Source of the DNA: a virus
IMG/VR virus record: IMGVR_UViG_3300032220_001761
Location: 126,675 to 190,674 of that record
Strand: one strand, 5' to 3'
DNA length: 64,000 nucleotides
Shown: positions 1 through 64,000 of the stretch, piece after piece
How the letters are laid out: every line of letters begins with the position of its first letter
Numbering within the stretch: position 1 is the stretch's first letter
Position numbers and translations under genes: made by a program
The notes under the pieces: generated by a model
Databases searched by the model: none
Seen by the model: the letters and a program-made list of their open reading frames with translations, nothing else
What the model was told of the DNA's origin: nothing

Positions 1-903
1 TTTTCTAAGTTCTTCTTTCTCACTCTCAAGCACCTGACGAGCAGCTTCATCCAATTCATATCTGGTTGAGTCATACCTAACGTCTCCAGTTGCTGAAAGG
101 TCAAAGAACATACGCTTATTCACTTCACCTCTACGATTCTTAGTGAAGGTAACATATCTTGTTCCGTCTTCTTCGAAACGTACCTCCATCATACCAGTGG
201 TGTTGTGCTTAAGCTTGTTTGATCCAACAAAGCTACCTCCTTTGTTAACCTGTTGGATACACAGGAAGCTCGTATATAAACTCTTCTCGTTCTTACCAGA
301 GTTATTGTTACGCATTTGATCAATCAACCATTTCTCAGTGGCTCCGGTAGTCATACCATTGGCTTCCTTTACTGTATCCTGCACCTCAACGAAGGAGTCA
401 ATTAATACGATGTCATATCCCCTGTTAAGCATATGCTCAACTATAAGCTTAGGGTTCTGATCCAAATACTCTCCAAGGAAAAGAATGTCGATTGTACCGA
501 ACTTAGGGTAACGCTTCACGTAACCATATAAATCGATACGATCCATTTCAGCAGAGATGAAAAGAACTGAAGCTCCAGAGGTTTGTAGATCAGATAGGAT
601 ATCCATCGCAACCGTACTCTTACCTACACCTGGGTCTCCAACCATCATAAAGTTAGTAGCCCTAGGAAACCCACCAGCGGTGGACAAAAGGGTATCAATG
701 GGCTTACCCGTCTTGATCGGCTCAAAGAGCTTAGGATCAAAGGTTAAGTCCTCCATCTTGACACATTCAGGAAGAACGGTTAATACTTCAGGCTGGGACA
801 TCTGTACCCCTGCCGCAAGGCGCTTAGCCTCGAATGATTTGCGAACGCTCTCGGCTATCTTTGCTTTAGCCTCTTCGCTCATTGGTTTACGATTTGTACT
901 CAT
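1..903 (-). CDS. RecA-fold ATPase, RadA/DnaB-like, C-terminus beyond window
   Basis: The start is the ATG at 903 and the frame stays open to base 1, so about 301 N-terminal residues are visible. A Walker A motif (GDPGVGKST) lies at residues 89-97, a Walker B (VLIDS) near residue 165, and a KNRRG motif near residue 255 that resembles the KNRFG motif of RadA/Sms. The protein is a RecA-superfamily ATPase, either a replicative DnaB-type helicase or a RadA-type branch-migration helicase. The first 30 residues (KPMSEEAKAKIAESVRKS) look like a NUMOD3 DNA-binding motif from homing endonucleases, unusual on such an ATPase. A Bacteroidota-type promoter lies directly upstream. Confidence 0.75.
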   Translation of the reverse strand, partial: MSTNRKPMSEEAKAKIAESVRKSFEAKRLAAGVQMSQPEVLTVLPECVKMEDLTFDPKLFEPIKTGKPIDTLLSTAGGFPRATNFMMVGDPGVGKSTVAMDILSDLQTSGASVLFISAEMDRIDLYGYVKRYPKFGTIDILFLGEYLDQNPKLIVEHMLNRGYDIVLIDSFVEVQDTVKEANGMTTGATEKWLIDQMRNNNSGKNEKSLYTSFLCIQQVNKGGSFVGSNKLKHNTTGMMEVRFEEDGTRYVTFTKNRRGEVNKRMFFDLSATGDVRYDSTRYELDEAARQVLESEKEELRK

Positions 904-924
904 TTGTGTGTGGGTTTTAATTTA

Positions 925-966
925 ACGCTAATGTAGAAAATTCTATTTAAAGAAAAAAATGTTTTG
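925..966 (-). promoter_or_regulatory. Bacteroidota-type promoter (copy 1)
   Basis: On the minus strand this reads an ACATTTTTTTC tract, then TAGAATTTTCTACATTAGCG. The palindrome TAGAAnnTTCTA runs into a -7-like TACATTAG (consensus TAnnTTTG, one mismatch). The same block recurs upstream of most leftward genes in the first 31 kb. It should drive the RadA/DnaB-like gene. Confidence 0.65.
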
Positions 967-975
967 CGAAATTTT

Positions 976-1248
976 TTAATCCTTTGCATAGTGCTTCAAT
1001 AACCCAGGTGAAGCATTAACCATTGTACCGTTACAGTTAACAACGATGTTCTTTTGGTTAATCTTAGATATTCTCCCTGGTCCGTAATACCAACGTGGGT
1101 CATCGGAGATCACAATGTCACCAACAGCGAACTGAGACTTAGCTTCATTTCTACGATCTCTTTGGATTGTATTAATGGTTTTAACAAGATCACTTAGCTC
1201 TTCTTTAGAGCAGTTGCGAACGAATGTTTTAACTTCTAATAAATTCAT
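976..1248 (-). CDS. Small protein with SH3/KOW-like domain
   Basis: 90 residues. The N-terminal half is helical and charged. From about residue 42 there is a compact beta-type segment (FAVGDIVISDD ... GRISKINQKNIVVN) like the small SH3/KOW-type barrels that bind nucleic acid or ribosomal partners. No family is recognised with certainty. It has its own promoter upstream and is followed on the same strand by the ATPase promoter, so it is probably expressed as a single gene. Confidence 0.65.
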   Translation of the reverse strand: MNLLEVKTFVRNCSKEELSDLVKTINTIQRDRRNEAKSQFAVGDIVISDDPRWYYGPGRISKINQKNIVVNCNGTMVNASPGLLKHYAKD

Positions 1249-1272
1249 ATGTCTTTTTTTTAATTGGTTATA

Positions 1273-1314
1273 ACGCTAATGTAGAAAATACTACATAAGA
1301 AAAAAAATGTTTTT
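1273..1314 (-). promoter_or_regulatory. Bacteroidota-type promoter (copy 2)
   Basis: Minus strand: ACATTTTTTTCTTATGTAG, then TATTTTCTACATTAGCG. It has the perfect GTAG/CTAC ends of the palindrome and the TACATTAG -7-like box, about 25 bp upstream of the 90-residue gene. Confidence 0.65.
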
Positions 1315-1402
1315 GAAAAAAACTTCACATCCGTCCGTCGCATCCTCTGCGGGGGTTCCTCAGTGCGTCGGAGGAGCACTGCACAGCAAAACTTTAGCCC
1401 AC

Positions 1403-1428
1403 AAAAAAAGAGGCCGAAGCCTCTTCTT
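1403..1428 (-). terminator. Rho-independent terminator
   Basis: On the minus strand, GAGGC-TTCG-GCCTC is followed by a run of T. It lies just beyond the end of the YubB-like gene and ends its transcript before the next promoter. Confidence 0.75.
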
Positions 1429-1452
1429 TACTACCAATTAAAACCTAACCAA

Positions 1453-2280
1453 TTAAGCTTTTACTCGATCCAAGTATTCTTTGATCTTCTGAGCCATCTC
1501 GTAATTCTCTTCCTCTACTGCTAGCTGTTCGAGATAGTTCCAAGCAAACTCCTGGTAATCACCAAAGAGAGATTTATTGTAAGCTACCTTCAAATACATC
1601 TTAGCCCAATTATTCTCAAGATCCTCTTCATCCATCTCTTCAATACGTGAAGGAATGTAATCCCATTCATCACGAATTTCGCAAGCCATCATGTAGGCAT
1701 CTTCAGATCCACCCTCTGGGATATTCTCCATAATCACATCACCAGCCTTCATGTGATACTCTCCAACATTGTGACCGAAGTCCTCATCAGCAAAGCTAAC
1801 TTTAAAAGTTGCCTTCGGATATTTTTCACTTAGCGTTTGTATCAATCGAGCTGGAGTTGCCCAAGCTGTTTCAAACTTGATATCTCCATTCTCACGACGA
1901 TCTTGCTCGTAAGCATTCCATTTGGTACCCCAAGCATTTCGTTGCCAATCGTACCAGTTATCAAACCCGTACTTCTTAATAAACTGTACACTCATCTCTT
2001 TGGTAATCCCTCTGGATACACCAAATCTTTTCTCGTGCTCTTCCAAATCCCCAGCAGCAATACGAGCTTCTTGCTTATCGTATTCTTCCTGCGAGATAAT
2101 TTGAGCTGGAGAAGTTGTACCTTTTAGTTCCTCAGGTAGAGGAGCAGCCTTATGGAAATCAATGTGCAAATGATGGCGTTTTCCATCCTCTTCATAAATA
2201 GAAGAGATCTCTGATTTAATTTTAGTTACTAGTTCTTCTGAACCTTCAATTGTAAGAATGTTAACTACGTGATTTGGCAT
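1453..2280 (-). CDS. YubB/Api92-like protein (DUF1281 family)
   Basis: 275 residues. The start MPNHVVNILTIEG and the central NWYDWQRNAWGTKWNAYE region are hallmarks of the Api92-like/DUF1281 family, which carries a ferredoxin-like YubB domain and is common on plasmids and phages. The biochemical role is unknown. The C-terminal third is acidic, with many Glu and Asp. The gene is flanked by its own promoter (2304-2345) and a terminator, so it is a monocistronic unit. Confidence 0.8.
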   Translation of the reverse strand: MPNHVVNILTIEGSEELVTKIKSEISSIYEEDGKRHHLHIDFHKAAPLPEELKGTTSPAQIISQEEYDKQEARIAAGDLEEHEKRFGVSRGITKEMSVQFIKKYGFDNWYDWQRNAWGTKWNAYEQDRRENGDIKFETAWATPARLIQTLSEKYPKATFKVSFADEDFGHNVGEYHMKAGDVIMENIPEGGSEDAYMMACEIRDEWDYIPSRIEEMDEEDLENNWAKMYLKVAYNKSLFGDYQEFAWNYLEQLAVEEENYEMAQKIKEYLDRVKA

Positions 2281-2303
2281 GACTAATTATTATTATTGGT
2301 TAT

Positions 2304-2345
2304 GTGGCAAAGATAGAAAAATCTACTTAAAGAAAAAAATGTTTT
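2304..2345 (-). promoter_or_regulatory. Bacteroidota-type promoter (copy 3)
   Basis: The minus strand contains TATCTTTG, an exact TAnnTTTG -7 box, preceded by AGATTTTTCTA and the ACATTTTTTTC tract. It lies about 25 bp before the YubB-like start. Confidence 0.7.
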
Positions 2346-2642
2346 CTAAACTTTTTCAAATGTTGGATCTTGAGGCAAATAAAACTTGCACTCGCTAACC
2401 CAAATAGGATCAAAGTCTAATGGCCAGTTAGCCCATCCATTCTTCCTACCATGGGGGTTAATTTTAATCACCTCCTCATCCTCATCGGTCTTCAGACTCA
2501 CTAACCCTATGGCTAAATGAGTTTCCAACTTAATAACACCTGGGTCGTTGGGGTGTGGAGCCTTATGCCTCAAAGCCTTACAACAAGAGTGTGCACTCCC
2601 AGGTACACCTTCTCTCATTAGACATTTATAGCAATCACTCAC
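2346..2642 (-). CDS. Conserved-looking hypothetical, Cys-rich N-terminus
   Basis: The frame is open from an ATG at 2678, but that start would overlap the upstream gene by 40 nt. The GTG at 2642 gives a clean GTGA overlap with the upstream stop and is preferred (98 residues). The N-terminus carries several cysteines (SDCYKCL, HSCCKAL) that could bind a metal. The remainder is rich in Pro, Trp and Asp, with no recognised family. Coupling to the upstream gene suggests co-translation. Confidence 0.6.
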   Translation of the reverse strand: MSDCYKCLMREGVPGSAHSCCKALRHKAPHPNDPGVIKLETHLAIGLVSLKTDEDEEVIKINPHGRKNGWANWPLDFDPIWVSECKFYLPQDPTFEKV

Positions 2643-2932
2643 GCCCAAGCCAATTGAAAGGTTAATTGCATACCCCAAGGAAGCTTGTAGGCAACAAAAC
2701 CACCGGTACCTATATTAGTACAGTGATCTTTAGAATAAATCGCATTGGTCAATAACACCCTAGCTTCCATACGGAGCTGGCTAATAGTTGGGATTGCCAT
2801 ACCATCACCAATAAGCCATTGATGATTGACTGAAACCATATGAGCATGCACCTTTTCGAAATTGAAACGATTCATGATAGAATCAACTTGTGCTTCTAAT
2901 TCTAGCTCGGTGAATTTTGGGTGTACTGACAT
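2639..2932 (-). CDS. Hypothetical protein
   Basis: 97 residues, beginning MSVHPKFTELELEAQ. A helical N-terminal half is followed by a mixed segment ending KLPWGMQLTFQLAWA. There are no recognisable catalytic motifs. It is the first gene of a two-gene unit with the Cys-rich protein that follows and has a copy of the repeated promoter upstream. Confidence 0.65.
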   Translation of the reverse strand: MSVHPKFTELELEAQVDSIMNRFNFEKVHAHMVSVNHQWLIGDGMAIPTISQLRMEARVLLTNAIYSKDHCTNIGTGGFVAYKLPWGMQLTFQLAWA

Positions 2933-2958
2933 AAAGTGAGTTTATTAATTGGTTATGC

Positions 2959-3000
2959 CGCTAATGTAGAATATTCTATCAAAAGAAAAAAATGTTTTCT
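2959..3000 (-). promoter_or_regulatory. Bacteroidota-type promoter (copy 4)
   Basis: Minus strand: ACATTTTTTTCTTTTGATAG, then AATATTCTACATTAGCGGC. It has the same palindrome and -7-like TACATTAG as the copies near 0.9 and 1.3 kb. Confidence 0.65.
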
Positions 3001-3072
3001 GAATTTTTTTCTTCACATATAGTACAAAATCCAGGATCTCTCCTAGGGTCTTTTTATAAAACAAGCAAGAAA

Positions 3073-3645
3073 TTAATTCAAATCTGTTCTTAAAGAATTC
3101 AATTCTTTCTGAGCCTGAAGACCAGCATCTGAAAAGATCTTAAGATTCTTAGCAAAGTAAGACTCTTTAAAAGATCCCATGTAAATAGCCCATACAATTC
3201 GATTGATGATACTAATCTGCTCTCTTATCTCATCATTAATACCAGGAATACCTTCAATAGCATTCTTATCCTGAGTAAATGATAAAATGCCCATTAATAG
3301 ATTAAAAGGCTCTGCAGGAATATCATTTAAGATTGAAGTATCAAGACCAGATTCTTCAGGTGAAATAAGCATGGTTTTACCAGATCCAGCAACTCCTCCG
3401 TTTTTCAGATAAACCTCTTTGTTCCAGAAAGTCTGCATCTCATCATAGTATGGACCGATACCCATGAAGAGATCAAAGTAAGCTCGCGGTGCAAGTAAAC
3501 ATACTGCAAGACCTTGATAGATCTCACAAAGCTGTTTACTTTTTTCTGATCCGTGATTCTCTAATTGAATAGAGGCATCAAAAATCTGACGTGAAAAAAT
3601 CATGTTGAATCCTTCTGGAAATCCGGGAAATGCTCTTTGTGACAT
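3073..3645 (-). CDS. Hypothetical protein, mostly helical
   Basis: 190 residues, predicted mainly alpha-helical. The segment GGVAGSGKTMLI near residue 83 looks like a Walker A, but it is preceded by a charged helix rather than a hydrophobic strand, and no Walker B follows, so I do not call it an ATPase. The gene stands alone with its own promoter. Confidence 0.65.
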   Translation of the reverse strand: MSQRAFPGFPEGFNMIFSRQIFDASIQLENHGSEKSKQLCEIYQGLAVCLLAPRAYFDLFMGIGPYYDEMQTFWNKEVYLKNGGVAGSGKTMLISPEESGLDTSILNDIPAEPFNLLMGILSFTQDKNAIEGIPGINDEIREQISIINRIVWAIYMGSFKESYFAKNLKIFSDAGLQAQKELNSLRTDLN

Positions 3646-3679
3646 GTCTAAAATTATTTAATTAGTATGTGGGTTAACG

Positions 3680-3720
3680 AGCGTAAATATAATAGAATTT
3701 TCTAGCACAAAAAAATGTTT
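3680..3720 (-). promoter_or_regulatory. Bacteroidota-type promoter (copy 5)
   Basis: Minus strand: ACATTTTTTTGTGC, then TAGAAAATTCTATTATATTTACGC. The palindrome TAGAAAATTCTA is perfect and TATATTTA is one base from TAnnTTTG. Confidence 0.55.
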
Positions 3721-3831
3721 CCACCAAAAAGGCCCGAACTTTTCTTGGGTGCAAGAAAATTCGGGTGCGCCCCCGAGCGTTTTGGTGTCCTGCGGAGTGG
3801 TTTTCTCTCTCCGTTTTCAGGGACCATAAAA

Positions 3832-3859
3832 AAATCCGACCCCTTTCGAGATCGGATTT
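3832..3859. terminator. Hairpin, possible terminator
   Basis: AAATCCGA and TCGGATTT pair across a 12-nt loop. An A-rich flank on the left would read as a T-run on the minus strand. No gene reads into it closely from the right, so its role is uncertain. Confidence 0.45.
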
Positions 3860-3967
3860 AAACCTACCTAAAATAAATTATGAACTAGCACAAAATACAG
3901 CGTTCACCTTTACTGTATTTTATAGGGTAAAAGTAATCAATTATTAAAAAGTAAAAAATCTTTTCTT

Positions 3968-3979
3968 AAATATATAAGA
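3968..3979 (+). promoter_or_regulatory. GATATATA-class element
   Basis: AAATATATAAGA, about 90 bp upstream of a rightward gene whose product has a capsid-targeting-like N-terminus. It matches the recurring (G)GATATATAA motif found before this gene class, but is farther from the start than other copies. Confidence 0.4.
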
Positions 3980-4067
3980 GAAGTAAGACAAATACGGCTG
4001 ACGGAGTAAGCTTCGGGGGTTCCCCGGTTAAAGCCCCTAAGCCCTAAACACTTCTTCTTTAAAAGTT

Positions 4068-4493
4068 ATGAACATTAAACTATTCGAAAATTTCGGGGAA
4101 GATCCGGAATTCACACAGAAGATCAGCTCAGATGACGCCTATCTTTCTCTCTACTCTGAACCCTACTCTCTAAGATCCGGCTCCGTTGTAGGTGGATCCG
4201 TCTCTTGGAAATGCGAGATGAACTACCGAAAATGGGGGATAGAAATGGAAGCTGTTCGCCTCACCAAACTCTCCTTCAATGTGGAAGTGGAAGACGAAGA
4301 TAACGAAGATGAAACCATCATCAAAGAGATCGTGGTTCCTTCGGAAGCTCTACAAGATCCATTAAGAATCAAATATAAAGTGGAGGGATTTCCTCTGACA
4401 ATCACATCCCTAGATATCACAATGAGAAACTCTGAGGATCCTGAGGATTGGAAATATGAGATCATAATAGGTGAAGAGAGAGATAACTACTAA
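4068..4493 (+). CDS. Hypothetical protein with capsid-targeting-like N-terminus
   Basis: 141 residues. The N-terminus MNIKLFENFGEDPE matches the recurrent K-L-F-E-x-F form of the capsid-targeting-like signal, with a possible (I/L)-x-E cut after LFE. The rest is acidic and beta-rich, with a run of Glu/Asp around residues 75-85, and has no recognised family. The gene is isolated, rightward among leftward genes, and ends at a strong terminator, so it is a single-gene island. Confidence 0.65.
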   Translation: MNIKLFENFGEDPEFTQKISSDDAYLSLYSEPYSLRSGSVVGGSVSWKCEMNYRKWGIEMEAVRLTKLSFNVEVEDEDNEDETIIKEIVVPSEALQDPLRIKYKVEGFPLTITSLDITMRNSEDPEDWKYEIIIGEERDNY

Positions 4494-4516
4494 AACCCCA
4501 ACAGAAAACACAAAGA

Positions 4517-4540
4517 AACCCCAGCAACCCTGGGGTTTTT
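4517..4540 (+). terminator. Rho-independent terminator
   Basis: CCCCAG-CAACC-CTGGGG followed by five T residues, 20 bp after the stop of the 141-residue gene. Confidence 0.8.
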
Positions 4541-4612
4541 CTTTGGACTAAGCCTAAATTTACCTCCTACACCCGCGCATTCGCAAGGGGTCCCTATGAC
4601 GTCCCCCTAATG

Positions 4613-4642
4613 AAAAAGGCCACCCAATTAAGGATGACCTTT
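4613..4642 (-). terminator. Likely terminator for the HTH/SANT gene
   Basis: On the minus strand, AAAGGTCATCC pairs with GGGTGGCCTTT and is followed by T residues, about 40 bp beyond the end of the leftward DNA-binding gene. Confidence 0.5.
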
Positions 4643-4679
4643 CTCTGTCTAATCAAAACCCCTTACGGGCAGAGGGGAA

Positions 4680-5303
4680 TTAATTGTGCATTAAGATGTT
4701 TGTACCTTCTGGGGTAACATTCATAGTGACACTCACTCCGAAATCACGAACCAAAGCAGCCAACTCTCGAAGATTAACTTCATTCTTAGGAGCATTACCA
4801 GGGATAGGCTTAGTAATCACTGTATCAACAATGACAGGAGTTTCTGCTCTAACAGGAGCAACAGGTAAGCTACGACGAGTACGCTTAATACCAGTAGGCA
4901 TATTAAAGCGTGTGTCCTGAATGAATCCCTCATCCATCAGCTGGCTCTTACGACAGTAGACAGACTGTTTAGAACGACCCAACAAATCCGTGGTCTCCTT
5001 AACAGTAAACTTACTGTAGACAGCATCTCTCAATAGCTCATCCTCACTGCGTGACCAACGACGATTAGCATTAGGAGTAGCCTTATTAGGATCACGCTCC
5101 TTACGCTCCTTAGCGAAAGGCAAGGTCAGAACTCCGTTGGTGTTCGGACGTCTTCCTTTCTTACGAATTTTACCTTCTGCAAAACGGCGAAGGGTTTCTA
5201 CCGACATTCCATGTCTTTCGGATACCACTCTTAGTGATTCTCCTGAGGTCACATAGTCCTTGACTGCTGACACTCTTTCTTTTGCGCTAATTTTTCTAGG
5301 CAT
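4680..5303 (-). CDS. DNA-binding protein: HTH plus Myb/SANT-like domain
   Basis: 207 residues. Residues 1-45 (ERVSAVKDYVTSGESLRVVSERHGMS) form a transposase-type helix-turn-helix. Residues about 80-125 (RRWSRSEDELLRDAVYSKF ... LLGRSKQSVYCRK) form a Myb/SANT-like module with the typical WSRSEDELL start. A basic linker (KGRRPN) lies between them. The role is probably transcription regulation. The next gene on the strand encodes a second, smaller SANT-like protein with the same GRTPGAVGFRKSQ-type recognition helix, so the two look like paralogous regulators. Confidence 0.7.
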   Translation of the reverse strand: MPRKISAKERVSAVKDYVTSGESLRVVSERHGMSVETLRRFAEGKIRKKGRRPNTNGVLTLPFAKERKERDPNKATPNANRRWSRSEDELLRDAVYSKFTVKETTDLLGRSKQSVYCRKSQLMDEGFIQDTRFNMPTGIKRTRRSLPVAPVRAETPVIVDTVITKPIPGNAPKNEVNLRELAALVRDFGVSVTMNVTPEGTNILMHN

Positions 5304-5330
5304 CTCAAGTTATATTTAGGGGTTTACAAA

Positions 5331-5654
5331 TTACAGATCCTCAACAAAAAACATAGCCATAGTAATACGCTTCCCGTTAGCACGAGCTATATGTCGTGCT
5401 GCACGAGCCATACTCTTGGCCTGATCTCTTGTGGTTACTACAGGTACCGGTGTTCCATTAACAACACCCGGACTAACCCGTTCTTTTTTTGCTTTCATTT
5501 TTATTTGCATTTGTGATTTACGAAATCCTACCGCCCCAGGTGTTCTTCCAAGAACCTCGGAGATCTCTTTATTAGTCTTACCATCTTTGCTCATGGACTT
5601 CAAAATTCGAATCTCCTTCTTGGTCCATGCTCTTTTGTTTTCCGTCTTATTCAT
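5331..5654 (-). CDS. Small Myb/SANT-like DNA-binding protein
   Basis: 107 residues. Residues 8-50 (RAWTKKEIRILKSMSKDGKT, then EISEVLGRTPGAVGFRKSQM) form a SANT/Myb-like three-helix module closely resembling that of the adjacent 207-residue protein. The tail is basic. It is the first gene of a leftward two-gene unit and is probably a regulator. A promoter with an exact TACATTTG -7 box lies immediately upstream, at the edge of the large divergent noncoding region. Confidence 0.7.
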   Translation of the reverse strand: MNKTENKRAWTKKEIRILKSMSKDGKTNKEISEVLGRTPGAVGFRKSQMQIKMKAKKERVSPGVVNGTPVPVVTTRDQAKSMARAARHIARANGKRITMAMFFVEDL

Positions 5655-5678
5655 ACCTGGGATGTTTAATAATTATAA

Positions 5679-5718
5679 GGCAAATGTAGAAACTTCTCAC
5701 GAGAGAAAAAAAAGTTTT
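5679..5718 (-). promoter_or_regulatory. Bacteroidota-type promoter (copy 6)
   Basis: The minus strand contains GTTTCTACATTTGCC, with TACATTTG as an exact TAnnTTTG match, preceded by the T-rich tract. It drives the SANT-like regulator pair. Confidence 0.7.
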
Positions 5719-5829
5719 CGAATATTTTTTTAACATTAGTTTCCCTTCCATTGAGATCTTAATATAATAAATCTTTCTCAAATAAAAAAATTATCCACCA
5801 ACAATTTTGCGCGGACCTCCGAAAATTAT

Positions 5830-5997
5830 CGGGGCAACTCCGAGTCTCCTAACTCTCTGGGAAATCCCCACGGGGAAATTCCAAGAATCCAAGAAGATAT
5901 TCCCAGAGGAGGCACCTCAGATACCTAGCCATCTGGGGCAACTCCGAGACATTAAAGCTACTCCAAAAAGAAACCAACCAACCGGGGAAACTCCGAA
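5830..5997 (+). repeat. Four imperfect copies of CGGGGCAACTCCGAG
   Basis: Copies start at 5830, 5871, 5934 and 5983 (41, 63 and 49 bp apart). They share (C/T)GGGG(C/A)AA(C/T)TCC(G/A)A. Each copy can form a short hairpin (CGGGG/CTCCG with mismatch). They could be protein-binding sites. Confidence 0.65.
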
Positions 5998-6139
5998 ACA
6001 GCAGAGAAACTTTTCTTTCCCTAGTTTAGCAAAAATCTCTTTTGCGCATTCGCGTGGGGTCCCCCTGGGGGCCTATCCGGGGCACACGTAGAAAGTGGGT
6101 TTAATCTCTCACAGTTTGTAGTATATTCTACGGACCTTC

Positions 6140-6200
6140 TTACTGGGACGATATAGGATCTTTACTGGGACGATATAGGATCTTTACTGGGATATCTTGG
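6140..6200 (+). repeat. 22-bp tandem repeat
   Basis: Two perfect 22-bp units (6140-6161, 6162-6183), each beginning TTACTGGGACGATATAGG, are followed by a truncated third copy (TTACTGGGATAT). The period is about two helical turns, as expected for same-face protein binding sites. Just upstream lies GTAGTATATTCTAC, the same palindrome type as in the repeated promoters. Confidence 0.75.
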
Positions 6201-6301
6201 ATGCTCGGGTATGCCTATAACTCCCTTTAAAATGTGGTTTAGTATTGGGGAAGGTTTAGGGATCTAGGAAGGGGCACTTCGGCCCCACAAGAGGGTGTGT
6301 C

Positions 6302-6526
6302 TATAGTATGGGTATGTCCTATATAGTAGAGATGGTGTCATATAGTATATGGATAGGCTTCTTATATAGTACTAGGGTAGTCATGTCTATGTGTATATGG
6401 ATAGAGTTATTTGTTATTGTGGTTTTTTTAATGGTTGGTGTGATTATAGGTATGAGTATGACATATGTGTATACTATAGGGGTAGGTACTAGTCTATGTC
6501 TAATGAGTGTGCTATACTATATAGTA
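6302..6526 (+). repeat. Cluster of TATAGTA words
   Basis: TATAGTA occurs near 6302, 6323, 6341, 6365 and 6520, with the reverse complement TACTATA overlapping some copies. An open frame across this stretch is hydrophobic and probably only reflects the repeats. Confidence 0.55.
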
Positions 6527-6706
6527 GGGTTGATGGTTTTATTGGTGTTTATTCTGTTAGGTTGGGAGGGCGGTGTTTGGCGGTATTTTTGGGTTTTATC
6601 CCCCCTTTTTTACTGGTGGATATTTCTGAGGATTTTGTGGTGATTTTTGGCCGAGTAAAGTAGAGATTTCTATAACCGCGTGTAGTTCCTATTTAGGTAA
6701 GGATAT

Positions 6707-6775
6707 CGGGGCGAACTTGTATAATGACGGGGAACGGGGCGAAAAGCGGGTGGTAATTCGGGGCGACGGGGCGGA
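6707..6775 (+). repeat. GGGGCGA repeats
   Basis: GGGGCGA occurs at 6708, 6736 and 6760, with a GGGGCGG variant at 6768. The G-rich top strand is unusual for this AT-rich genome. It lies 60-120 bp before the first rightward gene. Confidence 0.55.
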
Positions 6776-6789
6776 TAGTTATGGTGGTT

Positions 6790-6808
6790 CGCCTCGGGGA
6801 TCGAGGCG
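6790..6808 (+). other. Strong GC hairpin
   Basis: CGCCTCG pairs with CGAGGCG across a 5-nt loop. There is no T-run after it, so it is not a typical terminator. It sits 12 bp before a GATATATA element and 24 bp before the next start codon. Confidence 0.6.
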
Positions 6809-6818
6809 GTGTGAGGAA

Positions 6819-6830
6819 TGATATATAAGG
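6819..6830 (+). promoter_or_regulatory. GATATATA-class element
   Basis: TGATATATAAGG ends directly before the ATG at 6832. If this is a -10-like late promoter, the transcript would have almost no leader. Confidence 0.5.
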
Positions 6831-6831
6831 G

Positions 6832-7545
6832 ATGAGACACATTAAATTATTTGAGTCTTTCTTGGAAAAGAAACACCAATATAAAAAACCCGAATACGAG
6901 TTTAAGGAGTTTTATAGGGTATTTAAGAATCATGTGGAATTAAGATCGATGCTTCCTTCCAATATAGATCAGGAAATATTTGATGTTATGGGAGGGGGAT
7001 TTGACAATGAGCCTAAATGGATAGAGAATCATTTTGATCCACCTAACAGATCTGGGGAAATAGGAACAGATGATCTTATTGAGATAGCCAAAGAGGAGGA
7101 TCCTAGATTTATTCCTTTTATTATTTGGTGTCGTGATTTATTTGAAAGTGGTAAGATGGAAAAGATTGAATTGGATTGGATAAGACCAAGATTAACTACT
7201 AAGTTTAAAAATCACGATTGGGATGTTTTACAAGATGATCCGGACTATTTGGGTAGTTGTGAAACCGAATACAAAAAAGCAATTGCTGCTGGGTTAGATG
7301 ATGATACTCTTAATGGAACATTAGGGCTTGTACAAAAATACCCCAATATAAATATTAGACAAGCACAGTACTGGTCTTATATAAAAGGATCTATAGCTCA
7401 CTTTAATAAGGTTGAAAAAATCGGGGGGCAATTACCTTGTACACAATTCATATTATATAAAGGTAACTATTATACTGTAGGTGGTAGAAGAAGAATGTTC
7501 TGGCACTTCTATAATGGTGTGGATCCTACTGTTTGGATGATGTAA
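6832..7545 (+). CDS. Tagged virion-type protein with ParB-like C-terminus
   Basis: 237 residues. The N-terminus MRHIKLFESFLEKK is the K-L-F-E-S form of the capsid-targeting-like signal; LFE-S fits the T4 gp21 cleavage rule (I/L)-x-E before A/G/S. The last 35 residues (FILYKGNYYTVGGRRRMFWH, then PTVWMM) resemble the ParB/sulfiredoxin-type nuclease core, where a (G/S)GRRR segment follows a strand. A second ParB-like protein in this window (44092-44838) has the same layout. The function is inferred only. It is the first gene of a rightward block. Confidence 0.65.
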   Translation: MRHIKLFESFLEKKHQYKKPEYEFKEFYRVFKNHVELRSMLPSNIDQEIFDVMGGGFDNEPKWIENHFDPPNRSGEIGTDDLIEIAKEEDPRFIPFIIWCRDLFESGKMEKIELDWIRPRLTTKFKNHDWDVLQDDPDYLGSCETEYKKAIAAGLDDDTLNGTLGLVQKYPNINIRQAQYWSYIKGSIAHFNKVEKIGGQLPCTQFILYKGNYYTVGGRRRMFWHFYNGVDPTVWMM

Positions 7546-7558
7546 AACAATTACAAAA

Positions 7559-8419
7559 ATGACAAGAGAAGAATTTATAAGGGTATTAGACGAGAAAGGT
7601 TACTCTTATAAGATAGAGGGTGAAAAGATCGTAATAACACGTAATGGTAATATAGTTTTGTATAGTAAATCTATACCACCAGATGTTGTGTTTAATAATA
7701 AGAGAGATGTCAATTTGGAATCAATTAAATCTATACCACCTGGTATTGTGTTTAATAACAAGAGAGATGTCAATTTGGAATCACTTGAATCTATACCACC
7801 AGATATTGTGTTTAATAATAAGGGTAATATAAATTTGAATTCGCTTGAATCTATACCCCCCGGTTTTGTGTTTAATAATAATGGTGATGTCTATTTGGGA
7901 TCACTTGAATCGATACCACTTGGTGTGGAGTTTAATAATGGAGGTAATGTCAATTTGGGAAGACTTAAATCTATACCACCTGGTTTTGTGTTTAATAATA
8001 ATGGGAGTGTCTATTTGGGATCACTTGAATCTATACCACCTGGTTTTGTGTTTAATAATGGAGGTACTGTCAATTTGGGAAGACTTAAATCTATACCACC
8101 TGATGTTGTGTTTAATAATGGAGGTGAGGTCAAGTTGGATTCACTTAAATCTATACCACTGGGGGTAGAGTTTAATAATAAGGGTTTTGTCTCTTTGAAT
8201 TCACTTAAATCTATACCCCGGGGGTTTGTGTTTAATAATGAAAGTTCAGTCCATTTGGATTCACTTAAATCTATACCACCTGGTGTAGAGTTTAAGGGGA
8301 TAGGGAATAGGTTTAGGGGTGTTTATTTCGATGAATTCAGTACTGATAGTTCTGATGCTTTCCAAATAGATGGTATATCTCCTTTTAGAGTTTTAAATAT
8401 AATGTGCAAAAGATTATGA
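7559..8419 (+). CDS. 20-residue repeat protein, LRR-like (copy 1)
   Basis: 286 residues. The N-terminal module MTREEFIRVLDEKGYSYKIEG is followed by about 10 repeats of 20 residues with consensus SIPPxVxFNNxGxVxLxSLx. The regular Leu, Ile and Asn spacing suggests a leucine-rich-repeat-like or solenoid fold for binding a partner. The C-terminal cap (SSDAFQIDGISPFRVLNIMCKRL) recurs in the next gene. The repeats are exactly 60 nt long with high DNA identity, so they expand or contract easily. First of three adjacent paralogues. Confidence 0.75.
   Translation: MTREEFIRVLDEKGYSYKIEGEKIVITRNGNIVLYSKSIPPDVVFNNKRDVNLESIKSIPPGIVFNNKRDVNLESLESIPPDIVFNNKGNINLNSLESIPPGFVFNNNGDVYLGSLESIPLGVEFNNGGNVNLGRLKSIPPGFVFNNNGSVYLGSLESIPPGFVFNNGGTVNLGRLKSIPPDVVFNNGGEVKLDSLKSIPLGVEFNNKGFVSLNSLKSIPRGFVFNNESSVHLDSLKSIPPGVEFKGIGNRFRGVYFDEFSTDSSDAFQIDGISPFRVLNIMCKRL
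7661..8300 (+). repeat. 60-nt coding tandem repeat
   Basis: About 10 units of exactly 60 nt inside the repeat-protein gene. Each contains AAATCTATACCACC or GAATCTATACCACC and TTTAATAATAANGG-type words. Identity between units is high, consistent with recent duplication. Confidence 0.85.
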
Positions 8420-8784
8420 CTAGAAAGGAATTTATAAGGGTATTAGAAGTAATGGGATATGTCTATAAGATAGAGGGAAATAGGATAGCAATAGTAAATG
8501 ATGGTGGTGTTAATCTGGGATTAATTAAGTCCATACCTCCGAGAGTGTCTTTTAATAATTCTGGTAGTCTATGGCTGGATATTAAATCTATACCTTCTGG
8601 TGTGGAGTTTAATAATGGAGGTAATGTTTATCTGTATTCTCTTAGGTCTATACCTCCTGGTGTGGAGTTTAATAACTCGGGAGATGTTTTCTTTAACGGA
8701 CTTGACACTACAAGTTCAGATGTTTTTAAAATAGATGGTATATCACCGGTGAGGGTTTTAAATGTAATGAGTAAAAGATTATGA
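8404..8784 (+). CDS. 20-residue repeat protein (copy 2)
   Basis: 126 residues. It has the same design as the preceding gene: module TRKEFIRVLEVMGYVYKIEG, then about 3 to 4 SIPPxVxFNNxGxVxL repeats, then the cap SSDVFKIDGISPVRVLNVMSKRL. It overlaps the 3' end of the preceding gene by 16 nt and the next by 4 nt (ATGA). The start could instead be the second Met (MTRKEF, at 8416). It looks like a shortened paralogue. Confidence 0.7.
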   Translation: MQKIMTRKEFIRVLEVMGYVYKIEGNRIAIVNDGGVNLGLIKSIPPRVSFNNSGSLWLDIKSIPSGVEFNNGGNVYLYSLRSIPPGVEFNNSGDVFFNGLDTTSSDVFKIDGISPVRVLNVMSKRL

Positions 8785-9170
8785 CAAGAGAAGAGCTTAT
8801 AAAGATATTAGACGAGAAAGGTTATTCCCATAATATGGATAAGAAGGATAACTTGGTTCTGGACGATTACAAAAATGTTGTTCTGGATGAGGTCGACTCT
8901 ATACCTTCTGATGTGGTGTTTAGAAATAGAGGGAATGTTTGGCTTGATTCTATGACTGTTATTTCTCCAAGGGGTTATTTTGAGAATAATGGTAATGTTA
9001 TTCTTGATTCAGTAAAGAGCATACCACCGGGAGTAGCATTTAACAATACTGGAAGAGTTCATTTAAAATCCTTAATTGGAGGGCCTATTGATGGGTGGAG
9101 TGGTAATATAGAAGGGATCAATCATAAGCATCTATTGAATCTCATGATTAAAAAAGGGCTATTCGAATGA
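8781..9170 (+). CDS. 20-residue repeat protein (copy 3, diverged)
   Basis: 129 residues. N-terminal module MTREELIKILDEKGYSHNMD, then about four degenerate repeats (SIPSDVVFRNRGNVWLDSM; SIPPGVAFNNTGRVHLKSL). The C-terminal cap is replaced by a different segment ending LLNLMIKKGLFE. Linked by ATGA overlaps on both sides, so translation of the three paralogues and the next gene is probably coupled. Confidence 0.7.
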   Translation: MTREELIKILDEKGYSHNMDKKDNLVLDDYKNVVLDEVDSIPSDVVFRNRGNVWLDSMTVISPRGYFENNGNVILDSVKSIPPGVAFNNTGRVHLKSLIGGPIDGWSGNIEGINHKHLLNLMIKKGLFE

Positions 9171-9592
9171 GAGATGAAATTTTGGATCTAGGACTATTTG
9201 AAATAATGCCTAATACTATTAAGGCAGAGTATTATAGTGACCTAAAAAAAGAGATAGAGAAATTGGGAGAGGGATGGGAAATGTCGGTGTATGCTATTTC
9301 TAAGTACCTAATGTCAATGTCTAAGGAATTGAAGATAAAAGAACACATCATTGGGAAATATGGCTACGAATTCATCTCTCAGATAGAGGTCATCATCGAT
9401 AACGATTATGGGGGTAAGCCCTTAATTATAGAGGATGATGAGGACATTAAGAAATTTATGGATGAAGATGAAAAGGAAGATGCTATAGGCTGGGATCAGA
9501 ATGGGAATGATTATGAAGTTAGCAGATTTAGTTCTAATGTTCTTCACTATGAAATAGAAAAAGGGATATACTTCATATACAGAAAGAAATGA
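9167..9592 (+). CDS. Hypothetical protein
   Basis: 141 residues, acidic (EDDEDIKKFMDEDEKED near residue 95). A helical N-terminal half is followed by a beta-type C-terminus (NVLHYEIEKGIYFIYRKK). No family recognised. Translationally coupled to the repeat-protein genes by a 4-nt overlap. Confidence 0.6.
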   Translation: MRDEILDLGLFEIMPNTIKAEYYSDLKKEIEKLGEGWEMSVYAISKYLMSMSKELKIKEHIIGKYGYEFISQIEVIIDNDYGGKPLIIEDDEDIKKFMDEDEKEDAIGWDQNGNDYEVSRFSSNVLHYEIEKGIYFIYRKK

Positions 9593-9593
9593 A

Positions 9594-9604
9594 AAATATA
9601 TAGC
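9594..9604 (+). promoter_or_regulatory. GATATATA-class element
   Basis: AAATATATAG ends about 5 nt before the ATG at 9608 of a doubly tagged protein. Confidence 0.45.
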
Positions 9605-9607
9605 ACT

Positions 9608-10120
9608 ATGAAATCTATAAAAAGCTTTGGCGATTTTGTTAAGATGAATGAGGCAGGATGGGATTCTTTTGATGACCTAGGCTTTGTACTGATTAATGGA
9701 ATTGAGATTGAAACTAAGTATGTGTGTTTTTATGATACACCTAATACAATCACTTATAATGTCTACATTGAACCAACTCCACAAGAGATGATTAAAATGA
9801 GAGCTTGGAGTCAAAACTATAGTGACTTAGCTGACGGGAGGATTTATTTATATGACAACGGTAAGGATCTTACAGAAGAGGAACTAAGTTCTATGGGAGC
9901 ACAAAGTGTTAGAGATATAGATGATAGTGACATCTCCGGTTATTTTGAAACCGACTATCTTGAAAAACTTCATAATGAGGATATGACAACAGAGCAATTT
10001 ATTGAACTTGTAAAAAGCTATGACGTCAATGAGGATATATTTGATATAAGAAATATCGAGGATGACGAAGAGGCTAAAGGTTTTGGTCTTCTTGGTAATT
10101 TTGGGGTTTTTGATTCATAA
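9608..10120 (+). CDS. Tagged protein with N-terminal CTS-like and C-terminal FG motif
   Basis: 170 residues. The N-terminus MKSIKSFGDFVKMNEAGW fits the T4 capsid-targeting pattern, with a possible cut MNE-A. The C-terminus GFGLLGNFGVFDS is one of six copies of a shared motif. The centre is acidic with no known domain. I infer packaging into the head; the body function is unknown. A GATATATA element precedes the start and a second tagged gene follows 12 bp downstream. Confidence 0.65.
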   Translation: MKSIKSFGDFVKMNEAGWDSFDDLGFVLINGIEIETKYVCFYDTPNTITYNVYIEPTPQEMIKMRAWSQNYSDLADGRIYLYDNGKDLTEEELSSMGAQSVRDIDDSDISGYFETDYLEKLHNEDMTTEQFIELVKSYDVNEDIFDIRNIEDDEEAKGFGLLGNFGVFDS

Positions 10121-10128
10121 TATATAGA
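10118..10128 (+). promoter_or_regulatory. GATATATA-class element
   Basis: ATAATATATAG overlaps the stop codon of the previous gene and ends 4 nt before the next ATG (10133). Confidence 0.4.
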
Positions 10129-10132
10129 GGTA

Positions 10133-11224
10133 ATGGGGCACTTAAAATTATTCGAAGAATTTGTTAATCTGAGGAGATCTGCTTGGGACATAAGTGAATC
10201 CACCGATCCACAGAGTAGATTTGAAATTATAGATGCAATTAAGAATACCGATGCGGGTAAGCTTTTACAGAGAATTTTAAAAGTGAAGCCTGAAGGGAGT
10301 GGAACTTACCTAGATTTTGATAAAGTGTTTACTCCTGTTAAAACAGGAAGGGTTTACATTGGTGCAGGGTATGGAGGAAAAACTAGGATTTATAAAAACT
10401 ATGGAACGTGGTGGCAGGAGAGTGAAGCTTCTGGCAATATTTATAACTCTGGAAAATCTGATACACTAGAGGGGATTATTAAATATTGTGTCATCAGATA
10501 TGTTGAAACTAGTCTAGAGAGAGGTATTGATAAAAAGGATATAGTGGAATGGATGAAAAATAATTGGAGTCTTCTTTACACCCTATCGTCAGTCCAGGAG
10601 ATCCTTGCTGAATACAAGATGAGTAAAGGAATGGATACTATGATTATGGATGCTTCTGTTATACCTACTCTTAGTAACTATAAGAATTTTAAGGACCTCC
10701 TTAAGTTTAACCCTGAGATTTATCCTAATAACATTAGACTTCATTTTGACATTGATCCTTTTAATCTAGGATTTGATAAAAAAAGATACACTCATTTTGT
10801 TATTAATTTCAAGCTAACCAATAAAAACAAGTATTCTGCTACCAAGGGTAACTATGGTGATTTTGTAATAACAATTGGTGCTTCTAGTATGGAGGATCTA
10901 AATGATAAATTCCTAAAAGGACTTAAATACGGAGTCAATAAATATTATGATGCGATAGATCCTAACGGGGATAATCCAGATTCACAGGTTTCTAGAAAAA
11001 TAGTAATGTCTCTCCTTGGAGACAAAAAGAATGATCCTGATTTTACGTACAACTATTTCATAAAACTTCATTCAGAAGAGCCCATGATTTTTTCTAAAGC
11101 ATTTAATATTCTAAAAACTGTAGATCCTGTGGTTTCAGATTTAATCTCTAAAGAAATAGGTGAAAAGGATATTGATGATCTAAGAAAAGGCTCATCTTTA
11201 TTAGGTAAGTTTGGAATAGAGTAA
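10133..11224 (+). CDS. Tagged protein with CTS-like N-terminus and C-terminal FG motif
   Basis: 363 residues. N-terminus MGHLKLFEEFVNLRRSAW matches the K-L-F-E-x-F-V-N form of the signal. C-terminus GSSLLGKFGIE is the shared motif. The body has a Gly- and aromatic-rich region (GRVYIGAGYGGKTRIYKNYG, residues about 64-83) and a helical C-terminal half. No family recognised. Second gene of a tagged pair. Confidence 0.65.
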   Translation: MGHLKLFEEFVNLRRSAWDISESTDPQSRFEIIDAIKNTDAGKLLQRILKVKPEGSGTYLDFDKVFTPVKTGRVYIGAGYGGKTRIYKNYGTWWQESEASGNIYNSGKSDTLEGIIKYCVIRYVETSLERGIDKKDIVEWMKNNWSLLYTLSSVQEILAEYKMSKGMDTMIMDASVIPTLSNYKNFKDLLKFNPEIYPNNIRLHFDIDPFNLGFDKKRYTHFVINFKLTNKNKYSATKGNYGDFVITIGASSMEDLNDKFLKGLKYGVNKYYDAIDPNGDNPDSQVSRKIVMSLLGDKKNDPDFTYNYFIKLHSEEPMIFSKAFNILKTVDPVVSDLISKEIGEKDIDDLRKGSSLLGKFGIE

Positions 11225-11228
11225 ATCT

Positions 11229-11324
11229 CTAACCTCTACAGGTAATGATCGTTTTAGCTAGTCCTTTTTCAAAGACCTTGGTTTGATCATCACACATCAT
11301 TTTACTATTCAGTGCGTTTATCAT
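11229..11324 (-). CDS. Possible 31-residue peptide
   Basis: Short frame MINALNSKMMCDDQTKVFEK and on to TCRG, starting inside the 3' end of the small zinc-finger gene. Only length and position support it. It may be chance. Confidence 0.25.
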   Translation of the reverse strand: MINALNSKMMCDDQTKVFEKGLAKTIITCRG

Positions 11325-11436
11325 CTCGCCACCTGACTATTTTACCACATTTATGGCATTTAAAATGGGTCATTCCTAGAAACCATCCAATGCGATTTTC
11401 GTGATTACAAAATAATTGTTTTAGCCAATTTTTCAT
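11305..11436 (-). CDS. 43-residue zinc-ribbon protein
   Basis: MKNWLKQLFCNHEN at the N-terminus and FKCHKCGKIVRW near the end give a C-x-H ... C-x-x-C arrangement typical of tiny phage zinc-ribbon proteins (DUF1660-like). Start at 11436, stop at 11305-11307. It lies in an otherwise empty 215-bp gap. Function unknown. Confidence 0.6.
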   Translation of the reverse strand: MKNWLKQLFCNHENRIGWFLGMTHFKCHKCGKIVRWRDDKRTE

Positions 11437-11439
11437 AAC

Positions 11440-11694
11440 TTATTTATTATCTTCTAGCATCCTCCAAAACAAAGAAGCCTCGCTAAGTAATATCCATATT
11501 GCCATATCGGTGTACCCGTTATCAGTTACATCAGTTTGTCGAAATGCTTTATGAAACCAATATCCAGTGGGATCTTCTTCAATCAAACCAGTAATATGTT
11601 TCTCGTTTGCTTTTAATAAGTTCCACAAAGCACGTTCTTTATCGAATTCTTTTGTTATCTTATCTTATTTTTCTAACAATTCAGTTGTTGTCAT
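11440..11694 (-). pseudogene. Small gene interrupted by an in-frame TAA
   Basis: From the ATG at 11694 the frame reads MTTTELLEK, then TAA (11665-11667). It continues in the same frame with no further stop as DKITKEFDKERALWNLLKAN and on to FWRMLEDNK, stopping at 11440. The full product would be 84 codons. Either a single nonsense mutation, stop readthrough, or re-initiation at the TTG at 11628 (62 residues). The first nine residues resemble the start of the neighbouring 113-residue protein (MTSAELLKD), suggesting a shared leader or duplication. Confidence 0.5.
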
Positions 11695-11708
11695 ATTTTA
11701 TTTTATAG

Positions 11709-11905
11709 TAGCCAGGACAGGATTCGAACCTATATGAGATGAGGAGTCAACTTAACTATCTCCTACGTTTCCCTCGCACATTTCTACGGACTCTTCTGAG
11801 TCGGGCATCTCTAGCCTAGATAACTTAGCGTCTACCGTTTAATTGGCTGGGGATTGTCTCCCCTACAGCGTCGATCTCAGCACCAATTAATTCCGCCACC
11901 TGACT
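11709..11905 (-). ncRNA. tRNA/tmRNA-like structured RNA with enlarged body
   Basis: The ends form a tRNA-like domain: acceptor strands AGTCAGG and CCTGGCT pair over 7 bp, and a T-arm ATAGG-TTCGAAT-CCTGT is clear. The 5' part TGGCGGAATTAATTGG resembles both tRNA-Leu D-arms and the genuine tmRNA at 26.4-26.9 kb (CGGAATTGATTGG). TGAGAT near the 5' side pairs with ATCTCA before the T-arm, like tmRNA helix P2. Inside are hairpins GGGG/CCCC and GACTC-AGAA-GAGTC. From GTAGAC a 25-codon open frame runs to TAA, but it does not end in LAA, and position 3:70 is U-G, not G-U. It may be a compact tmRNA relative or a tRNA with an insertion. No CCA is encoded. Confidence 0.55.
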
Positions 11906-11914
11906 AAGATCTTT

Positions 11915-12256
11915 TTATAGACCTTTGAATACATTAAACACTTCCGAGATAGGAGTAGCGTTATTGAATACGTGGATCGTATCACCGTTCATAGTACGAT
12001 CTCTCAATTCGATACTGATTGTCGAGTGATTGTAGTACATCGCGTATCTGTTTTTAGAAGAATGGAACCATAGGATATTCCCCATTCCACCGTCTTTTAC
12101 AGACTTAACTTCGATGTCGCCTTCTGATTTCCAGATGACTGCTCCCATTAGGGCAAGACAAATTTCTTGGACTCCTTGAGCGTGATGATCTGCACGGTCT
12201 AATACACCGTTGAAGTAATCTTTCAGCAATTCAGCTGAGGTCATTGTTACTGCCAT
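11915..12256 (-). CDS. Hypothetical protein
   Basis: 113 residues. The start could also be the second Met (MTSAELLKDYF). A helical N-terminal third with an Asp/His-rich segment (DRADHHAQG) is followed by beta strands (YAMYYNHSTISIELRDRTMN). No certain family. Located directly upstream of the tRNA-like RNA on the same strand, so both may be made from one transcript. Confidence 0.6.
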   Translation of the reverse strand: MAVTMTSAELLKDYFNGVLDRADHHAQGVQEICLALMGAVIWKSEGDIEVKSVKDGGMGNILWFHSSKNRYAMYYNHSTISIELRDRTMNGDTIHVFNNATPISEVFNVFKGL

Positions 12257-12279
12257 AGATTTTATTTTTTATTAATATA

Positions 12280-12360
12280 CTAAACCAAATATAAGAATTC
12301 AAATCAAGATAAAAAAATATTTCTATAGAAAAATCCATAAAAAAATGTTTTCTTAAACTT
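12280..12360 (-). promoter_or_regulatory. Bacteroidota-type promoter region
   Basis: The minus strand contains TATATTTG (12284-12291), an exact TAnnTTTG match, 28 bp before the start at 12256. Farther upstream the ACATTTTTTT tract is also present, but spacing differs from the other copies. Confidence 0.5.
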
Positions 12361-12970
12361 TTTTCAAAATATTGTAAATGGTAGCTGTTGAGCATTCGTA
12401 TATCCTGGAGATCTCCGTTACACTTACTCCCCACTTTTTCATCTTAGCTATACGCTTCATGTTTTTCTTATCCCATGCTTTACTCCTGAGACTATCATAA
12501 TACCCAACCTTTTCGTTATGGGCTTTTAGAGTGAGAGCATTCTCTGGATACCTCTCAAGATTTGTTTTAGAATTCTGTGAAGCTGTTATCCATTTAAGAT
12601 TTGATGCTCTATTATCCTCATAGTTATTATTGATATGAGTTACGTAGATGTGTTCGGGACTTGGTCTTTTAATAAATGCCTCAGCTACGAGTTTGTGCAC
12701 ATAGGCAGTTTTGTTTTGACTTGAGATCTCATCAGAATAAAGAGAGACAAATAAATGTGGATATTTTCCTCTTCGGGATTTAACTATCCTAGGAGATTTC
12801 CTGTAGGTGTATCGGTTGTTGTTACCACCCCTAGTAACCAATCTTCCTTTGGTCCTTAATCTTCCTAAATTACTAACTTCGTAATAATCTTTGAAATCTG
12901 GATGATTTACATCTTTCCATATTTCTTCTGGTTGCTTTCTATTGAGCATGACGATTTTATTTTGTCGCAA
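12353..12970 (-). CDS. HNH homing-type endonuclease with NUMOD4
   Basis: 205 residues. Residues about 14-45 (EEIWKDVNHPDFKDYYEVSN, then LGRLRT) are a NUMOD4 motif. Residues about 92-130 (HKLVAEAFIKRPSPEH, then VTHINNNYEDNRASNLKW) are an HNH_3 core. The C-terminus (MKKWGVSVTEISRIYECSTA, then TIYNILKKV) is a helix-turn-helix that would contact DNA. This is a free-standing homing endonuclease typical of T4-like phages. It has its own promoter. Confidence 0.88.
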   Translation of the reverse strand: MRQNKIVMLNRKQPEEIWKDVNHPDFKDYYEVSNLGRLRTKGRLVTRGGNNNRYTYRKSPRIVKSRRGKYPHLFVSLYSDEISSQNKTAYVHKLVAEAFIKRPSPEHIYVTHINNNYEDNRASNLKWITASQNSKTNLERYPENALTLKAHNEKVGYYDSLRSKAWDKKNMKRIAKMKKWGVSVTEISRIYECSTATIYNILKKV

Positions 12971-13006
12971 TAATAGAAAAATCTATCATAATAAAAAAAT
13001 TTTCCC
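12964..13006 (-). promoter_or_regulatory. Promoter-like block (copy 7)
   Basis: Minus strand: TTTTTTTATTATGATAGA, then TTTTTCTATTATTGCGAC. It keeps the palindrome type ATAGAnnnnTCTAT found in the other copies, but the -7 box is degenerate. Confidence 0.45.
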
Positions 13007-13017
13007 GGTTTTTATTC

Positions 13018-13029
13018 GGATATATAAAG
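13018..13029 (+). promoter_or_regulatory. GATATATA-class element
   Basis: GGATATATAAAG, a full consensus copy, ends 1-2 nt before the ATG at 13031. Confidence 0.5.
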
Positions 13030-13030
13030 A

Positions 13031-13474
13031 ATGAAATTCGCAGACAGTAAAGACATCAAAAGAGCACAGGATCTCGGCAAGCACTCAGGTGCAGTAAACT
13101 CATCTCAAATGGAGATTGCCAGAGGTAAAGCTTCTTCTATGGCTCAAGCCATTACAGATAGAAGAAAGATTCTTGGTAGATTAGAAGCTGTTGCCAGTGT
13201 ATGGAATGACTATAGAGTACTCGAGCCTTTTATGGAAAAGTGTATCTATCTTTGGCCGAATTCACAATATTCGACAGCTTTTAATGAGGGGAATAATCAA
13301 GGGATCTATTTAAAAACAGCATTAAGATCAATGGGGATTCCTAGAGACTTCCTTCTTAATAAATGTCTGATTAATGATGAGACCGGTACATTTATTACTG
13401 GTCAGCCTTACGAGTTTGACGAAGTAGCAAGAATAATTTTTAATACGAACCTTAAGAGAAAACTTAATTGGTAA
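13031..13474 (+). CDS. Hypothetical protein
   Basis: 147 residues, beginning MKFADSKDIKRAQDLGKHSG. Predicted mostly helical and basic, ending LKRKLNW. It has no clear capsid-targeting signal although the GATATATA element precedes it. It starts a rightward block that continues with three paralogous DUF1566-like genes. Confidence 0.6.
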   Translation: MKFADSKDIKRAQDLGKHSGAVNSSQMEIARGKASSMAQAITDRRKILGRLEAVASVWNDYRVLEPFMEKCIYLWPNSQYSTAFNEGNNQGIYLKTALRSMGIPRDFLLNKCLINDETGTFITGQPYEFDEVARIIFNTNLKRKLNW

Positions 13475-13495
13475 TCAAGCACATCAGCCCACTGA

Positions 13496-13834
13496 ATGAA
13501 TAAAAAGAATATCCTATTATCAGGCATTGGACTCGAGATTTACTATGAAAATCTTGGTGATACTAATGAGTGGACTTATCCAGAAGCATTATACCAGCTT
13601 AAGTTTCTAGAAGGTGACGGGTGGAGATTTCCCACTGTCGATGAGATGAAATATATTGATAATCTTTCTGATCTAGAAGTTGTCTATTTATATTTTGGTC
13701 AGTATTGGTGCGGTCAAAAGGATGATGGTACTTATCTTTATTACTCACTTGAGGAATTTGGAAAAAACTATAGTGCGTCTGTTTTGGATCCTCATATAGA
13801 TAGAATGGTAAGACCTGTAAGAAATATACAATGA
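13496..13834 (+). CDS. DUF1566/Lcl-like domain protein (copy 1)
   Basis: 112 residues. The block GDGWRFPTVDEM followed by YWCGQKDDG and a final MVRPVRN match the Lcl C-terminal/DUF1566 pattern (GWRLPT ... YW(T/S) ... RxVR), a fold related to C-type lectin and formylglycine-generating enzymes. In other systems such domains bind surface ligands. Overlaps the next paralogue by 4 nt. Confidence 0.65.
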   Translation: MNKKNILLSGIGLEIYYENLGDTNEWTYPEALYQLKFLEGDGWRFPTVDEMKYIDNLSDLEVVYLYFGQYWCGQKDDGTYLYYSLEEFGKNYSASVLDPHIDRMVRPVRNIQ

Positions 13835-14211
13835 TGGAAGTAGGTGATATAAAAAATTTAGGTCCTTTCTCTATAAGAAGGCCTCTACCTATATATTACA
13901 ATGAAGAAGGTGACTTAGTAGCTAAGGATATCCAATTAGAAGCAGCAATGACCTATAAAGAAGCTGTTAAAGTTGCGGAAGATCATTACCCAGGATGGAG
14001 ATTACCTAATGCAAAAGAATTCTCTTACATTCATTCTTTATATCAGATGGGAATAACCGGATTAAAAGATAACTACTATTGGGTTGAAACTGATCAAGGA
14101 AGAGACCAAAAGGTTTTTTTTAATCCTATGGTTAAATTTATAACACAGGCTTTTGGTATGCTTCAAGGTGGAAATAAATTAATGGTGATTCTAATTAAAA
14201 ATAATTGGTAA
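13831..14211 (+). CDS. DUF1566/Lcl-like domain protein (copy 2)
   Basis: 126 residues. It has YPGWRLPNAKEFSYI and a YYWVETDQG segment as in its neighbours. The ending (KLMVILIKNNW) lacks the usual RxVR, so the C-terminal strand may be altered. Translation is coupled to copy 1 by ATGA. Confidence 0.6.
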   Translation: MMEVGDIKNLGPFSIRRPLPIYYNEEGDLVAKDIQLEAAMTYKEAVKVAEDHYPGWRLPNAKEFSYIHSLYQMGITGLKDNYYWVETDQGRDQKVFFNPMVKFITQAFGMLQGGNKLMVILIKNNW

Positions 14212-14214
14212 TTT

Positions 14215-14586
14215 ATGTTGATGTCTTTAGAAGAAAGAATAGATCGTGCTAAACAGAAAACATTTTTTGTATCTGGTTTAGGAATAGAGGTAATGGGTGA
14301 AGACATAGTTAAGGCAAGTTACGAGATTGCAAAAGAAGCAGAAAAAATTGCATCCCCTGAAGGATGGAGATTACCAAAAGCTGACGAGTGTTTTGTTTTA
14401 TGGAGCATAAAGCAGTCTGGCTGTGGAAATATAAAAGATTCCTATTATTGGACAGGGGAAGAAAGAGATGCTAGTTCCTATGGAGATAAGGATAGAATGG
14501 CATTCATGTTTAAAATGGATACTCCTTTTCTAGGAACAAGAAGTAAACAAGACTTCTATTATATCAGATTAATAAGAGACATATAA
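14215..14586 (+). CDS. DUF1566/Lcl-like domain protein (copy 3)
   Basis: 123 residues. The start is ATGTTGATG at 14215, with a second possible Met two codons on (MSLEERIDRAKQ). It contains FVSGLGIEVMGED like copy 1 (LLSGIGLEIYYEN), then PEGWRLPKADEC, SYYWTGEER and a final YYIRLIRDI. It completes a run of three tandem paralogues whose divergence suggests selection for different ligands. Confidence 0.62.
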   Translation: MLMSLEERIDRAKQKTFFVSGLGIEVMGEDIVKASYEIAKEAEKIASPEGWRLPKADECFVLWSIKQSGCGNIKDSYYWTGEERDASSYGDKDRMAFMFKMDTPFLGTRSKQDFYYIRLIRDI

Positions 14587-14606
14587 AAAGTATCCCAATC
14601 AAAAAG

Positions 14607-14619
14607 GATATATAAATAA
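14607..14619 (+). promoter_or_regulatory. GATATATA-class element
   Basis: GGATATATAAATA, close to the T4 late promoter TATAAATA, 15 nt before the ATG at 14634. Confidence 0.55.
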
Positions 14620-14633
14620 CATAAAATAAAAAA

Positions 14634-15197
14634 ATGGAAAATCTTGTTCCCTTCGAATCCCATGTGAGTGGATTAAAAGAAAAAAAAGAATGGATAGCAA
14701 AAGCAATCAAAGGTGGTGAAGGCAAACTAAGAGCTCAGTTAGGTCTTGATAAAGATGAGAAAGTTACTAAAACTCTTTTAGGAAAAGAGATAACCAAACT
14801 TAAATCTCAAGACACAGATCCTGATAAACCAGGAGCTCAATTGCCTCCAGCTAAAGAAAAAAAATACAAGAGATTAAATCTTGCGAAGACCTTGCTTAAG
14901 TTAAAAGAGAATCACTCTGAAATGAAAAACTATATGTTCTTTCAGAATGTGATCAATCTAATAGCTATGTGTGAGGATCTACTAGAACTAGATCCAGTGG
15001 AGGTTGATTCAATCCTTGGGGATGGGCACGATTGGGCTACCGATCATATTGCAACTTCTAAAGATGACGTTGAAGAAGTATTTAACTTCCTTAGAGCTTC
15101 AATTAAAGGTAATAAATATGCTCATGGTGAGGAAGGTGATGATACAGAAACAGAGATGGAGCCTGAATTAGTTATAACTGATAATAAAAATTGCTAA
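14634..15197 (+). CDS. Tagged hypothetical protein
   Basis: 187 residues. The N-terminus MENLVPFESHVSGLKEKK is a loose match to the capsid-targeting pattern. The middle is Lys-rich (about 40-85), the second half helical with an acidic tail (EEGDDTETEMEPE). No family recognised. Abuts the next gene, a 641-residue membrane protein, so the two probably form an operon. Confidence 0.6.
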   Translation: MENLVPFESHVSGLKEKKEWIAKAIKGGEGKLRAQLGLDKDEKVTKTLLGKEITKLKSQDTDPDKPGAQLPPAKEKKYKRLNLAKTLLKLKENHSEMKNYMFFQNVINLIAMCEDLLELDPVEVDSILGDGHDWATDHIATSKDDVEEVFNFLRASIKGNKYAHGEEGDDTETEMEPELVITDNKNC

Positions 15198-17123
15198 ATG
15201 ATACATTTATCCCTATTTGATGACTTTACTAAAGTAGAAGAATCTTTTAATTTCGATAGTTCGCAATTATTTGAATCCAAGATCAACCAGATGTTTTCTT
15301 TGATAGAAAACAATAATATGGTTGCTTGGTCTATAGATCAATTCAAAGACTTCTTTGGTGGTAAAATATTTGAAGGACACACAGAAGAAGAAAGCAATCT
15401 CCTTTTAGAAAAAGCTTATTTCAATTATGAAATGGGTATGCTTTATGAAGCTAGATCCGAATGGTTTGATAGAGAAAAAGATCTATACGAATTTGGAAGA
15501 GGAGCTATATCATATTTAAAATCAGATAACGGATACTATTTATTATTCAAGAACGGTAAAGGATTTATGATCTCTGAGAAAAGCATGGAAATGCTTAAAA
15601 ATAAAGAGAACCTAATTCTAGAGGGATGGTTTGATGATGCTTGGAACTGGGCAGGAAATAAATTAAAGCAGGCAAAAGACTGGACACAGAAGAATGTAAT
15701 AGAACCAATTAAAACTAACATTGTAGATCCTGTTGTTAATAAGACAAAGGAAATTTGGGGAATTGTATCTGATGGAGCTAGAAAAGTTTGGGAATTCTCT
15801 AAGGAGATAATATCTGCAACACTAGAATTCTTAAAGGAGAACTGGACTGATATCCTATTCTATATTTCTTTAGTTCTACAAGTGATAGCAGGGATAGTAT
15901 CATTCATACCTCTTGCTGGTCAAGCTTTGGGTCCAATACTATTAATCATAGCAGGAGCAATCCAAGTTACTACAGGAGGAGCAGACATTTACAAAGGATT
16001 TAAAATCATAAAAGAAGCTCCTTTTGAACCTGAAGAAACAGGTGCTTCTGAATTTATAAAAGGTGGAGCTAAACTTTTTAGTGGAGCTATAAGCATGCTA
16101 CTAGGAATTTATGAGGTTTCAACTTCAGCTAAGGCAGCGGTACCTGCTGCGGGAGCTGTTGATGCAGCTGTTGGAGGAGCTACTAAAACGTGGGTTAAGA
16201 CCACTGTTAAGTCTCTAAAAACAACCAAGTCATACGTTGCTATGTTTAAAACTGTTGTTGAATGGATTACATCAAAGATAGCTGGACTAGCAACAAAAGC
16301 AGTTTCTTCCGTTGGTGCCAAAGAGGTTGTTAAGGTGGGTACAAAAGAAACAGTCAAGGCAGTAAGTAAATTAGCAGGTAAAAAAATTGGAGAATATGCA
16401 AATAATGCAATAATACCTGTTATTTGTATGGCTGGATCATATGGGATGTCTTGGGTAATGGAAACAATTTTAAAAGCAGCGGCAGGTGCAGGAAAGATAT
16501 TTGATACAATGCTTTTAATGCCTAAAAAGTTATCCTCATCTATCGACAGTTTTCAAAAAAATCACACTGGTTCATGGATCGGTAGAACTATAGGTAGCGC
16601 ATTATCAGGATTTGTAAAACCAGCAGCAGATGTTGTTGGTAAATTCGCAGAGGATAAAATTAGACCTTTAACTAAACCAGCAACAGATTGGCTTACATCA
16701 TTACCTGAGGCTAATAAATTTACTAAAGATAGAGTTGAAAAAGAGGAAAAACTTTATGCCTGTTTAACAGGAAACCCCGTACCTAATCCAGGTGAAGTTA
16801 AAACACCAGCACAAAATGTTAAAGTAACCAAGCAAGACATAGTTGCTATGGATGCTATCGATGGAAACAAAGAAACTAAATCAATTAATAAGAATTTTGC
16901 AAAGAAAGAGGGTGGATTAGATCTATGGAATAAAATTGCTTCTGTTTCCAAAGAGGGAAGAAAAAAAGCTAGGAAGGGAAGAGAAAATAGAGATGAATGG
17001 AAAAAAGCAAAAAAAGAGGTGAATAAAAAATTTAAAGATTACGATCCTAGTTTTATTTCAAAGAGTAAAGATTTTGCTTCTTTAGACCTTAAAAACATAA
17101 AAAGTCGCTACGATTTTATTTAA
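15198..17123 (+). CDS. Large membrane-active virion-type protein
   Basis: 641 residues. N-terminus MIHLSLFDDFTKVEESF is a variant of the capsid-targeting signal. Near residue 140 a likely gp21-type site (LILE-GW) precedes a Trp-rich amphipathic stretch (FDDAWNWAGNKLKQAKDW). Hydrophobic segments follow at about 214-255 (two helices), 292-315 and 405-430, with Ala/Val/Lys-rich linkers, then a long basic tail from about 550. This is the architecture of an ejected protein that inserts into the host membrane, but no named family is recognised. Confidence 0.6.
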   Translation: MIHLSLFDDFTKVEESFNFDSSQLFESKINQMFSLIENNNMVAWSIDQFKDFFGGKIFEGHTEEESNLLLEKAYFNYEMGMLYEARSEWFDREKDLYEFGRGAISYLKSDNGYYLLFKNGKGFMISEKSMEMLKNKENLILEGWFDDAWNWAGNKLKQAKDWTQKNVIEPIKTNIVDPVVNKTKEIWGIVSDGARKVWEFSKEIISATLEFLKENWTDILFYISLVLQVIAGIVSFIPLAGQALGPILLIIAGAIQVTTGGADIYKGFKIIKEAPFEPEETGASEFIKGGAKLFSGAISMLLGIYEVSTSAKAAVPAAGAVDAAVGGATKTWVKTTVKSLKTTKSYVAMFKTVVEWITSKIAGLATKAVSSVGAKEVVKVGTKETVKAVSKLAGKKIGEYANNAIIPVICMAGSYGMSWVMETILKAAAGAGKIFDTMLLMPKKLSSSIDSFQKNHTGSWIGRTIGSALSGFVKPAADVVGKFAEDKIRPLTKPATDWLTSLPEANKFTKDRVEKEEKLYACLTGNPVPNPGEVKTPAQNVKVTKQDIVAMDAIDGNKETKSINKNFAKKEGGLDLWNKIASVSKEGRKKARKGRENRDEWKKAKKEVNKKFKDYDPSFISKSKDFASLDLKNIKSRYDFI

Positions 17124-17127
17124 AATA

Positions 17128-17137
17128 GATATATACA
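17128..17137 (+). promoter_or_regulatory. GATATATA-class element
   Basis: GATATATACA, about 15 nt before the ATG at 17152. Confidence 0.45.
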
Positions 17138-17151
17138 AATAAAAATAAGAC

Positions 17152-17979
17152 ATGCTTAAACACATCAAATTATTTGAAAGCTTCAATCTTACAGATCAAG
17201 ATATAGCAAACACCATATATGAAGAATGGAAAAGTTCATTACCAAGTGATATAATTTCTTTAATAGAGGGTAAGGTAAACGAATCTGATTATTTTGAAGA
17301 GGAATCAGAATTAACACCAGGAGAAATGAGAGCTTTAGCTAGAGAAATGCAAATCATTTCTAAGCCTCAATTAGCTGCTTTATATCTTTTTGCTTTAGGT
17401 AAAGCTGAAGATGATTCTTATAAATACATTTTAAGAATTCCAGGAATGCTAGATTTTGCAGATACGGACAATTCTGGAAATCCAACAATTACATACGCTG
17501 CTTTTGCTGATGCAATCGGGGCAGAATCTTTAACCACTGTATCTAGAACAATTAACAAATTCAGAAATCTTATCGATGGAGTTGGTGAAACACCAGGTGA
17601 AGTAGTTTACCCTAAAGTTATCCAAGCATACGATGCTTTCAAGTCAATGAATACAGATACTTTAGCGAGTGAGGCAGGTGAATCAATTCAAGATGCTACT
17701 TCTTCTATGAAAAATAGAGAGGCAGCTTTAGCATCTTCAGCAAAGGGTGCAGCAAGCAGAGCAGAGGAGAAAAAGAAGGCTGAAAAATTCGGAGCTGAAA
17801 TCTATAGACTAATTAATCAATTAAGAGCTAATCCAAAATTCAGTGATCTTAAAAAAGCCCAGTCATTTGCAGTTAATATTATATCTAGCGATTCAAAGAT
17901 CCCAACAAATAAGCTTTTAGGATATTACGAGACATACCTAAAAAGTAAAGGTATCTTTAATAGCCTATACTATGCATGA
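17152..17979 (+). CDS. Tagged virion-type hypothetical protein
   Basis: 275 residues. N-terminus MLKHIKLFESFNLTDQDI is a clear K-L-F-E-S capsid-targeting-like signal. The body is nearly all helical, with an Ala/Glu/Lys-rich coiled-coil-like segment (residues about 180-215). No catalytic motif. The 3' end overlaps the convergent membrane-protein gene by 23 nt. Confidence 0.65.
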   Translation: MLKHIKLFESFNLTDQDIANTIYEEWKSSLPSDIISLIEGKVNESDYFEEESELTPGEMRALAREMQIISKPQLAALYLFALGKAEDDSYKYILRIPGMLDFADTDNSGNPTITYAAFADAIGAESLTTVSRTINKFRNLIDGVGETPGEVVYPKVIQAYDAFKSMNTDTLASEAGESIQDATSSMKNREAALASSAKGAASRAEEKKKAEKFGAEIYRLINQLRANPKFSDLKKAQSFAVNIISSDSKIPTNKLLGYYETYLKSKGIFNSLYYA

Positions 17980-18445
17980 TAAACTGAATAGATAGATAAG
18001 ACAATACATACAAAGCCACTATGGAAATAAAATAGACATAGTGGCTTTTTAGTTTTTTAAGGAAATTAGTTTTTCTAACCTCTGCCGTAGCATCTACAAA
18101 AATGTAATGTCTGTCATTATCAGTAACATGTGCAGGGTCTTCAGGAAAATGAGGATCTCCACCGTCTCTTTCTAAACACATGGCAAAATAGATTTCTTCG
18201 GATATACAAGTATCTAATACTCGATTACGCATAAGCATAATCACACCATAATCAAAACAAAATATCAGTGTGAAGATAGCATGAAGATGATACATTGGAA
18301 AGGCATATTGTAGCAAAGCAGAAATAAGAATAGTTGCCACTATAAAAGTAAGAGGACGGACTAATGGAAGGTCGAAAATTCCCAAGACGTATCCTGTTTT
18401 TTTGTTCGAGTCTAAGTACTCCAAATAGATTTTATCTGTTGCCAT
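17957..18445 (-). CDS. Membrane protein, three predicted TM helices
   Basis: 162 residues. Hydrophobic helices at about 30-50 (LTFIVATILISALLQYAF), 53-72 (LHAIFTLIFCFDYGVIML) and 137-158 (YVYFISIVALYVLSYLSI). A hydrophilic loop between the second and third carries FPEDPAHVTDNDRHYIFVD. No family recognised. It has a full copy of the repeated promoter, so it is probably expressed early, unlike its tagged neighbours. Confidence 0.65.
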   Translation of the reverse strand: MATDKIYLEYLDSNKKTGYVLGIFDLPLVRPLTFIVATILISALLQYAFPMYHLHAIFTLIFCFDYGVIMLMRNRVLDTCISEEIYFAMCLERDGGDPHFPEDPAHVTDNDRHYIFVDATAEVRKTNFLKKLKSHYVYFISIVALYVLSYLSIQFIMHSIGY

Positions 18446-18458
18446 ATTTTTTTATTTA

Positions 18459-18500
18459 ATGCAAATGTAGATACTTCTACTTAATAAAAAAAATGTTTTC
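18459..18500 (-). promoter_or_regulatory. Bacteroidota-type promoter (copy 8)
   Basis: The minus strand contains GTAGAAGTATCTACATTTGC: the palindrome GTAGA/TCTAC running into TACATTTG, an exact TAnnTTTG box. This is the best single copy in the window. Confidence 0.75.
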
Positions 18501-18502
18501 AT

Positions 18503-18530
18503 AAAAAAAGGTCCCGAAGGACCCTTTTTT
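18503..18530 (-). terminator. Rho-independent terminator
   Basis: GGGTCC-TTCG-GGACC followed by T7 on the minus strand, 20 bp beyond the end of the NUMOD1-like gene. A-runs and T-runs on both sides make it potentially bidirectional. Confidence 0.8.
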
Positions 18531-18551
18531 AGTAAACCTGAAGTTTTAAAA

Positions 18552-18782
18552 TTAAGCGTTAGCCCAACGGAAACCTCCAGCTGTTTGGCAAATACCTCTA
18601 ACTACTTTAGAAATAGAACCAGTATTAACCCCTGTGTTAGCCGAAGCCTCACAGATAGATTTGTACTTTTTAATTCTACGACCACGCTCAGTCATTTGGA
18701 TAACTGGTGTGGTAACTCTTGATGGCTTAGCAGCCTTTTTACTTTTAGCTTTCATAGAAGCTTTTACTGTTTTTGTACTCAT
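18552..18782 (-). CDS. Stand-alone NUMOD1-like DNA-binding protein
   Basis: 76 residues. A basic tail of Lys, Ala and Ser (1-28) is followed by IKKYKSICEASANTGVN, TGSISKVVRG and AGGFRWA, matching the NUMOD1 DNA-binding motif normally attached to homing endonucleases. No nuclease domain is present. It could be a remnant, or a domesticated small DNA-binding protein. Confidence 0.75.
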   Translation of the reverse strand: MSTKTVKASMKAKSKKAAKPSRVTTPVIQMTERGRRIKKYKSICEASANTGVNTGSISKVVRGICQTAGGFRWANA

Positions 18783-18855
18783 TTTATTTTTTTTTAAGTA
18801 TATTTATTATATCCAAAAACCATAGTAAAGTTTCGTTTTAAACACTTTAGAGTGA

Positions 18856-18867
18856 GGATATATATAG
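18856..18867 (+). promoter_or_regulatory. GATATATA-class element
   Basis: GGATATATATAG, 4 nt before the ATG at 18872 of a doubly tagged gene. Confidence 0.5.
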
Positions 18868-18871
18868 CAAG

Positions 18872-19687
18872 ATGAAAAGCAAGAAAAGACGTGTTAACAG
18901 CTTTAAAAACTGGCTACTAGCGAGAGATTCAGCTAGCCGTATATCAACCTATCCTAAGTATCATAGCTTTTTGGAAAATTTAGATCCTATCGAGAGAGAT
19001 AGATCACAAGTAATGGATCTATTTGATTCAATTACAGACTCTAAAACCTTCTACAAGTTTAATCAAATAGTTAATCCTGGCTTAACCAAAGACGCTAAGC
19101 AGAGGAAGATTACAATCTGGATAGCAAATAAAGACCAGCAAGGAGGTATCATAGATTTCTTAGAATGCTTTAATCCACCTTCAACAAATATGAAGACTAG
19201 CATATGGATTACACTAGATGATAATGTGAAGGAAACTGAAATAGGAATTGCTGATTACCAGAGCCCAGATTCTAGATTCATATATGCTAAGATACCTTCA
19301 TCTTTTGACGACAGAAAAATAGTTGCTGAATCTAAAAAGGTAATACAATATTGGATTGAAAAAATAGACTTTTGGGAAGAAACAGCTAACAGCTTTTTTA
19401 AATGGTGGATGGAGAATTACATAATGGTTCAAGAAAAATATAGTAACTTCCTGAAGTCATTCGAATCTGCTGTGGTTGAATGGATGAGAACTGTTTCTCC
19501 AGAGGTAGCAGAAAAAGCATACCTAATGATAGTAAACAATTCAAAGGATACAAAAATAAGGAGAAGAAGAACCAGTCTTGGTACTAAAGAAATAATAGAT
19601 CATATAGATCAGGGTATAAAAGAGTTTAATATTCCTATAAGTGATGTAAAAAAAGGAATTGGGTTATTAGGAAATTTTGGTATTTAA
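18872..19687 (+). CDS. Tagged protein with C-terminal FG motif
   Basis: 271 residues. N-terminus MKSKKRRVNSFKNWLLARDS is a basic variant of the signal. C-terminus KGIGLLGNFGI is the shared motif. Trp-rich helical centre (FWEETANSFFKWWMENY, residues about 168-184). No family recognised. Rightward single-gene island; its 3' end overlaps the convergent leftward gene by 21 nt. Confidence 0.62.
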   Translation: MKSKKRRVNSFKNWLLARDSASRISTYPKYHSFLENLDPIERDRSQVMDLFDSITDSKTFYKFNQIVNPGLTKDAKQRKITIWIANKDQQGGIIDFLECFNPPSTNMKTSIWITLDDNVKETEIGIADYQSPDSRFIYAKIPSSFDDRKIVAESKKVIQYWIEKIDFWEETANSFFKWWMENYIMVQEKYSNFLKSFESAVVEWMRTVSPEVAEKAYLMIVNNSKDTKIRRRRTSLGTKEIIDHIDQGIKEFNIPISDVKKGIGLLGNFGI

Positions 19688-20659
19688 TTTTTTATAAGAA
19701 ACCTTAGCCTGTCCTATCCTGTCAAGAACAAAGAAATTAAGATCCTCTTGCCTGTAAATTTGAAAAGGACTTTTCTTATTCTTCTTTTCGTAAATAATTA
19801 TAGAATCTAGTCCACACAAAACAAAGTACTGATCAAGAGGTATAGGGGGAAGATTTCCATAACCCATTAGATTGTTAACGTATTCAGTTAATTCCTTCTT
19901 TTGTATTCTAGTAGTTCTTGTCGGATCAATAATGTTTGCTAGTTGAACACTAAGCATACCCCTACCTAACCAGTTTCTTAATGAGTTTCTTACCACTGAG
20001 TAGTTAACCATATCCCTTGATGCTTCCGGGCTTATTCTAAAAACCATAGTGTTCTCATCCTTTGACTCCAGCTTCCAGATCTTACTATTAAGTTCTATGT
20101 AACCCCTAGGACAAAGGAATGACTCACAGAAATGCCTAAGACCTTTCCTTATATCATTATTGTTTATATCAGTAAGACTGTTTAAGAACCCACCTTGAAC
20201 GAGTGCCTGTATTATAGTTCCAAGATCAGTAAAGAAAGAAGTTGCTTCTGTTAATCTGAAATTTTCCGCATATGATTTAATCTCTATTCTCCTATCAGAT
20301 CCTCTAAAAAGAACATCTGGATATTTTTTACCACCCGAATAAGAAGCTGAAGAAATGAGAAGACACATTATCTCTCCTGGTCCCAAATAAGAGTGACTCC
20401 ACTCGATGATAAAAGTAAATGTTTTGAATCCCTTTCCCTTTTTTATTAGTAGGGAATTAAGTTTTTGTATGGATTCTTCCACGGGAAGATCCTTAACAGT
20501 AATTATAAATCTCCAAAAATCAGAAAAAGATCTAGGGTTCTCCTCTATGTGTTGATTAAAAGAACTTAGAAATTTTTTGCTTATTGTCGGACTTATAGAT
20601 TTACTTGAAAAATATTCATCAAAATCTCTTCGATATTTTAATAGAACACTTTGAGACAT
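19667..20659 (-). CDS. Possible PD-(D/E)XK nuclease
   Basis: 330 residues. Residues about 94-130 contain GEIMCLLISSASYSGGKKYP, then DVLFRGSDRRIEIKSYA, which fits the E ... D ... E-x-K layout of PD-(D/E)XK endonucleases (Glu, the Asp of PDV, and EIK). No restriction-family name can be assigned. Other charged helices flank the core. It shares no tag. It could act on host or competitor DNA, or in phage recombination; this rests on the motif only. Confidence 0.5.
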   Translation of the reverse strand: MSQSVLLKYRRDFDEYFSSKSISPTISKKFLSSFNQHIEENPRSFSDFWRFIITVKDLPVEESIQKLNSLLIKKGKGFKTFTFIIEWSHSYLGPGEIMCLLISSASYSGGKKYPDVLFRGSDRRIEIKSYAENFRLTEATSFFTDLGTIIQALVQGGFLNSLTDINNNDIRKGLRHFCESFLCPRGYIELNSKIWKLESKDENTMVFRISPEASRDMVNYSVVRNSLRNWLGRGMLSVQLANIIDPTRTTRIQKKELTEYVNNLMGYGNLPPIPLDQYFVLCGLDSIIIYEKKNKKSPFQIYRQEDLNFFVLDRIGQAKVSYKKLNTKIS

Positions 20660-20719
20660 CCATATATTATATCTCTAAGTATCCAAGAAGTTACGAAAAA
20701 TTAGAAAGACAGATTTATC

Positions 20720-21787
20720 TTAATTTTCATCTCCCTTATACCAAAAAGGCTTCTGATAAACTGGTCTGATATTCTTCCAGATGATCTCGGAATAATCCTT
20801 ACCGTCCAGCATACAGAATATTATAGCCTTATTCATAGAAGTTTGGGTATTTAAGATCTCCGCTATTTCTTTTCTTGATAGATCCTTTCCTGTAATATTC
20901 CCCTCGAGAATTTCTTTAGCTCTGTCTTCTCTTACCTTGAACTTGATCTTAAGATCCTCAATTGTATTTCTAACCCAGCTATCAAATTCATCTGGCACTT
21001 TTTCTAGCATAAGGTTAAGATCCTTGCCCAACATAAGGCTTTCCCAAATATCAACATTAGAGAAGTTGGTTAGAAGTCTATGCAATCTGACATACTCTTC
21101 TCCTTTAATTTTCATCCTCTGTCCAGATTCGAATTTAATCACAAACCCTTCTTGGTCTTCTTTGATTATCTTTTTCAGATCCCTGTAGTCTTCTATTCCG
21201 TCATAAACCTTAACCACTAGATCTGGATGATACCAGGAATCTACCATCCATGTATGGTGATATTCAATTCTATGATCCATCATTGCAAGGAGAACTAATT
21301 TCTCCTCGTCTCCATAATCACAGACTATTCTGTTTTCTGGATAGATGATTTCACAAAGATAGAAATTGTGTACGTTTAGATTGGACCCATATTTCTCTTC
21401 CTGCTTTTTTAGTATCTCCATACCTCTCTTAGCCTGGTCTGAAGTAAATGAACCACGTGTTGCTAAGATCCATTCATCAGAATAATAAAATAATATTCCC
21501 AATGATCCATCCATCTTTTCGAAAACATCAAAAGGTTCATTGGGAATATTATCCATCTCCTCCATATTGAAGAATTTAGGAAACCCCCTAGCAATTACAT
21601 TTCCAGATTGGTCTAGTATGGTACCTCTCATGTTGAGAGTTATGTTATCCCACTTAGATTCAAATTGGCAATCTCTTGTGTAATTGTAAATAGAGATAGG
21701 ATGAACCGGGTGATCGTTTTTTTCGACCAACCCGGAATCAATATATTCTTGTAATACGTTTAAATCATACTTTAAGGTCTTTTCCAT
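20720..21787 (-). CDS. RNA ligase, T4 Rnl1-like
   Basis: 355 residues. The nucleotidyltransferase motif I FEKMDGSLG places the catalytic Lys at residue 91. An RGT segment (MRGTILDQSG) and GFPKFFNMEE lie upstream as in Rnl1-type ligases. Motif IV is EGFVIKF and motif V MKIKGEEYV. Rnl1 repairs host-cleaved tRNA together with a polynucleotide kinase; a P-loop kinase gene lies 6 kb away. Overlaps the upstream HD-domain gene by 16 nt, so the two are probably co-expressed. Confidence 0.88.
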   Translation of the reverse strand: MEKTLKYDLNVLQEYIDSGLVEKNDHPVHPISIYNYTRDCQFESKWDNITLNMRGTILDQSGNVIARGFPKFFNMEEMDNIPNEPFDVFEKMDGSLGILFYYSDEWILATRGSFTSDQAKRGMEILKKQEEKYGSNLNVHNFYLCEIIYPENRIVCDYGDEEKLVLLAMMDHRIEYHHTWMVDSWYHPDLVVKVYDGIEDYRDLKKIIKEDQEGFVIKFESGQRMKIKGEEYVRLHRLLTNFSNVDIWESLMLGKDLNLMLEKVPDEFDSWVRNTIEDLKIKFKVREDRAKEILEGNITGKDLSRKEIAEILNTQTSMNKAIIFCMLDGKDYSEIIWKNIRPVYQKPFWYKGDEN

Positions 21788-22305
21788 TTCCAGGATTTTT
21801 CTAGATTATTAAGGTCAAACTCTTCTAACATATTATCTGCCGCACCAAGGATTTCAAGTTTACTCCAATGAGGTCTTGACATGAACTCCTCTTGTTTGGC
21901 TCTTCTCATCTTATCAAATTGATGAAATCTCATATGGTCTCTGCACAAATCTGCAACTGTACTAACCTCACCTCCTAGACTTTTAATCCATTCTTGTACC
22001 TCAATGGATGCTAATATAAACTTAGCTACCTCAGTATCGTGTCCAGGACAAGTTGGATATCCATTCTTTGGATTTATTCTAACAGTGTCATGTTTAAAAA
22101 GATCGTGCAAACATCCCGCTAAAATAAGATCGGAATCTCCTGTAGGTATAAGTCTTTCAGTAACTATTTTTATATGTTCAAAAGCACTTTCCTCCGGATG
22201 AAAGTCAGGTCTTTCTCTTAAGCCCTTTAATGCCTCTAATCTAGAAGTAACAGATTGAGGAGGACTTGTGGTTTCGATTAATTCCAAAAATGTTGTAAAT
22301 TTCAT
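21772..22305 (-). CDS. HD-domain phosphohydrolase
   Basis: 177 residues from the Met at 22305 (MKFTTFLELIE); an open frame reaches farther upstream but crosses the promoter block and terminator, so the shorter start is preferred. The HD signature is seen as H at FEHIKIV, then LAGCLHDLFKHDT with adjacent His-Asp, then CRDHMRFHQ. This family hydrolyses phosphate esters of nucleotides or RNA. Position just before the RNA ligase suggests RNA end processing. Confidence 0.75.
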   Translation of the reverse strand: MKFTTFLELIETTSPPQSVTSRLEALKGLRERPDFHPEESAFEHIKIVTERLIPTGDSDLILAGCLHDLFKHDTVRINPKNGYPTCPGHDTEVAKFILASIEVQEWIKSLGGEVSTVADLCRDHMRFHQFDKMRRAKQEEFMSRPHWSKLEILGAADNMLEEFDLNNLEKSWKWKRP

Positions 22306-22345
22306 GTCGCAATTATAATAGATTTTTCCCAATAAAAAAACCCAA
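22306..22345 (-). promoter_or_regulatory. Promoter-like block for HD/ligase operon
   Basis: Minus strand: GGGAAAAATCTATTATAATTGCG. TATAATTG is one base from TAnnTTTG and the TCTA half of the palindrome is kept. Supports the start at 22305. Confidence 0.45.
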
Positions 22346-22363
22346 TTCGTTAAGAATTGGGCT
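22338..22363 (-). terminator. Rho-independent terminator
   Basis: CCCAATTC-TTAA-GAATTGGG followed by T7 on the minus strand. No firm gene feeds into it from the right; an 18-codon TTG frame with a hydrophobic product (22394-22450) is the only candidate. Confidence 0.7.
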
Positions 22364-22487
22364 CTTGATATATGAAGAAGCAAGAAGAAGGTTTTACCCT
22401 TCAGCTGCCGAGGATATAAATAATACTGCAAAGGCGATAAAAAATTTCAATCCTTTTTGAAAAATTCTCGGAGTCCGCGAGTAAAAT

Positions 22488-22500
22488 GAATATATAAAGG
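22488..22500 (+). promoter_or_regulatory. GATATATA-class element
   Basis: GAATATATAAAGG, 17 nt before the ATG at 22518. Confidence 0.5.
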
Positions 22501-22517
22501 AAATAGAAAGTATTAAA

Positions 22518-23123
22518 ATGAAAAAATACCAAGAATTTAGAACCATAAGAGAGGCAAGAAGGCCTAAAAAATGTCCAGTTCTTAACTTTAAGCCCATAAG
22601 AGAATCTGAGACTTATAAAGATATGATGGCAATGGGCTTTGTTGAAAGATTAGCTGATAACCCTGAAGGTATAGAAATTGCAGGAACAGAAGAGCAAAGA
22701 TACTTTAAAGATAGATTAGGTAACATCGCTTTTTTCCATCCTTCATTAGCAAGCAAGCCTAATTATCCTTACTACAATATTATGCACAACGGTAGCATCA
22801 GAGTATGGATCGGTAGTTCTAAATCTTCTGAATATGCAGGTTTATCAACAGACTTAAAAAGAACCTGTATGACTGTGGAAGATTATCTTTTCAAGATGGG
22901 ATTTTTAATAAAATTACTTGCTCAGAGACAAGGTTTCCCTATTAAAGATGCTGAATTAATTAACAACGAAAGCTATAAGGATCTAATCAGAAGAAAAATG
23001 GAAGAGGATCCATCAGTTGTAGGTAAATTGGAAGTACTTCCTCCTAGCTTAAAGCAAGAGGATCTAGGAAAAGGAGCAGGAATGCTTAAGAACTTCGGAG
23101 TTTTTGGTGACGACGAAGATTAA
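22518..23123 (+). CDS. Tagged protein, closest N-terminus to T4 CTS, with FG motif
   Basis: 201 residues. N-terminus MKKYQEFRTIREARR is strikingly like the T4 internal-protein signal MKTYQEFIAEA, with a cut possible at IRE-A. The near-C-terminal GAGMLKNFGVF followed by GDDED is the shared motif. The body includes FKDRLGNIAFFHPSLASKPN and a helical end. No family recognised. It overlaps an alternative upstream start of the next gene. Confidence 0.68.
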   Translation: MKKYQEFRTIREARRPKKCPVLNFKPIRESETYKDMMAMGFVERLADNPEGIEIAGTEEQRYFKDRLGNIAFFHPSLASKPNYPYYNIMHNGSIRVWIGSSKSSEYAGLSTDLKRTCMTVEDYLFKMGFLIKLLAQRQGFPIKDAELINNESYKDLIRRKMEEDPSVVGKLEVLPPSLKQEDLGKGAGMLKNFGVFGDDED

Positions 23124-23160
23124 TTACTTTTTACTTTCAAAAATAAATTTACCAAAGATT

Positions 23161-23769
23161 GTGAATCTCGAAATATTACAAATTATAATCACGGGGATAT
23201 TTTCCTTAGGAGTGGCACTAGGATCAGTGTGGCTTAAGCATTCTTTAGACGTAAAAAAGAAAGCCAACGATGATGCTAATTATGAAAGGATATCTCAGCA
23301 AGATGTTGATACCATGTTAGAGATTCAAAACTTTATAGATGATTTTAGAAACCAATGGGATTTAGATAGGGTAGGTATATTTCAATTCCATAATGGTGGT
23401 AAGTTTTTTCATGGTGTTCCAATGAAAAAATACTCACAAACTTTTGAATCTGTCTCTCACGGAGTTTCGAAATCTAAGGAGCACAATCAAAGTGTATTTG
23501 TAACTGAACATCCTTCACTAATGAAGAATCTAAGTGAGAAACAATTTTTTTATGTGAATGCAGAGGATCCTGTTTTGGATTATATCAGAGGAAGGGTAAC
23601 TGAAGATGGTATTTTACAGGTAATCTCTTCTCCAATCAGAACTCTATCTGGTCAATTGATAGGCTTTATCCAACTTCATACAGTTAAAAAAAGGATCAAG
23701 ATTACTAAAGAACTTGAAGATGACGTTATTAATCTTGTTGCTAATATTTCAGGATATCTAATAAAATGA
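23161..23769 (+). CDS. Membrane-anchored GAF-like sensor-type protein
   Basis: 202 residues from the GTG at 23161; a TTG at 23104 in the same frame would add 19 residues. An N-terminal TM helix (LQIIITGIFSLGVALGSVWL) is followed by a helical linker and a GAF-like domain (DRVGIFQFHNGGKFFHGVPM ... ISSPIRTLSGQLIGFIQLH). Such folds bind small ligands. No output domain is present, so the action in the host membrane is unknown. Coupled to the next gene by ATGA. Confidence 0.6.
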   Translation: MNLEILQIIITGIFSLGVALGSVWLKHSLDVKKKANDDANYERISQQDVDTMLEIQNFIDDFRNQWDLDRVGIFQFHNGGKFFHGVPMKKYSQTFESVSHGVSKSKEHNQSVFVTEHPSLMKNLSEKQFFYVNAEDPVLDYIRGRVTEDGILQVISSPIRTLSGQLIGFIQLHTVKKRIKITKELEDDVINLVANISGYLIK

Positions 23770-24674
23770 GGATTCTAAGAATTAACGAGCAAGGTTCTAG
23801 CGATCGTGATATCCAAGATTGGTTTACTAAGAATTGTAGATCAATCTATCCTTGGAATTTTTATTCACACGTAGATATAAAAGAAGATGGTGTTCATGTA
23901 AAAACACACATCAATTTTTATCGCATGCAATCACCGCCTCCTTTTAAAATAGCATTCTTAGCAGGTGATGTTAAAATAGAATCCTCGATCATAGAGGATT
24001 TTTCTTTTCTACCTAAGACAATAAATGGAGGTCTACATTTAACCACTACTGACATCAAATCAGTAGAAGGATTTCCTACAATGATCTATGGAAATTTAGA
24101 GCTATCTAATTGCATGTTAATAGAATCATTTGAAAATGTGTCAACCTTAATAACAGGAAGTATACATATAAACTCAGTTCCATCTTTAAAAGAGCTAAAG
24201 GCAGAAAATATAAAATTTAGAGGTGCAGGGGTAATAATAAAGAGTACAGGTATTACTTCTTTGGTAGGTCTTCCGGTATCTACTAGATTAAATTATAAAG
24301 AAGCACCATACTTTCATGTCAGTGATTCAAAAATAAAAAATCTAATAGGACTCCCAGAAACAGTTAGTCATCTTTATATCTCTAAGTGTCCTTTAGAATC
24401 TATAGAAGGTATACCATTTAATATAACTGAAGGGTTTAGATCTGCGGTAAACGTATCTGCATCTAGGGAGGGGAATCCAGAAAAGGTAAACAACCAAATT
24501 GGTATCTACTACGATTTATTGGAAAAGGAATATCCTAAATCAGGAGAAACCCGAAAGGAGTATATAAAAAGAGTTATAGACATCGATCCAGAGATTTCTT
24601 CTATAATACCAAAAGAAGAGATGCCTGAAAATTATTCAGGACATAAAATTCTGAAGAAATTTGGATTTTTTTAA
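23766..24674 (+). CDS. Leucine-rich-repeat-like protein with FG motif
   Basis: 302 residues. N-terminus MRILRINEQGSSDRD gives an I-N-E site. Residues about 75-210 hold degenerate LRR-like units (SVEGFPTMIYGNLELSNCML; LIGLPETVSHLYISKCPLE). C-terminus HKILKKFGFF is the shared motif. An LRR body suggests binding to a host protein. Tail-to-tail with the leftward operon that follows. Confidence 0.65.
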   Translation: MRILRINEQGSSDRDIQDWFTKNCRSIYPWNFYSHVDIKEDGVHVKTHINFYRMQSPPPFKIAFLAGDVKIESSIIEDFSFLPKTINGGLHLTTTDIKSVEGFPTMIYGNLELSNCMLIESFENVSTLITGSIHINSVPSLKELKAENIKFRGAGVIIKSTGITSLVGLPVSTRLNYKEAPYFHVSDSKIKNLIGLPETVSHLYISKCPLESIEGIPFNITEGFRSAVNVSASREGNPEKVNNQIGIYYDLLEKEYPKSGETRKEYIKRVIDIDPEISSIIPKEEMPENYSGHKILKKFGFF

Positions 24675-24913
24675 AAAGGTAGATCCAAAGCTACCTTTTC
24701 TATGTGCTCTTCTTTAGCACCATATTTTTTCATAGACTCTATCATTTCACCCTTAGACATCTTATTGAATAGTGTGTTTTTGTCTTCCACTATACAATCT
24801 GCTTCTTCTTCACTGAGGGAATTATCCCACACTTCATAGAAGTAACCCAATGCGTGGTCAAATCCATAGATAAATTCTTTTTGCTCTCCTAAGTTTACTA
24901 AAAATCTACTCAT
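24671..24913 (-). CDS. Hypothetical protein
   Basis: 80 residues, acidic, helical second half (EEEADCIVEDKNTLFNKM). No family. Last gene of a leftward run linked by 4-nt ATGA overlaps. Confidence 0.55.
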   Translation of the reverse strand: MSRFLVNLGEQKEFIYGFDHALGYFYEVWDNSLSEEEADCIVEDKNTLFNKMSKGEMIESMKKYGAKEEHIEKVALDLPF

Positions 24914-25137
24914 GTTCTTTCTTTTATAAATTGATCAATTTCTTGGTTGTTAAGGTCATAATATATGCTAGGGGATCTTTCTATTTTTAGAACGATATTT
25001 CCTGGTTTTATTTCCTCAGCTTCTTTATAGATCTGTACTCTCCTTCTTTGAAGGACCTGCATCTGTTTACAGATTTCTGACCATTCCTCATTGAGGTCCT
25101 TATACCTAATTTCCTTGTCCATCTTTTTTATATTCAT
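24910..25137 (-). CDS. Hypothetical coiled-coil protein
   Basis: 75 residues. The first half is a charged helix (EEWSEICKQMQVLQRRRVQI) with heptad-like spacing, then IVLKIERSPSIYYDLNN. Translationally coupled to both neighbours by 4-nt overlaps. No family recognised. Confidence 0.55.
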   Translation of the reverse strand: MNIKKMDKEIRYKDLNEEWSEICKQMQVLQRRRVQIYKEAEEIKPGNIVLKIERSPSIYYDLNNQEIDQFIKERT

Positions 25138-25526
25138 GGTATAATTTCTCCTTGTTGAATTGGGTCTAGGATCTCCCCTCCTATAACTTGTACCTTATAT
25201 TCTGGAAACCATTTACCTTTCCTTGATTCAAGTATAATTCCTACTCCTCTTTTCTTTGTTAGCTTCACTTTTTCACCTTCCTCGAATTTTCTAAAGGTGA
25301 TTTCAGCAGTATTCTTTTTTAGCCAATCCTCTAGATTTTCTCTTTTATCACTCTCCCACATTTCCTCATCCTCGTCATATCCCCAAGATTGGATAGTAAA
25401 CTCATTTGAGGGCTGGAATTTTTCTAGACCATCATTGCATCTTTTACACATAATGTTTTGTCTGTGCCTTCCCACCTCTTCTTCTCCTTTGAATATCGTG
25501 TATTCTATAACATTTGCTGATGTCAT
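25134..25526 (-). CDS. Hypothetical protein with CxxC and KOW-like segment
   Basis: 130 residues. MCKRCNDGLE near residue 25 could bind zinc. The C-terminal part (EGEKVKLTKKRGVGIILESR, then FPEYKVQV) resembles a small SH3/KOW barrel. Ends by coupling to the downstream gene. Function unknown. Confidence 0.55.
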   Translation of the reverse strand: MTSANVIEYTIFKGEEEVGRHRQNIMCKRCNDGLEKFQPSNEFTIQSWGYDEDEEMWESDKRENLEDWLKKNTAEITFRKFEEGEKVKLTKKRGVGIILESRKGKWFPEYKVQVIGGEILDPIQQGEIIP

Positions 25527-25527
25527 T

Positions 25528-25899
25528 TTATATTAATTGTTTTTGTTTGTTTTTAAGCTCGTTATTGAGATATTTTGCTATCACTTGACCATGACAAAGG
25601 AAAGTCTTTTCAGATCCGTCTGCGGGCTTATTACAGCACCAGCAGCCAAGTACTTTACCCCTTAATTCACCAATGTCATTAATCAACCCAGATGAATGAA
25701 GATATTTCTCAAAATTCTCTATGGCTTCTTTTCTTGATGCAACCTGATATTCAGCTTTGGTCTTATCAACATCCTTATGAGTGAAAGGATTAGCCCACTT
25801 GGATGGTCTACCGATATAGACATCGTGGTTGTACTTTTTAAAGTGCACAACGTAGGTTACTCCTTCTTTTCTTTCGAATTCTTCCATTATTTTGAACAA
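25528..25899 (-). CDS. DUF4326 family protein
   Basis: 123 residues. YIGRPSKWANPF, a Lys/Ala-rich middle (SRKEAIENFEKYL) and ELRGKVLGCWCC ... CHGQVIAKYL are the defining blocks of DUF4326, a small family frequent in phages with conserved Cys/His that may bind metal. Biochemical role not established. First gene of the four-gene leftward unit, with a promoter upstream. Confidence 0.8.
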   Translation of the reverse strand: MFKIMEEFERKEGVTYVVHFKKYNHDVYIGRPSKWANPFTHKDVDKTKAEYQVASRKEAIENFEKYLHSSGLINDIGELRGKVLGCWCCNKPADGSEKTFLCHGQVIAKYLNNELKNKQKQLI

Positions 25900-25935
25900 A
25901 AATAAGAAAAATCTACAGAAGAAAAAATTATTCCT
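25894..25935 (-). promoter_or_regulatory. Bacteroidota-type promoter (copy 9)
   Basis: Minus strand contains TGTAGATTTTTCTTATTTTTGTTC; TATTTTTG is an exact TAnnTTTG. Overlaps the 3' end of mgtC. Confidence 0.55.
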
Positions 25936-26368
25936 GCTTTTTTTTAGTTACGAGCTTTTCGACACGCTCAAGTAAAATGGAAACAACAACCAGTCCTATT
26001 GTTAAAATGATTGGCTCTCTAATGTATCCCAATCCTGACATGATACCCATCGAACTTGCTATCCACACAAAAGCTGCTGTTGTGATCCCATGGATTTTGT
26101 CGTCGTTCTTTAATATAGTTCCTCCACCTAAAAAACCTATCCCAGTTATGATCTGTCCTATTATTCTTGTTGGATCAACACCAGCAGAACTAATAGAAAT
26201 ATCTTTAGAGACCCATGTTAGAATAGAGCATCCAACAGATATTAAAATCATAGATCTTATACCCGCTGGTTTTTTCTTTATCTCTCTTTCAACCCCAATA
26301 ATAAATGCACAAATAGTTGAAGTTATTACTCCGTACCAAAGATCCTGGTGTATAAAAATTTCATTCAT
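25928..26368 (-). CDS. mgtC: MgtC/SapB family inner-membrane protein
   Basis: 146 residues, about four TM helices. The MgtC hallmarks are clear: an early GVEREIKKKPAGIRS segment, ILISVGCSILTWVS, then RIIGQIITGIGFLGGGTILK and TTAAFVWIASSMGIMSGLG. In bacteria MgtC supports growth in low magnesium and survival in macrophages, partly by restraining ATP synthase. Only the MgtC core is present, without the longer cytoplasmic tail. Its presence on a phage suggests control of host membrane energetics or magnesium. Confidence 0.88.
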   Translation of the reverse strand: MNEIFIHQDLWYGVITSTICAFIIGVEREIKKKPAGIRSMILISVGCSILTWVSKDISISSAGVDPTRIIGQIITGIGFLGGGTILKNDDKIHGITTAAFVWIASSMGIMSGLGYIREPIILTIGLVVVSILLERVEKLVTKKKQE

Positions 26369-26390
26369 CCCAAATTATTACATTAAACAA

Positions 26391-26417
26391 AAAAAACCCG
26401 TCTTAAGTGACGGGTTT
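26391..26417 (-). terminator. Terminator of tmRNA gene
   Basis: On the minus strand AACCCGTC-ACTTAA-GACGGGTT and T8, 5 bp after the encoded CCA end of the tmRNA. Confidence 0.85.
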
Positions 26418-26421
26418 AATC

Positions 26422-26905
26422 TGGTGGACCATGTGGGATTCGAACCCACGTCTTGCTCAATAAGTTAAATGCGCTCATTCACAGGCTTAGATCCGGTTTA
26501 TCAGACTCCGGTCAAACTGTGTAGCTATCTTTTTTTGGACTGGCTTTAGCTTCAGCCAGCGAACCTACACTATCAGCGCTCCTTGGATTTCTCCGTGGAC
26601 TGTTGCCTTTCGACTCAGGGGCTCTGGTGGTTTTCTATTGTGAGGTACTGTAGCCCCTTTTTCCCTCGGTTTTCAAATTTCTGTTCCTAGGTAATTGAGA
26701 CCCGGTGGTTAAGCTGCTAATAGCATCTCTACCTCATCCATCACTGAAGCATTAGCTACAGATCCAGATTCCATGATGTTCATCACATCAAGGACATTAT
26801 AAACGTTGCCGTTTGTGATTTTAATAGGGGATTTAAGTGTTTCCATCTAACACTGCCTGTATCACGTCAAAGAACTTTCATTGCCAATCAATTCCGATAT
26901 GGCCC
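26422..26905 (-). ncRNA. ssrA: tmRNA (transfer-messenger RNA)
   Basis: 484 nt. The ends form an alanyl acceptor: GGGCCAT pairs with ATGGTCC, giving the G3-U70 wobble that identifies alanine tRNA, with discriminator A and encoded CCA. The T-arm is GTGGG-TTCGAAT-CCCAC. The 5' part GGAATTGATTGGCA resembles the tmRNA D-loop. An internal frame after GTAGCT reads (A)NASVMDEVEMLLAA and stops at TAA (26709-26711), giving a proteolysis tag ending in LAA. Downstream of the tag lie several hairpins, including CTGGCTGAAGCTAAAGCCAG, consistent with the pseudoknot series. It begins 16 bp after the ClpP-like gene. Confidence 0.92.
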
Positions 26906-26920
26906 ATTTATTATATATAC

Positions 26921-27652
26921 TCAGCTTCCGCGAAAAATTTCATCCGCCAAGCCTAAAGAAACAGTTTCTTCTGGAGTAAGGATAGTATCAAAATTAAGTA
27001 GCTCTTTTAAAACTCCCCTAATCTCTTCTCTTCTTGCTGGGATACTTCTAGAAAATTTATAATTAACATCAGCAGGTTTTGGATGCTCCAGTGCTTTCTG
27101 TTTATTCATGATTGAGCTTAGTACCTTAGCCATATACCCTGTTCCCTCCTCTTCTTCCTTTTCCATCATCATATCAAGGTAAATATTCTCCATGTCATAG
27201 TTAATCCTTTTACCCTCATCAGACCATTTTTCAAATATCTTAGTGTGACCAATATTTCCGTTGTATCCGTAATGAATCATGAATCTACTATTGGGCATCA
27301 TTATCCTGTGGTCTGCAGATTGTAATATGATACTTCCCATACTCATCGCATGTCCATAAACCTTAATAGTGCAGTGGCAGTTTGAGTTTTTAATCGCATC
27401 ATAAATAGCCATTCCATGGTACCAATCTCCTCCTGGGTTATTCATGATTACAAAGATCTCTTTATCCGCTCCTCTAGATTCTAGAAGGTGCATTCCCTTT
27501 ATAAAATATTCAGTCATTAAATGATCTACACCAGTTTCTCCCCCGTCGTAATTGTATCCCAAACTACCCATGTAGATCGTCCTTGTTTCAAGATCTAGGT
27601 TATGATCGAACCAAGTCCATACAAAATCGTTGTCTCTAATTCTTTTAGCCAT
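26921..27652 (-). CDS. ClpP-like serine protease
   Basis: 243 residues. The ClpP fold motifs are present: IFVIMNNPGGDWYHGMAIYD, GHAMSMGSIILQSAD with catalytic Ser104, SRFMIHYG with His127, and NFDTILTPEETVSLGLADEI, in which Asp222 aligns with the ClpP catalytic Asp. It would degrade unfolded peptides, normally with a ClpX/ClpA ATPase; none is seen here, so the host ATPase is a likely partner. Phage ClpP relatives can also be prohead proteases. The tmRNA directly downstream favours a role in degrading tagged products. Confidence 0.82.
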   Translation of the reverse strand: MAKRIRDNDFVWTWFDHNLDLETRTIYMGSLGYNYDGGETGVDHLMTEYFIKGMHLLESRGADKEIFVIMNNPGGDWYHGMAIYDAIKNSNCHCTIKVYGHAMSMGSIILQSADHRIMMPNSRFMIHYGYNGNIGHTKIFEKWSDEGKRINYDMENIYLDMMMEKEEEEGTGYMAKVLSSIMNKQKALEHPKPADVNYKFSRSIPARREEIRGVLKELLNFDTILTPEETVSLGLADEIFRGS

Positions 27653-27688
27653 ATTATTTATACTATCTCTTGGACTAGTTGTTTCTAC

Positions 27689-28078
27689 TTAGAGCTTAAA
27701 TTCAAAACGGTCCCTCATTATTTCTATGGTGTTCTCTGGAACCCCGTGGGTATTTTTACCCCCGTGGTGATTTTCCACGATAGCTACGAAGATTTTGTAC
27801 CCTAGTTCCTTCCCAAGAAGAATGTATGGTTCCATCTCCCACTCACGGGTAAAAGTGTTAGAAACAACTACAATTGGTTCTCCATCTTTCATAGCATCCA
27901 TCACTTTATGTCTACACCAATTGTGCGCATCACTCAATTTAGACCCATCAAATTTGTATTCGCTATTTTCGTCCATAAAAAACATGTCTGCTTCGTAATG
28001 AACCCCACCTAGGGACTTAGCAAATGTGGACTTACCACTTCCTGGTAATCCCCTAACTATATAGAATTTTTTTTCCAT
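27689..28078 (-). CDS. P-loop kinase, polynucleotide-kinase-like
   Basis: 129 residues. Walker A GLPGSGKST at residues about 10-18, DMFFMDENSEY, then DAHNWCRHKVMDAM and VVVSNTFTREWEMEPYI follow the AAA_33/T4 Pnk kinase-domain plan. The phosphatase domain of T4 Pnk is missing. It probably phosphorylates RNA or DNA 5' ends, which would complement the RNA ligase at 20.7-21.8 kb. Confidence 0.75.
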   Translation of the reverse strand: MEKKFYIVRGLPGSGKSTFAKSLGGVHYEADMFFMDENSEYKFDGSKLSDAHNWCRHKVMDAMKDGEPIVVVSNTFTREWEMEPYILLGKELGYKIFVAIVENHHGGKNTHGVPENTIEIMRDRFEFKL

Positions 28079-28082
28079 AGGT

Positions 28083-28514
28083 TTATTCGAACGTTTTTAG
28101 TTCTGTTTGTAGCTTGGTTGGAGGTAATGAATAATCAGAAGATGCTGTCCTCGTTCTTCTGAAATCGTTCAAACTTGTTTCTAAAGAAGGCACCAAGTTT
28201 TTAAGAAATCCAGAAGAAACAGATCCGTAAATAAATCCTATTGATACCCCATCTCTACTTCTTATTTCTGTTACACAGCTATCAGATTTTATGGTTTTGA
28301 AAGAAAAATTACAGCAAAGATCCGCATCTTTTCTTAGTCTGGTTAAAAATAAAGTGTCACTAGGAGAATTCCATTTTATTATCAACTCCATTGGAGGGGG
28401 ATCTATGTTATTGATGTTAGCACCAAAAAATGATGGAGTAACCAACATAAATAAAAAAATCATAGCAGGCCAAATAACAACTGTATTTCCTGTGCGACGT
28501 ATAGATATCTTCAT
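28083..28514 (-). CDS. Membrane-anchored or secreted hypothetical protein
   Basis: 143 residues. A single N-terminal hydrophobic segment (VVIWPAMIFLFMLVTPSFF) may be a signal anchor. The rest is hydrophilic with paired cysteines (DLCCNF, DSCVTE), as expected outside the cytoplasm. It lies near the transglycosylase gene, so a lysis role (spanin-like) is possible but not shown by motif. Confidence 0.5.
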   Translation of the reverse strand: MKISIRRTGNTVVIWPAMIFLFMLVTPSFFGANINNIDPPPMELIIKWNSPSDTLFLTRLRKDADLCCNFSFKTIKSDSCVTEIRSRDGVSIGFIYGSVSSGFLKNLVPSLETSLNDFRRTRTASSDYSLPPTKLQTELKTFE

Positions 28515-28548
28515 AAATCTTTTTCTTTATTATCAGTAAATTAAAGAT

Positions 28549-28764
28549 TTATTTCGACTCAAAATCGTTAATCATCTCTTTTTTTATGATTTCAGGATCA
28601 TCTGTCAGATAATTTTTCTTAGCCAACCATTGAAATACATCATTTATAGTAAAGCCGTTAATAGACTTAGTCATAATTTCTTTGTATTCACTTGAGGAGT
28701 TTTTGAATTCGTGACCACACTCACAAGGGGTGGACCAACATTCTATACAATCGCTTAATGACAT
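28549..28764 (-). CDS. Small zinc-binding-type protein
   Basis: 71 residues. Residues 6-18 (CIECWSTPCECGHEF) hold four cysteines and a His, likely a zinc site. The remainder is helical (SINGFTINDVFQWLAKKNYL). No named family. Abuts the exonuclease gene. Confidence 0.6.
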   Translation of the reverse strand: MSLSDCIECWSTPCECGHEFKNSSSEYKEIMTKSINGFTINDVFQWLAKKNYLTDDPEIIKKEMINDFESK

Positions 28765-28765
28765 A

Positions 28766-29461
28766 TTAATAAACCTTTCTGAATAATTGTATTACGTCCC
28801 ATGCATCCTCTAAAGAATCATGACTTACGAATGGATCTAATCCAGCTCTTTCTTTACAGATAGTTAGATCAGGTAGTGCTGTATCGCTTCCCCAATTAGT
28901 GAATAAAACACTAGGATCTAATACCCTTTGACGAAATCTTACGAAGTGATAAAATTTGTCTATTTGATCTATAAACTTCTTATCAAATGTTGCAAAGTTT
29001 TTTCCTGCAACATTAATAGTTACTGGCCCTGCAACTTCTCTAAGAGCGGATACTTTCTTAATCGAATTCTCAGTTGCTTTAGAATTACCCCATTCAATAG
29101 GATCCAAATATGATTCATACTCTTTGATCCCTTGATGATGTACAAGGGTCCAAACATAAAAGTAATGTGGAATTGCTTGAGGGTAAAGAAAAATACATCC
29201 AAGGGATTCTCTTAGTCCAGCTTTCTCTTCCTCAGTCTTTAGATTTTGGTATCTAGAGATTGATGCAATTATTCTCGAGTTCATATTGATAGCAAATGGA
29301 CTTCCCAAAATCTCATCCCTAAGGATATAGATGTTTATTTTTGGACATTTGTCCAAACCTAATTTTTGGTTGGTATCTTCAAGGATACCAGAAAAAGTTA
29401 GGATTTGATATTTCTCAGCATTTAGACCTGTAGTTTCTAGGTCCATTGAAACGTATTTCAT
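28766..29461 (-). CDS. DnaQ-like 3'-5' exonuclease
   Basis: 231 residues. DEDDh motifs: Exo I MDLETTGLN (residues 6-14), Exo II NFATFDKKFID (about 155-165) and Exo III SHDSLEDAWDV (about 213-223). Acts on DNA or RNA 3' ends in proofreading or processing. Overlaps the transglycosylase gene by 4 nt. Confidence 0.85.
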   Translation of the reverse strand: MKYVSMDLETTGLNAEKYQILTFSGILEDTNQKLGLDKCPKINIYILRDEILGSPFAINMNSRIIASISRYQNLKTEEEKAGLRESLGCIFLYPQAIPHYFYVWTLVHHQGIKEYESYLDPIEWGNSKATENSIKKVSALREVAGPVTINVAGKNFATFDKKFIDQIDKFYHFVRFRQRVLDPSVLFTNWGSDTALPDLTICKERAGLDPFVSHDSLEDAWDVIQLFRKVY

Positions 29462-29982
29462 TTATTTTTTGGATTAAAATTGTAAACTTTTTCTGCGTAT
29501 GAATTAATGCAAGGCTTTCCGGTATTGTAGCAACCGAAGACTAATTTCCAGTCACGGTATTTGTCATAAAGATAACGAAGAAGCTTCATAGAAGTTTCCA
29601 CATTAAAATCTATATCGCTCAATATTTTATCCTTAGGGATTTTCCCCCCCCACATCCATTTAGCTGTCCCTGGCATTATTTGCATAGGACCAAGAGCACC
29701 TGCTGGTGATACCCTCTCGTGCTTGTAATCCCAATCAAAAGGTCCCTCATATCTAGTTTCACTGTAAGCAATCCCTAAGGCATACCTTAAAGGTATATCA
29801 TATTCGCTGGAATACTTTTCTATGCAGGAAAACATTGTAATACAAGGAGGAGTATCCTGAACTACATCTGAAGACCTCTTCTGTACAATTTTACCTATTT
29901 GTGAATCTGACAGGTAATGCCTTATTGGTACACTTATGATACCAAATAAAGCAAAAAATAAGATCAAATTTCTATTTTTCAT
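29458..29982 (-). CDS. Lytic transglycosylase (SLT domain)
   Basis: 174 residues. A signal-anchor (ILFFALFGIISVPI) at residues 7-20 is followed by the SLT fold: ALGIAYSETRYEG with catalytic Glu, SPAGALGPMQIMPGTA, and a final CYNTGKPCINSYAEKV. It cleaves peptidoglycan without hydrolysis. As it carries a signal anchor and no capsid tag, endolysin-type lysis from the periplasmic side is more likely than virion entry. Confidence 0.88.
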   Translation of the reverse strand: MKNRNLILFFALFGIISVPIRHYLSDSQIGKIVQKRSSDVVQDTPPCITMFSCIEKYSSEYDIPLRYALGIAYSETRYEGPFDWDYKHERVSPAGALGPMQIMPGTAKWMWGGKIPKDKILSDIDFNVETSMKLLRYLYDKYRDWKLVFGCYNTGKPCINSYAEKVYNFNPKNK

Positions 29983-29986
29983 AGTG

Positions 29987-30298
29987 CTATTTTATTTCTT
30001 CATATTTGGATTGTATCCCGTTAGCATAAAGGACAAAGATAGATTTTCCTACGGAATCCTGGTAGACAGTATACTCGCCAGTTTTCCGGTCGATAATCAG
30101 CATCTCTCCCCTTTCATTTATAGCAACGGAAGTTTCTGATATCTTTTTTACCTCTTTGGCTGTAGATGGCTTTTGTTTAGTGTAATGGTAAATTTCACAA
30201 ACTGAGTAACCAATAATAACAGCAAAAGAAAAAAGGATTACCTTACCTAATTTAGATAGATAATCCTTTGCTTTTGAGAGAATTTCTTGCTTTTCCAT
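29987..30298 (-). CDS. Small membrane protein near lysis gene
   Basis: 103 residues. One TM helix (KVILFSFAVIIGYSVCEIYH, about 19-38) and a hydrophilic C-terminal domain (VAINERGEMLIIDRKTGEY). Type of topology seen in holins with one helix or inner-membrane spanins, but no motif confirms it. First gene of the lysis-type unit, with a promoter upstream. Confidence 0.55.
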   Translation of the reverse strand: MEKQEILSKAKDYLSKLGKVILFSFAVIIGYSVCEIYHYTKQKPSTAKEVKKISETSVAINERGEMLIIDRKTGEYTVYQDSVGKSIFVLYANGIQSKYEEIK

Positions 30299-30322
30299 CT
30301 TTGTTCATTTTTTTTATTCAAA

Positions 30323-30365
30323 GACAAAGATAATAGAAAAATCTAAAGAAAAAAAACTTTTCTTA
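30323..30365 (-). promoter_or_regulatory. Bacteroidota-type promoter (copy 10)
   Basis: Minus strand: GTTTTTTTTCTTTAGATTTT, then TCTATTATCTTTGTC; TATCTTTG is an exact TAnnTTTG. Confidence 0.65.
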
Positions 30366-30367
30366 AA

Positions 30368-30646
30368 TTATTCAGCATCAGAGGGCAGCTGGAAAGAAGA
30401 TTCATCCGCTGAACAGTTAGACTTCAATTCATCAGGAATCTCCTTGGCTTTCTCCCAGAAGAATCTAGGAACCTTACCACATCTCTTACAGATTATAACT
30501 TCTGCAGGTAAAAGTTCTTCCTTCCCTGAAGGACTCATTAAAGCAGATAATTTTTTAAAAAGCATAGAGGAATCCCATAATAGATTACCTGCTTCACATT
30601 TAACCCAAGGGGTTGATGTTAGATCGATTTTTATTTTTTCTTCCAT
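30368..30646 (-). CDS. Hypothetical protein with CxxC
   Basis: 92 residues. EVIICKRCGKVPRFF near residue 50 could be half of a zinc site. N-terminal region STPWVKCEAGNLLWD. No family recognised. Overlaps the upstream gene by 16 nt. Confidence 0.55.
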   Translation of the reverse strand: MEEKIKIDLTSTPWVKCEAGNLLWDSSMLFKKLSALMSPSGKEELLPAEVIICKRCGKVPRFFWEKAKEIPDELKSNCSADESSFQLPSDAE

Positions 30647-31005
30647 TTGTGTTTATTTATTAAGTTTTTGTATGTAAAGTAATGTTCTGGCCATTTATTA
30701 AAAAATAGATTGACATATTTTTCGATAGAACCAAAATGTTCTTTTGAGTTTTTTTCGTTGGAGCAAACCTTTATACACTTAATTAGGTCAATAACAAACT
30801 CCTCAGAATTGCTTAAAGAAAGATATAAAAATATCCTGTCTTCCTCTTCAAGCTGAAAATATAGGTCTAAAAAATATGACGAGAATTTGTCTTTTGATAT
30901 ATGAGCATCAGGTTTTACTATCCACCTGTTAAAATTCTCATACCCGTATGATCCTGCAAATTCGAAAAATTTTTCCTTGTCAAAGTATCTTTTATTGAAT
31001 GACAT
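30631..31005 (-). CDS. Hypothetical helical protein
   Basis: 124 residues rich in Phe, Tyr and Lys (FFEFAGSYGYENFNRWIVKP). No catalytic motif. Follows the tagged gene at 31.0-32 kb after a 36-bp gap and overlaps the next gene. Confidence 0.55.
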   Translation of the reverse strand: MSFNKRYFDKEKFFEFAGSYGYENFNRWIVKPDAHISKDKFSSYFLDLYFQLEEEDRIFLYLSLSNSEEFVIDLIKCIKVCSNEKNSKEHFGSIEKYVNLFFNKWPEHYFTYKNLINKHKWKKK

Positions 31006-31041
31006 ATAATTTATACGCCTTTCAATATACTAAGTTTCAAA

Positions 31042-31986
31042 TTAATCGAATAGACCAAATTTATTAAGAAGTCCTGCTCCTTTAGATAAATCACTATCAA
31101 ATCCTTCTTCAGGAGGTGGAAGATATAAAACAAGCTTTGGATTATTGTTTACAAGCTCCTTAGTGATCCTGTCATACTCTCCAGGATTTTCGGTATAGGA
31201 CTTTATAATTTTATTAGTCTCTTTCCTAGACATACCGCCTACATTTTGTAAAGCGCTTCTAAGAATATAAAAATAAACATAGGTAAGTTTAACATTGAAA
31301 TCTTCCTCGCTATAATTAGGAGATACAAGCTCAGGCTTTGTAGTTAAAGGTGCAGGTCTATCACCTAGAGATCTAATATAGCCATTAGGAAAAATACCTA
31401 TATTTGAAGTAGTAGGAGTATCTAAAACTAGTACACCTCTTTTTTTCTGAATCTCACTAGAAGCTATTTTTACATTCATTTTTTCTAGCTTCTTAAAAAT
31501 GTCATTATCATAGATGTCGATGTCAGTAAAAGGATTAAAAAAAGTAGAGTTCTTTCTAGATGCAGTTATTAGAACGTCTATTAAACTATAAAATGGATCT
31601 AATTCGTATTTTCTTGAAGGAGATTGATACTGTCCAAATGGTGTGGAATAATATCCAGGGGATATTGAATTTACTAGATTTTCTATATCTTGATTCTCAG
31701 AAGGATCTAATTTAATTTCAGAAGTCAGTGGATTAAAAGTAAAGGAAGGAACCCTTATTTTATTTTTATCCCATATTATATAAACATTCTGGAGACTTGG
31801 ATTTTTTGGACTAGCATCTAAATACATACCTCCAAATTTAGCATCTCCTGTTAATTGCCCCATGGCTCTTTTTCTTACTTCCTTAATTATGTGGGCCTCT
31901 ACAGAATCTGGTAAATTAACTCCAGGATAGCTAACTGCTTCGTTAATAAATGAGGTAAAGTTTAATATATTTTTCATTTTTTTCAA
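31042..31986 (-). CDS. Doubly tagged virion-type protein
   Basis: 314 residues. N-terminus MKNILNFTSFINEAVSYPG (after MKK) is a near-ideal T4-type signal with a cut at INE-A. C-terminus KGAGLLNKFGLFD is the shared motif. The body contains NPSLQNVYIIWDKNKIRVPS and Pro-rich loops. No family recognised. It ends the MoxR/VWA operon, 2 bp after the preceding tagged gene. Confidence 0.7.
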   Translation of the reverse strand: MKKMKNILNFTSFINEAVSYPGVNLPDSVEAHIIKEVRKRAMGQLTGDAKFGGMYLDASPKNPSLQNVYIIWDKNKIRVPSFTFNPLTSEIKLDPSENQDIENLVNSISPGYYSTPFGQYQSPSRKYELDPFYSLIDVLITASRKNSTFFNPFTDIDIYDNDIFKKLEKMNVKIASSEIQKKRGVLVLDTPTTSNIGIFPNGYIRSLGDRPAPLTTKPELVSPNYSEEDFNVKLTYVYFYILRSALQNVGGMSRKETNKIIKSYTENPGEYDRITKELVNNNPKLVLYLPPPEEGFDSDLSKGAGLLNKFGLFD

Positions 31987-31988
31987 TT

Positions 31989-32846
31989 TTAGAATCCTAG
32001 ATCTCCTAGATCTGCGGCAGTATCTATATTTGGTAATAACTCTTTTATCTTATCGAATAAAGGAATATTCATTTTTCTAATCTCGTCTGCTTTTCTGAAT
32101 GTCTCAGGATCATTGCTAGAAAAATAATTTATTACAACCTCGTCCATTAAAGGAGGAAATATTACATTTTCAAAAGTTCTGATTTGGTTTTTACCGATTT
32201 CTTCTAATAGGGAAATAAATTTTCTAGACAAAGCATTAGGATCTTTTTCCATCTTACTATATCCATATAGAGAATTCTCTAAACCCTTAGTAATACTATC
32301 TTCAATATTATATGAGTTCCTAGTTTCTTCATCTAATAGGTCAAGGCATTTTAAAGTCTCTATATTTTTTAAATATCCTGGCCAGAATATGTTTTCAAGT
32401 GTATTAGATATAAGATTTTTGTACACATTAGAAATACAATCTTTTATTGCCTTGTCGTAAATACCCTTAACAGGCCCTGCAGAAAATAAACAAGACCCTA
32501 TAGCATCTATTAATCCTTTCATTTGCGGATATTTAAAAGCTTCGTCTTCAAAATTAAATCCCTCAGGATTAACATCCATCGGATTAATTAGCTTAGATTC
32601 GTATTCTTGAATTCTGTTTTCTTTCTCTTTTTGTAAAAATCCAAAAGCAGACCCTTCTGAAAGAATTTGTTTATAAGAATAATTTACCAACCATCTTCTA
32701 AAATCTTTGTATCCATTTGCCTTTTGTATTTCATTTTCGAAAAAAGCAAGACAATCCATATAGGTTTCAACATCCCAAATTTTCTTGAGATCTATGTCCT
32801 GTAATTTTATTGATTCAAATAGAGCAAAATGCTTAATGTATTTCAT
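31989..32846 (-). CDS. Tagged virion-type protein
   Basis: 285 residues. N-terminus MKYIKHFALFESIKLQD contains LFE-S. The C-terminus (AADLGDLGF) is only a faint version of the FG motif. The body is helical with many Asn, Ile and Glu. No family. Fourth gene of the MoxR/VWA operon. Confidence 0.62.
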   Translation of the reverse strand: MKYIKHFALFESIKLQDIDLKKIWDVETYMDCLAFFENEIQKANGYKDFRRWLVNYSYKQILSEGSAFGFLQKEKENRIQEYESKLINPMDVNPEGFNFEDEAFKYPQMKGLIDAIGSCLFSAGPVKGIYDKAIKDCISNVYKNLISNTLENIFWPGYLKNIETLKCLDLLDEETRNSYNIEDSITKGLENSLYGYSKMEKDPNALSRKFISLLEEIGKNQIRTFENVIFPPLMDEVVINYFSSNDPETFRKADEIRKMNIPLFDKIKELLPNIDTAADLGDLGF

Positions 32847-32858
32847 CTTTGTTTTTAT

Positions 32859-33755
32859 TTAATAACCTCCTACTGGATCAAATCCTCCTCTATCTATGGC
32901 ACTTGGAGGGGCCATAAATATTTTACCAAACGGTGGCGGATTGTAAAGTTCTGTAGAGCATATAAACCAAAATACCTTCTTTATATATTTTCTTATACCG
33001 TAATCGTTTGGATCTGGCATATCGCCGCCGGTGTCAGTTAAATATATAAATATAGATGGTTTAATTTTATGATCTTGTACCCATTTGAAAGGAGGATCAA
33101 ATCCAAGATCATTACCTCCAGTAGATTTCATCTTTGTGAAATCCGGTTTACCACCTTTTTTAATAACGTCTACTCCATCTATATCATCGCTACAGTAAAT
33201 AATAATTGTTTCATCTGCATCAAAGGTTTTACACAAATACATTATCTCATTCAGAAATATTTTAATCTGTGTTTTGCTTATAGATCCTGATGTATCAACT
33301 GCTGCTACAATGGTCTTTAATGTGTCTTGTCCTGTTTGTTTTCTTCCGTAGATTGTGTCTCCACCTGATAGCAATCTTTTATTAGGTAAAACCCATTCAA
33401 CTGATTTAAAAGTCTGGTCAAAGAATTTTTTAAGTTCTTTTTTCCAGTTAACTGCAGGCTCTTTTGTTTTAAGATCCTTCAATATTTTTTTAGCCTTATC
33501 TGATAAAGAACTAGAATTTCTACTTAAGGCCTTGCTAGATAAATCTCCCCAATTTGGTTTTTTACCAGGAGGTATTATTTTACTAGGTTTATCTGGAGTT
33601 ATTTTTTTTGCCTTTACTGGATCTATTTCTCCATCCTCAGGTCCTCTGTAATATTTATCGCTATCGTTAGACTTGCCTGTTGAAGGAGCAATCTTTGAAT
33701 CCTTTGGATCTTCCTCCTTTTTTATTATTGAATAGTCACCTTTCTTAATTAGCAT
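32859..33755 (-). CDS. VWA-domain protein (DUF2201 C-terminal type)
   Basis: 298 residues. A Lys/Pro/Asp-rich linker (1-100) is followed by a von Willebrand A-like domain: VAAVDTSGSISKTQIK carries the MIDAS DxSxS, then IIIYCSDDIDGV, and IFIYLTDTGGDMPDP near residue 250. VWA partners work with MoxR ATPases to act on metals or substrates. No capsid tag of its own, but it is read directly after the metallopeptidase-like protein, 1 bp apart; in bacteria both parts are often one DUF2201 protein, so this is a split version. Confidence 0.8.
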   Translation of the reverse strand: MLIKKGDYSIIKKEEDPKDSKIAPSTGKSNDSDKYYRGPEDGEIDPVKAKKITPDKPSKIIPPGKKPNWGDLSSKALSRNSSSLSDKAKKILKDLKTKEPAVNWKKELKKFFDQTFKSVEWVLPNKRLLSGGDTIYGRKQTGQDTLKTIVAAVDTSGSISKTQIKIFLNEIMYLCKTFDADETIIIYCSDDIDGVDVIKKGGKPDFTKMKSTGGNDLGFDPPFKWVQDHKIKPSIFIYLTDTGGDMPDPNDYGIRKYIKKVFWFICSTELYNPPPFGKIFMAPPSAIDRGGFDPVGGY

Positions 33756-33756
33756 A

Positions 33757-34881
33757 TTAGTCTAAATTTACTTCTATATCTCCGTTAGGGTAAATATTGG
33801 TTACAGTTCCTTGTCCTTTATTTGTCATTACCTTATCTCCAACCACAACTTTTATAGTTTGTTTTTCATCTGGTTCTCCTGGTTCTCCCGGTTCTCCTGG
33901 TTCTCCCGGTTCTCCTGGTTCTCCCGGTTCTCCTGGTTCTCCCGGTTCTCCTGGTTCTCCCGGTTCTCCCGGTTCGCCTGGTTCTCCTGGTTCTCCTGGT
34001 TCTCCTGGTTCTCCTGGTTCACCTGGTTCACCTGGTTCTACATCACCAGTTTGTCCACCTGTTGGTCCATCACCAGTTGCACCACCTGTCTGTCCGCCTG
34101 TTGGGCCATCAACATCACCTGTCTGTCCACCGGTTGGTCCATCATCTGTCTGTCCTCCCGTTTCGCCGCCACCGGTTGGTCCATCTTCTTTTGAATCTGG
34201 ATCTTGATCAGTCTCTTTGTTATCATAATCTTCTTCAGATTTTTGATAATCCTCGTCACCTTGTAAATAAACGATAAGCTCTGGATCTGGGTTTGGGATA
34301 GGATCAGTATAATCTATTACAAATCCTGTATCAGCCTGATTTATATTATTATTACTTCCCCTTGATTGCATAAGAATTTCGTAGATATCCTCAACTCTCG
34401 TACCTTCTAGCTGTTTATCATATATAAAAGCTTTCTCCCCAGATTTAGTAATAGGAGGTTCTATTCCATCCTCATCTTTGAGCATTGGATTTATAGCGTA
34501 GTCACAAGCTATATTCCACATTTTTATATCTCGGTTTTCTCTCTTATCGTAATGCTCGCTAATGCAATGTAATATCTCGTGCATTATAGCAAACCTTAAA
34601 GCTTTATCACTTTGATTAATTACAAAATCTGGATGGAAAATTATATCTCTTCCGTTTGTTGTAATAGTATTAGGTTCAAGATCGTAAGATCCCCAAAGAT
34701 TTATGTGGCTTAGAAGTTCACCATAGAATCCCTTATTGATTGATAGCCATAGAGTTGCTCTATTTATTTTTTTAACTACCTCTTGAGCATTATATGATTG
34801 TGACTCGTTAAGATATCCTACGAAATTAGAAAAAGATGTTATGACCTTTCCTGATTTATATTTAGATTCAATAATTTTCAT
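33757..34881 (-). CDS. Metallopeptidase-like DUF2201 N-terminal protein with collagen-like run
   Basis: 374 residues. After the N-terminal signal ([20 protein letters not shown], cut possible at LNE-S) residues about 95-140 hold [19 protein letters not shown] and [13 protein letters not shown], the HExxH and WN-x-A-x-D-x-x-x-N motifs of the DUF2201 putative metallopeptidase domain. Residues about 230-345 are GPTGGQTGD repeats, then about 18 GEP triplets. The C-terminus ([20 protein letters not shown]) is a small barrel. It joins MoxR (overlap of 1 nt) and VWA genes. Confidence 0.8.
33872..34040 (-). repeat. 9-nt coding repeat giving a collagen-like GEP run
   Basis: About 18 units of GGTTCTCC(T/C) on the plus strand, encoding Gly-Glu-Pro triplets on the minus strand. 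The alternation of T and C at the ninth base suggests that the copy unit was often 18 nt. The run is prone to length change. Confidence 0.9.
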
Positions 34882-36377
34882 TATCCCTGTAATCCTTTTT
34901 GTTTAGCTTGACTGGTAACCATTAAAGCAGCATCATGTTTTAGCTTATCTTCTGGACTTTGAACACCAGCTCCACCAAATTTAAACTCAGGGAATTTGTG
35001 TATTATTGCTTTATAAAGCCATCCTAATGAATCCAATTGGCTATATCTATTAAAATAAGACATAACATTATAAGCTTTTTGTGGGTCATATGAATCTAGT
35101 CTTTTAAGAACTGTCTCCATTAAACCGTAAATAACGCTTTTTTGTTTTAATCCTTCTTCTATTATTTTTGCATTGTCTGGATCATTCAATATAGTTTGAA
35201 TATCTACATCGGTTACTCTTTTAATTACACTTAAGAAATCTGTAAATTTAGAAGCAGCCTCAGGACCAACTTGGTCATAAAATATATTGTAGATAGTATC
35301 AATCGAAATATCTCTCCAAGATTTAGCTCCGCTATCCATAATTTCGTCATTCAAAACAAGAGCACCATCAGTCCATGATCTAGGAGTAGGATAGTTAAGA
35401 ACTTTTTTATCTGTGTCCAGATGATGGAAAAGTTCTTTGTTGAATGTTAGGAATGTAACTAATTCAGGTAATATCTTTTCATTCTTTTCTGCCCAAGAAG
35501 CCCATCTTTCCACTGTCGGAACATAGTTTTTAATCGTAAATCTATCTGCTAATGCAAAATCGAAATCTGCTACACCTTCAGCTTCTTCTGGTCTGTTACC
35601 AGCTGCTACTATTACCCATTTGTCAGGTAATTGATATTCTCCGATTCTCCCTTGTTGAACGAACTGCATGATTGAATTAAGAACCACTTTATTAGCTCTG
35701 TTCATTTCGTCCATGAATATGATTCCGCCTCTTCCATCTTTACCATTATCTTGTGGTAAAATTCTAGGAGGATTAGCTCTTGTGAATCCTGCTCCAGGAT
35801 CTACTAAAACACCATCTTCAACTTTAGTTTGTCTTATATCATGTTTACTAGGTATTCCTAAGAAATCCTCCGGGTTCATAAACTGAAGATCAAGCTTTAA
35901 AACTGGAACCTGTAGTTCATCACCTGCTTGACCAACTATTTCAGTTTTACCAATACCAGGTGCACCGTAAATAAAAATAGGTTTTGCTCTACCGCCTCTA
36001 TCTTTACTTCTATAAAGTTTTAGAATATCATTCTTTAGATCTTCAGCAGAGATATTTCTTACGCTCTGGTCCTCACCAGTATATTCCAAAGGTATCTTTG
36101 CCTCTGAAAGAGGATTTATACCTTTATGGAATTTAAGCATTTGTTGGTATATCGATCCGTTTTCAGGAAGGAAGAGCATTGCAACAGGCATACCCTTCAT
36201 TGGACCAGAAGGAATAGGTTTTATCATTCCTTCTGCTATTGCTTTTAAGAATGATCCTGCCCATCCTCCAACTTTTTTAATAAGCGATGCTATAGAAGAA
36301 AAAAATCCTTCATTTAATTCAGGATTATATGATTCGTTTACAAAGCCTTTAAAGTCTAAAATTCTTTTATTTTTCAT
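34881..36377 (-). CDS. MoxR-type AAA+ ATPase with capsid-targeting signal (A)
   Basis: 498 residues. N-terminus KRILDFKGFVNESYNPELNE followed by GFFSSIASLIKKVGGW: two possible cuts (VNE-S, LNE-G), the latter exposing an amphipathic helix. Walker A YGAPGIGKTEIV near residue 135, Walker B GGIIFMDEMNRA near 225, sensor region WVIVAAGNRPEE near 255, as in MoxR ATPases. It works with VWA partners, whose gene is in the same operon. A close relative is encoded at 61.5-63.0 kb. Confidence 0.88.
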   Translation of the reverse strand: MKNKRILDFKGFVNESYNPELNEGFFSSIASLIKKVGGWAGSFLKAIAEGMIKPIPSGPMKGMPVAMLFLPENGSIYQQMLKFHKGINPLSEAKIPLEYTGEDQSVRNISAEDLKNDILKLYRSKDRGGRAKPIFIYGAPGIGKTEIVGQAGDELQVPVLKLDLQFMNPEDFLGIPSKHDIRQTKVEDGVLVDPGAGFTRANPPRILPQDNGKDGRGGIIFMDEMNRANKVVLNSIMQFVQQGRIGEYQLPDKWVIVAAGNRPEEAEGVADFDFALADRFTIKNYVPTVERWASWAEKNEKILPELVTFLTFNKELFHHLDTDKKVLNYPTPRSWTDGALVLNDEIMDSGAKSWRDISIDTIYNIFYDQVGPEAASKFTDFLSVIKRVTDVDIQTILNDPDNAKIIEEGLKQKSVIYGLMETVLKRLDSYDPQKAYNVMSYFNRYSQLDSLGWLYKAIIHKFPEFKFGGAGVQSPEDKLKHDAALMVTSQAKQKGLQG

Positions 36378-36388
36378 CTTTTCTCTTG

Positions 36389-36414
36389 GGATTATATATG
36401 TCCATTATATATCC
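36389..36414 (-). promoter_or_regulatory. Double GATATATA-class element
   Basis: The minus strand reads GGATATATAATGGACATATA and then TAATCC: one consensus copy and a second ATATATAA 12 bp on. It lies 12-37 bp before the MoxR start and should drive the MoxR/VWA operon. Confidence 0.55.
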
Positions 36415-36426
36415 AAAAGAAAGAAA

Positions 36427-37596
36427 TTAAAAAAGAGCTCTTACTAATAGAAGGTTAGGGGAAAGAGGGGCATAGCCCATTGCTTCAATAAATCGATTTA
36501 TCGGATCAAGAATAACACGATTGAATTGTTCATCAAAATCTACAGGCGGAGCATACTCATAAGGATAAGATCCATTAAGATATCCAAAAACATTATTTTC
36601 TGCTTCGCTTTTAGTTTTTACGTAGTAGAATTTAATCTTCTCCGAAGATCTAATCAAGCTGTATTTTGCTTTGTATTTGGAATTGTTTAGAACGTAATTG
36701 TGATATCCTGCTGCTCTAACGTGCATTGGACAGCCTTTAGCAACTTCAAATTTATTGGTATCGTTTACTATGAATTTTTCAAGGTTGTTTACTGATGTTC
36801 CTATAGCAATCTGATCCGGATTCTGTATCTTAAATTCATTTTTAATCTCCTTTAAGATCTTTACGAACTCTCTTATATCAAAACTCTTACCTTTTTCGAA
36901 AATGTGCCTTAAAAGGAACGTAAGCTTCTCTCTTGCAAATGGTGCAGTACCTCCTTGAGCTAATTCTATACCTGTTGATTTAATTTTAGAGAGTCTAGGA
37001 AATAAGTCCTTGTTAGGATCTTGCCATGCTATGTGCAATACGTATTTTTTCTTACCTAAGAATACACCTGCATAAGATAGACTCTCTAGCTCAAAATCTT
37101 GGTAGTTTTTAGTATTCCATTTTTCAGAGTAGATGTCATAACACTTCTTAATATAATCCTTGAGTCTATACTCATTTAATCTTTTTACGAATTCAAAATG
37201 ATCATAATCAAATTCACATGAATCCATAACTGCACCAAGATTGATGTAGTTAGAATCTGTGTCACCGTAAATGATAAAATCTAGGTTTAGCTTCCGTACG
37301 TTTCTAACCTCCATTTTTTCATGCACCTCTGTGTCTAAGTGCCACATCTCATTGAAATATCGGTTAACTATCTTTTCAGCAAACTTCCAGATATCTTGAC
37401 CCTGTAATGTTACGCTTTCTGCAACATCTGGGTTGAATAAAGCAAAGTATTGATTTCCAGTCGCTCCGTATATACTGTTAAGAGTTAACTTAATACCTTG
37501 CTCTGTATTATAGAAATCAGAAGATTTTTTTTGCATCTCTAGAAGCTTCTGATTAAGCTCATCTAGAGACATTGACATGTAATCTATTTCTTCCAT
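36427..37596 (-). CDS. 43: DNA polymerase family B, C-terminal part (gp43-like)
   Basis: 389 residues. It starts within the fingers (SSDFYNTEQGIKLTLNSIYG), with motif B (KLTLNSIYGATGN) near residue 42 and motif C IIYGDTDSNYI near 118. The thumb follows. Exonuclease domain and motif A are absent and lie in a separate gene at 54.4-55.8 kb, 17 kb upstream on the same strand. Both together give about 857 residues, near the length of T4 gp43. The two chains should assemble into one enzyme. Confidence 0.88.
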   Translation of the reverse strand: MEEIDYMSMSLDELNQKLLEMQKKSSDFYNTEQGIKLTLNSIYGATGNQYFALFNPDVAESVTLQGQDIWKFAEKIVNRYFNEMWHLDTEVHEKMEVRNVRKLNLDFIIYGDTDSNYINLGAVMDSCEFDYDHFEFVKRLNEYRLKDYIKKCYDIYSEKWNTKNYQDFELESLSYAGVFLGKKKYVLHIAWQDPNKDLFPRLSKIKSTGIELAQGGTAPFAREKLTFLLRHIFEKGKSFDIREFVKILKEIKNEFKIQNPDQIAIGTSVNNLEKFIVNDTNKFEVAKGCPMHVRAAGYHNYVLNNSKYKAKYSLIRSSEKIKFYYVKTKSEAENNVFGYLNGSYPYEYAPPVDFDEQFNRVILDPINRFIEAMGYAPLSPNLLLVRALF

Positions 37597-37597
37597 A

Positions 37598-38365
37598 TTA
37601 TACCTCCACTAGACCTATAGCAATTATTGAATCTGATTCTGTAGATTTGATTAAAATCCTATTCTCATGGAAATGAATTTCAGAATTCTCTTGGTCTATG
37701 TAGGAAAATTGGTTTTTGTAAATAGTGTAAACTCTAGGGTCTGTAAATCCGTTAGCAGTTCTACCTTTTATTATCTGGTATTGAAACGAATTACCCCTAA
37801 CAGTTACTCCGCTCTCGTGAACATCGAAATTTAAAAGTTCCTCTTGATTAGATTCTATACCTGTTAGTGAAGAAACCTTTTGGAAGCTTTCTCTTGATAT
37901 TTCAAAATTAACTTCTGACCCTTCTGTTGAATGAATGGTCTTTTGAATGTTATCATCAATATAAGCAAGAAGACTTATATCTGCACATTTGATAAAAATG
38001 TTAAGAGAGGTAGAAGAGAATTTTATGCTAGTAGCTATTAAATCTCCTTCATAAGGTTGTGATTCAATTATAAAGTTAAGCTCCTCTTCTGGACCGAAAT
38101 ATTTAAAAACGTCTATCAATTTTCCTATCTCCATAATACCAACCTTTAATCTGCTGGGAGGCATTTCACCTTCGAGGATCTCTGATAAATCTACATTTAC
38201 ATATTTAATTACAGATTTATCTGGAGTTCTAACTTTAGCAAAAAGGTTACTTCCTTCCAATTCAAGGGGAACGCTTTTATCTACCAGCTTAAGCTTTTTC
38301 AAAAATGCTATAAAATTAGCCGAGTTGGCTATTTTAAAATTCCAAGTTTGTGTTTTTTTACTCAT
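37598..38365 (-). CDS. 45: DNA polymerase sliding clamp, gp45-like
   Basis: 255 residues. Predicted as repeated beta-alpha-beta units: FKIANSANFIAFLKKLKLVD at the start and FEISRESFQKVSSLTGI in the second half, typical for clamp subunits. T4 gp45 is 228 residues. The position between polymerase part and topoisomerase supports the call. No decisive short motif exists for this family. Confidence 0.62.
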   Translation of the reverse strand: MSKKTQTWNFKIANSANFIAFLKKLKLVDKSVPLELEGSNLFAKVRTPDKSVIKYVNVDLSEILEGEMPPSRLKVGIMEIGKLIDVFKYFGPEEELNFIIESQPYEGDLIATSIKFSSTSLNIFIKCADISLLAYIDDNIQKTIHSTEGSEVNFEISRESFQKVSSLTGIESNQEELLNFDVHESGVTVRGNSFQYQIIKGRTANGFTDPRVYTIYKNQFSYIDQENSEIHFHENRILIKSTESDSIIAIGLVEV

Positions 38366-39770
38366 TTTCTATATTTGTTTCTAATTGTTCTTCTTCGTTA
38401 TCTTGTTCATCCTCTGGATTCCAAATTCTTATCCCTTCATAAAATTCATCCTTGCTCTCTCCCATAAGTGATGTTTTTCTTGATGACTTTCGCATTGCAG
38501 CTGAATTGTTTTTTTCAACCTCTTTATACTTTTTATTCTGCTCCTTAATGTCTTGAGCTTTTATCTTTATACTTGATTTGCAAGAATTAATTTCTTCTTT
38601 TGTTTTGTTAATTTCCTCTTTGGTGAGTTTAGTTAAAGATATAGATTCCAGCTTTCTAACTATCTCTTTCTTATAGTCGTTCATGAACAAAGATACTTCT
38701 TCTGCGGACCTTTTCTTTTCCGACATAAACACTAAAAATTTAAGCTTTGCCTCTAGAAACTCTAATTCTTCTTCTAAATAAACAAGATCTTTTTCTAACC
38801 TTTTCAGTATAGTTTTTTCACGGTGTACTATAAAATCCTCGATATAATCCTCTAGGTTGTCATATTCTAAAACATTACCGTCTTTCACAAAGACAATATT
38901 CTCTGTGACTATCTGCTTAGTCTCTTTAGATATACTTTCACAGATTTTTTTAAAATCCTGATCCGTACATCTGAACTTTATACTGATCTTTACTTCTTCT
39001 GTAGAGAAGTTGTCCATTTTGTAATTTAATCCACTTCTCTCTAAAGCGATATTTAATCTTGTGAAAAATGACTCATACCTTTGTAATGGAGATATAGAGT
39101 TGATCTTAAACGTTCTTGCAGTTACATCAATCTCAGTTTCTCCTTCAATCAGCCAGGCACATTTAAGAGAATCCATTTTAGTGATCTTTCCTTTGAATCC
39201 TTTAAAGTAGGGCTTAAGCTTTTTGGTCTTATTCCCTTCCATAAAAGATACTATCTCCTCAGGCTTTCTTGGTAGGATGTTAGATTTGTATCCAACTGCA
39301 ATTCCAACTATATGAGTTGAAAGACCCATAGGGTAATCTACATGGATCCAATCGAATCCACCCTCCTCATTAGGAACATTTAGATCCTTATATTTTTCAA
39401 TTGCTTCCTTGTATTTCGGTGAGATCTTAACCTGTGTATATCGTGGAGCGGAAGGAACAGGATTAACAGGAGTACCAAAGAATCCGTCTCCTAGAAGTAT
39501 TTGTTCAGAACACCCAAAGGGTCTAGCGAGTTTACAGATTGCTTGAGCCATAGATGAATCCCCGTGGTGATAAAGACCTGTACTAAAAACCTCACCAATA
39601 ACCCCAACGGTCTTTTTAAAATTATTCGGGGAGTTTTGTAAGATTAATCTTTGTACTGGGGTTAGACAATCATAGAAATTTGGTATACCCCTACTTTGTA
39701 TAACATATAGAGCATATTTTCTGTAATCGTTATCAATCTGCTCTGAGATTGTTAAATTCTTTTTATCCAT
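38358..39770 (-). CDS. 52: Type II DNA topoisomerase, GyrA/ParC-like subunit (gp52-like)
   Basis: 470 residues. ALYVIQSRGIPNFYDCLTPV opens the breakage-reunion domain; GLYHHGDSSMAQAICKLARPF and SAPRYTQVKISP contain the catalytic Tyr in the R-Y-T context. The C-terminal DNA-wrapping domain of gyrase is missing, as in T4 gp52 (about 440 residues). Cuts and rejoins both DNA strands together with the gp39-like subunit. The C-terminal tail is acidic. Confidence 0.92.
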   Translation of the reverse strand: MDKKNLTISEQIDNDYRKYALYVIQSRGIPNFYDCLTPVQRLILQNSPNNFKKTVGVIGEVFSTGLYHHGDSSMAQAICKLARPFGCSEQILLGDGFFGTPVNPVPSAPRYTQVKISPKYKEAIEKYKDLNVPNEEGGFDWIHVDYPMGLSTHIVGIAVGYKSNILPRKPEEIVSFMEGNKTKKLKPYFKGFKGKITKMDSLKCAWLIEGETEIDVTARTFKINSISPLQRYESFFTRLNIALERSGLNYKMDNFSTEEVKISIKFRCTDQDFKKICESISKETKQIVTENIVFVKDGNVLEYDNLEDYIEDFIVHREKTILKRLEKDLVYLEEELEFLEAKLKFLVFMSEKKRSAEEVSLFMNDYKKEIVRKLESISLTKLTKEEINKTKEEINSCKSSIKIKAQDIKEQNKKYKEVEKNNSAAMRKSSRKTSLMGESKDEFYEGIRIWNPEDEQDNEEEQLETNIENE

Positions 39771-39822
39771 ATAAAAGATACTGTGATCTTATCATCTTAC
39801 CTAATAAACTAAGGTTTATTTC

Positions 39823-39850
39823 AAAAAAAAAGCCCTTACGGACTTTTTTT
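39823..39850 (-). terminator. Rho-independent terminator
   Basis: AAAGTCC-GTAA-GGGCTTT (one T-G pair) and a T-run on the minus strand, just beyond the end of the L,D-transpeptidase-like gene. Confidence 0.7.
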
Positions 39851-39854
39851 ATTT

Positions 39855-41372
39855 TTATGTTGACTCTTTATCTCTGAATTTTAGATCCTCTAGTTCCGAA
39901 GAACTTAAGAAACTATCTAAATCATCCCAAAGATTTGATCCGTAAACATTCTTAAGTTTTTTCCAATCTGCATCAGATCTTATAACTTGGTTATATCTAC
40001 TAATAACTGATTCCTCGTCTGAATTAGTCTTTTCCTTTTCGGTCTTAATAAATTTAGCAAGTCCTTTTATTTCTTCAGTGTTGTCGTCCACTTCTTCCGC
40101 ACCATCCTGATTTTGTACAGCATCATCTGCTTGTAGATTAGCAGCGTCCTCCGCTTTAGCCTCTACATCAATAGGAGATATACCATTCATAGCGTTATTC
40201 ATGACGTCGGCTGGGACATCATCCAATTGGATCAAGGCATAAATAAATTTACCCGCGTTCATTGATTCTTTTTCAGCCTTAGAGATAAATTCTTTAAATT
40301 CCTCATAATCTGCAAAAACCTGACACCCTGCTGACCAAGGACCTACACAAACACCAACCCCTTTAGTTGATGATCTGTGTATTTCCATTCCGCATGATTC
40401 ATTATAAACATCTGATGGCTTATACGTTTCAAATTTTGTAACACCTATGGGATATCTTGCAACGTTAATTTTTTCACCTTCTACCATCATCTTATATTTC
40501 CCGTGTCCCAAAGTGTGTTCTTTTAAGAAGTATAAAGTGTCACCAGGAAGCTTTATCCCTGTTCCTTTAGGATTTAATGGGTCTTTACCATAAAATGCTA
40601 AACTAGGAACAGTTGTTATTTGATAAGGTAAAAATTTATCACCTAAAGTAATAGATCCGGCAGCTGTTCCAGTAGCACCAATAGCTGCTCCTGTAGATGC
40701 TCCTGTAGCTGCTCCTGTAGCTGGTGAGCCAACTCCTCTTTTTAATCTTGAAAAAACGTCGTCGTCATCTTCATACAATTTAGAAAAATCACTAAAAGAT
40801 ACTATTCTAGATTCGTTAGATCCCTTAGGAGCTAAAGGACCTTTAGGTCCTGTTGTATTTGCTGCTAGTAAATCGGATCCGCTTTTTGTTCCCCCTGGAA
40901 TGAAGTATAAAGCATCTATAAATCTATCCTGATTTATGGATTCTTTTTTGATATCTAATTTATTTCTTAATCCTACAATTAATGCCCTTTTTTCATCCAA
41001 TTCTTTTATTGCCCTGCTATAGTTACCTACTTTTTTCTCGTTTAGATAATTTAAGATTATTTTAAACGTATCAACTGATATAGGGGTTTTTTCAAATTTA
41101 AAAGGCTCGCTAGTTCCACATCCTTTATAAGGCAAAGAATCCTTTACCTCAGGGGTCATTCTTATTTCCCCGTCTATTGATCCAGTAACTCCACTGACGT
41201 CACCAAAAAGACTCTTCACTAAGCTTGCAGCTATTCTTGATTTAGCTTCTCTCTCCGTTTCAGGTCTTGCTGGATCGGTACCTGTAGTTGTTGTTGTAGT
41301 GGATGATCCAGTTGCTGAATCAGTTTCGTCCTCGTTTATAAAATTTCTGAAAGAAAGTAAGGGTTTTCTCAT
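39855..41372 (-). CDS. Tagged L,D-transpeptidase-like protein
   Basis: 505 residues. N-terminus MRKPLLSFRNFINEDETDS is a good signal (INE site). Thr-, Gly- and Ala-rich linkers (TTTTTTGTDP; ATGAATGASTGAA) separate domains. Residues about 330-365 hold CGMEIHRSSTKGVGVC and GPWSAGCQVF, matching the YkuD-type H ... S-x-G-C active site, with the Cys in SAGCQVF. Such enzymes act on peptidoglycan peptide stems. Packaging would place a wall-active enzyme in the virion. Family call is tentative. Confidence 0.58.
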   Translation of the reverse strand: MRKPLLSFRNFINEDETDSATGSSTTTTTTGTDPARPETEREAKSRIAASLVKSLFGDVSGVTGSIDGEIRMTPEVKDSLPYKGCGTSEPFKFEKTPISVDTFKIILNYLNEKKVGNYSRAIKELDEKRALIVGLRNKLDIKKESINQDRFIDALYFIPGGTKSGSDLLAANTTGPKGPLAPKGSNESRIVSFSDFSKLYEDDDDVFSRLKRGVGSPATGAATGASTGAAIGATGTAAGSITLGDKFLPYQITTVPSLAFYGKDPLNPKGTGIKLPGDTLYFLKEHTLGHGKYKMMVEGEKINVARYPIGVTKFETYKPSDVYNESCGMEIHRSSTKGVGVCVGPWSAGCQVFADYEEFKEFISKAEKESMNAGKFIYALIQLDDVPADVMNNAMNGISPIDVEAKAEDAANLQADDAVQNQDGAEEVDDNTEEIKGLAKFIKTEKEKTNSDEESVISRYNQVIRSDADWKKLKNVYGSNLWDDLDSFLSSSELEDLKFRDKEST

Positions 41373-41376
41373 GTAC

Positions 41377-41387
41377 CTATATATCCT
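41377..41387 (-). promoter_or_regulatory. GATATATA-class element
   Basis: GGATATATAGG on the minus strand, ending 4 nt before the ATG at 41372 of the tagged transpeptidase-like gene. It lies inside the 3' end of the upstream gene. Confidence 0.5.
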
Positions 41388-41712
41388 TCTTTGTCATCTT
41401 AATTATAAGAGAAAGAAGTACTGATAAAAATGATACTAAACCTGAACCGATGAATCCCCAAAGAAGAAAATCCAGACTTATTCTTAAGCCAAAAAATTCG
41501 GAGCTAATTGTGTTCAATCTTAAATCATTGAATACAAAATAAATGATTATTGAAGTCCAGAAAGAAGTGCATTGATAGCAATTCAGAAGTTCTCCCCAGA
41601 AGGGAGATTTAATTAATACCCAATCTCTAAGAGATGAAAATATTCTAGAAGAAACCAATATGTGTGTTAATCCCCACACACATGCTATATAAAAAAAGAA
41701 AGAAGTTATCAT
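41377..41712 (-). CDS. DUF1360-like membrane protein
   Basis: 111 residues, three hydrophobic helices. [20 protein letters not shown], followed by [18 protein letters not shown], has the LxxCxxCxxFW signature of DUF1360, a phage and bacterial membrane family of unknown role. Overlaps dnaJ by 4 nt. Confidence 0.75.
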
Positions 41713-42743
41713 TGGAAAATTTTATTATCTTTTTGATCTTTTAGCCATTCTTTTTGATCTTCAGTAAGATCATTAGGAATTTTTACATTCAATTCTATTA
41801 GGAAATCTCCCTTTCCTCCGTATCCCATATTCGGTATACCTTTTTGACCAAATCTAAGAACAGTTCCTGGTATTGTTCCTGGATCTACCACAGTAGTAAC
41901 GGTCTCTCCCCCTGGCATTGTAACATCTATATTAGTTCCTAAAACTGCATCTATAAATGTTATTTCTCTAGTTGATATTAGATCTATTCCTTTTCTTATA
42001 AATACGGGATCTTGGTTCTCTTTTATCCTCACATAAAGATCTCCTGCTTTCCCTTGACCTTTAGAGTCATTACCCTTGCCTTCAATTACAAATTGCATTC
42101 CGTCAGAAGAACCTGCAGGTATTTTTATATCAACTACCTCCTCCTCTTTTTTTAACCCAGCACCATAGCAATATAGACAAGCTTCTAATACAACCTTTCC
42201 TGATCCTCCACATGCGTTACAAATCTGTACACTGTTTATCTGAACGAATCCCCTATTCTGATTAACCGTTAGATATCCGCTTCCATTACAATTACCACAA
42301 TTTTGAAAAGATCTTCCCTCTTCTGCACCAGTACCAGAACAAGGTACACACTTCTTATCTCTCTTTATTTTTATTCTCTTCTCAATTCCGTTGAGTACGT
42401 CACTTAAATTTATATGTAGCGATATATTTAAAGAGCTTCCTTTTTGTGTAGGTTGAGGATTTTTCCAGACATTATAATGATCATTAAAAGGATTATCCCA
42501 TCTCATGTTACCAAAAAGATCATCAAACCTTCCCTTTGACATTCTATCGGAATCATATTTGCTTTTTTTGGAAGCATCACCTAATACCCCATAAGCTTCT
42601 GATATTAGTTTAAACTTTTCCTCTGCCTCCGGGGAGTTGTTCTTATCTGGGTGGTATTTTAAAGCGAGAGATCTATATGATTTTTTTATCGCTTCAGTAT
42701 CTGCGTTTTCAGGTACTTCTAATATTTTGTAATAGTCTTTCAC
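41709..42743 (-). CDS. dnaJ: DnaJ/Hsp40 co-chaperone
   Basis: 344 residues, GTG start overlapping the preceding stop (GTGA). J-domain 1-65 with the HPD motif (KYHPDKNN). Four zinc motifs: [33 protein letters not shown]-terminal substrate-binding barrels follow. It would stimulate host DnaK, probably to assist phage protein folding or replication complex remodelling. An Hsp20 gene lies 15 kb away. Confidence 0.95.
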
Positions 42744-42889
42744 TTCTTGGTTATTTTTTTAAGGTAAGAAATCAAATCACCTAAGACTTTATTTATTTCT
42801 AGGAATATAACACTAAAGAAAACCAAAATCCCAAGAAAAAAGAATCCCATAATTATAAAGATGTTCTTTATAAAATTATTAGTTTTCAT
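42740..42889 (-). CDS. 49-residue single-helix membrane protein
   Basis: [20 protein letters not shown] starts a product with a long hydrophobic helix (residues 9-30) and a basic tail (YLKKITKK). It overlaps the upstream gene by 11 nt and dnaJ by 4 nt, filling the gap exactly, which argues for a real gene. Function unknown. Confidence 0.6.
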
Positions 42890-43097
42890 CGTCTGGGTAT
42901 TTTTTTGCTAGCGTATTAAGAAGCTTATTCAATTTGCTTCTTTGTAAAAGATCTGATTCTTTAAGTTTAATCTCTTCCAATTCCTTTTCTAAATCAGCTT
43001 GAGGATAATTATCCTTTATAGATTCTTTGATGGAACGTAGATAGATTTCATCATCCATACTCCAGCTTGCTTTTGTTAAATCCATTTCTTCTGACAT
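42879..43097 (-). CDS. Hypothetical charged helical protein
   Basis: 72 residues, mostly Glu/Lys/Leu helices (ADLEKELEEIKLKESDLLQR) that could form a coiled coil. No family. Head of the small operon leading to dnaJ. Confidence 0.55.
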   Translation of the reverse strand: MSEEMDLTKASWSMDDEIYLRSIKESIKDNYPQADLEKELEEIKLKESDLLQRSKLNKLLNTLAKKYPDDEN

Positions 43098-43162
43098 ATG
43101 TCTTTTTAGACATTATACATGGATTCTCCGCTATAATTTCATAATAATTTACGGGGAAGAGA

Positions 43163-44077
43163 TTAAATTGTCTGAAGATATTTTAGAAGGGCTAGATCTT
43201 TCATTTTAACCTCTAGCTCAATATCTATAGATTTCCCGTAAGTTTCTATTTTAGACCAGATCCAATCTGAATGTGCAACCTCTTTAGAATTTGTATCCTC
43301 AAATATTTTTCTAGAGTCAGAGAAATGTGTAAGTGCAACTATACCGGAGGGCCAGGTAGAAATACAAAGATCTAATGCCTGTTCCTCATTTAATAAATCT
43401 GGGTTGCATTTATGATGCAGATAATCATAAGTGATAGGAATTCCGATCTTTTTATGCAGCATCTCGTAAAGATCAGTAGGTGTAAATTGGCTTTTTTTGT
43501 CATCATTTTCAACAACCAATCTAGATCTAACAGATTCATTTAACTGCGAGTATATCTTACAAAATCTATCAGAAGATTCCTCTTTTGACGGTTTAGTAGT
43601 ATTGATGTGGATATTTATTGGGTAATGATGACTTCTATCCAAACCCATTAAATCCATTATCTGTGCGTGCTGATTAAGTTCCTTTATGGATTTTTTTACA
43701 ACATCTTCTCTTTCCGATGCTATAACACAATAGGGAGATGGGTGAAAGCTTAATCTCTGATCCAATGATTTTGCTTTATCTCCTGCAATTTTAAGGAGAG
43801 GATAGATTGTTTCATTGAACCCCGGTAGTTCTTCTATTTCATATTCAGAACACCAAGGAAACATATCTGAGCTCATCCTGTACATTTTAATCCCGGATGC
43901 TCCATTGAACTCTATTATCTTAATAAGACCCTCGAGGTTTTTTATAACTAACTCAGAAACATAAGGTAATCCTTTTTCGAGAAAAGTTCTTTTAACCATT
44001 CCTCTATTTGTTGTAACTCCTTCACTCTCTAAAGAAAGGCAAAGACAACAATACCCCATTCTGTTTTTGTAGATCAT
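43163..44077 (-). CDS. uvsE: UV damage endonuclease (UvdE/UVDE family)
   Basis: 304 residues; the start may be at the Met of MGYCCLCLSL, six codons in. The TIM-barrel blocks RMGYCCLCLSLE, IKMYRMSSDMFPW, LSFHPSPYCVIAS, INIHINTTKPSK, LVVENDDKKSQF, YDYLHHKCNP and HFSDSRK give the His, Glu and Asp metal ligands of this family. Nicks DNA 5' of UV photoproducts, taking the place that DenV has in T4. Confidence 0.9.
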   Translation of the reverse strand: MIYKNRMGYCCLCLSLESEGVTTNRGMVKRTFLEKGLPYVSELVIKNLEGLIKIIEFNGASGIKMYRMSSDMFPWCSEYEIEELPGFNETIYPLLKIAGDKAKSLDQRLSFHPSPYCVIASEREDVVKKSIKELNQHAQIMDLMGLDRSHHYPINIHINTTKPSKEESSDRFCKIYSQLNESVRSRLVVENDDKKSQFTPTDLYEMLHKKIGIPITYDYLHHKCNPDLLNEEQALDLCISTWPSGIVALTHFSDSRKIFEDTNSKEVAHSDWIWSKIETYGKSIDIELEVKMKDLALLKYLQTI

Positions 44078-44091
44078 ACTACAAATGTAAA

Positions 44092-44838
44092 TTAAAATGT
44101 TTTAATAGACTGGATAATTTTGAATCTTTCTCTTGCATTGAGATCGTCTAGGTTATCCTTACCTGTTGCTCTTTTTATAATCTTCCTGAATTTTTCAGGA
44201 TTAGATGTGATTCCAGATTTTTGAGCAAATTCTCTTACGTCCCTTCTAGATGGAACTAAATCTATAATCCAAACCTTTATTGGTATATTGTATTGGAGTG
44301 CAAGATTTACAATTCTGTTTCCTGAGAAAAGATAATAGCTTGATTCCGCAGATGTTCTAGTTTCGCCGAAATTTATAAATCTAACTACTATCGGAGCAGG
44401 CAAATCTAAAGATCCTTTCTTTTTTAAATCATCTGATATTTTAACAAGAACGTCACCGTATGCTTTTCCGTATGCTCCTGTAACTATATTGTCATACTCA
44501 TAAGCCATTAAATTCTGTATACCGTTTACATTGAAGTTATCCTCTGAAACGATAGGTAGTGTTTCGTATCTACCTTTTTTAAATGGCTCAGAAATGTATT
44601 TATAGAATTTGGTCGATCTTGGTGAAACCTTACCAATATCCTTATTTCCTATAGTTATATTGTGCTGATAAAATTCCAATTTAGCCTTATCATCATAGTG
44701 CTGAATCTCCTCCGCAAGGTCAGGCTTCTCCCAATTGATGGATAACTTACCAGTCGGAATTTCCTTTGGCTTAATATCCTCAACATCAGCAGTTTTAACC
44801 TCCTGCTCAATAACAAAATCTTTTAGACGCAAAATCAT
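44092..44838 (-). CDS. ParB/sulfiredoxin-like protein with CTS-like start
   Basis: 248 residues. N-terminus MILRLKDFVIEQEVKTADV is a loose form of the signal. Residues about 160-195 (YYLFSGNRIVNLALQYNIPI, then KVWIIDLVPSR) match the ParB-like SGNR core and following strand. C-terminus is helical and basic. ParB-like phage proteins may be nucleases or DNA modifiers; activity not shown. The layout parallels the tagged protein at 6.8-7.5 kb. Confidence 0.6.
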   Translation of the reverse strand: MILRLKDFVIEQEVKTADVEDIKPKEIPTGKLSINWEKPDLAEEIQHYDDKAKLEFYQHNITIGNKDIGKVSPRSTKFYKYISEPFKKGRYETLPIVSEDNFNVNGIQNLMAYEYDNIVTGAYGKAYGDVLVKISDDLKKKGSLDLPAPIVVRFINFGETRTSAESSYYLFSGNRIVNLALQYNIPIKVWIIDLVPSRRDVREFAQKSGITSNPEKFRKIIKRATGKDNLDDLNARERFKIIQSIKTF

Positions 44839-44841
44839 TAA

Positions 44842-44852
44842 ACTATATATCT
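44842..44852 (-). promoter_or_regulatory. GATATATA-class element
   Basis: AGATATATAGT on the minus strand, 4 nt before the ParB-like start at 44838. Confidence 0.45.
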
Positions 44853-44856
44853 TTTT

Positions 44857-46644
44857 CTACTTTTGATTTGATAACCACTTCTTCCTAGATTCAGAAGAAT
44901 CTCCAAAAGCCATTTCTAATTTATCTTTACTATCCGGACCATCCTCTATAGTGATCAGAGTTTTATCCTTCATAACCCATTCCCAATCATCTAAAGCTAA
45001 TGACCCTAATCCTTTTAAATATCTTATATTACCTGAAGGCTTCGATGATCTGAAATCGTCCATGTCCCAAAAATATCTTCTTTTTTTACCATCACCAACT
45101 GACACTAGTGGAATCTTTAAAGAACTTAATCTTTTGTTTACAACCACGGTAGGAAACCATTTATAGAAAAGATTTATCAATAGTGAAGTTATATGTGATC
45201 CGTCAGGATCAGGATCGGTAGCAATAACTATTCTCTTGTAGCCAACGATCTCAGAATTTCTTGCAGATGGATCCAGTCCTAATATGTGCATAAGTTCTAA
45301 GATCTCTTTGTTGTCAGATAGGTCACCCAGATTTTTACAATTCTTAATCTTTCCCTTTAAAGCATAAACCCCATCCTCCTTAGGATTTCTTTTCTGTAGG
45401 ATTGACCCCATCGCAGAAAGTCCCTCCACTATAAAAAGATTTTCCGCTATAGATTTCTGAGCAGGGAAATATTTATGTGAATGTTTAAGATTTACCTTTC
45501 TCTTTTCAGCTCTTAGCTTTTTTACATACCCTTCGTTTTTTCTTTCCTCTACTTTTTTAAGTATTCTTTCGTATAAAGGTGTCTTAAAAAAGTTCTGTAA
45601 TTTGGAACCAAACTTATTGGTTAAAAGTGATTCTATCTCCTCTCTGGTGGTAACGAATCTTGTCTTATTTTGGTCTCCAAATTTTACATATTTTGGAGGA
45701 AGGTTTAGAACTATTAGGCAATCATAAAAATGATGTCCTAATGTATCTTCTAGCTTTTCATTTATGAAATCATTTACTATCTTCTGGTGTATACCGGTAC
45801 ATAAAGCGGAGTTAACAAAGCTAAGGGATCCTGATCCCTCGTACTTCTCCCAAATAGTTATTTGTCCTATATCAGTATTGATTCTAAAAGAATCCTCAGA
45901 AACAAAAGACGGCTGAAGATCTATACCCTTTCCGTCCCAATTTAGTTCTATCTCAAGCTTTCCTAATACTGGATCTCTTTTAATGAGGTCATACTTTAAT
46001 ATCAAGATTGAAGACAAAACCTCTTTATCCCATTTAGAATATCCGAAAACTTCAGATAAAGGTATAAAGGCAACAGTAGTTCCTGATTTCATTCCAGGAG
46101 TTTTACTAGACTTTTGAGGCTCATTAGCTTCGTAATTTTTCCAATCTTGAAAATAGTAAAATTTATCGTTTATAGTCTCAATACTGAAGTATTTTGAAAG
46201 AACGTTGACTAGACTAACTCCCATGCCATTAGTTCCAACTAAAGACTCCTCAACATCGTCATTTTCAAAATTAGAACCAGCTCTCAATTGAGAAACTGCA
46301 GTTTCAATATTACTTTTTCCACTTGTTGAATTTATCTCAGTTCCCTTGTAGAATCCATTACCTGTATCCTTTATTGAAACTGAATTCTTTGATGAATCTA
46401 TGCTGATGGAGATCTTTTGCATCTTACCCCCCATCCTTTTAGCTTCGTCTAGTGAGTTTGAAAAAACCTCATCAAATAATTTATACATCCCTACAGAAAT
46501 TGTTCTCTGTTCAACGTATAATTTTCCATCTTTTATAATAGGAACTTTTTCGTCTGTTGGTTTAACACTACCTACATATACTGTAGGTCTTAATAAAATG
46601 TGATCTCTCTCTGATAATACTTTAATTTCCTTCTTCGAAGACAT
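44857..46644 (-). CDS. 39: Type II DNA topoisomerase, GyrB/ParE-like subunit (gp39-like)
   Basis: 595 residues. GHKL ATPase motifs: FDEVFSNSLDEAKR with the catalytic Glu region, VSIKDTGNGFY, and GTNGMGVSLVN. The TOPRIM domain carries FIVEGLSAMGS and ATDPDPDGSHITSLL. A single chain covers what T4 splits into gp39 and gp60. Partner of the gp52-like subunit. Confidence 0.93.
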   Translation of the reverse strand: MSSKKEIKVLSERDHILLRPTVYVGSVKPTDEKVPIIKDGKLYVEQRTISVGMYKLFDEVFSNSLDEAKRMGGKMQKISISIDSSKNSVSIKDTGNGFYKGTEINSTSGKSNIETAVSQLRAGSNFENDDVEESLVGTNGMGVSLVNVLSKYFSIETINDKFYYFQDWKNYEANEPQKSSKTPGMKSGTTVAFIPLSEVFGYSKWDKEVLSSILILKYDLIKRDPVLGKLEIELNWDGKGIDLQPSFVSEDSFRINTDIGQITIWEKYEGSGSLSFVNSALCTGIHQKIVNDFINEKLEDTLGHHFYDCLIVLNLPPKYVKFGDQNKTRFVTTREEIESLLTNKFGSKLQNFFKTPLYERILKKVEERKNEGYVKKLRAEKRKVNLKHSHKYFPAQKSIAENLFIVEGLSAMGSILQKRNPKEDGVYALKGKIKNCKNLGDLSDNKEILELMHILGLDPSARNSEIVGYKRIVIATDPDPDGSHITSLLINLFYKWFPTVVVNKRLSSLKIPLVSVGDGKKRRYFWDMDDFRSSKPSGNIRYLKGLGSLALDDWEWVMKDKTLITIEDGPDSKDKLEMAFGDSSESRKKWLSNQK

Positions 46645-46801
46645 TATCTATAGATTTTTTTAAAATTGAAATATACGTTCCATTATACCACCCAAAGACC
46701 TCATCATTAAATTCCCTTGTTATAATAAATAGATCCATATCAATCTGGCTGTCATGCCAGAGCAATTCATTAGAGAGTCTAATTTTTAAAAGCCTGGTCA
46801 T
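46622..46801 (-). CDS. 59-residue small protein
   Basis: MTRLLKIRLSNELLWHDSQI begins a compact product ending NVFEEGN. It overlaps the topoisomerase start by 23 nt and fills most of a 190-bp gap. No family. Supported by length and position only. Confidence 0.5.
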   Translation of the reverse strand: MTRLLKIRLSNELLWHDSQIDMDLFIITREFNDEVFGWYNGTYISILKKSIDNVFEEGN

Positions 46802-46834
46802 AAAAATTTAAGAGAGGAATGAAGGAAAAGTTTC

Positions 46835-47200
46835 TTAAAAATGTCTGTATATCAATCCTTCGTTGATATTATTTTTTTTACAAGTACCACCTAAGAGCTC
46901 TATAACTAAGTCAGAAGACTCACACTCATATTTTTTACAGTCTTCTCCTTTACACGGAGGACAATTGTGGAAGATCTTTTTTATTTTTCCGCCTTCTAAA
47001 AATATGATATCCAACGGAATAACACATTCTCCCATGTGGAATGATCTGTCACCAGTCGCATCAAAAAGAAAAAGCATCCCCTCATTTTCATGGAGATGCT
47101 CTCTTTTTGAAAGTCCTTCTAAGTGATCTCTACATTCTTCTAATAAAAAAGCATTATCGCCTATTTTTATTAAATGGAAATCTAAAAAATCATTATTCAT
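46835..47200 (-). CDS. DUF192 family protein
   Basis: 121 residues. EGMLFLFDATGDRSFHMGEC and VIPLDIIFLEGGKIKKI are the DUF192 core (M-x-F-x-F ... PLDIIFL), and the Cys-rich CPPCKGEDCKKYEC matches the C-x-x-Y region near the end. DUF192 proteins are small beta barrels of unknown role. The signal peptide common in bacterial forms is missing. Overlaps the tagged gene upstream by 1 nt. Confidence 0.75.
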   Translation of the reverse strand: MNNDFLDFHLIKIGDNAFLLEECRDHLEGLSKREHLHENEGMLFLFDATGDRSFHMGECVIPLDIIFLEGGKIKKIFHNCPPCKGEDCKKYECESSDLVIELLGGTCKKNNINEGLIYRHF

Positions 47201-47712
47201 TACTTAACGAAAACTTCGTCGATCGTATCTGGATCTAATTCTACAACTATATTTTTTCTTCTTAAAGAATAAGGAACTCCAAGGATTACACCTTTAGTCA
47301 TATCTATGTCTTTAACAACGAATTCAGAATCTACGAAGATGTTTTTTTCTTTCTCTTCGTAATCCATCTTTTTATATTCTCCTGTTTCTGGATCATATAC
47401 ATCATCCTCAATTTCTAGAGAATCGTCATCCATTTTGGATTCTTCCCCGTATCCAGACATTCCCATTTCTTTATACATGTCTTTGACATATTGAGGAGCA
47501 TTTTTACCTTGAGAAGGTATATCAGCAAGAACTGTTAATTCTGAAATAGAACCAGACATAACTTGTCCTAATAGATCCTGTAATTCTGGAAGTAATCTAT
47601 TTCTTTTTATTGTTCTTTCTGGGTTGAAGTTAGTCCCTCTGTATAAAGGAATCCCTGACTCGTTAAGAGAAAATGATTCATTAACAAATTGTTCAAATCT
47701 TAAGATATTCAT
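47200..47712 (-). CDS. Tagged protein, possible ADP-ribosyltransferase
   Basis: 170 residues. N-terminus MNILRFEQFVNESFSLNESG has two E-S sites (VNE-S, LNE-S). Immediately after comes IPLYRGTNF, like the first motif (LYRG) of R-S-E ADP-ribosyltransferases, and the C-terminus VVELDPDTIDEVF resembles the strand with the catalytic Glu. T4 Alt is a packaged ADP-ribosyltransferase with the same kind of signal, so the parallel is attractive, but the middle S-T-S motif is not clear. Moderate-to-low certainty on function. Confidence 0.5.
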   Translation of the reverse strand: MNILRFEQFVNESFSLNESGIPLYRGTNFNPERTIKRNRLLPELQDLLGQVMSGSISELTVLADIPSQGKNAPQYVKDMYKEMGMSGYGEESKMDDDSLEIEDDVYDPETGEYKKMDYEEKEKNIFVDSEFVVKDIDMTKGVILGVPYSLRRKNIVVELDPDTIDEVFVK

Positions 47713-47728
47713 TTTATAGCTTTTTATG

Positions 47729-47741
47729 CTATATATATCTT
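47729..47741 (-). promoter_or_regulatory. GATATATA-class element
   Basis: AGATATATATAGC on the minus strand, 16 nt before the tagged gene at 47712. Confidence 0.5.
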
Positions 47742-48969
47742 AAGCTTCTGTAACTTCCTCTTTTACTTGATCGTTAACTTCCGATTCTGGATTTAGTGCT
47801 TTAGTATAAAAATCCATGTTCTTCATCACTCTATCTTTCTCCATTGGCGGGAGTGTGTTAAATACAGAGGATTTGATTATGATCTCAGTTGTATTATAAG
47901 CTTCCTGTGCATTTCCGTTATAGTAAGCCAACACTGAATATTCATCAGGCATTCTCCATTTCCAGATATCATCCTCAACAAATAGAATATCTGAGCAAGG
48001 ACCAGTTTTCATACCGATACTAGATAAAGCAAAAGCTAAAGCATATCTTTTCTTAGATCCTAGGAATTTGATAAGATGGTATAAAGCTTCTAATCTATTA
48101 GGTCTGTATTCCCAAGCCTGTAGATATGCGTCGATAATCTCATTATCAGGCTTACCCATAGATTGTTTTTGTCTAGCGATCCAATATTTAGAAATATAAA
48201 CTTCTTCCGCCCATCCTCCAAGATCGCTTCTTCTTTGGTAAGCTTCTATAGATCTTTCAAACATTCCAGCATCTCTGTAACTTTGTGCTTGATAGAAAAC
48301 GTATCTTCTTTCCAAATCAATCGGAAGATCTTCTTTTGGTGTAGTAATAAGAGCTCTTTCGAAAGTTAAAGCATCATTGTGATATTTTTCCTTTCCTTTA
48401 ATATCTCTATTATGACCAGAAACAGAAGCGTGCATTTCTGTATACTCTAAAAATTCTTCTTCTATCCTTACATCTGTTGGGCCAGAAATGTACTCATGCA
48501 GAACCCCAACATATTTCCAATCTTGATCACCTCTAACTAATTGAGTTCTATAATAAGCTAGTGAGTTTAATCTGATTTTAATTTTATAAGAATCCTTGGT
48601 AAGATCAAGGAAAGGATTTTTTCCTTCCTCAACAACTAAAACGTCGTCTGCATCTATTACCAATCTGTAATCAGATTTACCTTTAGAGTATTGCAAACTT
48701 TCAGTTCTATTATGACCGAAATCTACCCAAGGTCTTTCGTGTAATTCCCCTGGTATATTGTATTCAGCCATTATATCCTTAATTAACTGCTGAGTACCGT
48801 CAGTTGATCCAGTATCAACTATAACCCAATGATTGATGTAATCTCTAACGGAATCTATACATCTTCTGATGACATTAGATTCATTTTTTACGATCATTAC
48901 AAGGCATATTGAAGGCCTTTCCTGTTTAACAGATTCATTAATTACTTCTGTGCTTTTACTGCGAGCCAT
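47740..48969 (-). CDS. Glycosyltransferase family 2 with helical repeat tail
   Basis: 409 residues. Residues about 18-115 form a GT-A domain: SICLVMIVKNESNVIRRCID, IVDTGSTDGTQQLI and LVIDADDVLVVE with the DxD metal site. The second half has TPR-like helices (ERRYVFYQAQSYRDAGMFER). It transfers a sugar to an unknown acceptor; in phages this may be DNA bases or virion/host glycans. Similar SPBc2-type proteins in T4-like phages have unknown targets. Confidence 0.82.
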   Translation of the reverse strand: MARSKSTEVINESVKQERPSICLVMIVKNESNVIRRCIDSVRDYINHWVIVDTGSTDGTQQLIKDIMAEYNIPGELHERPWVDFGHNRTESLQYSKGKSDYRLVIDADDVLVVEEGKNPFLDLTKDSYKIKIRLNSLAYYRTQLVRGDQDWKYVGVLHEYISGPTDVRIEEEFLEYTEMHASVSGHNRDIKGKEKYHNDALTFERALITTPKEDLPIDLERRYVFYQAQSYRDAGMFERSIEAYQRRSDLGGWAEEVYISKYWIARQKQSMGKPDNEIIDAYLQAWEYRPNRLEALYHLIKFLGSKKRYALAFALSSIGMKTGPCSDILFVEDDIWKWRMPDEYSVLAYYNGNAQEAYNTTEIIIKSSVFNTLPPMEKDRVMKNMDFYTKALNPESEVNDQVKEEVTEA

Positions 48970-49004
48970 ATTTTGTATTTTAAAATTATAGATTAGTTGA
49001 TTGA

Positions 49005-49637
49005 TTAAATTTCATCAAGATTGGAAAGGATTTCCTGTGTGATCTCTTCTAGATTATTTTCTCCGTTTACTTCTTTGAAGGTCTTATATTTCTTCATACT
49101 TTTTATCATAGGAAGAGTTTGATCGTTATATTCCTCCATTCTCACTTTGAAAACTTCTGGATCCTTATCATCAGATCTACCAGAAGTCTTTCCTCTTTCC
49201 TTAATTCTTTCCTTAAGGATTTTTTCAGGAACGGCTAGATAGAAAATATTGGATATCTCTAAATTATTATTATCTAATATTTTTTCCAATATTGATTTCT
49301 GTGCTAAATTTCTAGGATATCCATCGAATATAAATCCCTTTGAACCTTTATTTTTTTTAAGGAAAGATTCAAGTTCTTTTCCAACTAGATCGTCGGGAAG
49401 TAATTTTCCGGTCTTCATTAATTCTTTAATCTCAAGATCCTTAGATTTTCTAAGAATATCTCCAGTAGAAACATGAATGTATCCCATTTTATCCGAGAGC
49501 ATCTCAGATTGGGTTCCTTTACCGCATCCAGGAGGTCCAACAAAAATAACCACAGGAGCGGATAATCCACTACCTATATTTCCGTAATTTTTTTTAAATT
49601 TTTGGAAATTTTCAATGTGCTTAGGATTGTTTTTCAT
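49005..49637 (-). CDS. adk: Adenylate kinase
   Basis: 210 residues. A 27-residue N-terminal extension (KHIENFQKFKKNYGNIG) precedes the P-loop VGPPGCGKGTQSEM, the NMP site STGDILRKSKDLEIKELMK, GFIFDGYPRN and the LID start KERIKERGKTSGRSDD. Interconverts AMP, ATP and ADP; with nrdA/nrdB it fits phage nucleotide supply. The extension resembles the capsid-targeting pattern only weakly. Confidence 0.88.
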   Translation of the reverse strand: MKNNPKHIENFQKFKKNYGNIGSGLSAPVVIFVGPPGCGKGTQSEMLSDKMGYIHVSTGDILRKSKDLEIKELMKTGKLLPDDLVGKELESFLKKNKGSKGFIFDGYPRNLAQKSILEKILDNNNLEISNIFYLAVPEKILKERIKERGKTSGRSDDKDPEVFKVRMEEYNDQTLPMIKSMKKYKTFKEVNGENNLEEITQEILSNLDEI

Positions 49638-49646
49638 TTTCTTTAA

Positions 49647-52010
49647 TTAAGATCCGCATGCAATGCAATCGTCAGGATTGTCTATGCTGCAAGTAAGATC
49701 TAGCATATTTTGGTCCTCGTCTTTGGTATCATATTTAGAAACATCGATACCTAATCCTTTAATAGCAGTGGTTGCTGCTTTGGTTCTTATATAATAGCTA
49801 CCAGTTTTTAAACCCTTATCCCAAGAATAGAAATGGGCAGAGGATAATTTAGCAAAGTTAGCATCTTGAACAAACAAGTTCATACTTTGACTCTGACAAA
49901 TAAATGGTGCTCTAATAGCAGCATGATCGATAATAATCTTCTGACTCATTTCCCATGCAGTTTTATATACTGCTTTTATATCGGAAGGGATTTCTTCAAT
50001 CTCTTGGATTGATCCATTATTTATAATAATCTTATCTCTTAATGATTCACTCCATAGATCAAGTTTAACTAGATCCTTAACAAGATGTTTATTAACTACT
50101 GGAAATTCCCCAGATAATGTTTTTCTGATATAAATGTTTGAAGTGAAAGGCTCAAAGCATTCGGTATTTCCTAGAATTTGACTTGTAGATGCTGTGGGCA
50201 TAGGAGCAAGTAATAGCGAATTTCTAGCACCAGACTTAATTACTCTAGCTCTTAGAGATTCCCAATCCCATCGGTCTGAAGGTTTTTCGTTCCATAGATC
50301 AAATTGGAATAGACCTTGAGATAAAGGAGATCCGTTAAATGATTCATAAGCACCCTCTTTCTCTGCAAGATCCACAGAAGCTTCCATAGCTCCGTAGTAT
50401 ATTGTTTCGAATATGTCTCTATCTAATTGTTTAGCCTCTTCAGAATCGAATGCAATCTTCATTATAGCAAAAGTGTCTGCTAGTCCTTGTACACCTATAC
50501 CGATAGGACGATGTTTGAAATTTGAGGCCTTAGTTTCTTTTGTAGGATAGTAGTTAACATCTATTACACGATTAAGATTAAATGTGCATGTATATGCTAT
50601 ATCTTTTAGTGCATTAAAATCGTACTTAGGTTTTTTGCCAGGAATTATAAATTTAGGCAAAGCAATAGATGCTAGATTACAAACTGCGGTTTCTTTTGAG
50701 TCTGAATATTCAATAATCTCTGTGCAAAGATTTGATGACTTAATAGTTCCTAAATTTTTCTGGTTTGATTTTTTATTAGCAGCATCTTTATAGAGGATAT
50801 AAGGAACTCCTGTTTCTATTTGAGCTTCTATAATTTTGTACCAAAGATCTTGAGCTTTGATGATTTTTCTTCCTTTGTTTTGCGACTCATATTTAAGATA
50901 AAGATTCTTAAACTCGTCACCATAAACATCAGATAAACCAGGAGCTTCATCAGGCGAGAACAAAGTCCAATTACCATTTTCTTTAACTCTCTCCATGAAT
51001 AGATCTGGAGTCCATAAAGCTAAAAATAAATCTCTTGCTCTTAATTCCTCCTTACCGTGATTTTTTCTAAGGTTTAAAAAATCCTCCACGTCACAGTGCC
51101 AAGGCTCTAAATATACTGCGAAAGATCCTTTTCTTCTTCCGCCACCTTGATCAACATATCTAGCGGTCTCATTAAATACTCGAAGCATAGGTACAATTCC
51201 ATTAGAATTTCCATTGGTTCCCTTAATGTAAGCGCCAGTTCCTCTAATGTTATGGATGTGTATTCCTATACCTCCGGCATTCTTTGAAATTTGAGCTACA
51301 TCAGATAGAGTCTTATAAATCCCTTGGATTGAATCATCATGCATAGAAATTAAAAAACAAGAAGATAATTGTGGTCTTCTTGTTCCTGAATTAAAAAGAG
51401 TTGGAGTTGCATGTGTAAAAAATCCCTGACTCATTAAGTCATAAGTTTTATAGGCGGAAGCTAGATCATTCTTGTGAATACCTATTGCGACTCTCATTAT
51501 CATCTGCTGAGGTCTTTCCGCTGGATGACCATTAATTTTAAGGAGATAAGATTTCTCTAGAGTCTTATATCCAAAATAATCGTAGTCTAAATCTCTGTCG
51601 GTAATTATTTGAGAATCAATATCTTTTGAATTATCCATTATGATCTGATAAACATCATCAGCAATCATAGGAGCCTTTTGCCCGGTTTTAGGATCAATGT
51701 AATTGTACAACTGATCTATAACCTGTGAAAAACTTTTTGGAGTAGTTTTATGAAGAGATGTTATAGAAATCCTTGCTGCTAGAATAGAATAATCAGGATG
51801 GGTTGGGGTTAATGCTGCTGCAGTTTCTGCCGCAAGTGTATCTAGTTCAACTGAAGATATTCCATCATATAATCCATGAATAACTTTTTTAGCAATTTCC
51901 ATTGGCTCTATGTAATCCATATTTAGACCATAGCACTGCTTCTTAACTCTGTTTAGGATCTTGTCTAATTTTACTCTCTCCTTAGAGCCATCTCTTTTAA
52001 TTACTTCCAT
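49647..52010 (-). CDS. nrdA: Ribonucleotide reductase class Ia, large subunit
   Basis: 787 residues. An ATP-cone ([20 protein letters not shown]) covers the first 90 residues, so dATP feedback control is likely retained. The barrel carries [13 protein letters not shown] and [14 protein letters not shown] around the active-site cysteines, and the C-terminus ends DDCIACGS, the CxxC redox pair that accepts electrons from thioredoxin or glutaredoxin. Converts NDPs to dNDPs with NrdB. Confidence 0.95.
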
Positions 52011-52076
52011 TTTGTTTTTTATATTTTTGTTTTACCGACTTTTTATCCTACGGTTTCTATGTTTTTAAAAAATAAT

Positions 52077-52691
52077 TTACTTGATTTGTAAAATATTAAA
52101 GTAAAGGGAACCAGTTTCAAGCAAACAATCAGACGATGTTGCATTTGTGAATCTTAATTCTAATAAATCACCAGTAGAAAAAGTATAATAACCATTCCAA
52201 GATGCGTTCTGGTAAGTTAGGGGGAAAAATAATTTAGAATTAACCGAAGAGTTTACTAGTATATAAACGTAAAGTGGATTAGCTATATCTAGTGCATTAG
52301 TAAATGTCGTTATAACATTAGCAGAAACTCCTATGCTGTACGTTCCAGTATTAGAAATAGTAAATGAAGCGCTAATAGAAGATCCATTCCCGCTAGTAAC
52401 AGTAGTCGCATTATATTCACCAGCAACCCCTGTATTCCATTTCCAGTTAGATCCAGAAAGAATTGTTTGTGAAAAAGACCCTACTGATATGTCAGAATAT
52501 AATTCTCCAAAATCACCGCCCAAAAATGGACCAGTTGCTCCAGTTGCTCCAGCTGCTCCGGTTGTTCCTGATACTGATCCATCATCCGAAATATTCCATG
52601 TACTATCGATAAAATCTGAGAAGTCTTGTTGAGAAGGAATAACTCCTTGCGCAAAAATAGACTTTAATTGGGTTCTGCTTTTTTGAGACAC
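52077..52691 (-). CDS. Collagen-like/C1q-like fibre or decoration protein
   Basis: 204 residues, GTG start. The N-terminal module SRTQLKSIFAQGVIPSQQDF and then DFIDSTWN is typical of Bacteroidota phage structural proteins. A short collagen-like GTTGAAGATGATGP follows, then a beta-sandwich of about 140 residues (SFTISNTGTYSIGVSANVIT, then YVYILVN) resembling C1q/TNF jelly rolls. Probably a virion surface trimer. It is oddly placed between nrdA and nrdB. Confidence 0.68.
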   Translation of the reverse strand: MSQKSRTQLKSIFAQGVIPSQQDFSDFIDSTWNISDDGSVSGTTGAAGATGATGPFLGGDFGELYSDISVGSFSQTILSGSNWKWNTGVAGEYNATTVTSGNGSSISASFTISNTGTYSIGVSANVITTFTNALDIANPLYVYILVNSSVNSKLFFPLTYQNASWNGYYTFSTGDLLELRFTNATSSDCLLETGSLYFNILQIK

Positions 52692-52706
52692 TTCTAATAT
52701 TTTTAT

Positions 52707-52717
52707 TTATATATCAG
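52707..52717 (-). promoter_or_regulatory. GATATATA-class element
   Basis: TGATATATAAA on the minus strand, 15 nt before the fibre-like gene, consistent with late expression apart from the nrd genes. Confidence 0.5.
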
Positions 52718-52739
52718 GATAGATTAATCTACTATAAAA

Positions 52740-53720
52740 TTAAAAATCCGCGTTCATAGTGAATTCTTTACTACTACTATTTCCTTCTTTTGCGCTATCC
52801 ATAACGCCAGATTTCTGATATGAACCCACTCTACCTTCAAAGAAGTTTCCTTTATTTTCTAAAGCAATATTGGTCATGAAATCGAAAGGACATTTAGATT
52901 CGTACATTTTAGAACATCCAAGAGAAATTAACAATCTGTCTGCAACGAATTCTATATACTGACACATAAGATCAGAATTCATACCGATTAATCTAACAGG
53001 TAAAGAAGCAGTAACAAACTCTTTTTCGATCTCTACAGCTTCATTAATTACTTGTTTAATGGTTTCTTCTGGAAGTTTATCTTTAATGTGTTTAGTGTAA
53101 AGTAAACAAGCAAAATCACAATGTAATCCCTCGTCTCTAGATATTAGTTCATTAGAGAATGAAAGGCCTGGCATAAGACCTCTTTTCTTAAGCCAGAAAA
53201 TAGAACAAAATGATCCAGAAAAGAATATTCCTTCAACTGCTGCGAAAGCTATTAACCTCTCTGCAAAAGATCCGTTTTCAATCCATTTAAAAGCCCAATC
53301 AGCTTTTCTTTTTACTGAAGGAACCGTTTCAATAGCATTAAAAAGATGTTCTTTCTCTTCTTCGTCAGTAATATAAGTGTCAATTAAAAGAGAATATGTT
53401 TCGCCATGAATGTTCTCCATCATGAGTTGAAATCCATAGAAACAACGTGCTTCTGGATACTGTACCTGATTAAAAAAGTTAGAGGCAAGGTTTTCATTGA
53501 CTATGCCGTCAGAGTTGTTAAAAAAGGCTAATACGTGCTTTATGAAGTACCTCTCGTTATCATTTAATTTCTCTCTCCAGTGAGTTACGTCTTGTGCTAA
53601 ATCTATCTCCTCTGCGGTCCAGAATGAAGCCTCTGCAGTTTTATACATTTTCCAGATATCAGAATGCTGAACTGGAAGTAATGAGAATCTTTTTGAATTT
53701 GGTGTCAGAATTTTTTCCAT
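52740..53720 (-). CDS. nrdB: Ribonucleotide reductase class Ia, small subunit
   Basis: 326 residues. Di-iron ligand helices: [60 protein letters not shown] and [15 protein letters not shown]. It makes the tyrosyl radical used by NrdA. C-terminus [10 protein letters not shown] is the tail that docks on the large subunit. Confidence 0.94.
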
Positions 53721-53731
53721 ATAATTTTTTT

Positions 53732-54199
53732 TTAGTATCCTCTTTCTTGTCTTTGTTTGTTTTCCTCTGCTTTTGCGAAATAATAATTATAAACCGTTTT
53801 AGCATCTAATCCAATAGAAGCTGCATAGTTAATAAAGAAATGTAGGATATCTATCCATTCCATGAAGAGTTCCTTCTTGTCATTTTCAGAAAGATCTGAA
53901 ATTTTCATATTCTCATATTTCTTGTGGTCTTTCTTCCAGTATTTCCATACTGCATTACCACTTCCGTCTTTAATACCTCCCAGAGCATCAGTCATTTCAT
54001 GGATCTCATCGATAACTGCATGAGTGTTAACATGCCAGAATTTCATGATGTCACTGATGGTCATTTCATTAAACTTAATTCCATAAGTTTCTTCTTGCAT
54101 TCTTTTTTGGTGGTCCATGATGTCTGCAAGGTGAGATGTTGATTCTTCATAGAAATCTTTAATCTCTAGATCTTTACATTCGTTGTCTATGTTTGCCAT
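53732..54199 (-). CDS. dUTPase, all-alpha NTP pyrophosphatase
   Basis: 155 residues. [33 protein letters not shown] and [14 protein letters not shown] match the dimeric all-alpha dUTPase/MazG fold, with E-x-x-E and E-x-x-D magnesium sites. Removes dUTP (or related nucleotides) to give dUMP. Together with NrdAB it forms the dNTP operon. Confidence 0.82.
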
Positions 54200-54208
54200 T
54201 TTTTTATT

Positions 54209-54373
54209 TTAAAGTAATTTTTTTAATACTGTAATAATTTCTTCATCGGTTTTATTTTCTTCTCTCATTCTTAAAACTATTTCTTCTGGCTGGAATCCAC
54301 CATTAAAATCCCAATAATTTTTAAGTAGATCAAGAAGATCCCTGATTTCTTTTTCTTCCGTTTTTTCTTCCAT
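54209..54373 (-). CDS. 54-residue acidic helical protein
   Basis: MEEKTEEKEIRDLLDLLKNY begins a charged, helical product ending VLKKLL, lying exactly between the polymerase N-terminal gene (4-bp gap) and the dUTPase gene. No family. Gene-like spacing supports it. Confidence 0.6.
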   Translation of the reverse strand: MEEKTEEKEIRDLLDLLKNYWDFNGGFQPEEIVLRMREENKTDEEIITVLKKLL

Positions 54374-54376
54374 AAT

Positions 54377-55783
54377 TTATGATTTTGATTTTATTGCTTT
54401 TTTAATTTTTTCAATTTCCTTTTCACATTCAAAGTATTTTTTCTTTGTAGCTTTTCTCTGAGAATAAAGGTCTTGTAGAATCTCTCTCAACATTGGCTCC
54501 TTTCCTTCTTTACTGTAGAATACTGCACCCGATGAAGTTTTAATAGCTCCTTCTGGTATTTCCTTTAAATTTTTACCAATATAAATTTCTGGTGAAATCC
54601 CCCATTGCATCATGGTATTAGGATATAGAGAAGCAAAGTCAAAACATGCTATCCATTCGTATAATCCTTTCTCAGGCTTCTTAACATAAGCACCTTCGAA
54701 TTTAACATGTGTCTCTTCTTTTCTCTCACTTATAATAACTCTTTTTCGGTCTAAGAATTTCTTTAACATAAGTACCTCAGTGGTCCAAACAGGCGAAAGG
54801 GCTCTGTTAATCTCCACTCCACTTACTTCTGCGATCTTAAAAAATGTAGATATTGTATCAAGTCTTTGGTCTATGTAATGAACCAGACCACAGTCAATAG
54901 CATTATAGAAAATAAAAGTGTCGAAGTCAGATTCATATAAATCCTTCAGTGTTCCTTGGTAATGTATTTTCTTTATACCTATCGCCTGATTTGCAACATA
55001 ATCCAAAGAATTGGATTCTCTGATTTTAATAACCCTGTCCCATTTCTTATAGATGTCCAGATAATCGACCATAAGAATGTGCATAGGTATTTGATTTTTC
55101 CCTAGAAGAGTTCCACTAGGAGAAGCTATCTTCGGATCTATACCAAGTCTTTTACATCTGTTGATTATATAAGGCCAGTCATATCCAAACCAGTTCCATC
55201 CAGTGACTAAAGGCATCTTATGGATCAATTTAGCCAGAAATGTGTAAAGCATATCAAATTCGCTTTCAAATTTTCTGTAATTAAAAGTCCATTCGCCCTT
55301 CTGTCCCTTAAAGTGCTCTTTTATTCTCTTCTCAATTTTTAAGATCCTTTCAGAATCCATATCCTCTAATCCTATAACAAGTATTTTTCCTTGCGAGGAT
55401 GCCATACCTATTGAGAGGATTCTATTCTTAGCGTTTTCTGTATCTAAAGAATCCGCTCTATTATCCGTGATCTCAACCTCTATATCGACGAAATATTTTT
55501 TAGGAGTTTGATATTCCCAAAGGGGACTGGTTATTTCTTTGTCAAAAGATGCCAGAATCTCAGTAACTCTGTATCGATCTAATTTATAAGTCTGAACTTT
55601 TTTAATTGGAGCTCCGTCCCACGAAAGCCATTCCTTGTCTCTTGATTTATCAGAAGCTGTGGTTTTTTGCCACACGAATTGCTGAGATTTAGGAACTTGT
55701 AATTTAAGATAATCTACATCACCATCTTTTGTATAATGAGAAACGATTAAATTAGATCCTGCGGTTTCTATATCAATTATCAT
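54377..55783 (-). CDS. 43: DNA polymerase family B, N-terminal and exonuclease part (gp43-like)
   Basis: 468 residues. Exonuclease motifs: KYFVDIEVEITDN (Exo I), GWNWFGYDWPYIINRC (Exo II), YNAIDCGLVHYID (Exo III). Palm motif A CFDFASLYPNTMMQWG lies near residue 395. The chain ends in the first fingers helix with a Lys/Glu-rich tail (ECEKEIEKIKKAIKSKS). Motifs B and C are in the separate gene at 36.4-37.6 kb. The break lies in the fingers, as reported for split gp43 in some Aeromonas T4-like phages. Confidence 0.9.
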   Translation of the reverse strand: MIIDIETAGSNLIVSHYTKDGDVDYLKLQVPKSQQFVWQKTTASDKSRDKEWLSWDGAPIKKVQTYKLDRYRVTEILASFDKEITSPLWEYQTPKKYFVDIEVEITDNRADSLDTENAKNRILSIGMASSQGKILVIGLEDMDSERILKIEKRIKEHFKGQKGEWTFNYRKFESEFDMLYTFLAKLIHKMPLVTGWNWFGYDWPYIINRCKRLGIDPKIASPSGTLLGKNQIPMHILMVDYLDIYKKWDRVIKIRESNSLDYVANQAIGIKKIHYQGTLKDLYESDFDTFIFYNAIDCGLVHYIDQRLDTISTFFKIAEVSGVEINRALSPVWTTEVLMLKKFLDRKRVIISERKEETHVKFEGAYVKKPEKGLYEWIACFDFASLYPNTMMQWGISPEIYIGKNLKEIPEGAIKTSSGAVFYSKEGKEPMLREILQDLYSQRKATKKKYFECEKEIEKIKKAIKSKS

Positions 55784-55822
55784 AACAATCTTACACCAAT
55801 AAGTGATAGAGGTTTCAAGAAA

Positions 55823-55832
55823 GAATATATAA
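55823..55832 (+). promoter_or_regulatory. GATATATA-class element
   Basis: GAATATATAA, 3 nt before the GTG start at 55836. Confidence 0.45.
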
Positions 55833-55835
55833 TAC

Positions 55836-56147
55836 GTGAAAAATATTCTAACCTATAAATTATTCGAACAGGTTTATCTAAACGACCTAAATCCATTTGA
55901 CAGGGTTTCCAAATATCCCAAGGGTCTCAGGTTCGTTAATAAAGATGAGGCATTAAAATCGGTTCGTAGATTACAAGAAATGCTAAACAAGAATGAGATA
56001 GAGGTTAAGGATGCTATAATAGCTTCTTACATTATGTCACAAAGAGCAGAGTTCCATAAATTTCCTAAACCTGGTATAAAAGAGGGAATGCAAGTATGGA
56101 AAAACTTTTTGTCGGAACTTAAGAAGAAAGACAGTCTATCATCTTAA
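55836..56147 (+). CDS. Tagged small protein
   Basis: 103 residues, GTG start. MKNILTYKLFEQVYLNDL is a capsid-targeting-like N-terminus (LFE site). The body is basic and helical (EALKSVRRLQEMLNKNE). No family. Rightward two-gene island in a leftward region. Confidence 0.6.
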   Translation: MKNILTYKLFEQVYLNDLNPFDRVSKYPKGLRFVNKDEALKSVRRLQEMLNKNEIEVKDAIIASYIMSQRAEFHKFPKPGIKEGMQVWKNFLSELKKKDSLSS

Positions 56148-56172
56148 AATACCCACAAAAAATCCTATAAAA

Positions 56173-56517
56173 TTGGAACTTCACAAGAAGATCGTACAAG
56201 CTTGGAAAAATGAGTTTGGCGACATAAAAAATTCGTCCTCAGTTTTAAGCTCTCTATTAACATCCAAATTTAATGGGGGAAAAGGAGAACCAACTTCAGA
56301 GGAAGTTTCAAAAGCTCTTAAAGATCTCTTAGATGTTCCTAAAATAGCTCCTCTAGTAGCAATAATTTTAGCATCTCCTATACCGGGAAGTTCTATCGGA
56401 TACCTAGCATTAATGACGTCTCTTAAAAAGATATCAAAAAATAAAATAGACCTGGTACCAAAAAGATTTGGGGAGATATTCGAGAAGGATAAAAAAGATC
56501 CTATAGATCCTTCTTAA
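56173..56517 (+). CDS. Hypothetical protein with hydrophobic hairpin
   Basis: 114 residues, TTG start. A central hydrophobic stretch with Pro and Gly (IAPLVAIILASPIPGSSIGY) could insert in a membrane; flanks are basic. No family recognised. The 3' end overlaps the convergent tagged gene by 17 nt. Confidence 0.55.
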   Translation: MELHKKIVQAWKNEFGDIKNSSSVLSSLLTSKFNGGKGEPTSEEVSKALKDLLDVPKIAPLVAIILASPIPGSSIGYLALMTSLKKISKNKIDLVPKRFGEIFEKDKKDPIDPS

Positions 56518-57100
56518 AGAATGTAATAAATTTTAGAAGTATATCTTCCAATTCTCTAGAATCTGTGGAAGTTTTAGATTCTATTTCTTGGTTACTCTTT
56601 TTAGAAATTTGCTTTAGGTAACTTACAAAAGCTTTATAAGTTGAAGGCAATTGATCAGAAGAATCAGATTCTAAAACCTCTTTCATAGCTTTAGAAGCTC
56701 CCATTACAAATACATCAGAACTTTCTTTAGGTGCTTTCTCTAAGTCTGAATAATCTAAAAATACCGATAGTATCTCCAATACATTATCGATAGTTATAAA
56801 TTCAAAAGATTTTTTTGCTCGGTCTTTTCCCTCTCTTGTGGTTATTTTAACCTCACACATACTTTTTTTATCAGGAGAGAAATTTTTAGAAGGATAGAAC
56901 TCAAGTCTTGCTTCTTCACCTTCAGATCCCTTTTTCAAATAGAGCATTGTGAAATTACCCTTCTGATTAAATATCAGATATCCTCCCTCCTCTTTTTTAT
57001 CAAAAGAGCTTTCGTTATTTATTATAAACCAATTTGATGTTATTGGTGTTATTTTTTCATTGACAAGAAAAAACTTGCTAAAGTCTATTAGATGATTCAT
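56501..57100 (-). CDS. Tagged hypothetical protein
   Basis: 199 residues. N-terminus MNHLIDFSKFFLVNEKITP matches the signal (VNE). The first half is beta-rich (GGYLIFNQKGNFTMLYLKKG), the second helical and Ser/Lys-rich. No family. A GATATATA-like element precedes the start. Confidence 0.62.
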   Translation of the reverse strand: MNHLIDFSKFFLVNEKITPITSNWFIINNESSFDKKEEGGYLIFNQKGNFTMLYLKKGSEGEEARLEFYPSKNFSPDKKSMCEVKITTREGKDRAKKSFEFITIDNVLEILSVFLDYSDLEKAPKESSDVFVMGASKAMKEVLESDSSDQLPSTYKAFVSYLKQISKKSNQEIESKTSTDSRELEDILLKFITFFKKDL

Positions 57101-57102
57101 GA

Positions 57103-57113
57103 TGTATATATTT
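57103..57113 (-). promoter_or_regulatory. GATATATA-class element (weak)
   Basis: AAATATATACA on the minus strand, a few nt before the start at 57100. Confidence 0.35.
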
Positions 57114-57495
57114 ACAAGGAATCAATATACATCTTTAATTTTTTATCTCTTGGTATAAAACTGGTGTTCTTATCAATAAATATCCTCCATGCCTCTCTTC
57201 CGTAATCTCCTATACCAGGAAGCTTTTGCGGATCCCTATTTCCCTTTGCCCACTCATTAGAGAACTTTATTATTCTGTCCGCCTTTATATTTTGAAAACC
57301 TGTAGGTTTTATAAAGTTCGAAATGATATCTTTGTCTTCTGGTATGACAGAAAAAGAGTTAGGCCACTTTATGAAAAAATCTTCTATAAGCGGCCTAACC
57401 TGTTTGTTGTTTGTTTGATTTAAGAGTATACAACATATAAGGACTTTCCAAGGATCGTCCGAATATCTTTCCTGTATAATATCATATTTAGCCAT
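57112..57495 (-). CDS. HhH-GPD DNA glycosylase, MBD4-like
   Basis: 127 residues. PWKVLICCILLNQTN, a Pro-x-GF segment (IKPTGFQNIKADRI), the helix-hairpin-helix LPGIGDYGREAWRIF and FIPRDKKLKMY, whose Asp fits the catalytic Asp of MBD4-type mismatch glycosylases (LPGIGKYG ... D-x-K-L-x-x-Y). Probably removes T or U from mismatches. Very short, a minimal catalytic core without the usual N-terminal part. Confidence 0.78.
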   Translation of the reverse strand: MAKYDIIQERYSDDPWKVLICCILLNQTNNKQVRPLIEDFFIKWPNSFSVIPEDKDIISNFIKPTGFQNIKADRIIKFSNEWAKGNRDPQKLPGIGDYGREAWRIFIDKNTSFIPRDKKLKMYIDSL

Positions 57496-57504
57496 GGTGC
57501 TAAA

Positions 57505-57837
57505 TTAAGAAATATCTACAGTAGTTTGTTTAGCTCTTTTAGATTTTTTTAAATTGATAAACAAAAGACCGTTTTCAACCTTTGCAGTAATTGGATCATC
57601 TGAATTTAAAGATCCAGCAGGTAGAATGAATTTACTATCGATTTCATAGGTTTCACCTAAGATTTCTTTTTTACCTTTAACATGGACGATATATCCGTCC
57701 AAGCTAATTTTTAAATCTTCCTTAGAGAACCCAGGAACTTCTATCAACATTACACCCTCTTTGATGGAATACCCAGTTAATGTTTTTCCTAAATTTTTAA
57801 TTAGGAATGGTAGTTCTTTTTCTAATTCTTTAAACAT
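57505..57837 (-). CDS. Hsp20 small heat-shock protein
   Basis: 110 residues. Alpha-crystallin core: LIEVPGFSKEDLKISLDGYI, KGKKEILGETYEIDSKFILP, then ENGLLFINLKKSKRAKQ, with the (I/V)-x-(I/V) type tail partly kept (VDIS). Holds unfolded proteins; T4-like phages of several groups carry one, possibly helping prohead assembly. Confidence 0.88.
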   Translation of the reverse strand: MFKELEKELPFLIKNLGKTLTGYSIKEGVMLIEVPGFSKEDLKISLDGYIVHVKGKKEILGETYEIDSKFILPAGSLNSDDPITAKVENGLLFINLKKSKRAKQTTVDIS

Positions 57838-57891
57838 GTTTTTATTTTTAGCTCTAATATATCAAATTAAATACCGACCAATATAAAACAA

Positions 57892-57921
57892 AAAATCCAA
57901 GTGATTTTGTCACTTGGATTT
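57892..57921 (-). terminator. Rho-independent terminator
   Basis: AATCCAAGTGA-CAAA-TCACTTGGATT and T-run on the minus strand, 20 bp past the end of the next gene. Confidence 0.85.
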
Positions 57922-57942
57922 GAATTTTTATGTCAATATTTC

Positions 57943-58473
57943 TTATTTGGGTTGATTCTTCTTGCTATTTGTAACGAATGTTTTAAAATCCATCAACGAA
58001 ATATCCAAAGGGTTTGGAGTTCTAACAGTTGTAGTTTTTTCAACAGATCCGGTAGTTCCAGCAAAGTCAGTCATTTTCTTTTTCTTCTTTCCTTTCGCTG
58101 CTGGTGTTCCAACTGAAAGGGAAGGAAATTGATCACCTGATCCCTCTTTCCCAGGAGTAGGTGGAACTACGTTTCCCATACCGGGAGTTGACGGAAGACT
58201 AGCAAGTGCTCCGCCACTCTCACTTAGAACGTCAGAGATCTTATTTTTAAATACTCTATAAGATCCTCTATCCCCTTCTATAACATACCCAATCACCTCT
58301 CCTGTGTTATTTCTGATTGAATCATCAACCATTCCACTTCTACCGTCAACTAAAGAAACTCTTTTGCCAACTAAAGGATCCTGTGAGTATCTAGGGGTGC
58401 TTGATCCAGCATAACTTCTGATGTTGTCTGTAGTAGATCCACATCCGCAATCTTCGTTTAATTCTTCTTTCAT
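57943..58473 (-). CDS. Hypothetical protein with C-terminal signal-like segment
   Basis: 176 residues. An N-terminal MKEELNEDCGCGSTT, a beta-type segment (VGKRVSLVDGRSGMVDDSI), then a Pro/Gly/Ser-rich linker. The C-terminus ISLMDFKTFVTNSKKNQ looks like the capsid-targeting pattern (F-x-x-F-V-x-x-S) but placed at the end. Function unknown. Paired with the next gene, 5 bp apart. Confidence 0.58.
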   Translation of the reverse strand: MKEELNEDCGCGSTTDNIRSYAGSSTPRYSQDPLVGKRVSLVDGRSGMVDDSIRNNTGEVIGYVIEGDRGSYRVFKNKISDVLSESGGALASLPSTPGMGNVVPPTPGKEGSGDQFPSLSVGTPAAKGKKKKKMTDFAGTTGSVEKTTTVRTPNPLDISLMDFKTFVTNSKKNQPK

Positions 58474-58478
58474 AATGA

Positions 58479-58844
58479 TTATTTATTTTTTCTTGAAGTA
58501 AATTCTCTATAGTCAGCTAGGTTTTGCATTTTAGCTGAGGGTGATTTTTTACTTGGTTTATTTGATTCTGGTTTAAGGTATGTATAAATGGTAGGAACTT
58601 CTTCTTCTCCCATGTAATCCTCCTTCACCTCTGGTAATTTTTTATGCTTTGTAGATGCGTATGCTTTTAAGGATTTCTTTTTATCCCATTCTTTAGCCAT
58701 ACTAACTATCTTATCTCTGTATTCAGGATTAACATCCTTAGGATCTAACCCCTCTTTACCGTCAGAGTCCATAAATTTACGAACTCCGTAAACCTGACCC
58801 ATTAATCTTTGTTGACTTTTAGAAACCGATTTTTCGTTAATCAT
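58479..58844 (-). CDS. Hypothetical protein (DUF3008-like start)
   Basis: 121 residues. VSKSQQRLMGQVYGVRKFM resembles the DUF3008-type motif (SKSQQRLMG) of small virion-associated phage proteins. Lys-rich. The C-terminus LADYREFTSRKNK also resembles a terminal F-containing signal, as in the gene after it. Overlaps the endonuclease gene by 4 nt. Confidence 0.62.
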   Translation of the reverse strand: MINEKSVSKSQQRLMGQVYGVRKFMDSDGKEGLDPKDVNPEYRDKIVSMAKEWDKKKSLKAYASTKHKKLPEVKEDYMGEEEVPTIYTYLKPESNKPSKKSPSAKMQNLADYREFTSRKNK

Positions 58845-59614
58845 AATAGCTCCATTATTTTTTCTTTCACTACATGGGGTTCTTTCTCTATCAAACTGCC
58901 ATCGAACCTAATAACTATATATCCCAATTTTTTCAATTTACTAGTTTGTATTATATCCTTATCCCTCCTCCCGGGTAAATTGTGCCAATAATCCCCGTCA
59001 GCAAATATTAATAAATTATCTATCTTAAAATCAGATACTGATATGTTTTCTATCGGATACTGTGTTTGATATTTTATATCTAGGCTAATTAAAATCTCCT
59101 CTATAATTTTTTCAATATTAGTTGATACTTTATTAGAAAATTTTACTATCCCTATACAATGGCATTTTCTAGAACAATATTTAGCTGGTGATTTATAATT
59201 TTTTGATCTTTCAAAGATTTTGTTACATATAATACATTCATGTTTAATTCTATCAATCCTATTTTTTCCAGCTAAATCGGTATGTATTTTTTTCAAAGAA
59301 CATTCCTTACTGCAGTATTTTCTTTTAGAATTTTCTCTTACTTTAAATACCGAACCACAAAATATACAACATATCTCTTTCCTTTCCTTCCATAGTGGAT
59401 GTTTTTCTAACCTATGCCCTTTTTTTAAACGACTTTCTTTGTTTTGTGAAGATTCAATAAACCTTATTTTAAAATCTGTATCCTCCAATCTTTTCTTTCC
59501 GTTGAAAATCCCGTTGCACGTTCGGGAGCAAAAATTTTTACGAATAACGTCTCTTTTGTTCTGGATTTTTAATTCAGAGTTACAATTTTTACAAAACTTT
59601 TTTCCAAAATACAT
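58841..59614 (-). CDS. Zinc-ribbon Vsr/DUF559-type endonuclease
   Basis: 257 residues. Three Cys4-type zinc fingers: CKNCNSELKIQ ... FCSRTC, CCIFCGSVFK ... YCSKEC, CIICNKIFER ... YCSRKC. The C-terminal part (SVSDFKIDNLLIFADGDYWH ... KLKKLGYIVIRFDGS) is a Vsr/PD-(D/E)XK fold with D-G-D-Y-W-H. This arrangement is typical of free-standing phage homing endonucleases of the Vsr-like group. AT-richer than neighbours, suggesting recent insertion. Confidence 0.82.
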   Translation of the reverse strand: MYFGKKFCKNCNSELKIQNKRDVIRKNFCSRTCNGIFNGKKRLEDTDFKIRFIESSQNKESRLKKGHRLEKHPLWKERKEICCIFCGSVFKVRENSKRKYCSKECSLKKIHTDLAGKNRIDRIKHECIICNKIFERSKNYKSPAKYCSRKCHCIGIVKFSNKVSTNIEKIIEEILISLDIKYQTQYPIENISVSDFKIDNLLIFADGDYWHNLPGRRDKDIIQTSKLKKLGYIVIRFDGSLIEKEPHVVKEKIMELL

Positions 59615-59615
59615 T

Positions 59616-59789
59616 TTAGTCCTTTGGAAATTTTGGTTTTTTACCCAGGAAATCCTTCCAAGACCAGATAAACCTTCTGTAATGATCTTTGACAGTTTTG
59701 AATCCTGTATCTCCCTTAGGTATTTTTACTGGAGATACCGGCGGTTCGTAAGAACTAGTCTCTGCTGATTTTCTTTTCTTTTTTGTCAT
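59616..59789 (-). CDS. Small basic protein
   Basis: 57 residues from the Met at 59789 (MTKKKRKSAETSSYEPP); an upstream Met at 59819 would run into the terminator hairpin. Basic with Pro, ending RRFIWSWKDFLGKKPKFPKD. No family. Might bind nucleic acid. Confidence 0.5.
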   Translation of the reverse strand: MTKKKRKSAETSSYEPPVSPVKIPKGDTGFKTVKDHYRRFIWSWKDFLGKKPKFPKD

Positions 59790-59808
59790 ATTGATTAGGG
59801 AGCAAACA

Positions 59809-59846
59809 AAAACTCCCAATAGTATATATTCCTATCGGGAGTTTTT
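59809..59846. terminator. Hairpin terminator, bidirectional
   Basis: AAAAACTCCCAATAG pairs with CTATCGGGAGTTTTT around a 9-nt AT loop. T-runs occur on both strands. It ends the DUF4494-like gene on the minus strand. Confidence 0.8.
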
Positions 59847-59864
59847 GTTTTATGACAAATAGAA

Positions 59865-60095
59865 TTAAGATTTTAAATGTACAACCGACTCAATTTTAGA
59901 TTGTGATACGGATGTAACTTCAAAGTCTAAATGTGCAGAAGAAATATCTCCACTTAAATGCTTATGAAGATTCGCTTCAGCCTCAGTAACGCTTTCAGCC
60001 TCTACCAAAATCTCAGATTTTGATGCTTTGGCTTTTCCGGTTGTTTTAGAAACCTCACCGGTAAAAAAACTAACTTTACAAAGATAATATCCCAT
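59865..60095 (-). CDS. DUF4494-like small protein
   Basis: 76 residues. YLCKVSFFTGE, SEILVEAESVTEAEANLHKH and FEVTSVSQSKIESV follow the DUF4494 layout known from Bacteroidota genomes and their phages. Role unknown. Downstream of a histone-like gene with a 3-nt gap, so probably one transcript. Confidence 0.6.
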   Translation of the reverse strand: MGYYLCKVSFFTGEVSKTTGKAKASKSEILVEAESVTEAEANLHKHLSGDISSAHLDFEVTSVSQSKIESVVHLKS

Positions 60096-60098
60096 TAC

Positions 60099-60278
60099 TT
60101 ATGCTTTAGTGTTTTTAGTTTCCTGAACGTTAACACGTAGCTCTTGAGATAATTTTTTAAGGTCTTGGCAAGCAGTGCGAACTCTTGTTCCTGCTGACTT
60201 GTTACCTTTTACGTAGAATGCTTCGACATCTTTAGCCATGCTCTCTACCAAACTTTGAATTTTGTTGTAATTTTCCAT
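60099..60278 (-). CDS. Histone H1-like protein (Hc1 type)
   Basis: 59 residues: MENYNKIQSLVESMAKDVEA, then YVKGNKSAGTRVRTACQDLK and KLSQELRVNVQ. The segment NKSAGTRVRTACQDLKKL corresponds to the N-K-A-A-G-x-R-A-R-K-x-x-x-E-L-x-K-L core of Bacteroidota histone H1/Hc1-like proteins. The Lys-rich C-terminal tail of the host proteins is reduced. It may bind DNA during replication or packaging. It fills a 260-bp gap. Confidence 0.75.
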   Translation of the reverse strand: MENYNKIQSLVESMAKDVEAFYVKGNKSAGTRVRTACQDLKKLSQELRVNVQETKNTKA

Positions 60279-60355
60279 TCTTTAATATTTTATTATTCTA
60301 CCACAAACATACCAAAATGTTTCAAAATTAGACGTTAATAAAGGGTTCAGTGAAA

Positions 60356-60676
60356 TTATATAGAGTTTTCGCTAAGGTTAGACACTCTTAATACCCTTCT
60401 TCCTAGAGGTGTTAAAGAAAAATAATTAGCTTCGTCTTCTTGTACCTTATATTTTATGTACTTCTTCTGGCCTCTAACCCAACTCATAGTGGGTTTTTTA
60501 CCAGAAGCATCTTCAGGTATACTATCTAAGAATTCCATAAGCTCTTTTTTGGTTACCTTTTCTTTTTCCCCTATAAAAGAAAGTACCTTTATAGCGGTAG
60601 TAGAAGGTTTAGCCCAAGCTATAGGAATCCTTGATTCGTTTATAAATTCTTCGTATGAAAGAATATTATTAATCAT
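60356..60676 (-). CDS. Tagged winged-helix-like protein
   Basis: 106 residues. N-terminus MINNILSYEEFINESRIPIA is a near-perfect signal (INE-S). The rest (STTAIKVLSFIGEKEKVTKK ... LTPLGRRVLRVS) looks like a winged helix, as in small DNA-binding proteins. A packaged DNA-binding protein could act on host DNA right after ejection. Overlaps the upstream tagged gene by 8 nt. Confidence 0.65.
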   Translation of the reverse strand: MINNILSYEEFINESRIPIAWAKPSTTAIKVLSFIGEKEKVTKKELMEFLDSIPEDASGKKPTMSWVRGQKKYIKYKVQEDEANYFSLTPLGRRVLRVSNLSENSI

Positions 60677-61202
60677 GATCTCTTCTAGAATACATTAAGG
60701 TTCTATTTGCTGAAGCTTCTTGTAAACTCCATTTTTCGTAAGACCAAGACGACATTAAACTTTTAATTCTGTTTTTGTATTCGTCAAAATCCATCTCTAT
60801 ATTTAAAGGCATCTCATCATAAATAATAGAAACCTTAGGGTTATTTTCTAAGTAATCTTTTATTGCTTCACCTACTATCTTATATGTTCTCATTAACTCT
60901 GAATCAGTCAGTTCAAACATTTCATCTTCTCTAGATTTAAAGTCTGAATCTTTAACAAGATAATCGTCCATTGCAGCTATACTTATAGGCTGGATAGATA
61001 AAACAGCATAACTATTTTCTGCGGATTCTATTGTTATATTTCTAGAAAGCTTTCCAATCTCTAGAATAAAACCAAGATCTTCTTCTTCACCTTCTATTTT
61101 AAAAAAGTACCTATAGACCTTTCCGTCTTTTTCTTTTACGAAGTAGTCTCTTCCGTACCCATCTTCATTTAGGAAATTTTCGTATAATTTAATGTGTTTC
61201 AT
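60669..61202 (-). CDS. Tagged hypothetical protein
   Basis: 177 residues. N-terminus MKHIKLYENFLNEDGYGRD matches the signal (LNE). The middle is beta-rich (KVYRYFFKIEGEEEDLGFIL), the C-terminus basic (SANRTLMYSRRDHD). No family. Second of four consecutive tagged genes. Confidence 0.65.
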   Translation of the reverse strand: MKHIKLYENFLNEDGYGRDYFVKEKDGKVYRYFFKIEGEEEDLGFILEIGKLSRNITIESAENSYAVLSIQPISIAAMDDYLVKDSDFKSREDEMFELTDSELMRTYKIVGEAIKDYLENNPKVSIIYDEMPLNIEMDFDEYKNRIKSLMSSWSYEKWSLQEASANRTLMYSRRDHD

Positions 61203-61205
61203 ATT

Positions 61206-61481
61206 TTAGCTATCACCTTTTTTTGGAAATACTGCTGATGTATTAGGTATATATTTATTTTTTCTTCTTTTAAATATTTCTCCTCTAACAGCGTTGCCAT
61301 AGTATCTATCTATTAAATTCCATCCTTCCTCTAATTCAGATAGATCTATATCCTCCATTTTTGAAAATTCTTCCTTCACGGATTTTATATTTCTTATTGC
61401 ATCCTCTAGAATCTTCATACTATTAGAAAGGTCATACTTTTTGGTATGACCTTCCTTAACTATATCTGTGTATTTTTTCAT
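61206..61481 (-). CDS. Tagged small helical protein
   Basis: 91 residues from the Met at 61481 (MKKYTDIVKEGHTKKYDLS), 2 bp after the MoxR stop; a longer frame reaching to 61616 lies inside the MoxR gene and is not used. The N-terminus resembles T4 MKTYQEFIAE-A, cut possible at VKE-G. The rest is helical (ILEDAIRNIKSVKEEFSKME). No family. Confidence 0.65.
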   Translation of the reverse strand: MKKYTDIVKEGHTKKYDLSNSMKILEDAIRNIKSVKEEFSKMEDIDLSELEEGWNLIDRYYGNAVRGEIFKRRKNKYIPNTSAVFPKKGDS

Positions 61482-61483
61482 TA

Positions 61484-63034
61484 TTAAGAAGCTACGTCCA
61501 TTCCTAAATCTGCTGACCATTGATCTGCCAATGGAGCTATACATTTTACAGAAGGTGTATCTTTCTTTAAATAAGGATGCAATGCCATTAAAGAAGCTAT
61601 ACAAGAAGCTCCCCATTCTGGATCATTCACTCTTCTTAACCAAGTTGCGTAATTACAAACCTCAGCTGATGTAAGCTTCATCTCTGTGCTTTTTCTAAGA
61701 ACTGCAGAGAAAAGAGCGTGAGCGTAATCTGGTCTATTTTTTCCTTTATCGGTTGGAAGAGGAGCTTTTTCTGGATCAGTAAAAGGTAAAGCTAAATCCT
61801 TAACAGGAATATCCTTAGCAACCTTATAGAAATTTAAGAAAGCTACCGCTGCATCTTTACCAACAGATTTAGTGAATTCTCTTATTATAACTTCATCAGG
61901 TAAAGTAACTAAATCTTTTCCTTTTGCCTGAGCCTCTGCCTTTAATTCATCAATTGCTCTTTTTAATGCAAAAGAAGCATCTACCCAAGCTCTAGGAGTT
62001 GGATATTTAGTTTTCTTAACAGCAGGATCTAAGTTATGGAACCATTCAGAATCGAAATCAATAAAGTCCATTAATTCTGGGATAACTACATCTTTCAATC
62101 TACCTCCTTCGATAAATGATCTCCATCCTTTAGGTGTAGGTACGTAGTTAACAACTTCGAAACGATCTCTTAAAGCTGTACCAAGTTCTTTTACGTTTCT
62201 AGGATCATCTTCTTTTCTGTTTCCAGCTGCAACGATATACCATCTAGAAGGGATGTTATAAGATTGACCTAATCTTCTGCTTTGAGCTAATTTCATAAAT
62301 ATCTTTATAACCTGCTCTGGCATCCTGTTTAATTCATCAATAAATATGATTCCTCCCCTGTCACCAGGACCATTATCAAATGGAAGCTGATCAACCGAGA
62401 TATTAGATCTTGTAACACCTCTACCGAATGGAGATTCCTCACTTGGCTCTTCTACATCAATAACTTTAGGAACCCCAGTGAAGTCAACTGGTTCTGCATT
62501 TTCACCGTCTACGTTATATAGATTTAATGGTGCTCCATATAATTCCTGTCCTAGCTCATCGCAAACCTGTGCAACTATCTGGGTTTTACCAATACCTGGT
62601 GCACCAAAGATAAAGTAAGGTTTAACATCAAAAACCGCTTTTTGATCTCCGGCTTCAGCAGCTTTAAGAATAACTCTTAGATTTCTCTTAATGTCTGCTT
62701 TAATTTGTTTCTCTGATGAATCTATTACGTCATCTTCTATAGGATAGCTAAGAGGAACCTTAGCTTCAGTTACTGTAGAAGGATCGTTTAGATTATTCAT
62801 TTTACCGTATTCAGATCCAGCATAAAATTTTTCCACCTGGCTTGAGATTGATCCATCATCACCAGAGAAAAGCATATAAACGGGTAATCCCTTTTTAGGT
62901 CCTGATGGTATCAATCTTGCTATACCTTTTTTGATAGCATTTTTAATAGAAGATGCCCATTTGGATATGGTTGCTCCTATTTTTTCTAGATATCCTTCAT
63001 TAACAAATTCGTTAAAGTTAGCGATTCTTTTCAT
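61484..63034 (-). CDS. MoxR-type AAA+ ATPase with capsid-targeting signal (B)
   Basis: 516 residues. N-terminus MKRIANFNEFVNEGYLEKIG, with cut VNE-G and an amphipathic helix after it (ISKWASSIKNAIKKGI). RLIPSGPKKGLPVYMLF is shared with the other MoxR copy. Walker A FGAPGIGKTQIV near 145, Walker B GGIIFIDELNRM near 245, YIVAAGNRKEDD near 275. Paralogue of the ATPase at 34.9-36.4 kb, and again next to a VWA gene, upstream on the strand here. Confidence 0.88.
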   Translation of the reverse strand: MKRIANFNEFVNEGYLEKIGATISKWASSIKNAIKKGIARLIPSGPKKGLPVYMLFSGDDGSISSQVEKFYAGSEYGKMNNLNDPSTVTEAKVPLSYPIEDDVIDSSEKQIKADIKRNLRVILKAAEAGDQKAVFDVKPYFIFGAPGIGKTQIVAQVCDELGQELYGAPLNLYNVDGENAEPVDFTGVPKVIDVEEPSEESPFGRGVTRSNISVDQLPFDNGPGDRGGIIFIDELNRMPEQVIKIFMKLAQSRRLGQSYNIPSRWYIVAAGNRKEDDPRNVKELGTALRDRFEVVNYVPTPKGWRSFIEGGRLKDVVIPELMDFIDFDSEWFHNLDPAVKKTKYPTPRAWVDASFALKRAIDELKAEAQAKGKDLVTLPDEVIIREFTKSVGKDAAVAFLNFYKVAKDIPVKDLALPFTDPEKAPLPTDKGKNRPDYAHALFSAVLRKSTEMKLTSAEVCNYATWLRRVNDPEWGASCIASLMALHPYLKKDTPSVKCIAPLADQWSADLGMDVAS

Positions 63035-63057
63035 TTTGTTTATTTTTTCTTATTTGT

Positions 63058-63070
63058 TCTATATATCTTT
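63058..63070 (-). promoter_or_regulatory. GATATATA-class element
   Basis: AAGATATATAGAA on the minus strand, about 25 nt before the MoxR B start, in the 43-bp gap after the VWA gene. Confidence 0.45.
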
Positions 63071-63077
63071 TATACCT

Positions 63078-64000
63078 TTATATTCTAGTGATAGATTTAT
63101 TTGCCAACGCAATGTCTATTCTTTCTCCAAAAGGCTGATCGTTAGGATAAGGCTCAGAATTAAAAGTTAGGAATACCCAAATACATCTATCTGCATATGT
63201 TTCTATAGAGTAATCGGTTTCCTTTGGAAACGTAGCTTCACCATCTGTAAAGTATATAAATACAGTTGGGGTTTCTCCTTGATCCAACATATTCTTCTCT
63301 ACCCATTTAAAAGGAGGCCAGAAATTAGTACCACCGCCACCAGCTATTTTACTGAAATCTGGTTTTTCTCCCGGCTCTATAATATCTGGTTCATAAACTT
63401 GGGTATCACAATATAGGATAATAGTTTTCTGTGGATTATATGCCTCGCCTATCGCAATAACTTCTGAAAGAAACTGCTCGATCATGGTTCTATTAATAGA
63501 TCCGGAAGTATCAATAGCAACTACTATATTTTCAAAATCCTCTTTGTAATTTTTATATCCGTACTGTGCTTCTCCTTGAGCTAAGAATCTCCTAGCTGGT
63601 AGATCGTATTTAGTTTTACTTATAGCTTCGTCAATGTATCTTTCTAAAGCACTCTTCCAGTCAATTACTGGTGCTTTTAATCTTTGTAATGCTCTTTTAA
63701 TAGATGCTGGTGCATTCCCAGGATTAGCACTCTTAGTCCATTGATCCCATGTCTCTGCGATCTCTTCTGCAGTAGGTTTCTTATCTTCGATCCCATCATC
63801 TCCTCCGGTATCACCCAATTCACCAGGTCTTAAAATTTCTCCTGGATTAAAAGTTCCTTTCCCCTTTTTAGGATTATAATCTTTTACCTCTTCAAAATCT
63901 TTCTCACCTTCTTTTTCTTTAGGTTCGCTTTTTGTGGGATCTGGTGGAATAGGATCATCTGGAGGGAGTTTTATAACATTCTCTGGATCTCCTACCGGTG
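63078..64000 (-). CDS. VWA-domain protein, N-terminus beyond window
   Basis: The frame is open through base 64000, so the start lies outside; about 306 residues are visible. The first part is Pro/Glu/Lys-rich (PPDDPIPPDPTKSEPKEKEG). From about residue 130 a VWA domain follows: IVVAIDTSGSINRTMIEQF with the MIDAS DxSxS, TIILYCDTQVYEPD and VFIYFTDGEATFP. A DUF2201 metallopeptidase-like part may lie upstream, outside the window. Partner of MoxR B. Confidence 0.8.
   Translation of the reverse strand, partial: PVGDPENVIKLPPDDPIPPDPTKSEPKEKEGEKDFEEVKDYNPKKGKGTFNPGEILRPGELGDTGGDDGIEDKKPTAEEIAETWDQWTKSANPGNAPASIKRALQRLKAPVIDWKSALERYIDEAISKTKYDLPARRFLAQGEAQYGYKNYKEDFENIVVAIDTSGSINRTMIEQFLSEVIAIGEAYNPQKTIILYCDTQVYEPDIIEPGEKPDFSKIAGGGGTNFWPPFKWVEKNMLDQGETPTVFIYFTDGEATFPKETDYSIETYADRCIWVFLTFNSEPYPNDQPFGERIDIALANKSITRI

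What the first reader, a model, noticed from the sequence alone, without database searches (positions are those of the whole stretch)
26391..27652. Phage-encoded tmRNA next to a ClpP-like protease
Seen: a 484-nt tmRNA with a G3-U70 acceptor stem, CCA end and tag (A)NASVMDEVEMLLAA, 16 bp after a ClpP-like gene with Ser104/His127/Asp222, both on one strand and closed by a terminator. Known: tmRNA tags ending in LAA direct products to ClpXP. Inference: a self-contained ribosome-rescue and degradation unit, useful if host mRNA is cut during infection. The tag is longer than the usual ~10 residues and ends MLLAA instead of YALAA.
Basis: partly seen in the sequence, partly recalled or inferred. Interest (0 to 1): 0.9.

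Follow-up and report, generated by a model that had tools for sequence, protein, structure and literature searches.

The report
Phage tmRNA with a lengthened tag
A large virus of (probably) Bacteroidota bacteria carries its own ribosome-rescue RNA (tmRNA) and, elsewhere in its genome, the partner protein SmpB; the peptide tag this RNA would add to stalled proteins is about 33 residues long, where the tags of related bacteria are 9-10, so the virus seems to have rewritten the label that marks proteins for destruction.

Summary
The tmRNA is real: window 26422-26905 (-), Rfam RF00023, 41.4 bits, E 1.2e-14. Default ARAGORN and Rfam's curated cut-off (47 bits) miss it. In 22 distinct related phage tmRNAs the resume codon lies 25-27 nt after pseudoknot 1, with A-4, A-3 and G+1 invariant. 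Here it is GGC at 26810, giving (A)GNVYNVLDVMNIMESGSVANASVMDEVEMLLAA (33 codons). These phages have tags of 14-34 codons, under peptide-level selection where testable; 28 of 29 Bacteroidota chromosomal tags read here are 9-10. The same genome also encodes SmpB, 95 kb away, in a phage-only SmpB clade.

The 'tmRNA plus ClpP unit' is weakly supported. The adjacency occurs only in this phage and one close relative; 43 other records with this ClpP family lack SmpB. The protein has ClpP fold and triad but falls below curated ClpP and head-protease cut-offs. In larger relatives, however, tmRNA, SmpB and a ClpC-like unfoldase with a ClpP-docking motif are clustered, with ClpP often elsewhere in the record. 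Phage tmRNA and SmpB are already published; the lengthened, structured tag family is the new part. Function is inferred only.

The parts
26422..26905 (-). tmRNA (ssrA) gene, 484 nt
   Evidence: RF00023, 41.4 bits, E 1.2e-14, model 1-374 of 374; homologues in 30 viral loci
26899..26905 (-). acceptor stem 5' strand GGGCCAU
   Evidence: pairs with 26426-26432; G3-U70 in 22 of 22 distinct relatives, positions 4-7 with 3-4 pair types each
26426..26432 (-). acceptor stem 3' strand AUGGUCC
26422..26425 (-). discriminator A and encoded CCA
   Evidence: only 5 of the 22 tmRNAs compared encode ACCA
26433..26449 (-). T arm GUGGG-UUCGAAU-CCCAC
   Evidence: compensatory changes in relatives
26855..26860 (-). 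H2 helix 5' strand ACAGGC
   Evidence: pairs with GCCUGU at 26481-26486; 4 pair types at one position across relatives
26481..26486 (-). H2 helix 3' strand GCCUGU
26836..26854 (-). pseudoknot 1, stem 1 (AGUGUU/AACACU)
   Evidence: A-U to C-G compensatory change at the outer pair in relatives
26712..26810 (-). tag reading frame, 33 codons from resume codon GGC (26808-26810); stop UAA 26709-26711
   Evidence: resume position conserved, A-4, A-3 and G+1 invariant in 22 of 22; same start chosen by ARAGORN at relaxed threshold; frame kept through a 6-nt indel in L125; peptide-level selection in relatives
26770..26794 (-). first hairpin inside the tag reading frame (UGAUGU-gauga-ACAUCA)
   Evidence: same place in L124 as GAGGAUAU-gauga-GUAUCCUC
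26736..26769 (-). second hairpin inside the tag reading frame (weaker in this copy)
26673..26703 (-). pseudoknot 2 (GGGU/ACCU with UCAAUU/AAUUUGA)
   Evidence: read by eye; counterpart stems with changed letters in L150, L126, L128; not counted formally
26921..27652 (-). ClpP-like serine protease, 243 aa, S104/H127/D222
   Evidence: PF00574 90.9 bits; predicted fold matches solved ClpP, TM about 0.8 by target; below curated ClpP cut-offs
26394..26417 (-). intrinsic terminator after the tmRNA

Best explanation
The locus is a working tmRNA gene of a large tailed phage of Bacteroidota, co-inherited with a phage SmpB gene elsewhere in the genome. During infection the phage tmRNA-SmpB would enter ribosomes stalled at the 3' ends of cut messages, donate alanine, switch translation to codon GGC at 26810, and add a 34-residue tag (one charged Ala plus 33 encoded). 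The C-terminal end (MLLAA) would deliver the product to a Clp protease, most simply the host's own ClpXP. The added N-terminal segment of the tag, absent from bacterial tags, is a conserved peptide and so has a job of its own; the most likely one is extra contact or reach for a protease or adaptor. Shown: the RNA, its covarying helices, the resume position, the tag length and its selection in relatives, SmpB in the same record. Inferred: expression, tagging, the protease, and the role of the extension. The ClpP-like neighbour is at most a loosely linked accessory.
For: RF00023 full-length match. 22 distinct tmRNAs: acceptor, T arm, H2 and PK1 stem 1 fully paired with compensatory changes, G3-U70 in all. 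Resume context invariant. Tags of 14-34 codons in 24 unique phage tags against 9-10 in 28 of 29 Bacteroidota chromosomal tags, the exception being a likely ARAGORN miscall. Tag frame under purifying selection: pN/pS 0.27 in frame against 1.69 and 4.51 out of frame in ten 23-codon tags; 0.25 against 3.77 and 0.53 in a 32-codon pair; variable columns by codon position 8, 7, 18. SmpB in G000 above the NCBIfam equivalog cut-off, 154.5 against 119.1. Phage SmpBs of this type form one clade, 14 tips, support 0.94, apart from 80 cellular sequences, mostly Bacteroidota.
Against: No expression data. This copy scores below Rfam's cut-off. The record is of unknown completeness and the host is inferred. 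The G000/L125 pair alone gives few substitutions, so selection on this particular tag is inferred from related groups; in the 25-codon group the frame test was not informative (0.52 in frame, 0.38 and 0.85 out of frame). PK3 and PK4 were not resolved. The acceptor and T arm of relatives were located partly by pairing, although the coordinates agree with Rfam for the five checked.
Confidence: 0.72

Rival explanations
1. Self-contained unit: the adjacent ClpP-like protein, with a host unfoldase, is the dedicated protease for proteins tagged by this tmRNA.
For: 15-nt spacing, same strand, common terminator, and the same order in G001; intact triad and ClpP fold; other SmpB-bearing phages carry ClpP and a ClpC-like ATPase with a GVGF/GMGF motif.
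Against: Adjacency limited to one lineage; tmRNA and this ClpP family mostly occur apart. No ClpX/ClpC-type ATPase found in G000. The protein is below curated ClpP cut-offs and a long insertion lies in the region before Asp222.
Confidence: 0.2
2. The ClpP-like gene is a virion (head maturation) protease or has another unrelated role, and lies next to the tmRNA by chance.
For: Best PHROG and NCBIfam matches are ClpP-related head maturation proteases; tmRNA and the gene are uncoupled in most relatives.
Against: 83.5 bits, below the 120-bit cut-off of that family; an S77 (gp21-like) prohead protease match exists at G000:4107-4451 (weak, 28.9 bits) and the Gp23-like capsid gene is near 34.5-35.5 kb, far from the ClpP-like gene at 153.8 kb.
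Confidence: 0.35
3. The long tag does not serve degradation: it diverts or stabilises tagged proteins, or acts as a regulatory peptide, and only ribosome release matters.
For: C-termini vary (LLAA, AVAA, AYAA, VTA, VGA, NVA), and release rather than degradation is what cells need (review, PMC8012679). Hairpins inside the frame in 31-34-codon tags suggest constraints other than a short degron.
Against: Almost all tags still end in a small hydrophobic residue pattern close to that of bacterial degrons.
Confidence: 0.25
4. A passenger copy of a host ssrA gene (integration-site remnant) without function.
For: Prophages can insert in ssrA and carry fragments of it (cited in PMC9004378).
Against: Compensatory changes, tag selection, phage-only SmpB clade, and no match of the 5' pattern in 84,980 GTDB species genomes.
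Confidence: 0.03

Closest known systems
Bacteroidota chromosomal tmRNA (ssrA)
   Same: tmRNA with the same kind of resume codon and first residues (GN/GE) and a C-terminal AA
   Different: Tag 9-10 codons in 28 of 29 read here, against 14-34 in the phages; no room for hairpins in the short frame
Phage tmRNAs already described (mycobacteriophages Bxz1 and others, Bacillus phage G; PMC4131195; 402 of 18,146 phage genomes in PMC9004378; Cellulophaga phage Calle, PMC8776804)
   Same: A complete tmRNA gene on a phage genome; Calle_1 has a 22-codon tag by ARAGORN
   Different: The passages read here do not discuss lengthened or structured tags; this copy and several relatives are missed by default ARAGORN
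Huge-phage translation genes including tmRNA and SmpB (PMC7162821)
   Same: Phage tmRNA and phage SmpB reported
   Different: That paper's main text does not mention ClpP; here tag expansion, a ClpC-like/tmRNA/SmpB cluster in related phages, and a phage SmpB clade are added
Long tmRNA tags of Mycoplasma-type bacteria (own knowledge; published range 8-35 residues, PMC8012679)
   Same: Tags of more than 25 residues
   Different: There the change is thought to go with loss of ClpXP and use of Lon (own knowledge); here the C-terminus stays Clp-like and an insert is added in front
ClpP-related head maturation proteases (NF045542, phrog_94)
   Same: Fold and triad region; best family score
   Different: Below the family cut-off; not beside the capsid gene

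Membership tests
tmRNA (RF00023) | alanine-type acceptor stem with G3-U70 and T arm | tested here: met
   22 of 22 including this one
tmRNA (RF00023) | H2 helix and pseudoknot 1 | tested here: met
   compensatory changes at H2 pairs 4 and 6 and PK1 stem 1 pair 1; PK1 stem 2 only read by eye
tmRNA (RF00023) | pseudoknots 2 to 4 | tested here: inconclusive
   PK2 readable with changed stems in relatives; PK3 and PK4 not resolved
tmRNA (RF00023) | resume codon downstream of PK1 and in-frame tag with stop | tested here: met
tmRNA (RF00023) | score above curated gathering cut-off | tested here: not met
   41.4 against 47 bits; the closest relative reaches 51.4. A detection threshold, not a structural feature
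tmRNA (RF00023) | SmpB partner available | tested here: met
   G000:58134-58535, 151.5 bits; NCBIfam equivalog met
tmRNA (RF00023) | alanine charging and trans-translation | not testable with these tools
   needs bench work
ClpP (proteolytic subunit) | Ser-His-Asp triad and ClpP fold | tested here: met
   S104/H127/D222; AlphaFold pLDDT 89.3 and Foldseek matches to ClpP
ClpP (proteolytic subunit) | curated ClpP equivalog score | tested here: not met
   TIGR00493 55.6 against 308.6 bits
ClpP (proteolytic subunit) | double heptamer and docking to a Clp ATPase | not testable with these tools
   needs purified protein
ClpP-related head maturation protease | curated family score | tested here: not met
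   NF045542 83.5 against 120 bits
ClpP-related head maturation protease | place beside capsid genes | tested here: not met
   Gp23-like gene at about 34.5-35.5 kb, ClpP-like at 153.8 kb of the record

The most novel reading that the evidence does not exclude
Large Bacteroidota phages carry their own trans-translation system with a reprogrammed, two-part tag: a conserved phage-specific recognition segment in front of a Clp-type degron. In some of them a linked ClpC-like unfoldase and a phage ClpP complete the route from stalled ribosome to amino acids, so the phage runs its own protein quality control in the infected cell.
Probability: 0.35. Interest if true: 0.82.

Novelty: new variant of a known kind. 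Interest (0 to 1): 0.62.

Why it matters
Phage tmRNAs have been counted but seldom explained. Tags that stay under peptide selection yet are up to four times as long as the hosts' tags give a direct handle: change the tag and see which protease or adaptor reads it. It also tells annotators that default ARAGORN and Rfam settings miss some tmRNAs of this kind, and that PHROG 6791, listed as unknown function, matches SmpB.

Tried and rejected
Rejected: ARAGORN's permuted reading of the tmRNA and its other low-threshold alternatives; only its tag start agrees with comparative evidence. Considered and dropped: a tag in the +1 frame starting GCA (ATFIMSLM, stop in a hairpin loop), because the other frame is the one conserved across relatives. 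Led nowhere: DNA search of INPHARED with the locus and with L124, no match; protein search of INPHARED with the ClpP-like protein found only distant matches under 60% identity, with staphylococcal head proteases at the top of the list; exact pattern in GTDB genomes, 0 hits; promoter scan, no excess over shuffles. A tmRNA covariance model of our own was not built (length limit of calibration).

Full report
Setting. The window is the last 64 kb of a 190,674-base IMG/VR virus record, G000. The record has a Gp23-like capsid gene, tail-spike and virion structural matches and a phage topoisomerase II large subunit, and a weak S77 prohead protease match, so it is a large T4-type tailed phage. Its SmpB is closest among cellular genomes to Bacteroidota sequences, and the cultured phages with matching tmRNA 3' ends infect Cellulophaga and Chryseobacterium or are crAss-like, with one doubtful Myxococcus phage match. 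Bacteroidota is therefore the likely host phylum, by inference.

The tmRNA. Infernal matches RF00023 end to end at 26422-26905 on the minus strand with 41.4 bits and E 1.2e-14. Default ARAGORN and the gathering threshold miss it. The nearest relative, G001, has the same order, ClpP-like gene then tmRNA, and passes the cut-off at 51.4 bits. Between the two, acceptor letters at positions 4, 6 and 7 and two T-arm pairs change together on both sides. A 24-letter pattern from the 5' domain found 30 viral loci, all tmRNAs. In 22 distinct ones the acceptor, T arm, H2 and PK1 stem 1 are fully paired, with up to four pair types per position, and none of 2,000 sequence shuffles reaches this. The acceptor and T arm were located partly by pairing, and the PK1 letters are partly in the search pattern, so those parts lean towards the result; the coordinates agree with Rfam for the five loci checked. 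A second pseudoknot after the stop codon can be read in several relatives with changed stems; PK3 and PK4 were not resolved.

The tag. Position -4 is A, -3 is A and +1 is G in all 22 sequences, at 25-27 nt after PK1 stem 1. For this copy that gives GGC at 26808-26810 and the tag GNVYNVLDVMNIMESGSVANASVMDEVEMLLAA. G001 reads GNVYNILDVMNIMESGISNEVSDEVEMLLAA.

Tag length. The 24 unique phage tags are 14 to 34 codons. Of 29 tags that ARAGORN read from 30 Bacteroidota chromosomal loci, 27 are 9 codons and one is 10, of the type GENNYALAA; one of 26 is probably a miscall, and one locus gave no call. The phage loci were chosen by their 5' domain, not by their tag. SmpB-bearing phages found independently also have tags of about 21-29 codons by my reading of the sequences, such as GNVLNKMSAVGLLRADEVAVA and GETIAKLSAVGLIRSEEVVTA. 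Published tags span 8-35 residues across species (PMC8012679), so the length is at the top of the known range, not beyond it.

Selection. In ten 23-codon tags pN/pS is 0.27 in the tag frame and 1.69 and 4.51 in the other two; in one 32-codon pair it is 0.25, 3.77 and 0.53. Variable columns by codon position are 8, 7 and 18, and the third-position excess holds in both halves of the tag. Pairs in these sums share ancestry, so they are not independent. The 25-codon group was not informative (0.52, 0.38, 0.85). In most 31-34-codon tags the reading frame also folds into two hairpins, the first with a similar loop and exchanged stem letters; folding z-scores for those tags range from -4.2 to -1.0, and this copy is -1.3, so the hairpins are suggestive here and stronger in relatives.

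SmpB. The same record encodes SmpB at 58134-58535, above the NCBIfam equivalog cut-off. In a tree with 80 cellular SmpBs the G000 protein falls in a clade of 14 phage sequences with support 0.94, which argues against a recent host gene. Four other tmRNA records of the 12 searched besides G000 also have SmpB, and 17 of 27 SmpB-bearing records have a tmRNA over the cut-off; one of those, G101, may be a prophage with host flank.

The ClpP-like neighbour. The 243-residue protein has S104, H127 and D222 conserved with its relatives and a confidently predicted ClpP fold. It scores 55.6 against a 308.6-bit cut-off for ClpP and 83.5 against 120 for ClpP-related head protease, so it is filed under neither. 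Adjacency to tmRNA is seen in G000 and G001 only. In G002 and G005 the tmRNA is about 16 and 40 kb away. Of 27 other pattern-found tmRNA records 3 have a distant ClpP-like hit, and SmpB is absent from all 43 records of this ClpP family searched. Many records are fragments, so absences count weakly. G000 has a second ClpP-like gene at 70941-71390 and no detectable ClpX or ClpC-type ATPase.

Wider picture. In other SmpB-bearing phages the rescue genes and Clp genes do travel together: ClpP in 14 of 32 such records, G000 included, and an AAA_2 ATPase of 670-830 residues in 16 of the 22 SmpB-bearing records searched. The six read from there (L316-L321) and the one in G061 have two Walker A motifs and a GVGF or GMGF motif where ClpC and ClpA dock ClpP (position from own knowledge). 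In G085, G079 and G098 the ClpC-like gene, a weakly M20/M42-like peptidase, a 350-450-residue protein, the tmRNA and smpB lie within about 10 kb. These phages are related to one another and should not be counted as independent.

Prior knowledge. Phage tmRNAs are known (PMC4131195, PMC9004378, PMC8776804), and tmRNA and SmpB in huge phages are reported in PMC7162821. I found no paper in the open library that discusses lengthened phage tags, but the library is incomplete.

Judgement. A real, probably working phage tmRNA with a mis-assigned tag, part of a family with expanded tags and, in this phage and some others, a phage SmpB: a new variant of a known kind. The ClpP link at this locus is weak.

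Noticed in passing
L322 (G085:56001-68000), L323 (G079:205001-219000), L324 (G098:17001-33000): Conserved neighbourhood: ClpC-like ATPase, weak M20/M42-like peptidase, a 350-450-residue protein, tmRNA and smpB within about 10 kb.
   Followed up: partly
L115:10938-11510 (G000, about 70.9-71.5 kb): A second ClpP-like gene in the same phage, 190 aa, PF00574 102 bits; closer to ClpP than the window copy but below ClpP cut-offs.
   Followed up: partly
L114:18122-18553: The phage SmpB gene; its best PHROG family, 6791, is labelled unknown function.
   Followed up: yes
L114:15527-18080: PAS/GAF-type sensor kinase (709 aa) and a response-regulator-like ORF beside smpB in G000.
   Followed up: no
L131, L143, L148, L142: tmRNAs with odd T arms: a UAUCGUAU loop in three copies, and an interrupted T arm in L142.
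   Followed up: no
L113:7364-19764: NAD-salvage genes (PRPP synthetase, nicotinamide phosphoribosyltransferase), SPFH protein, glycosyltransferase and methyltransferase genes around the capsid gene.
   Followed up: no
window 33757-34881: 374-aa ORF with a long GEP repeat, collagen-like.
   Followed up: no
window 25928-26368: MgtC-family membrane protein, next gene after the tmRNA terminator.
   Followed up: no
L152, L153, L155: Annotated phage tmRNAs in crAss-like and Chryseobacterium phages are called permuted by ARAGORN, with 13-17-residue tags.
   Followed up: no
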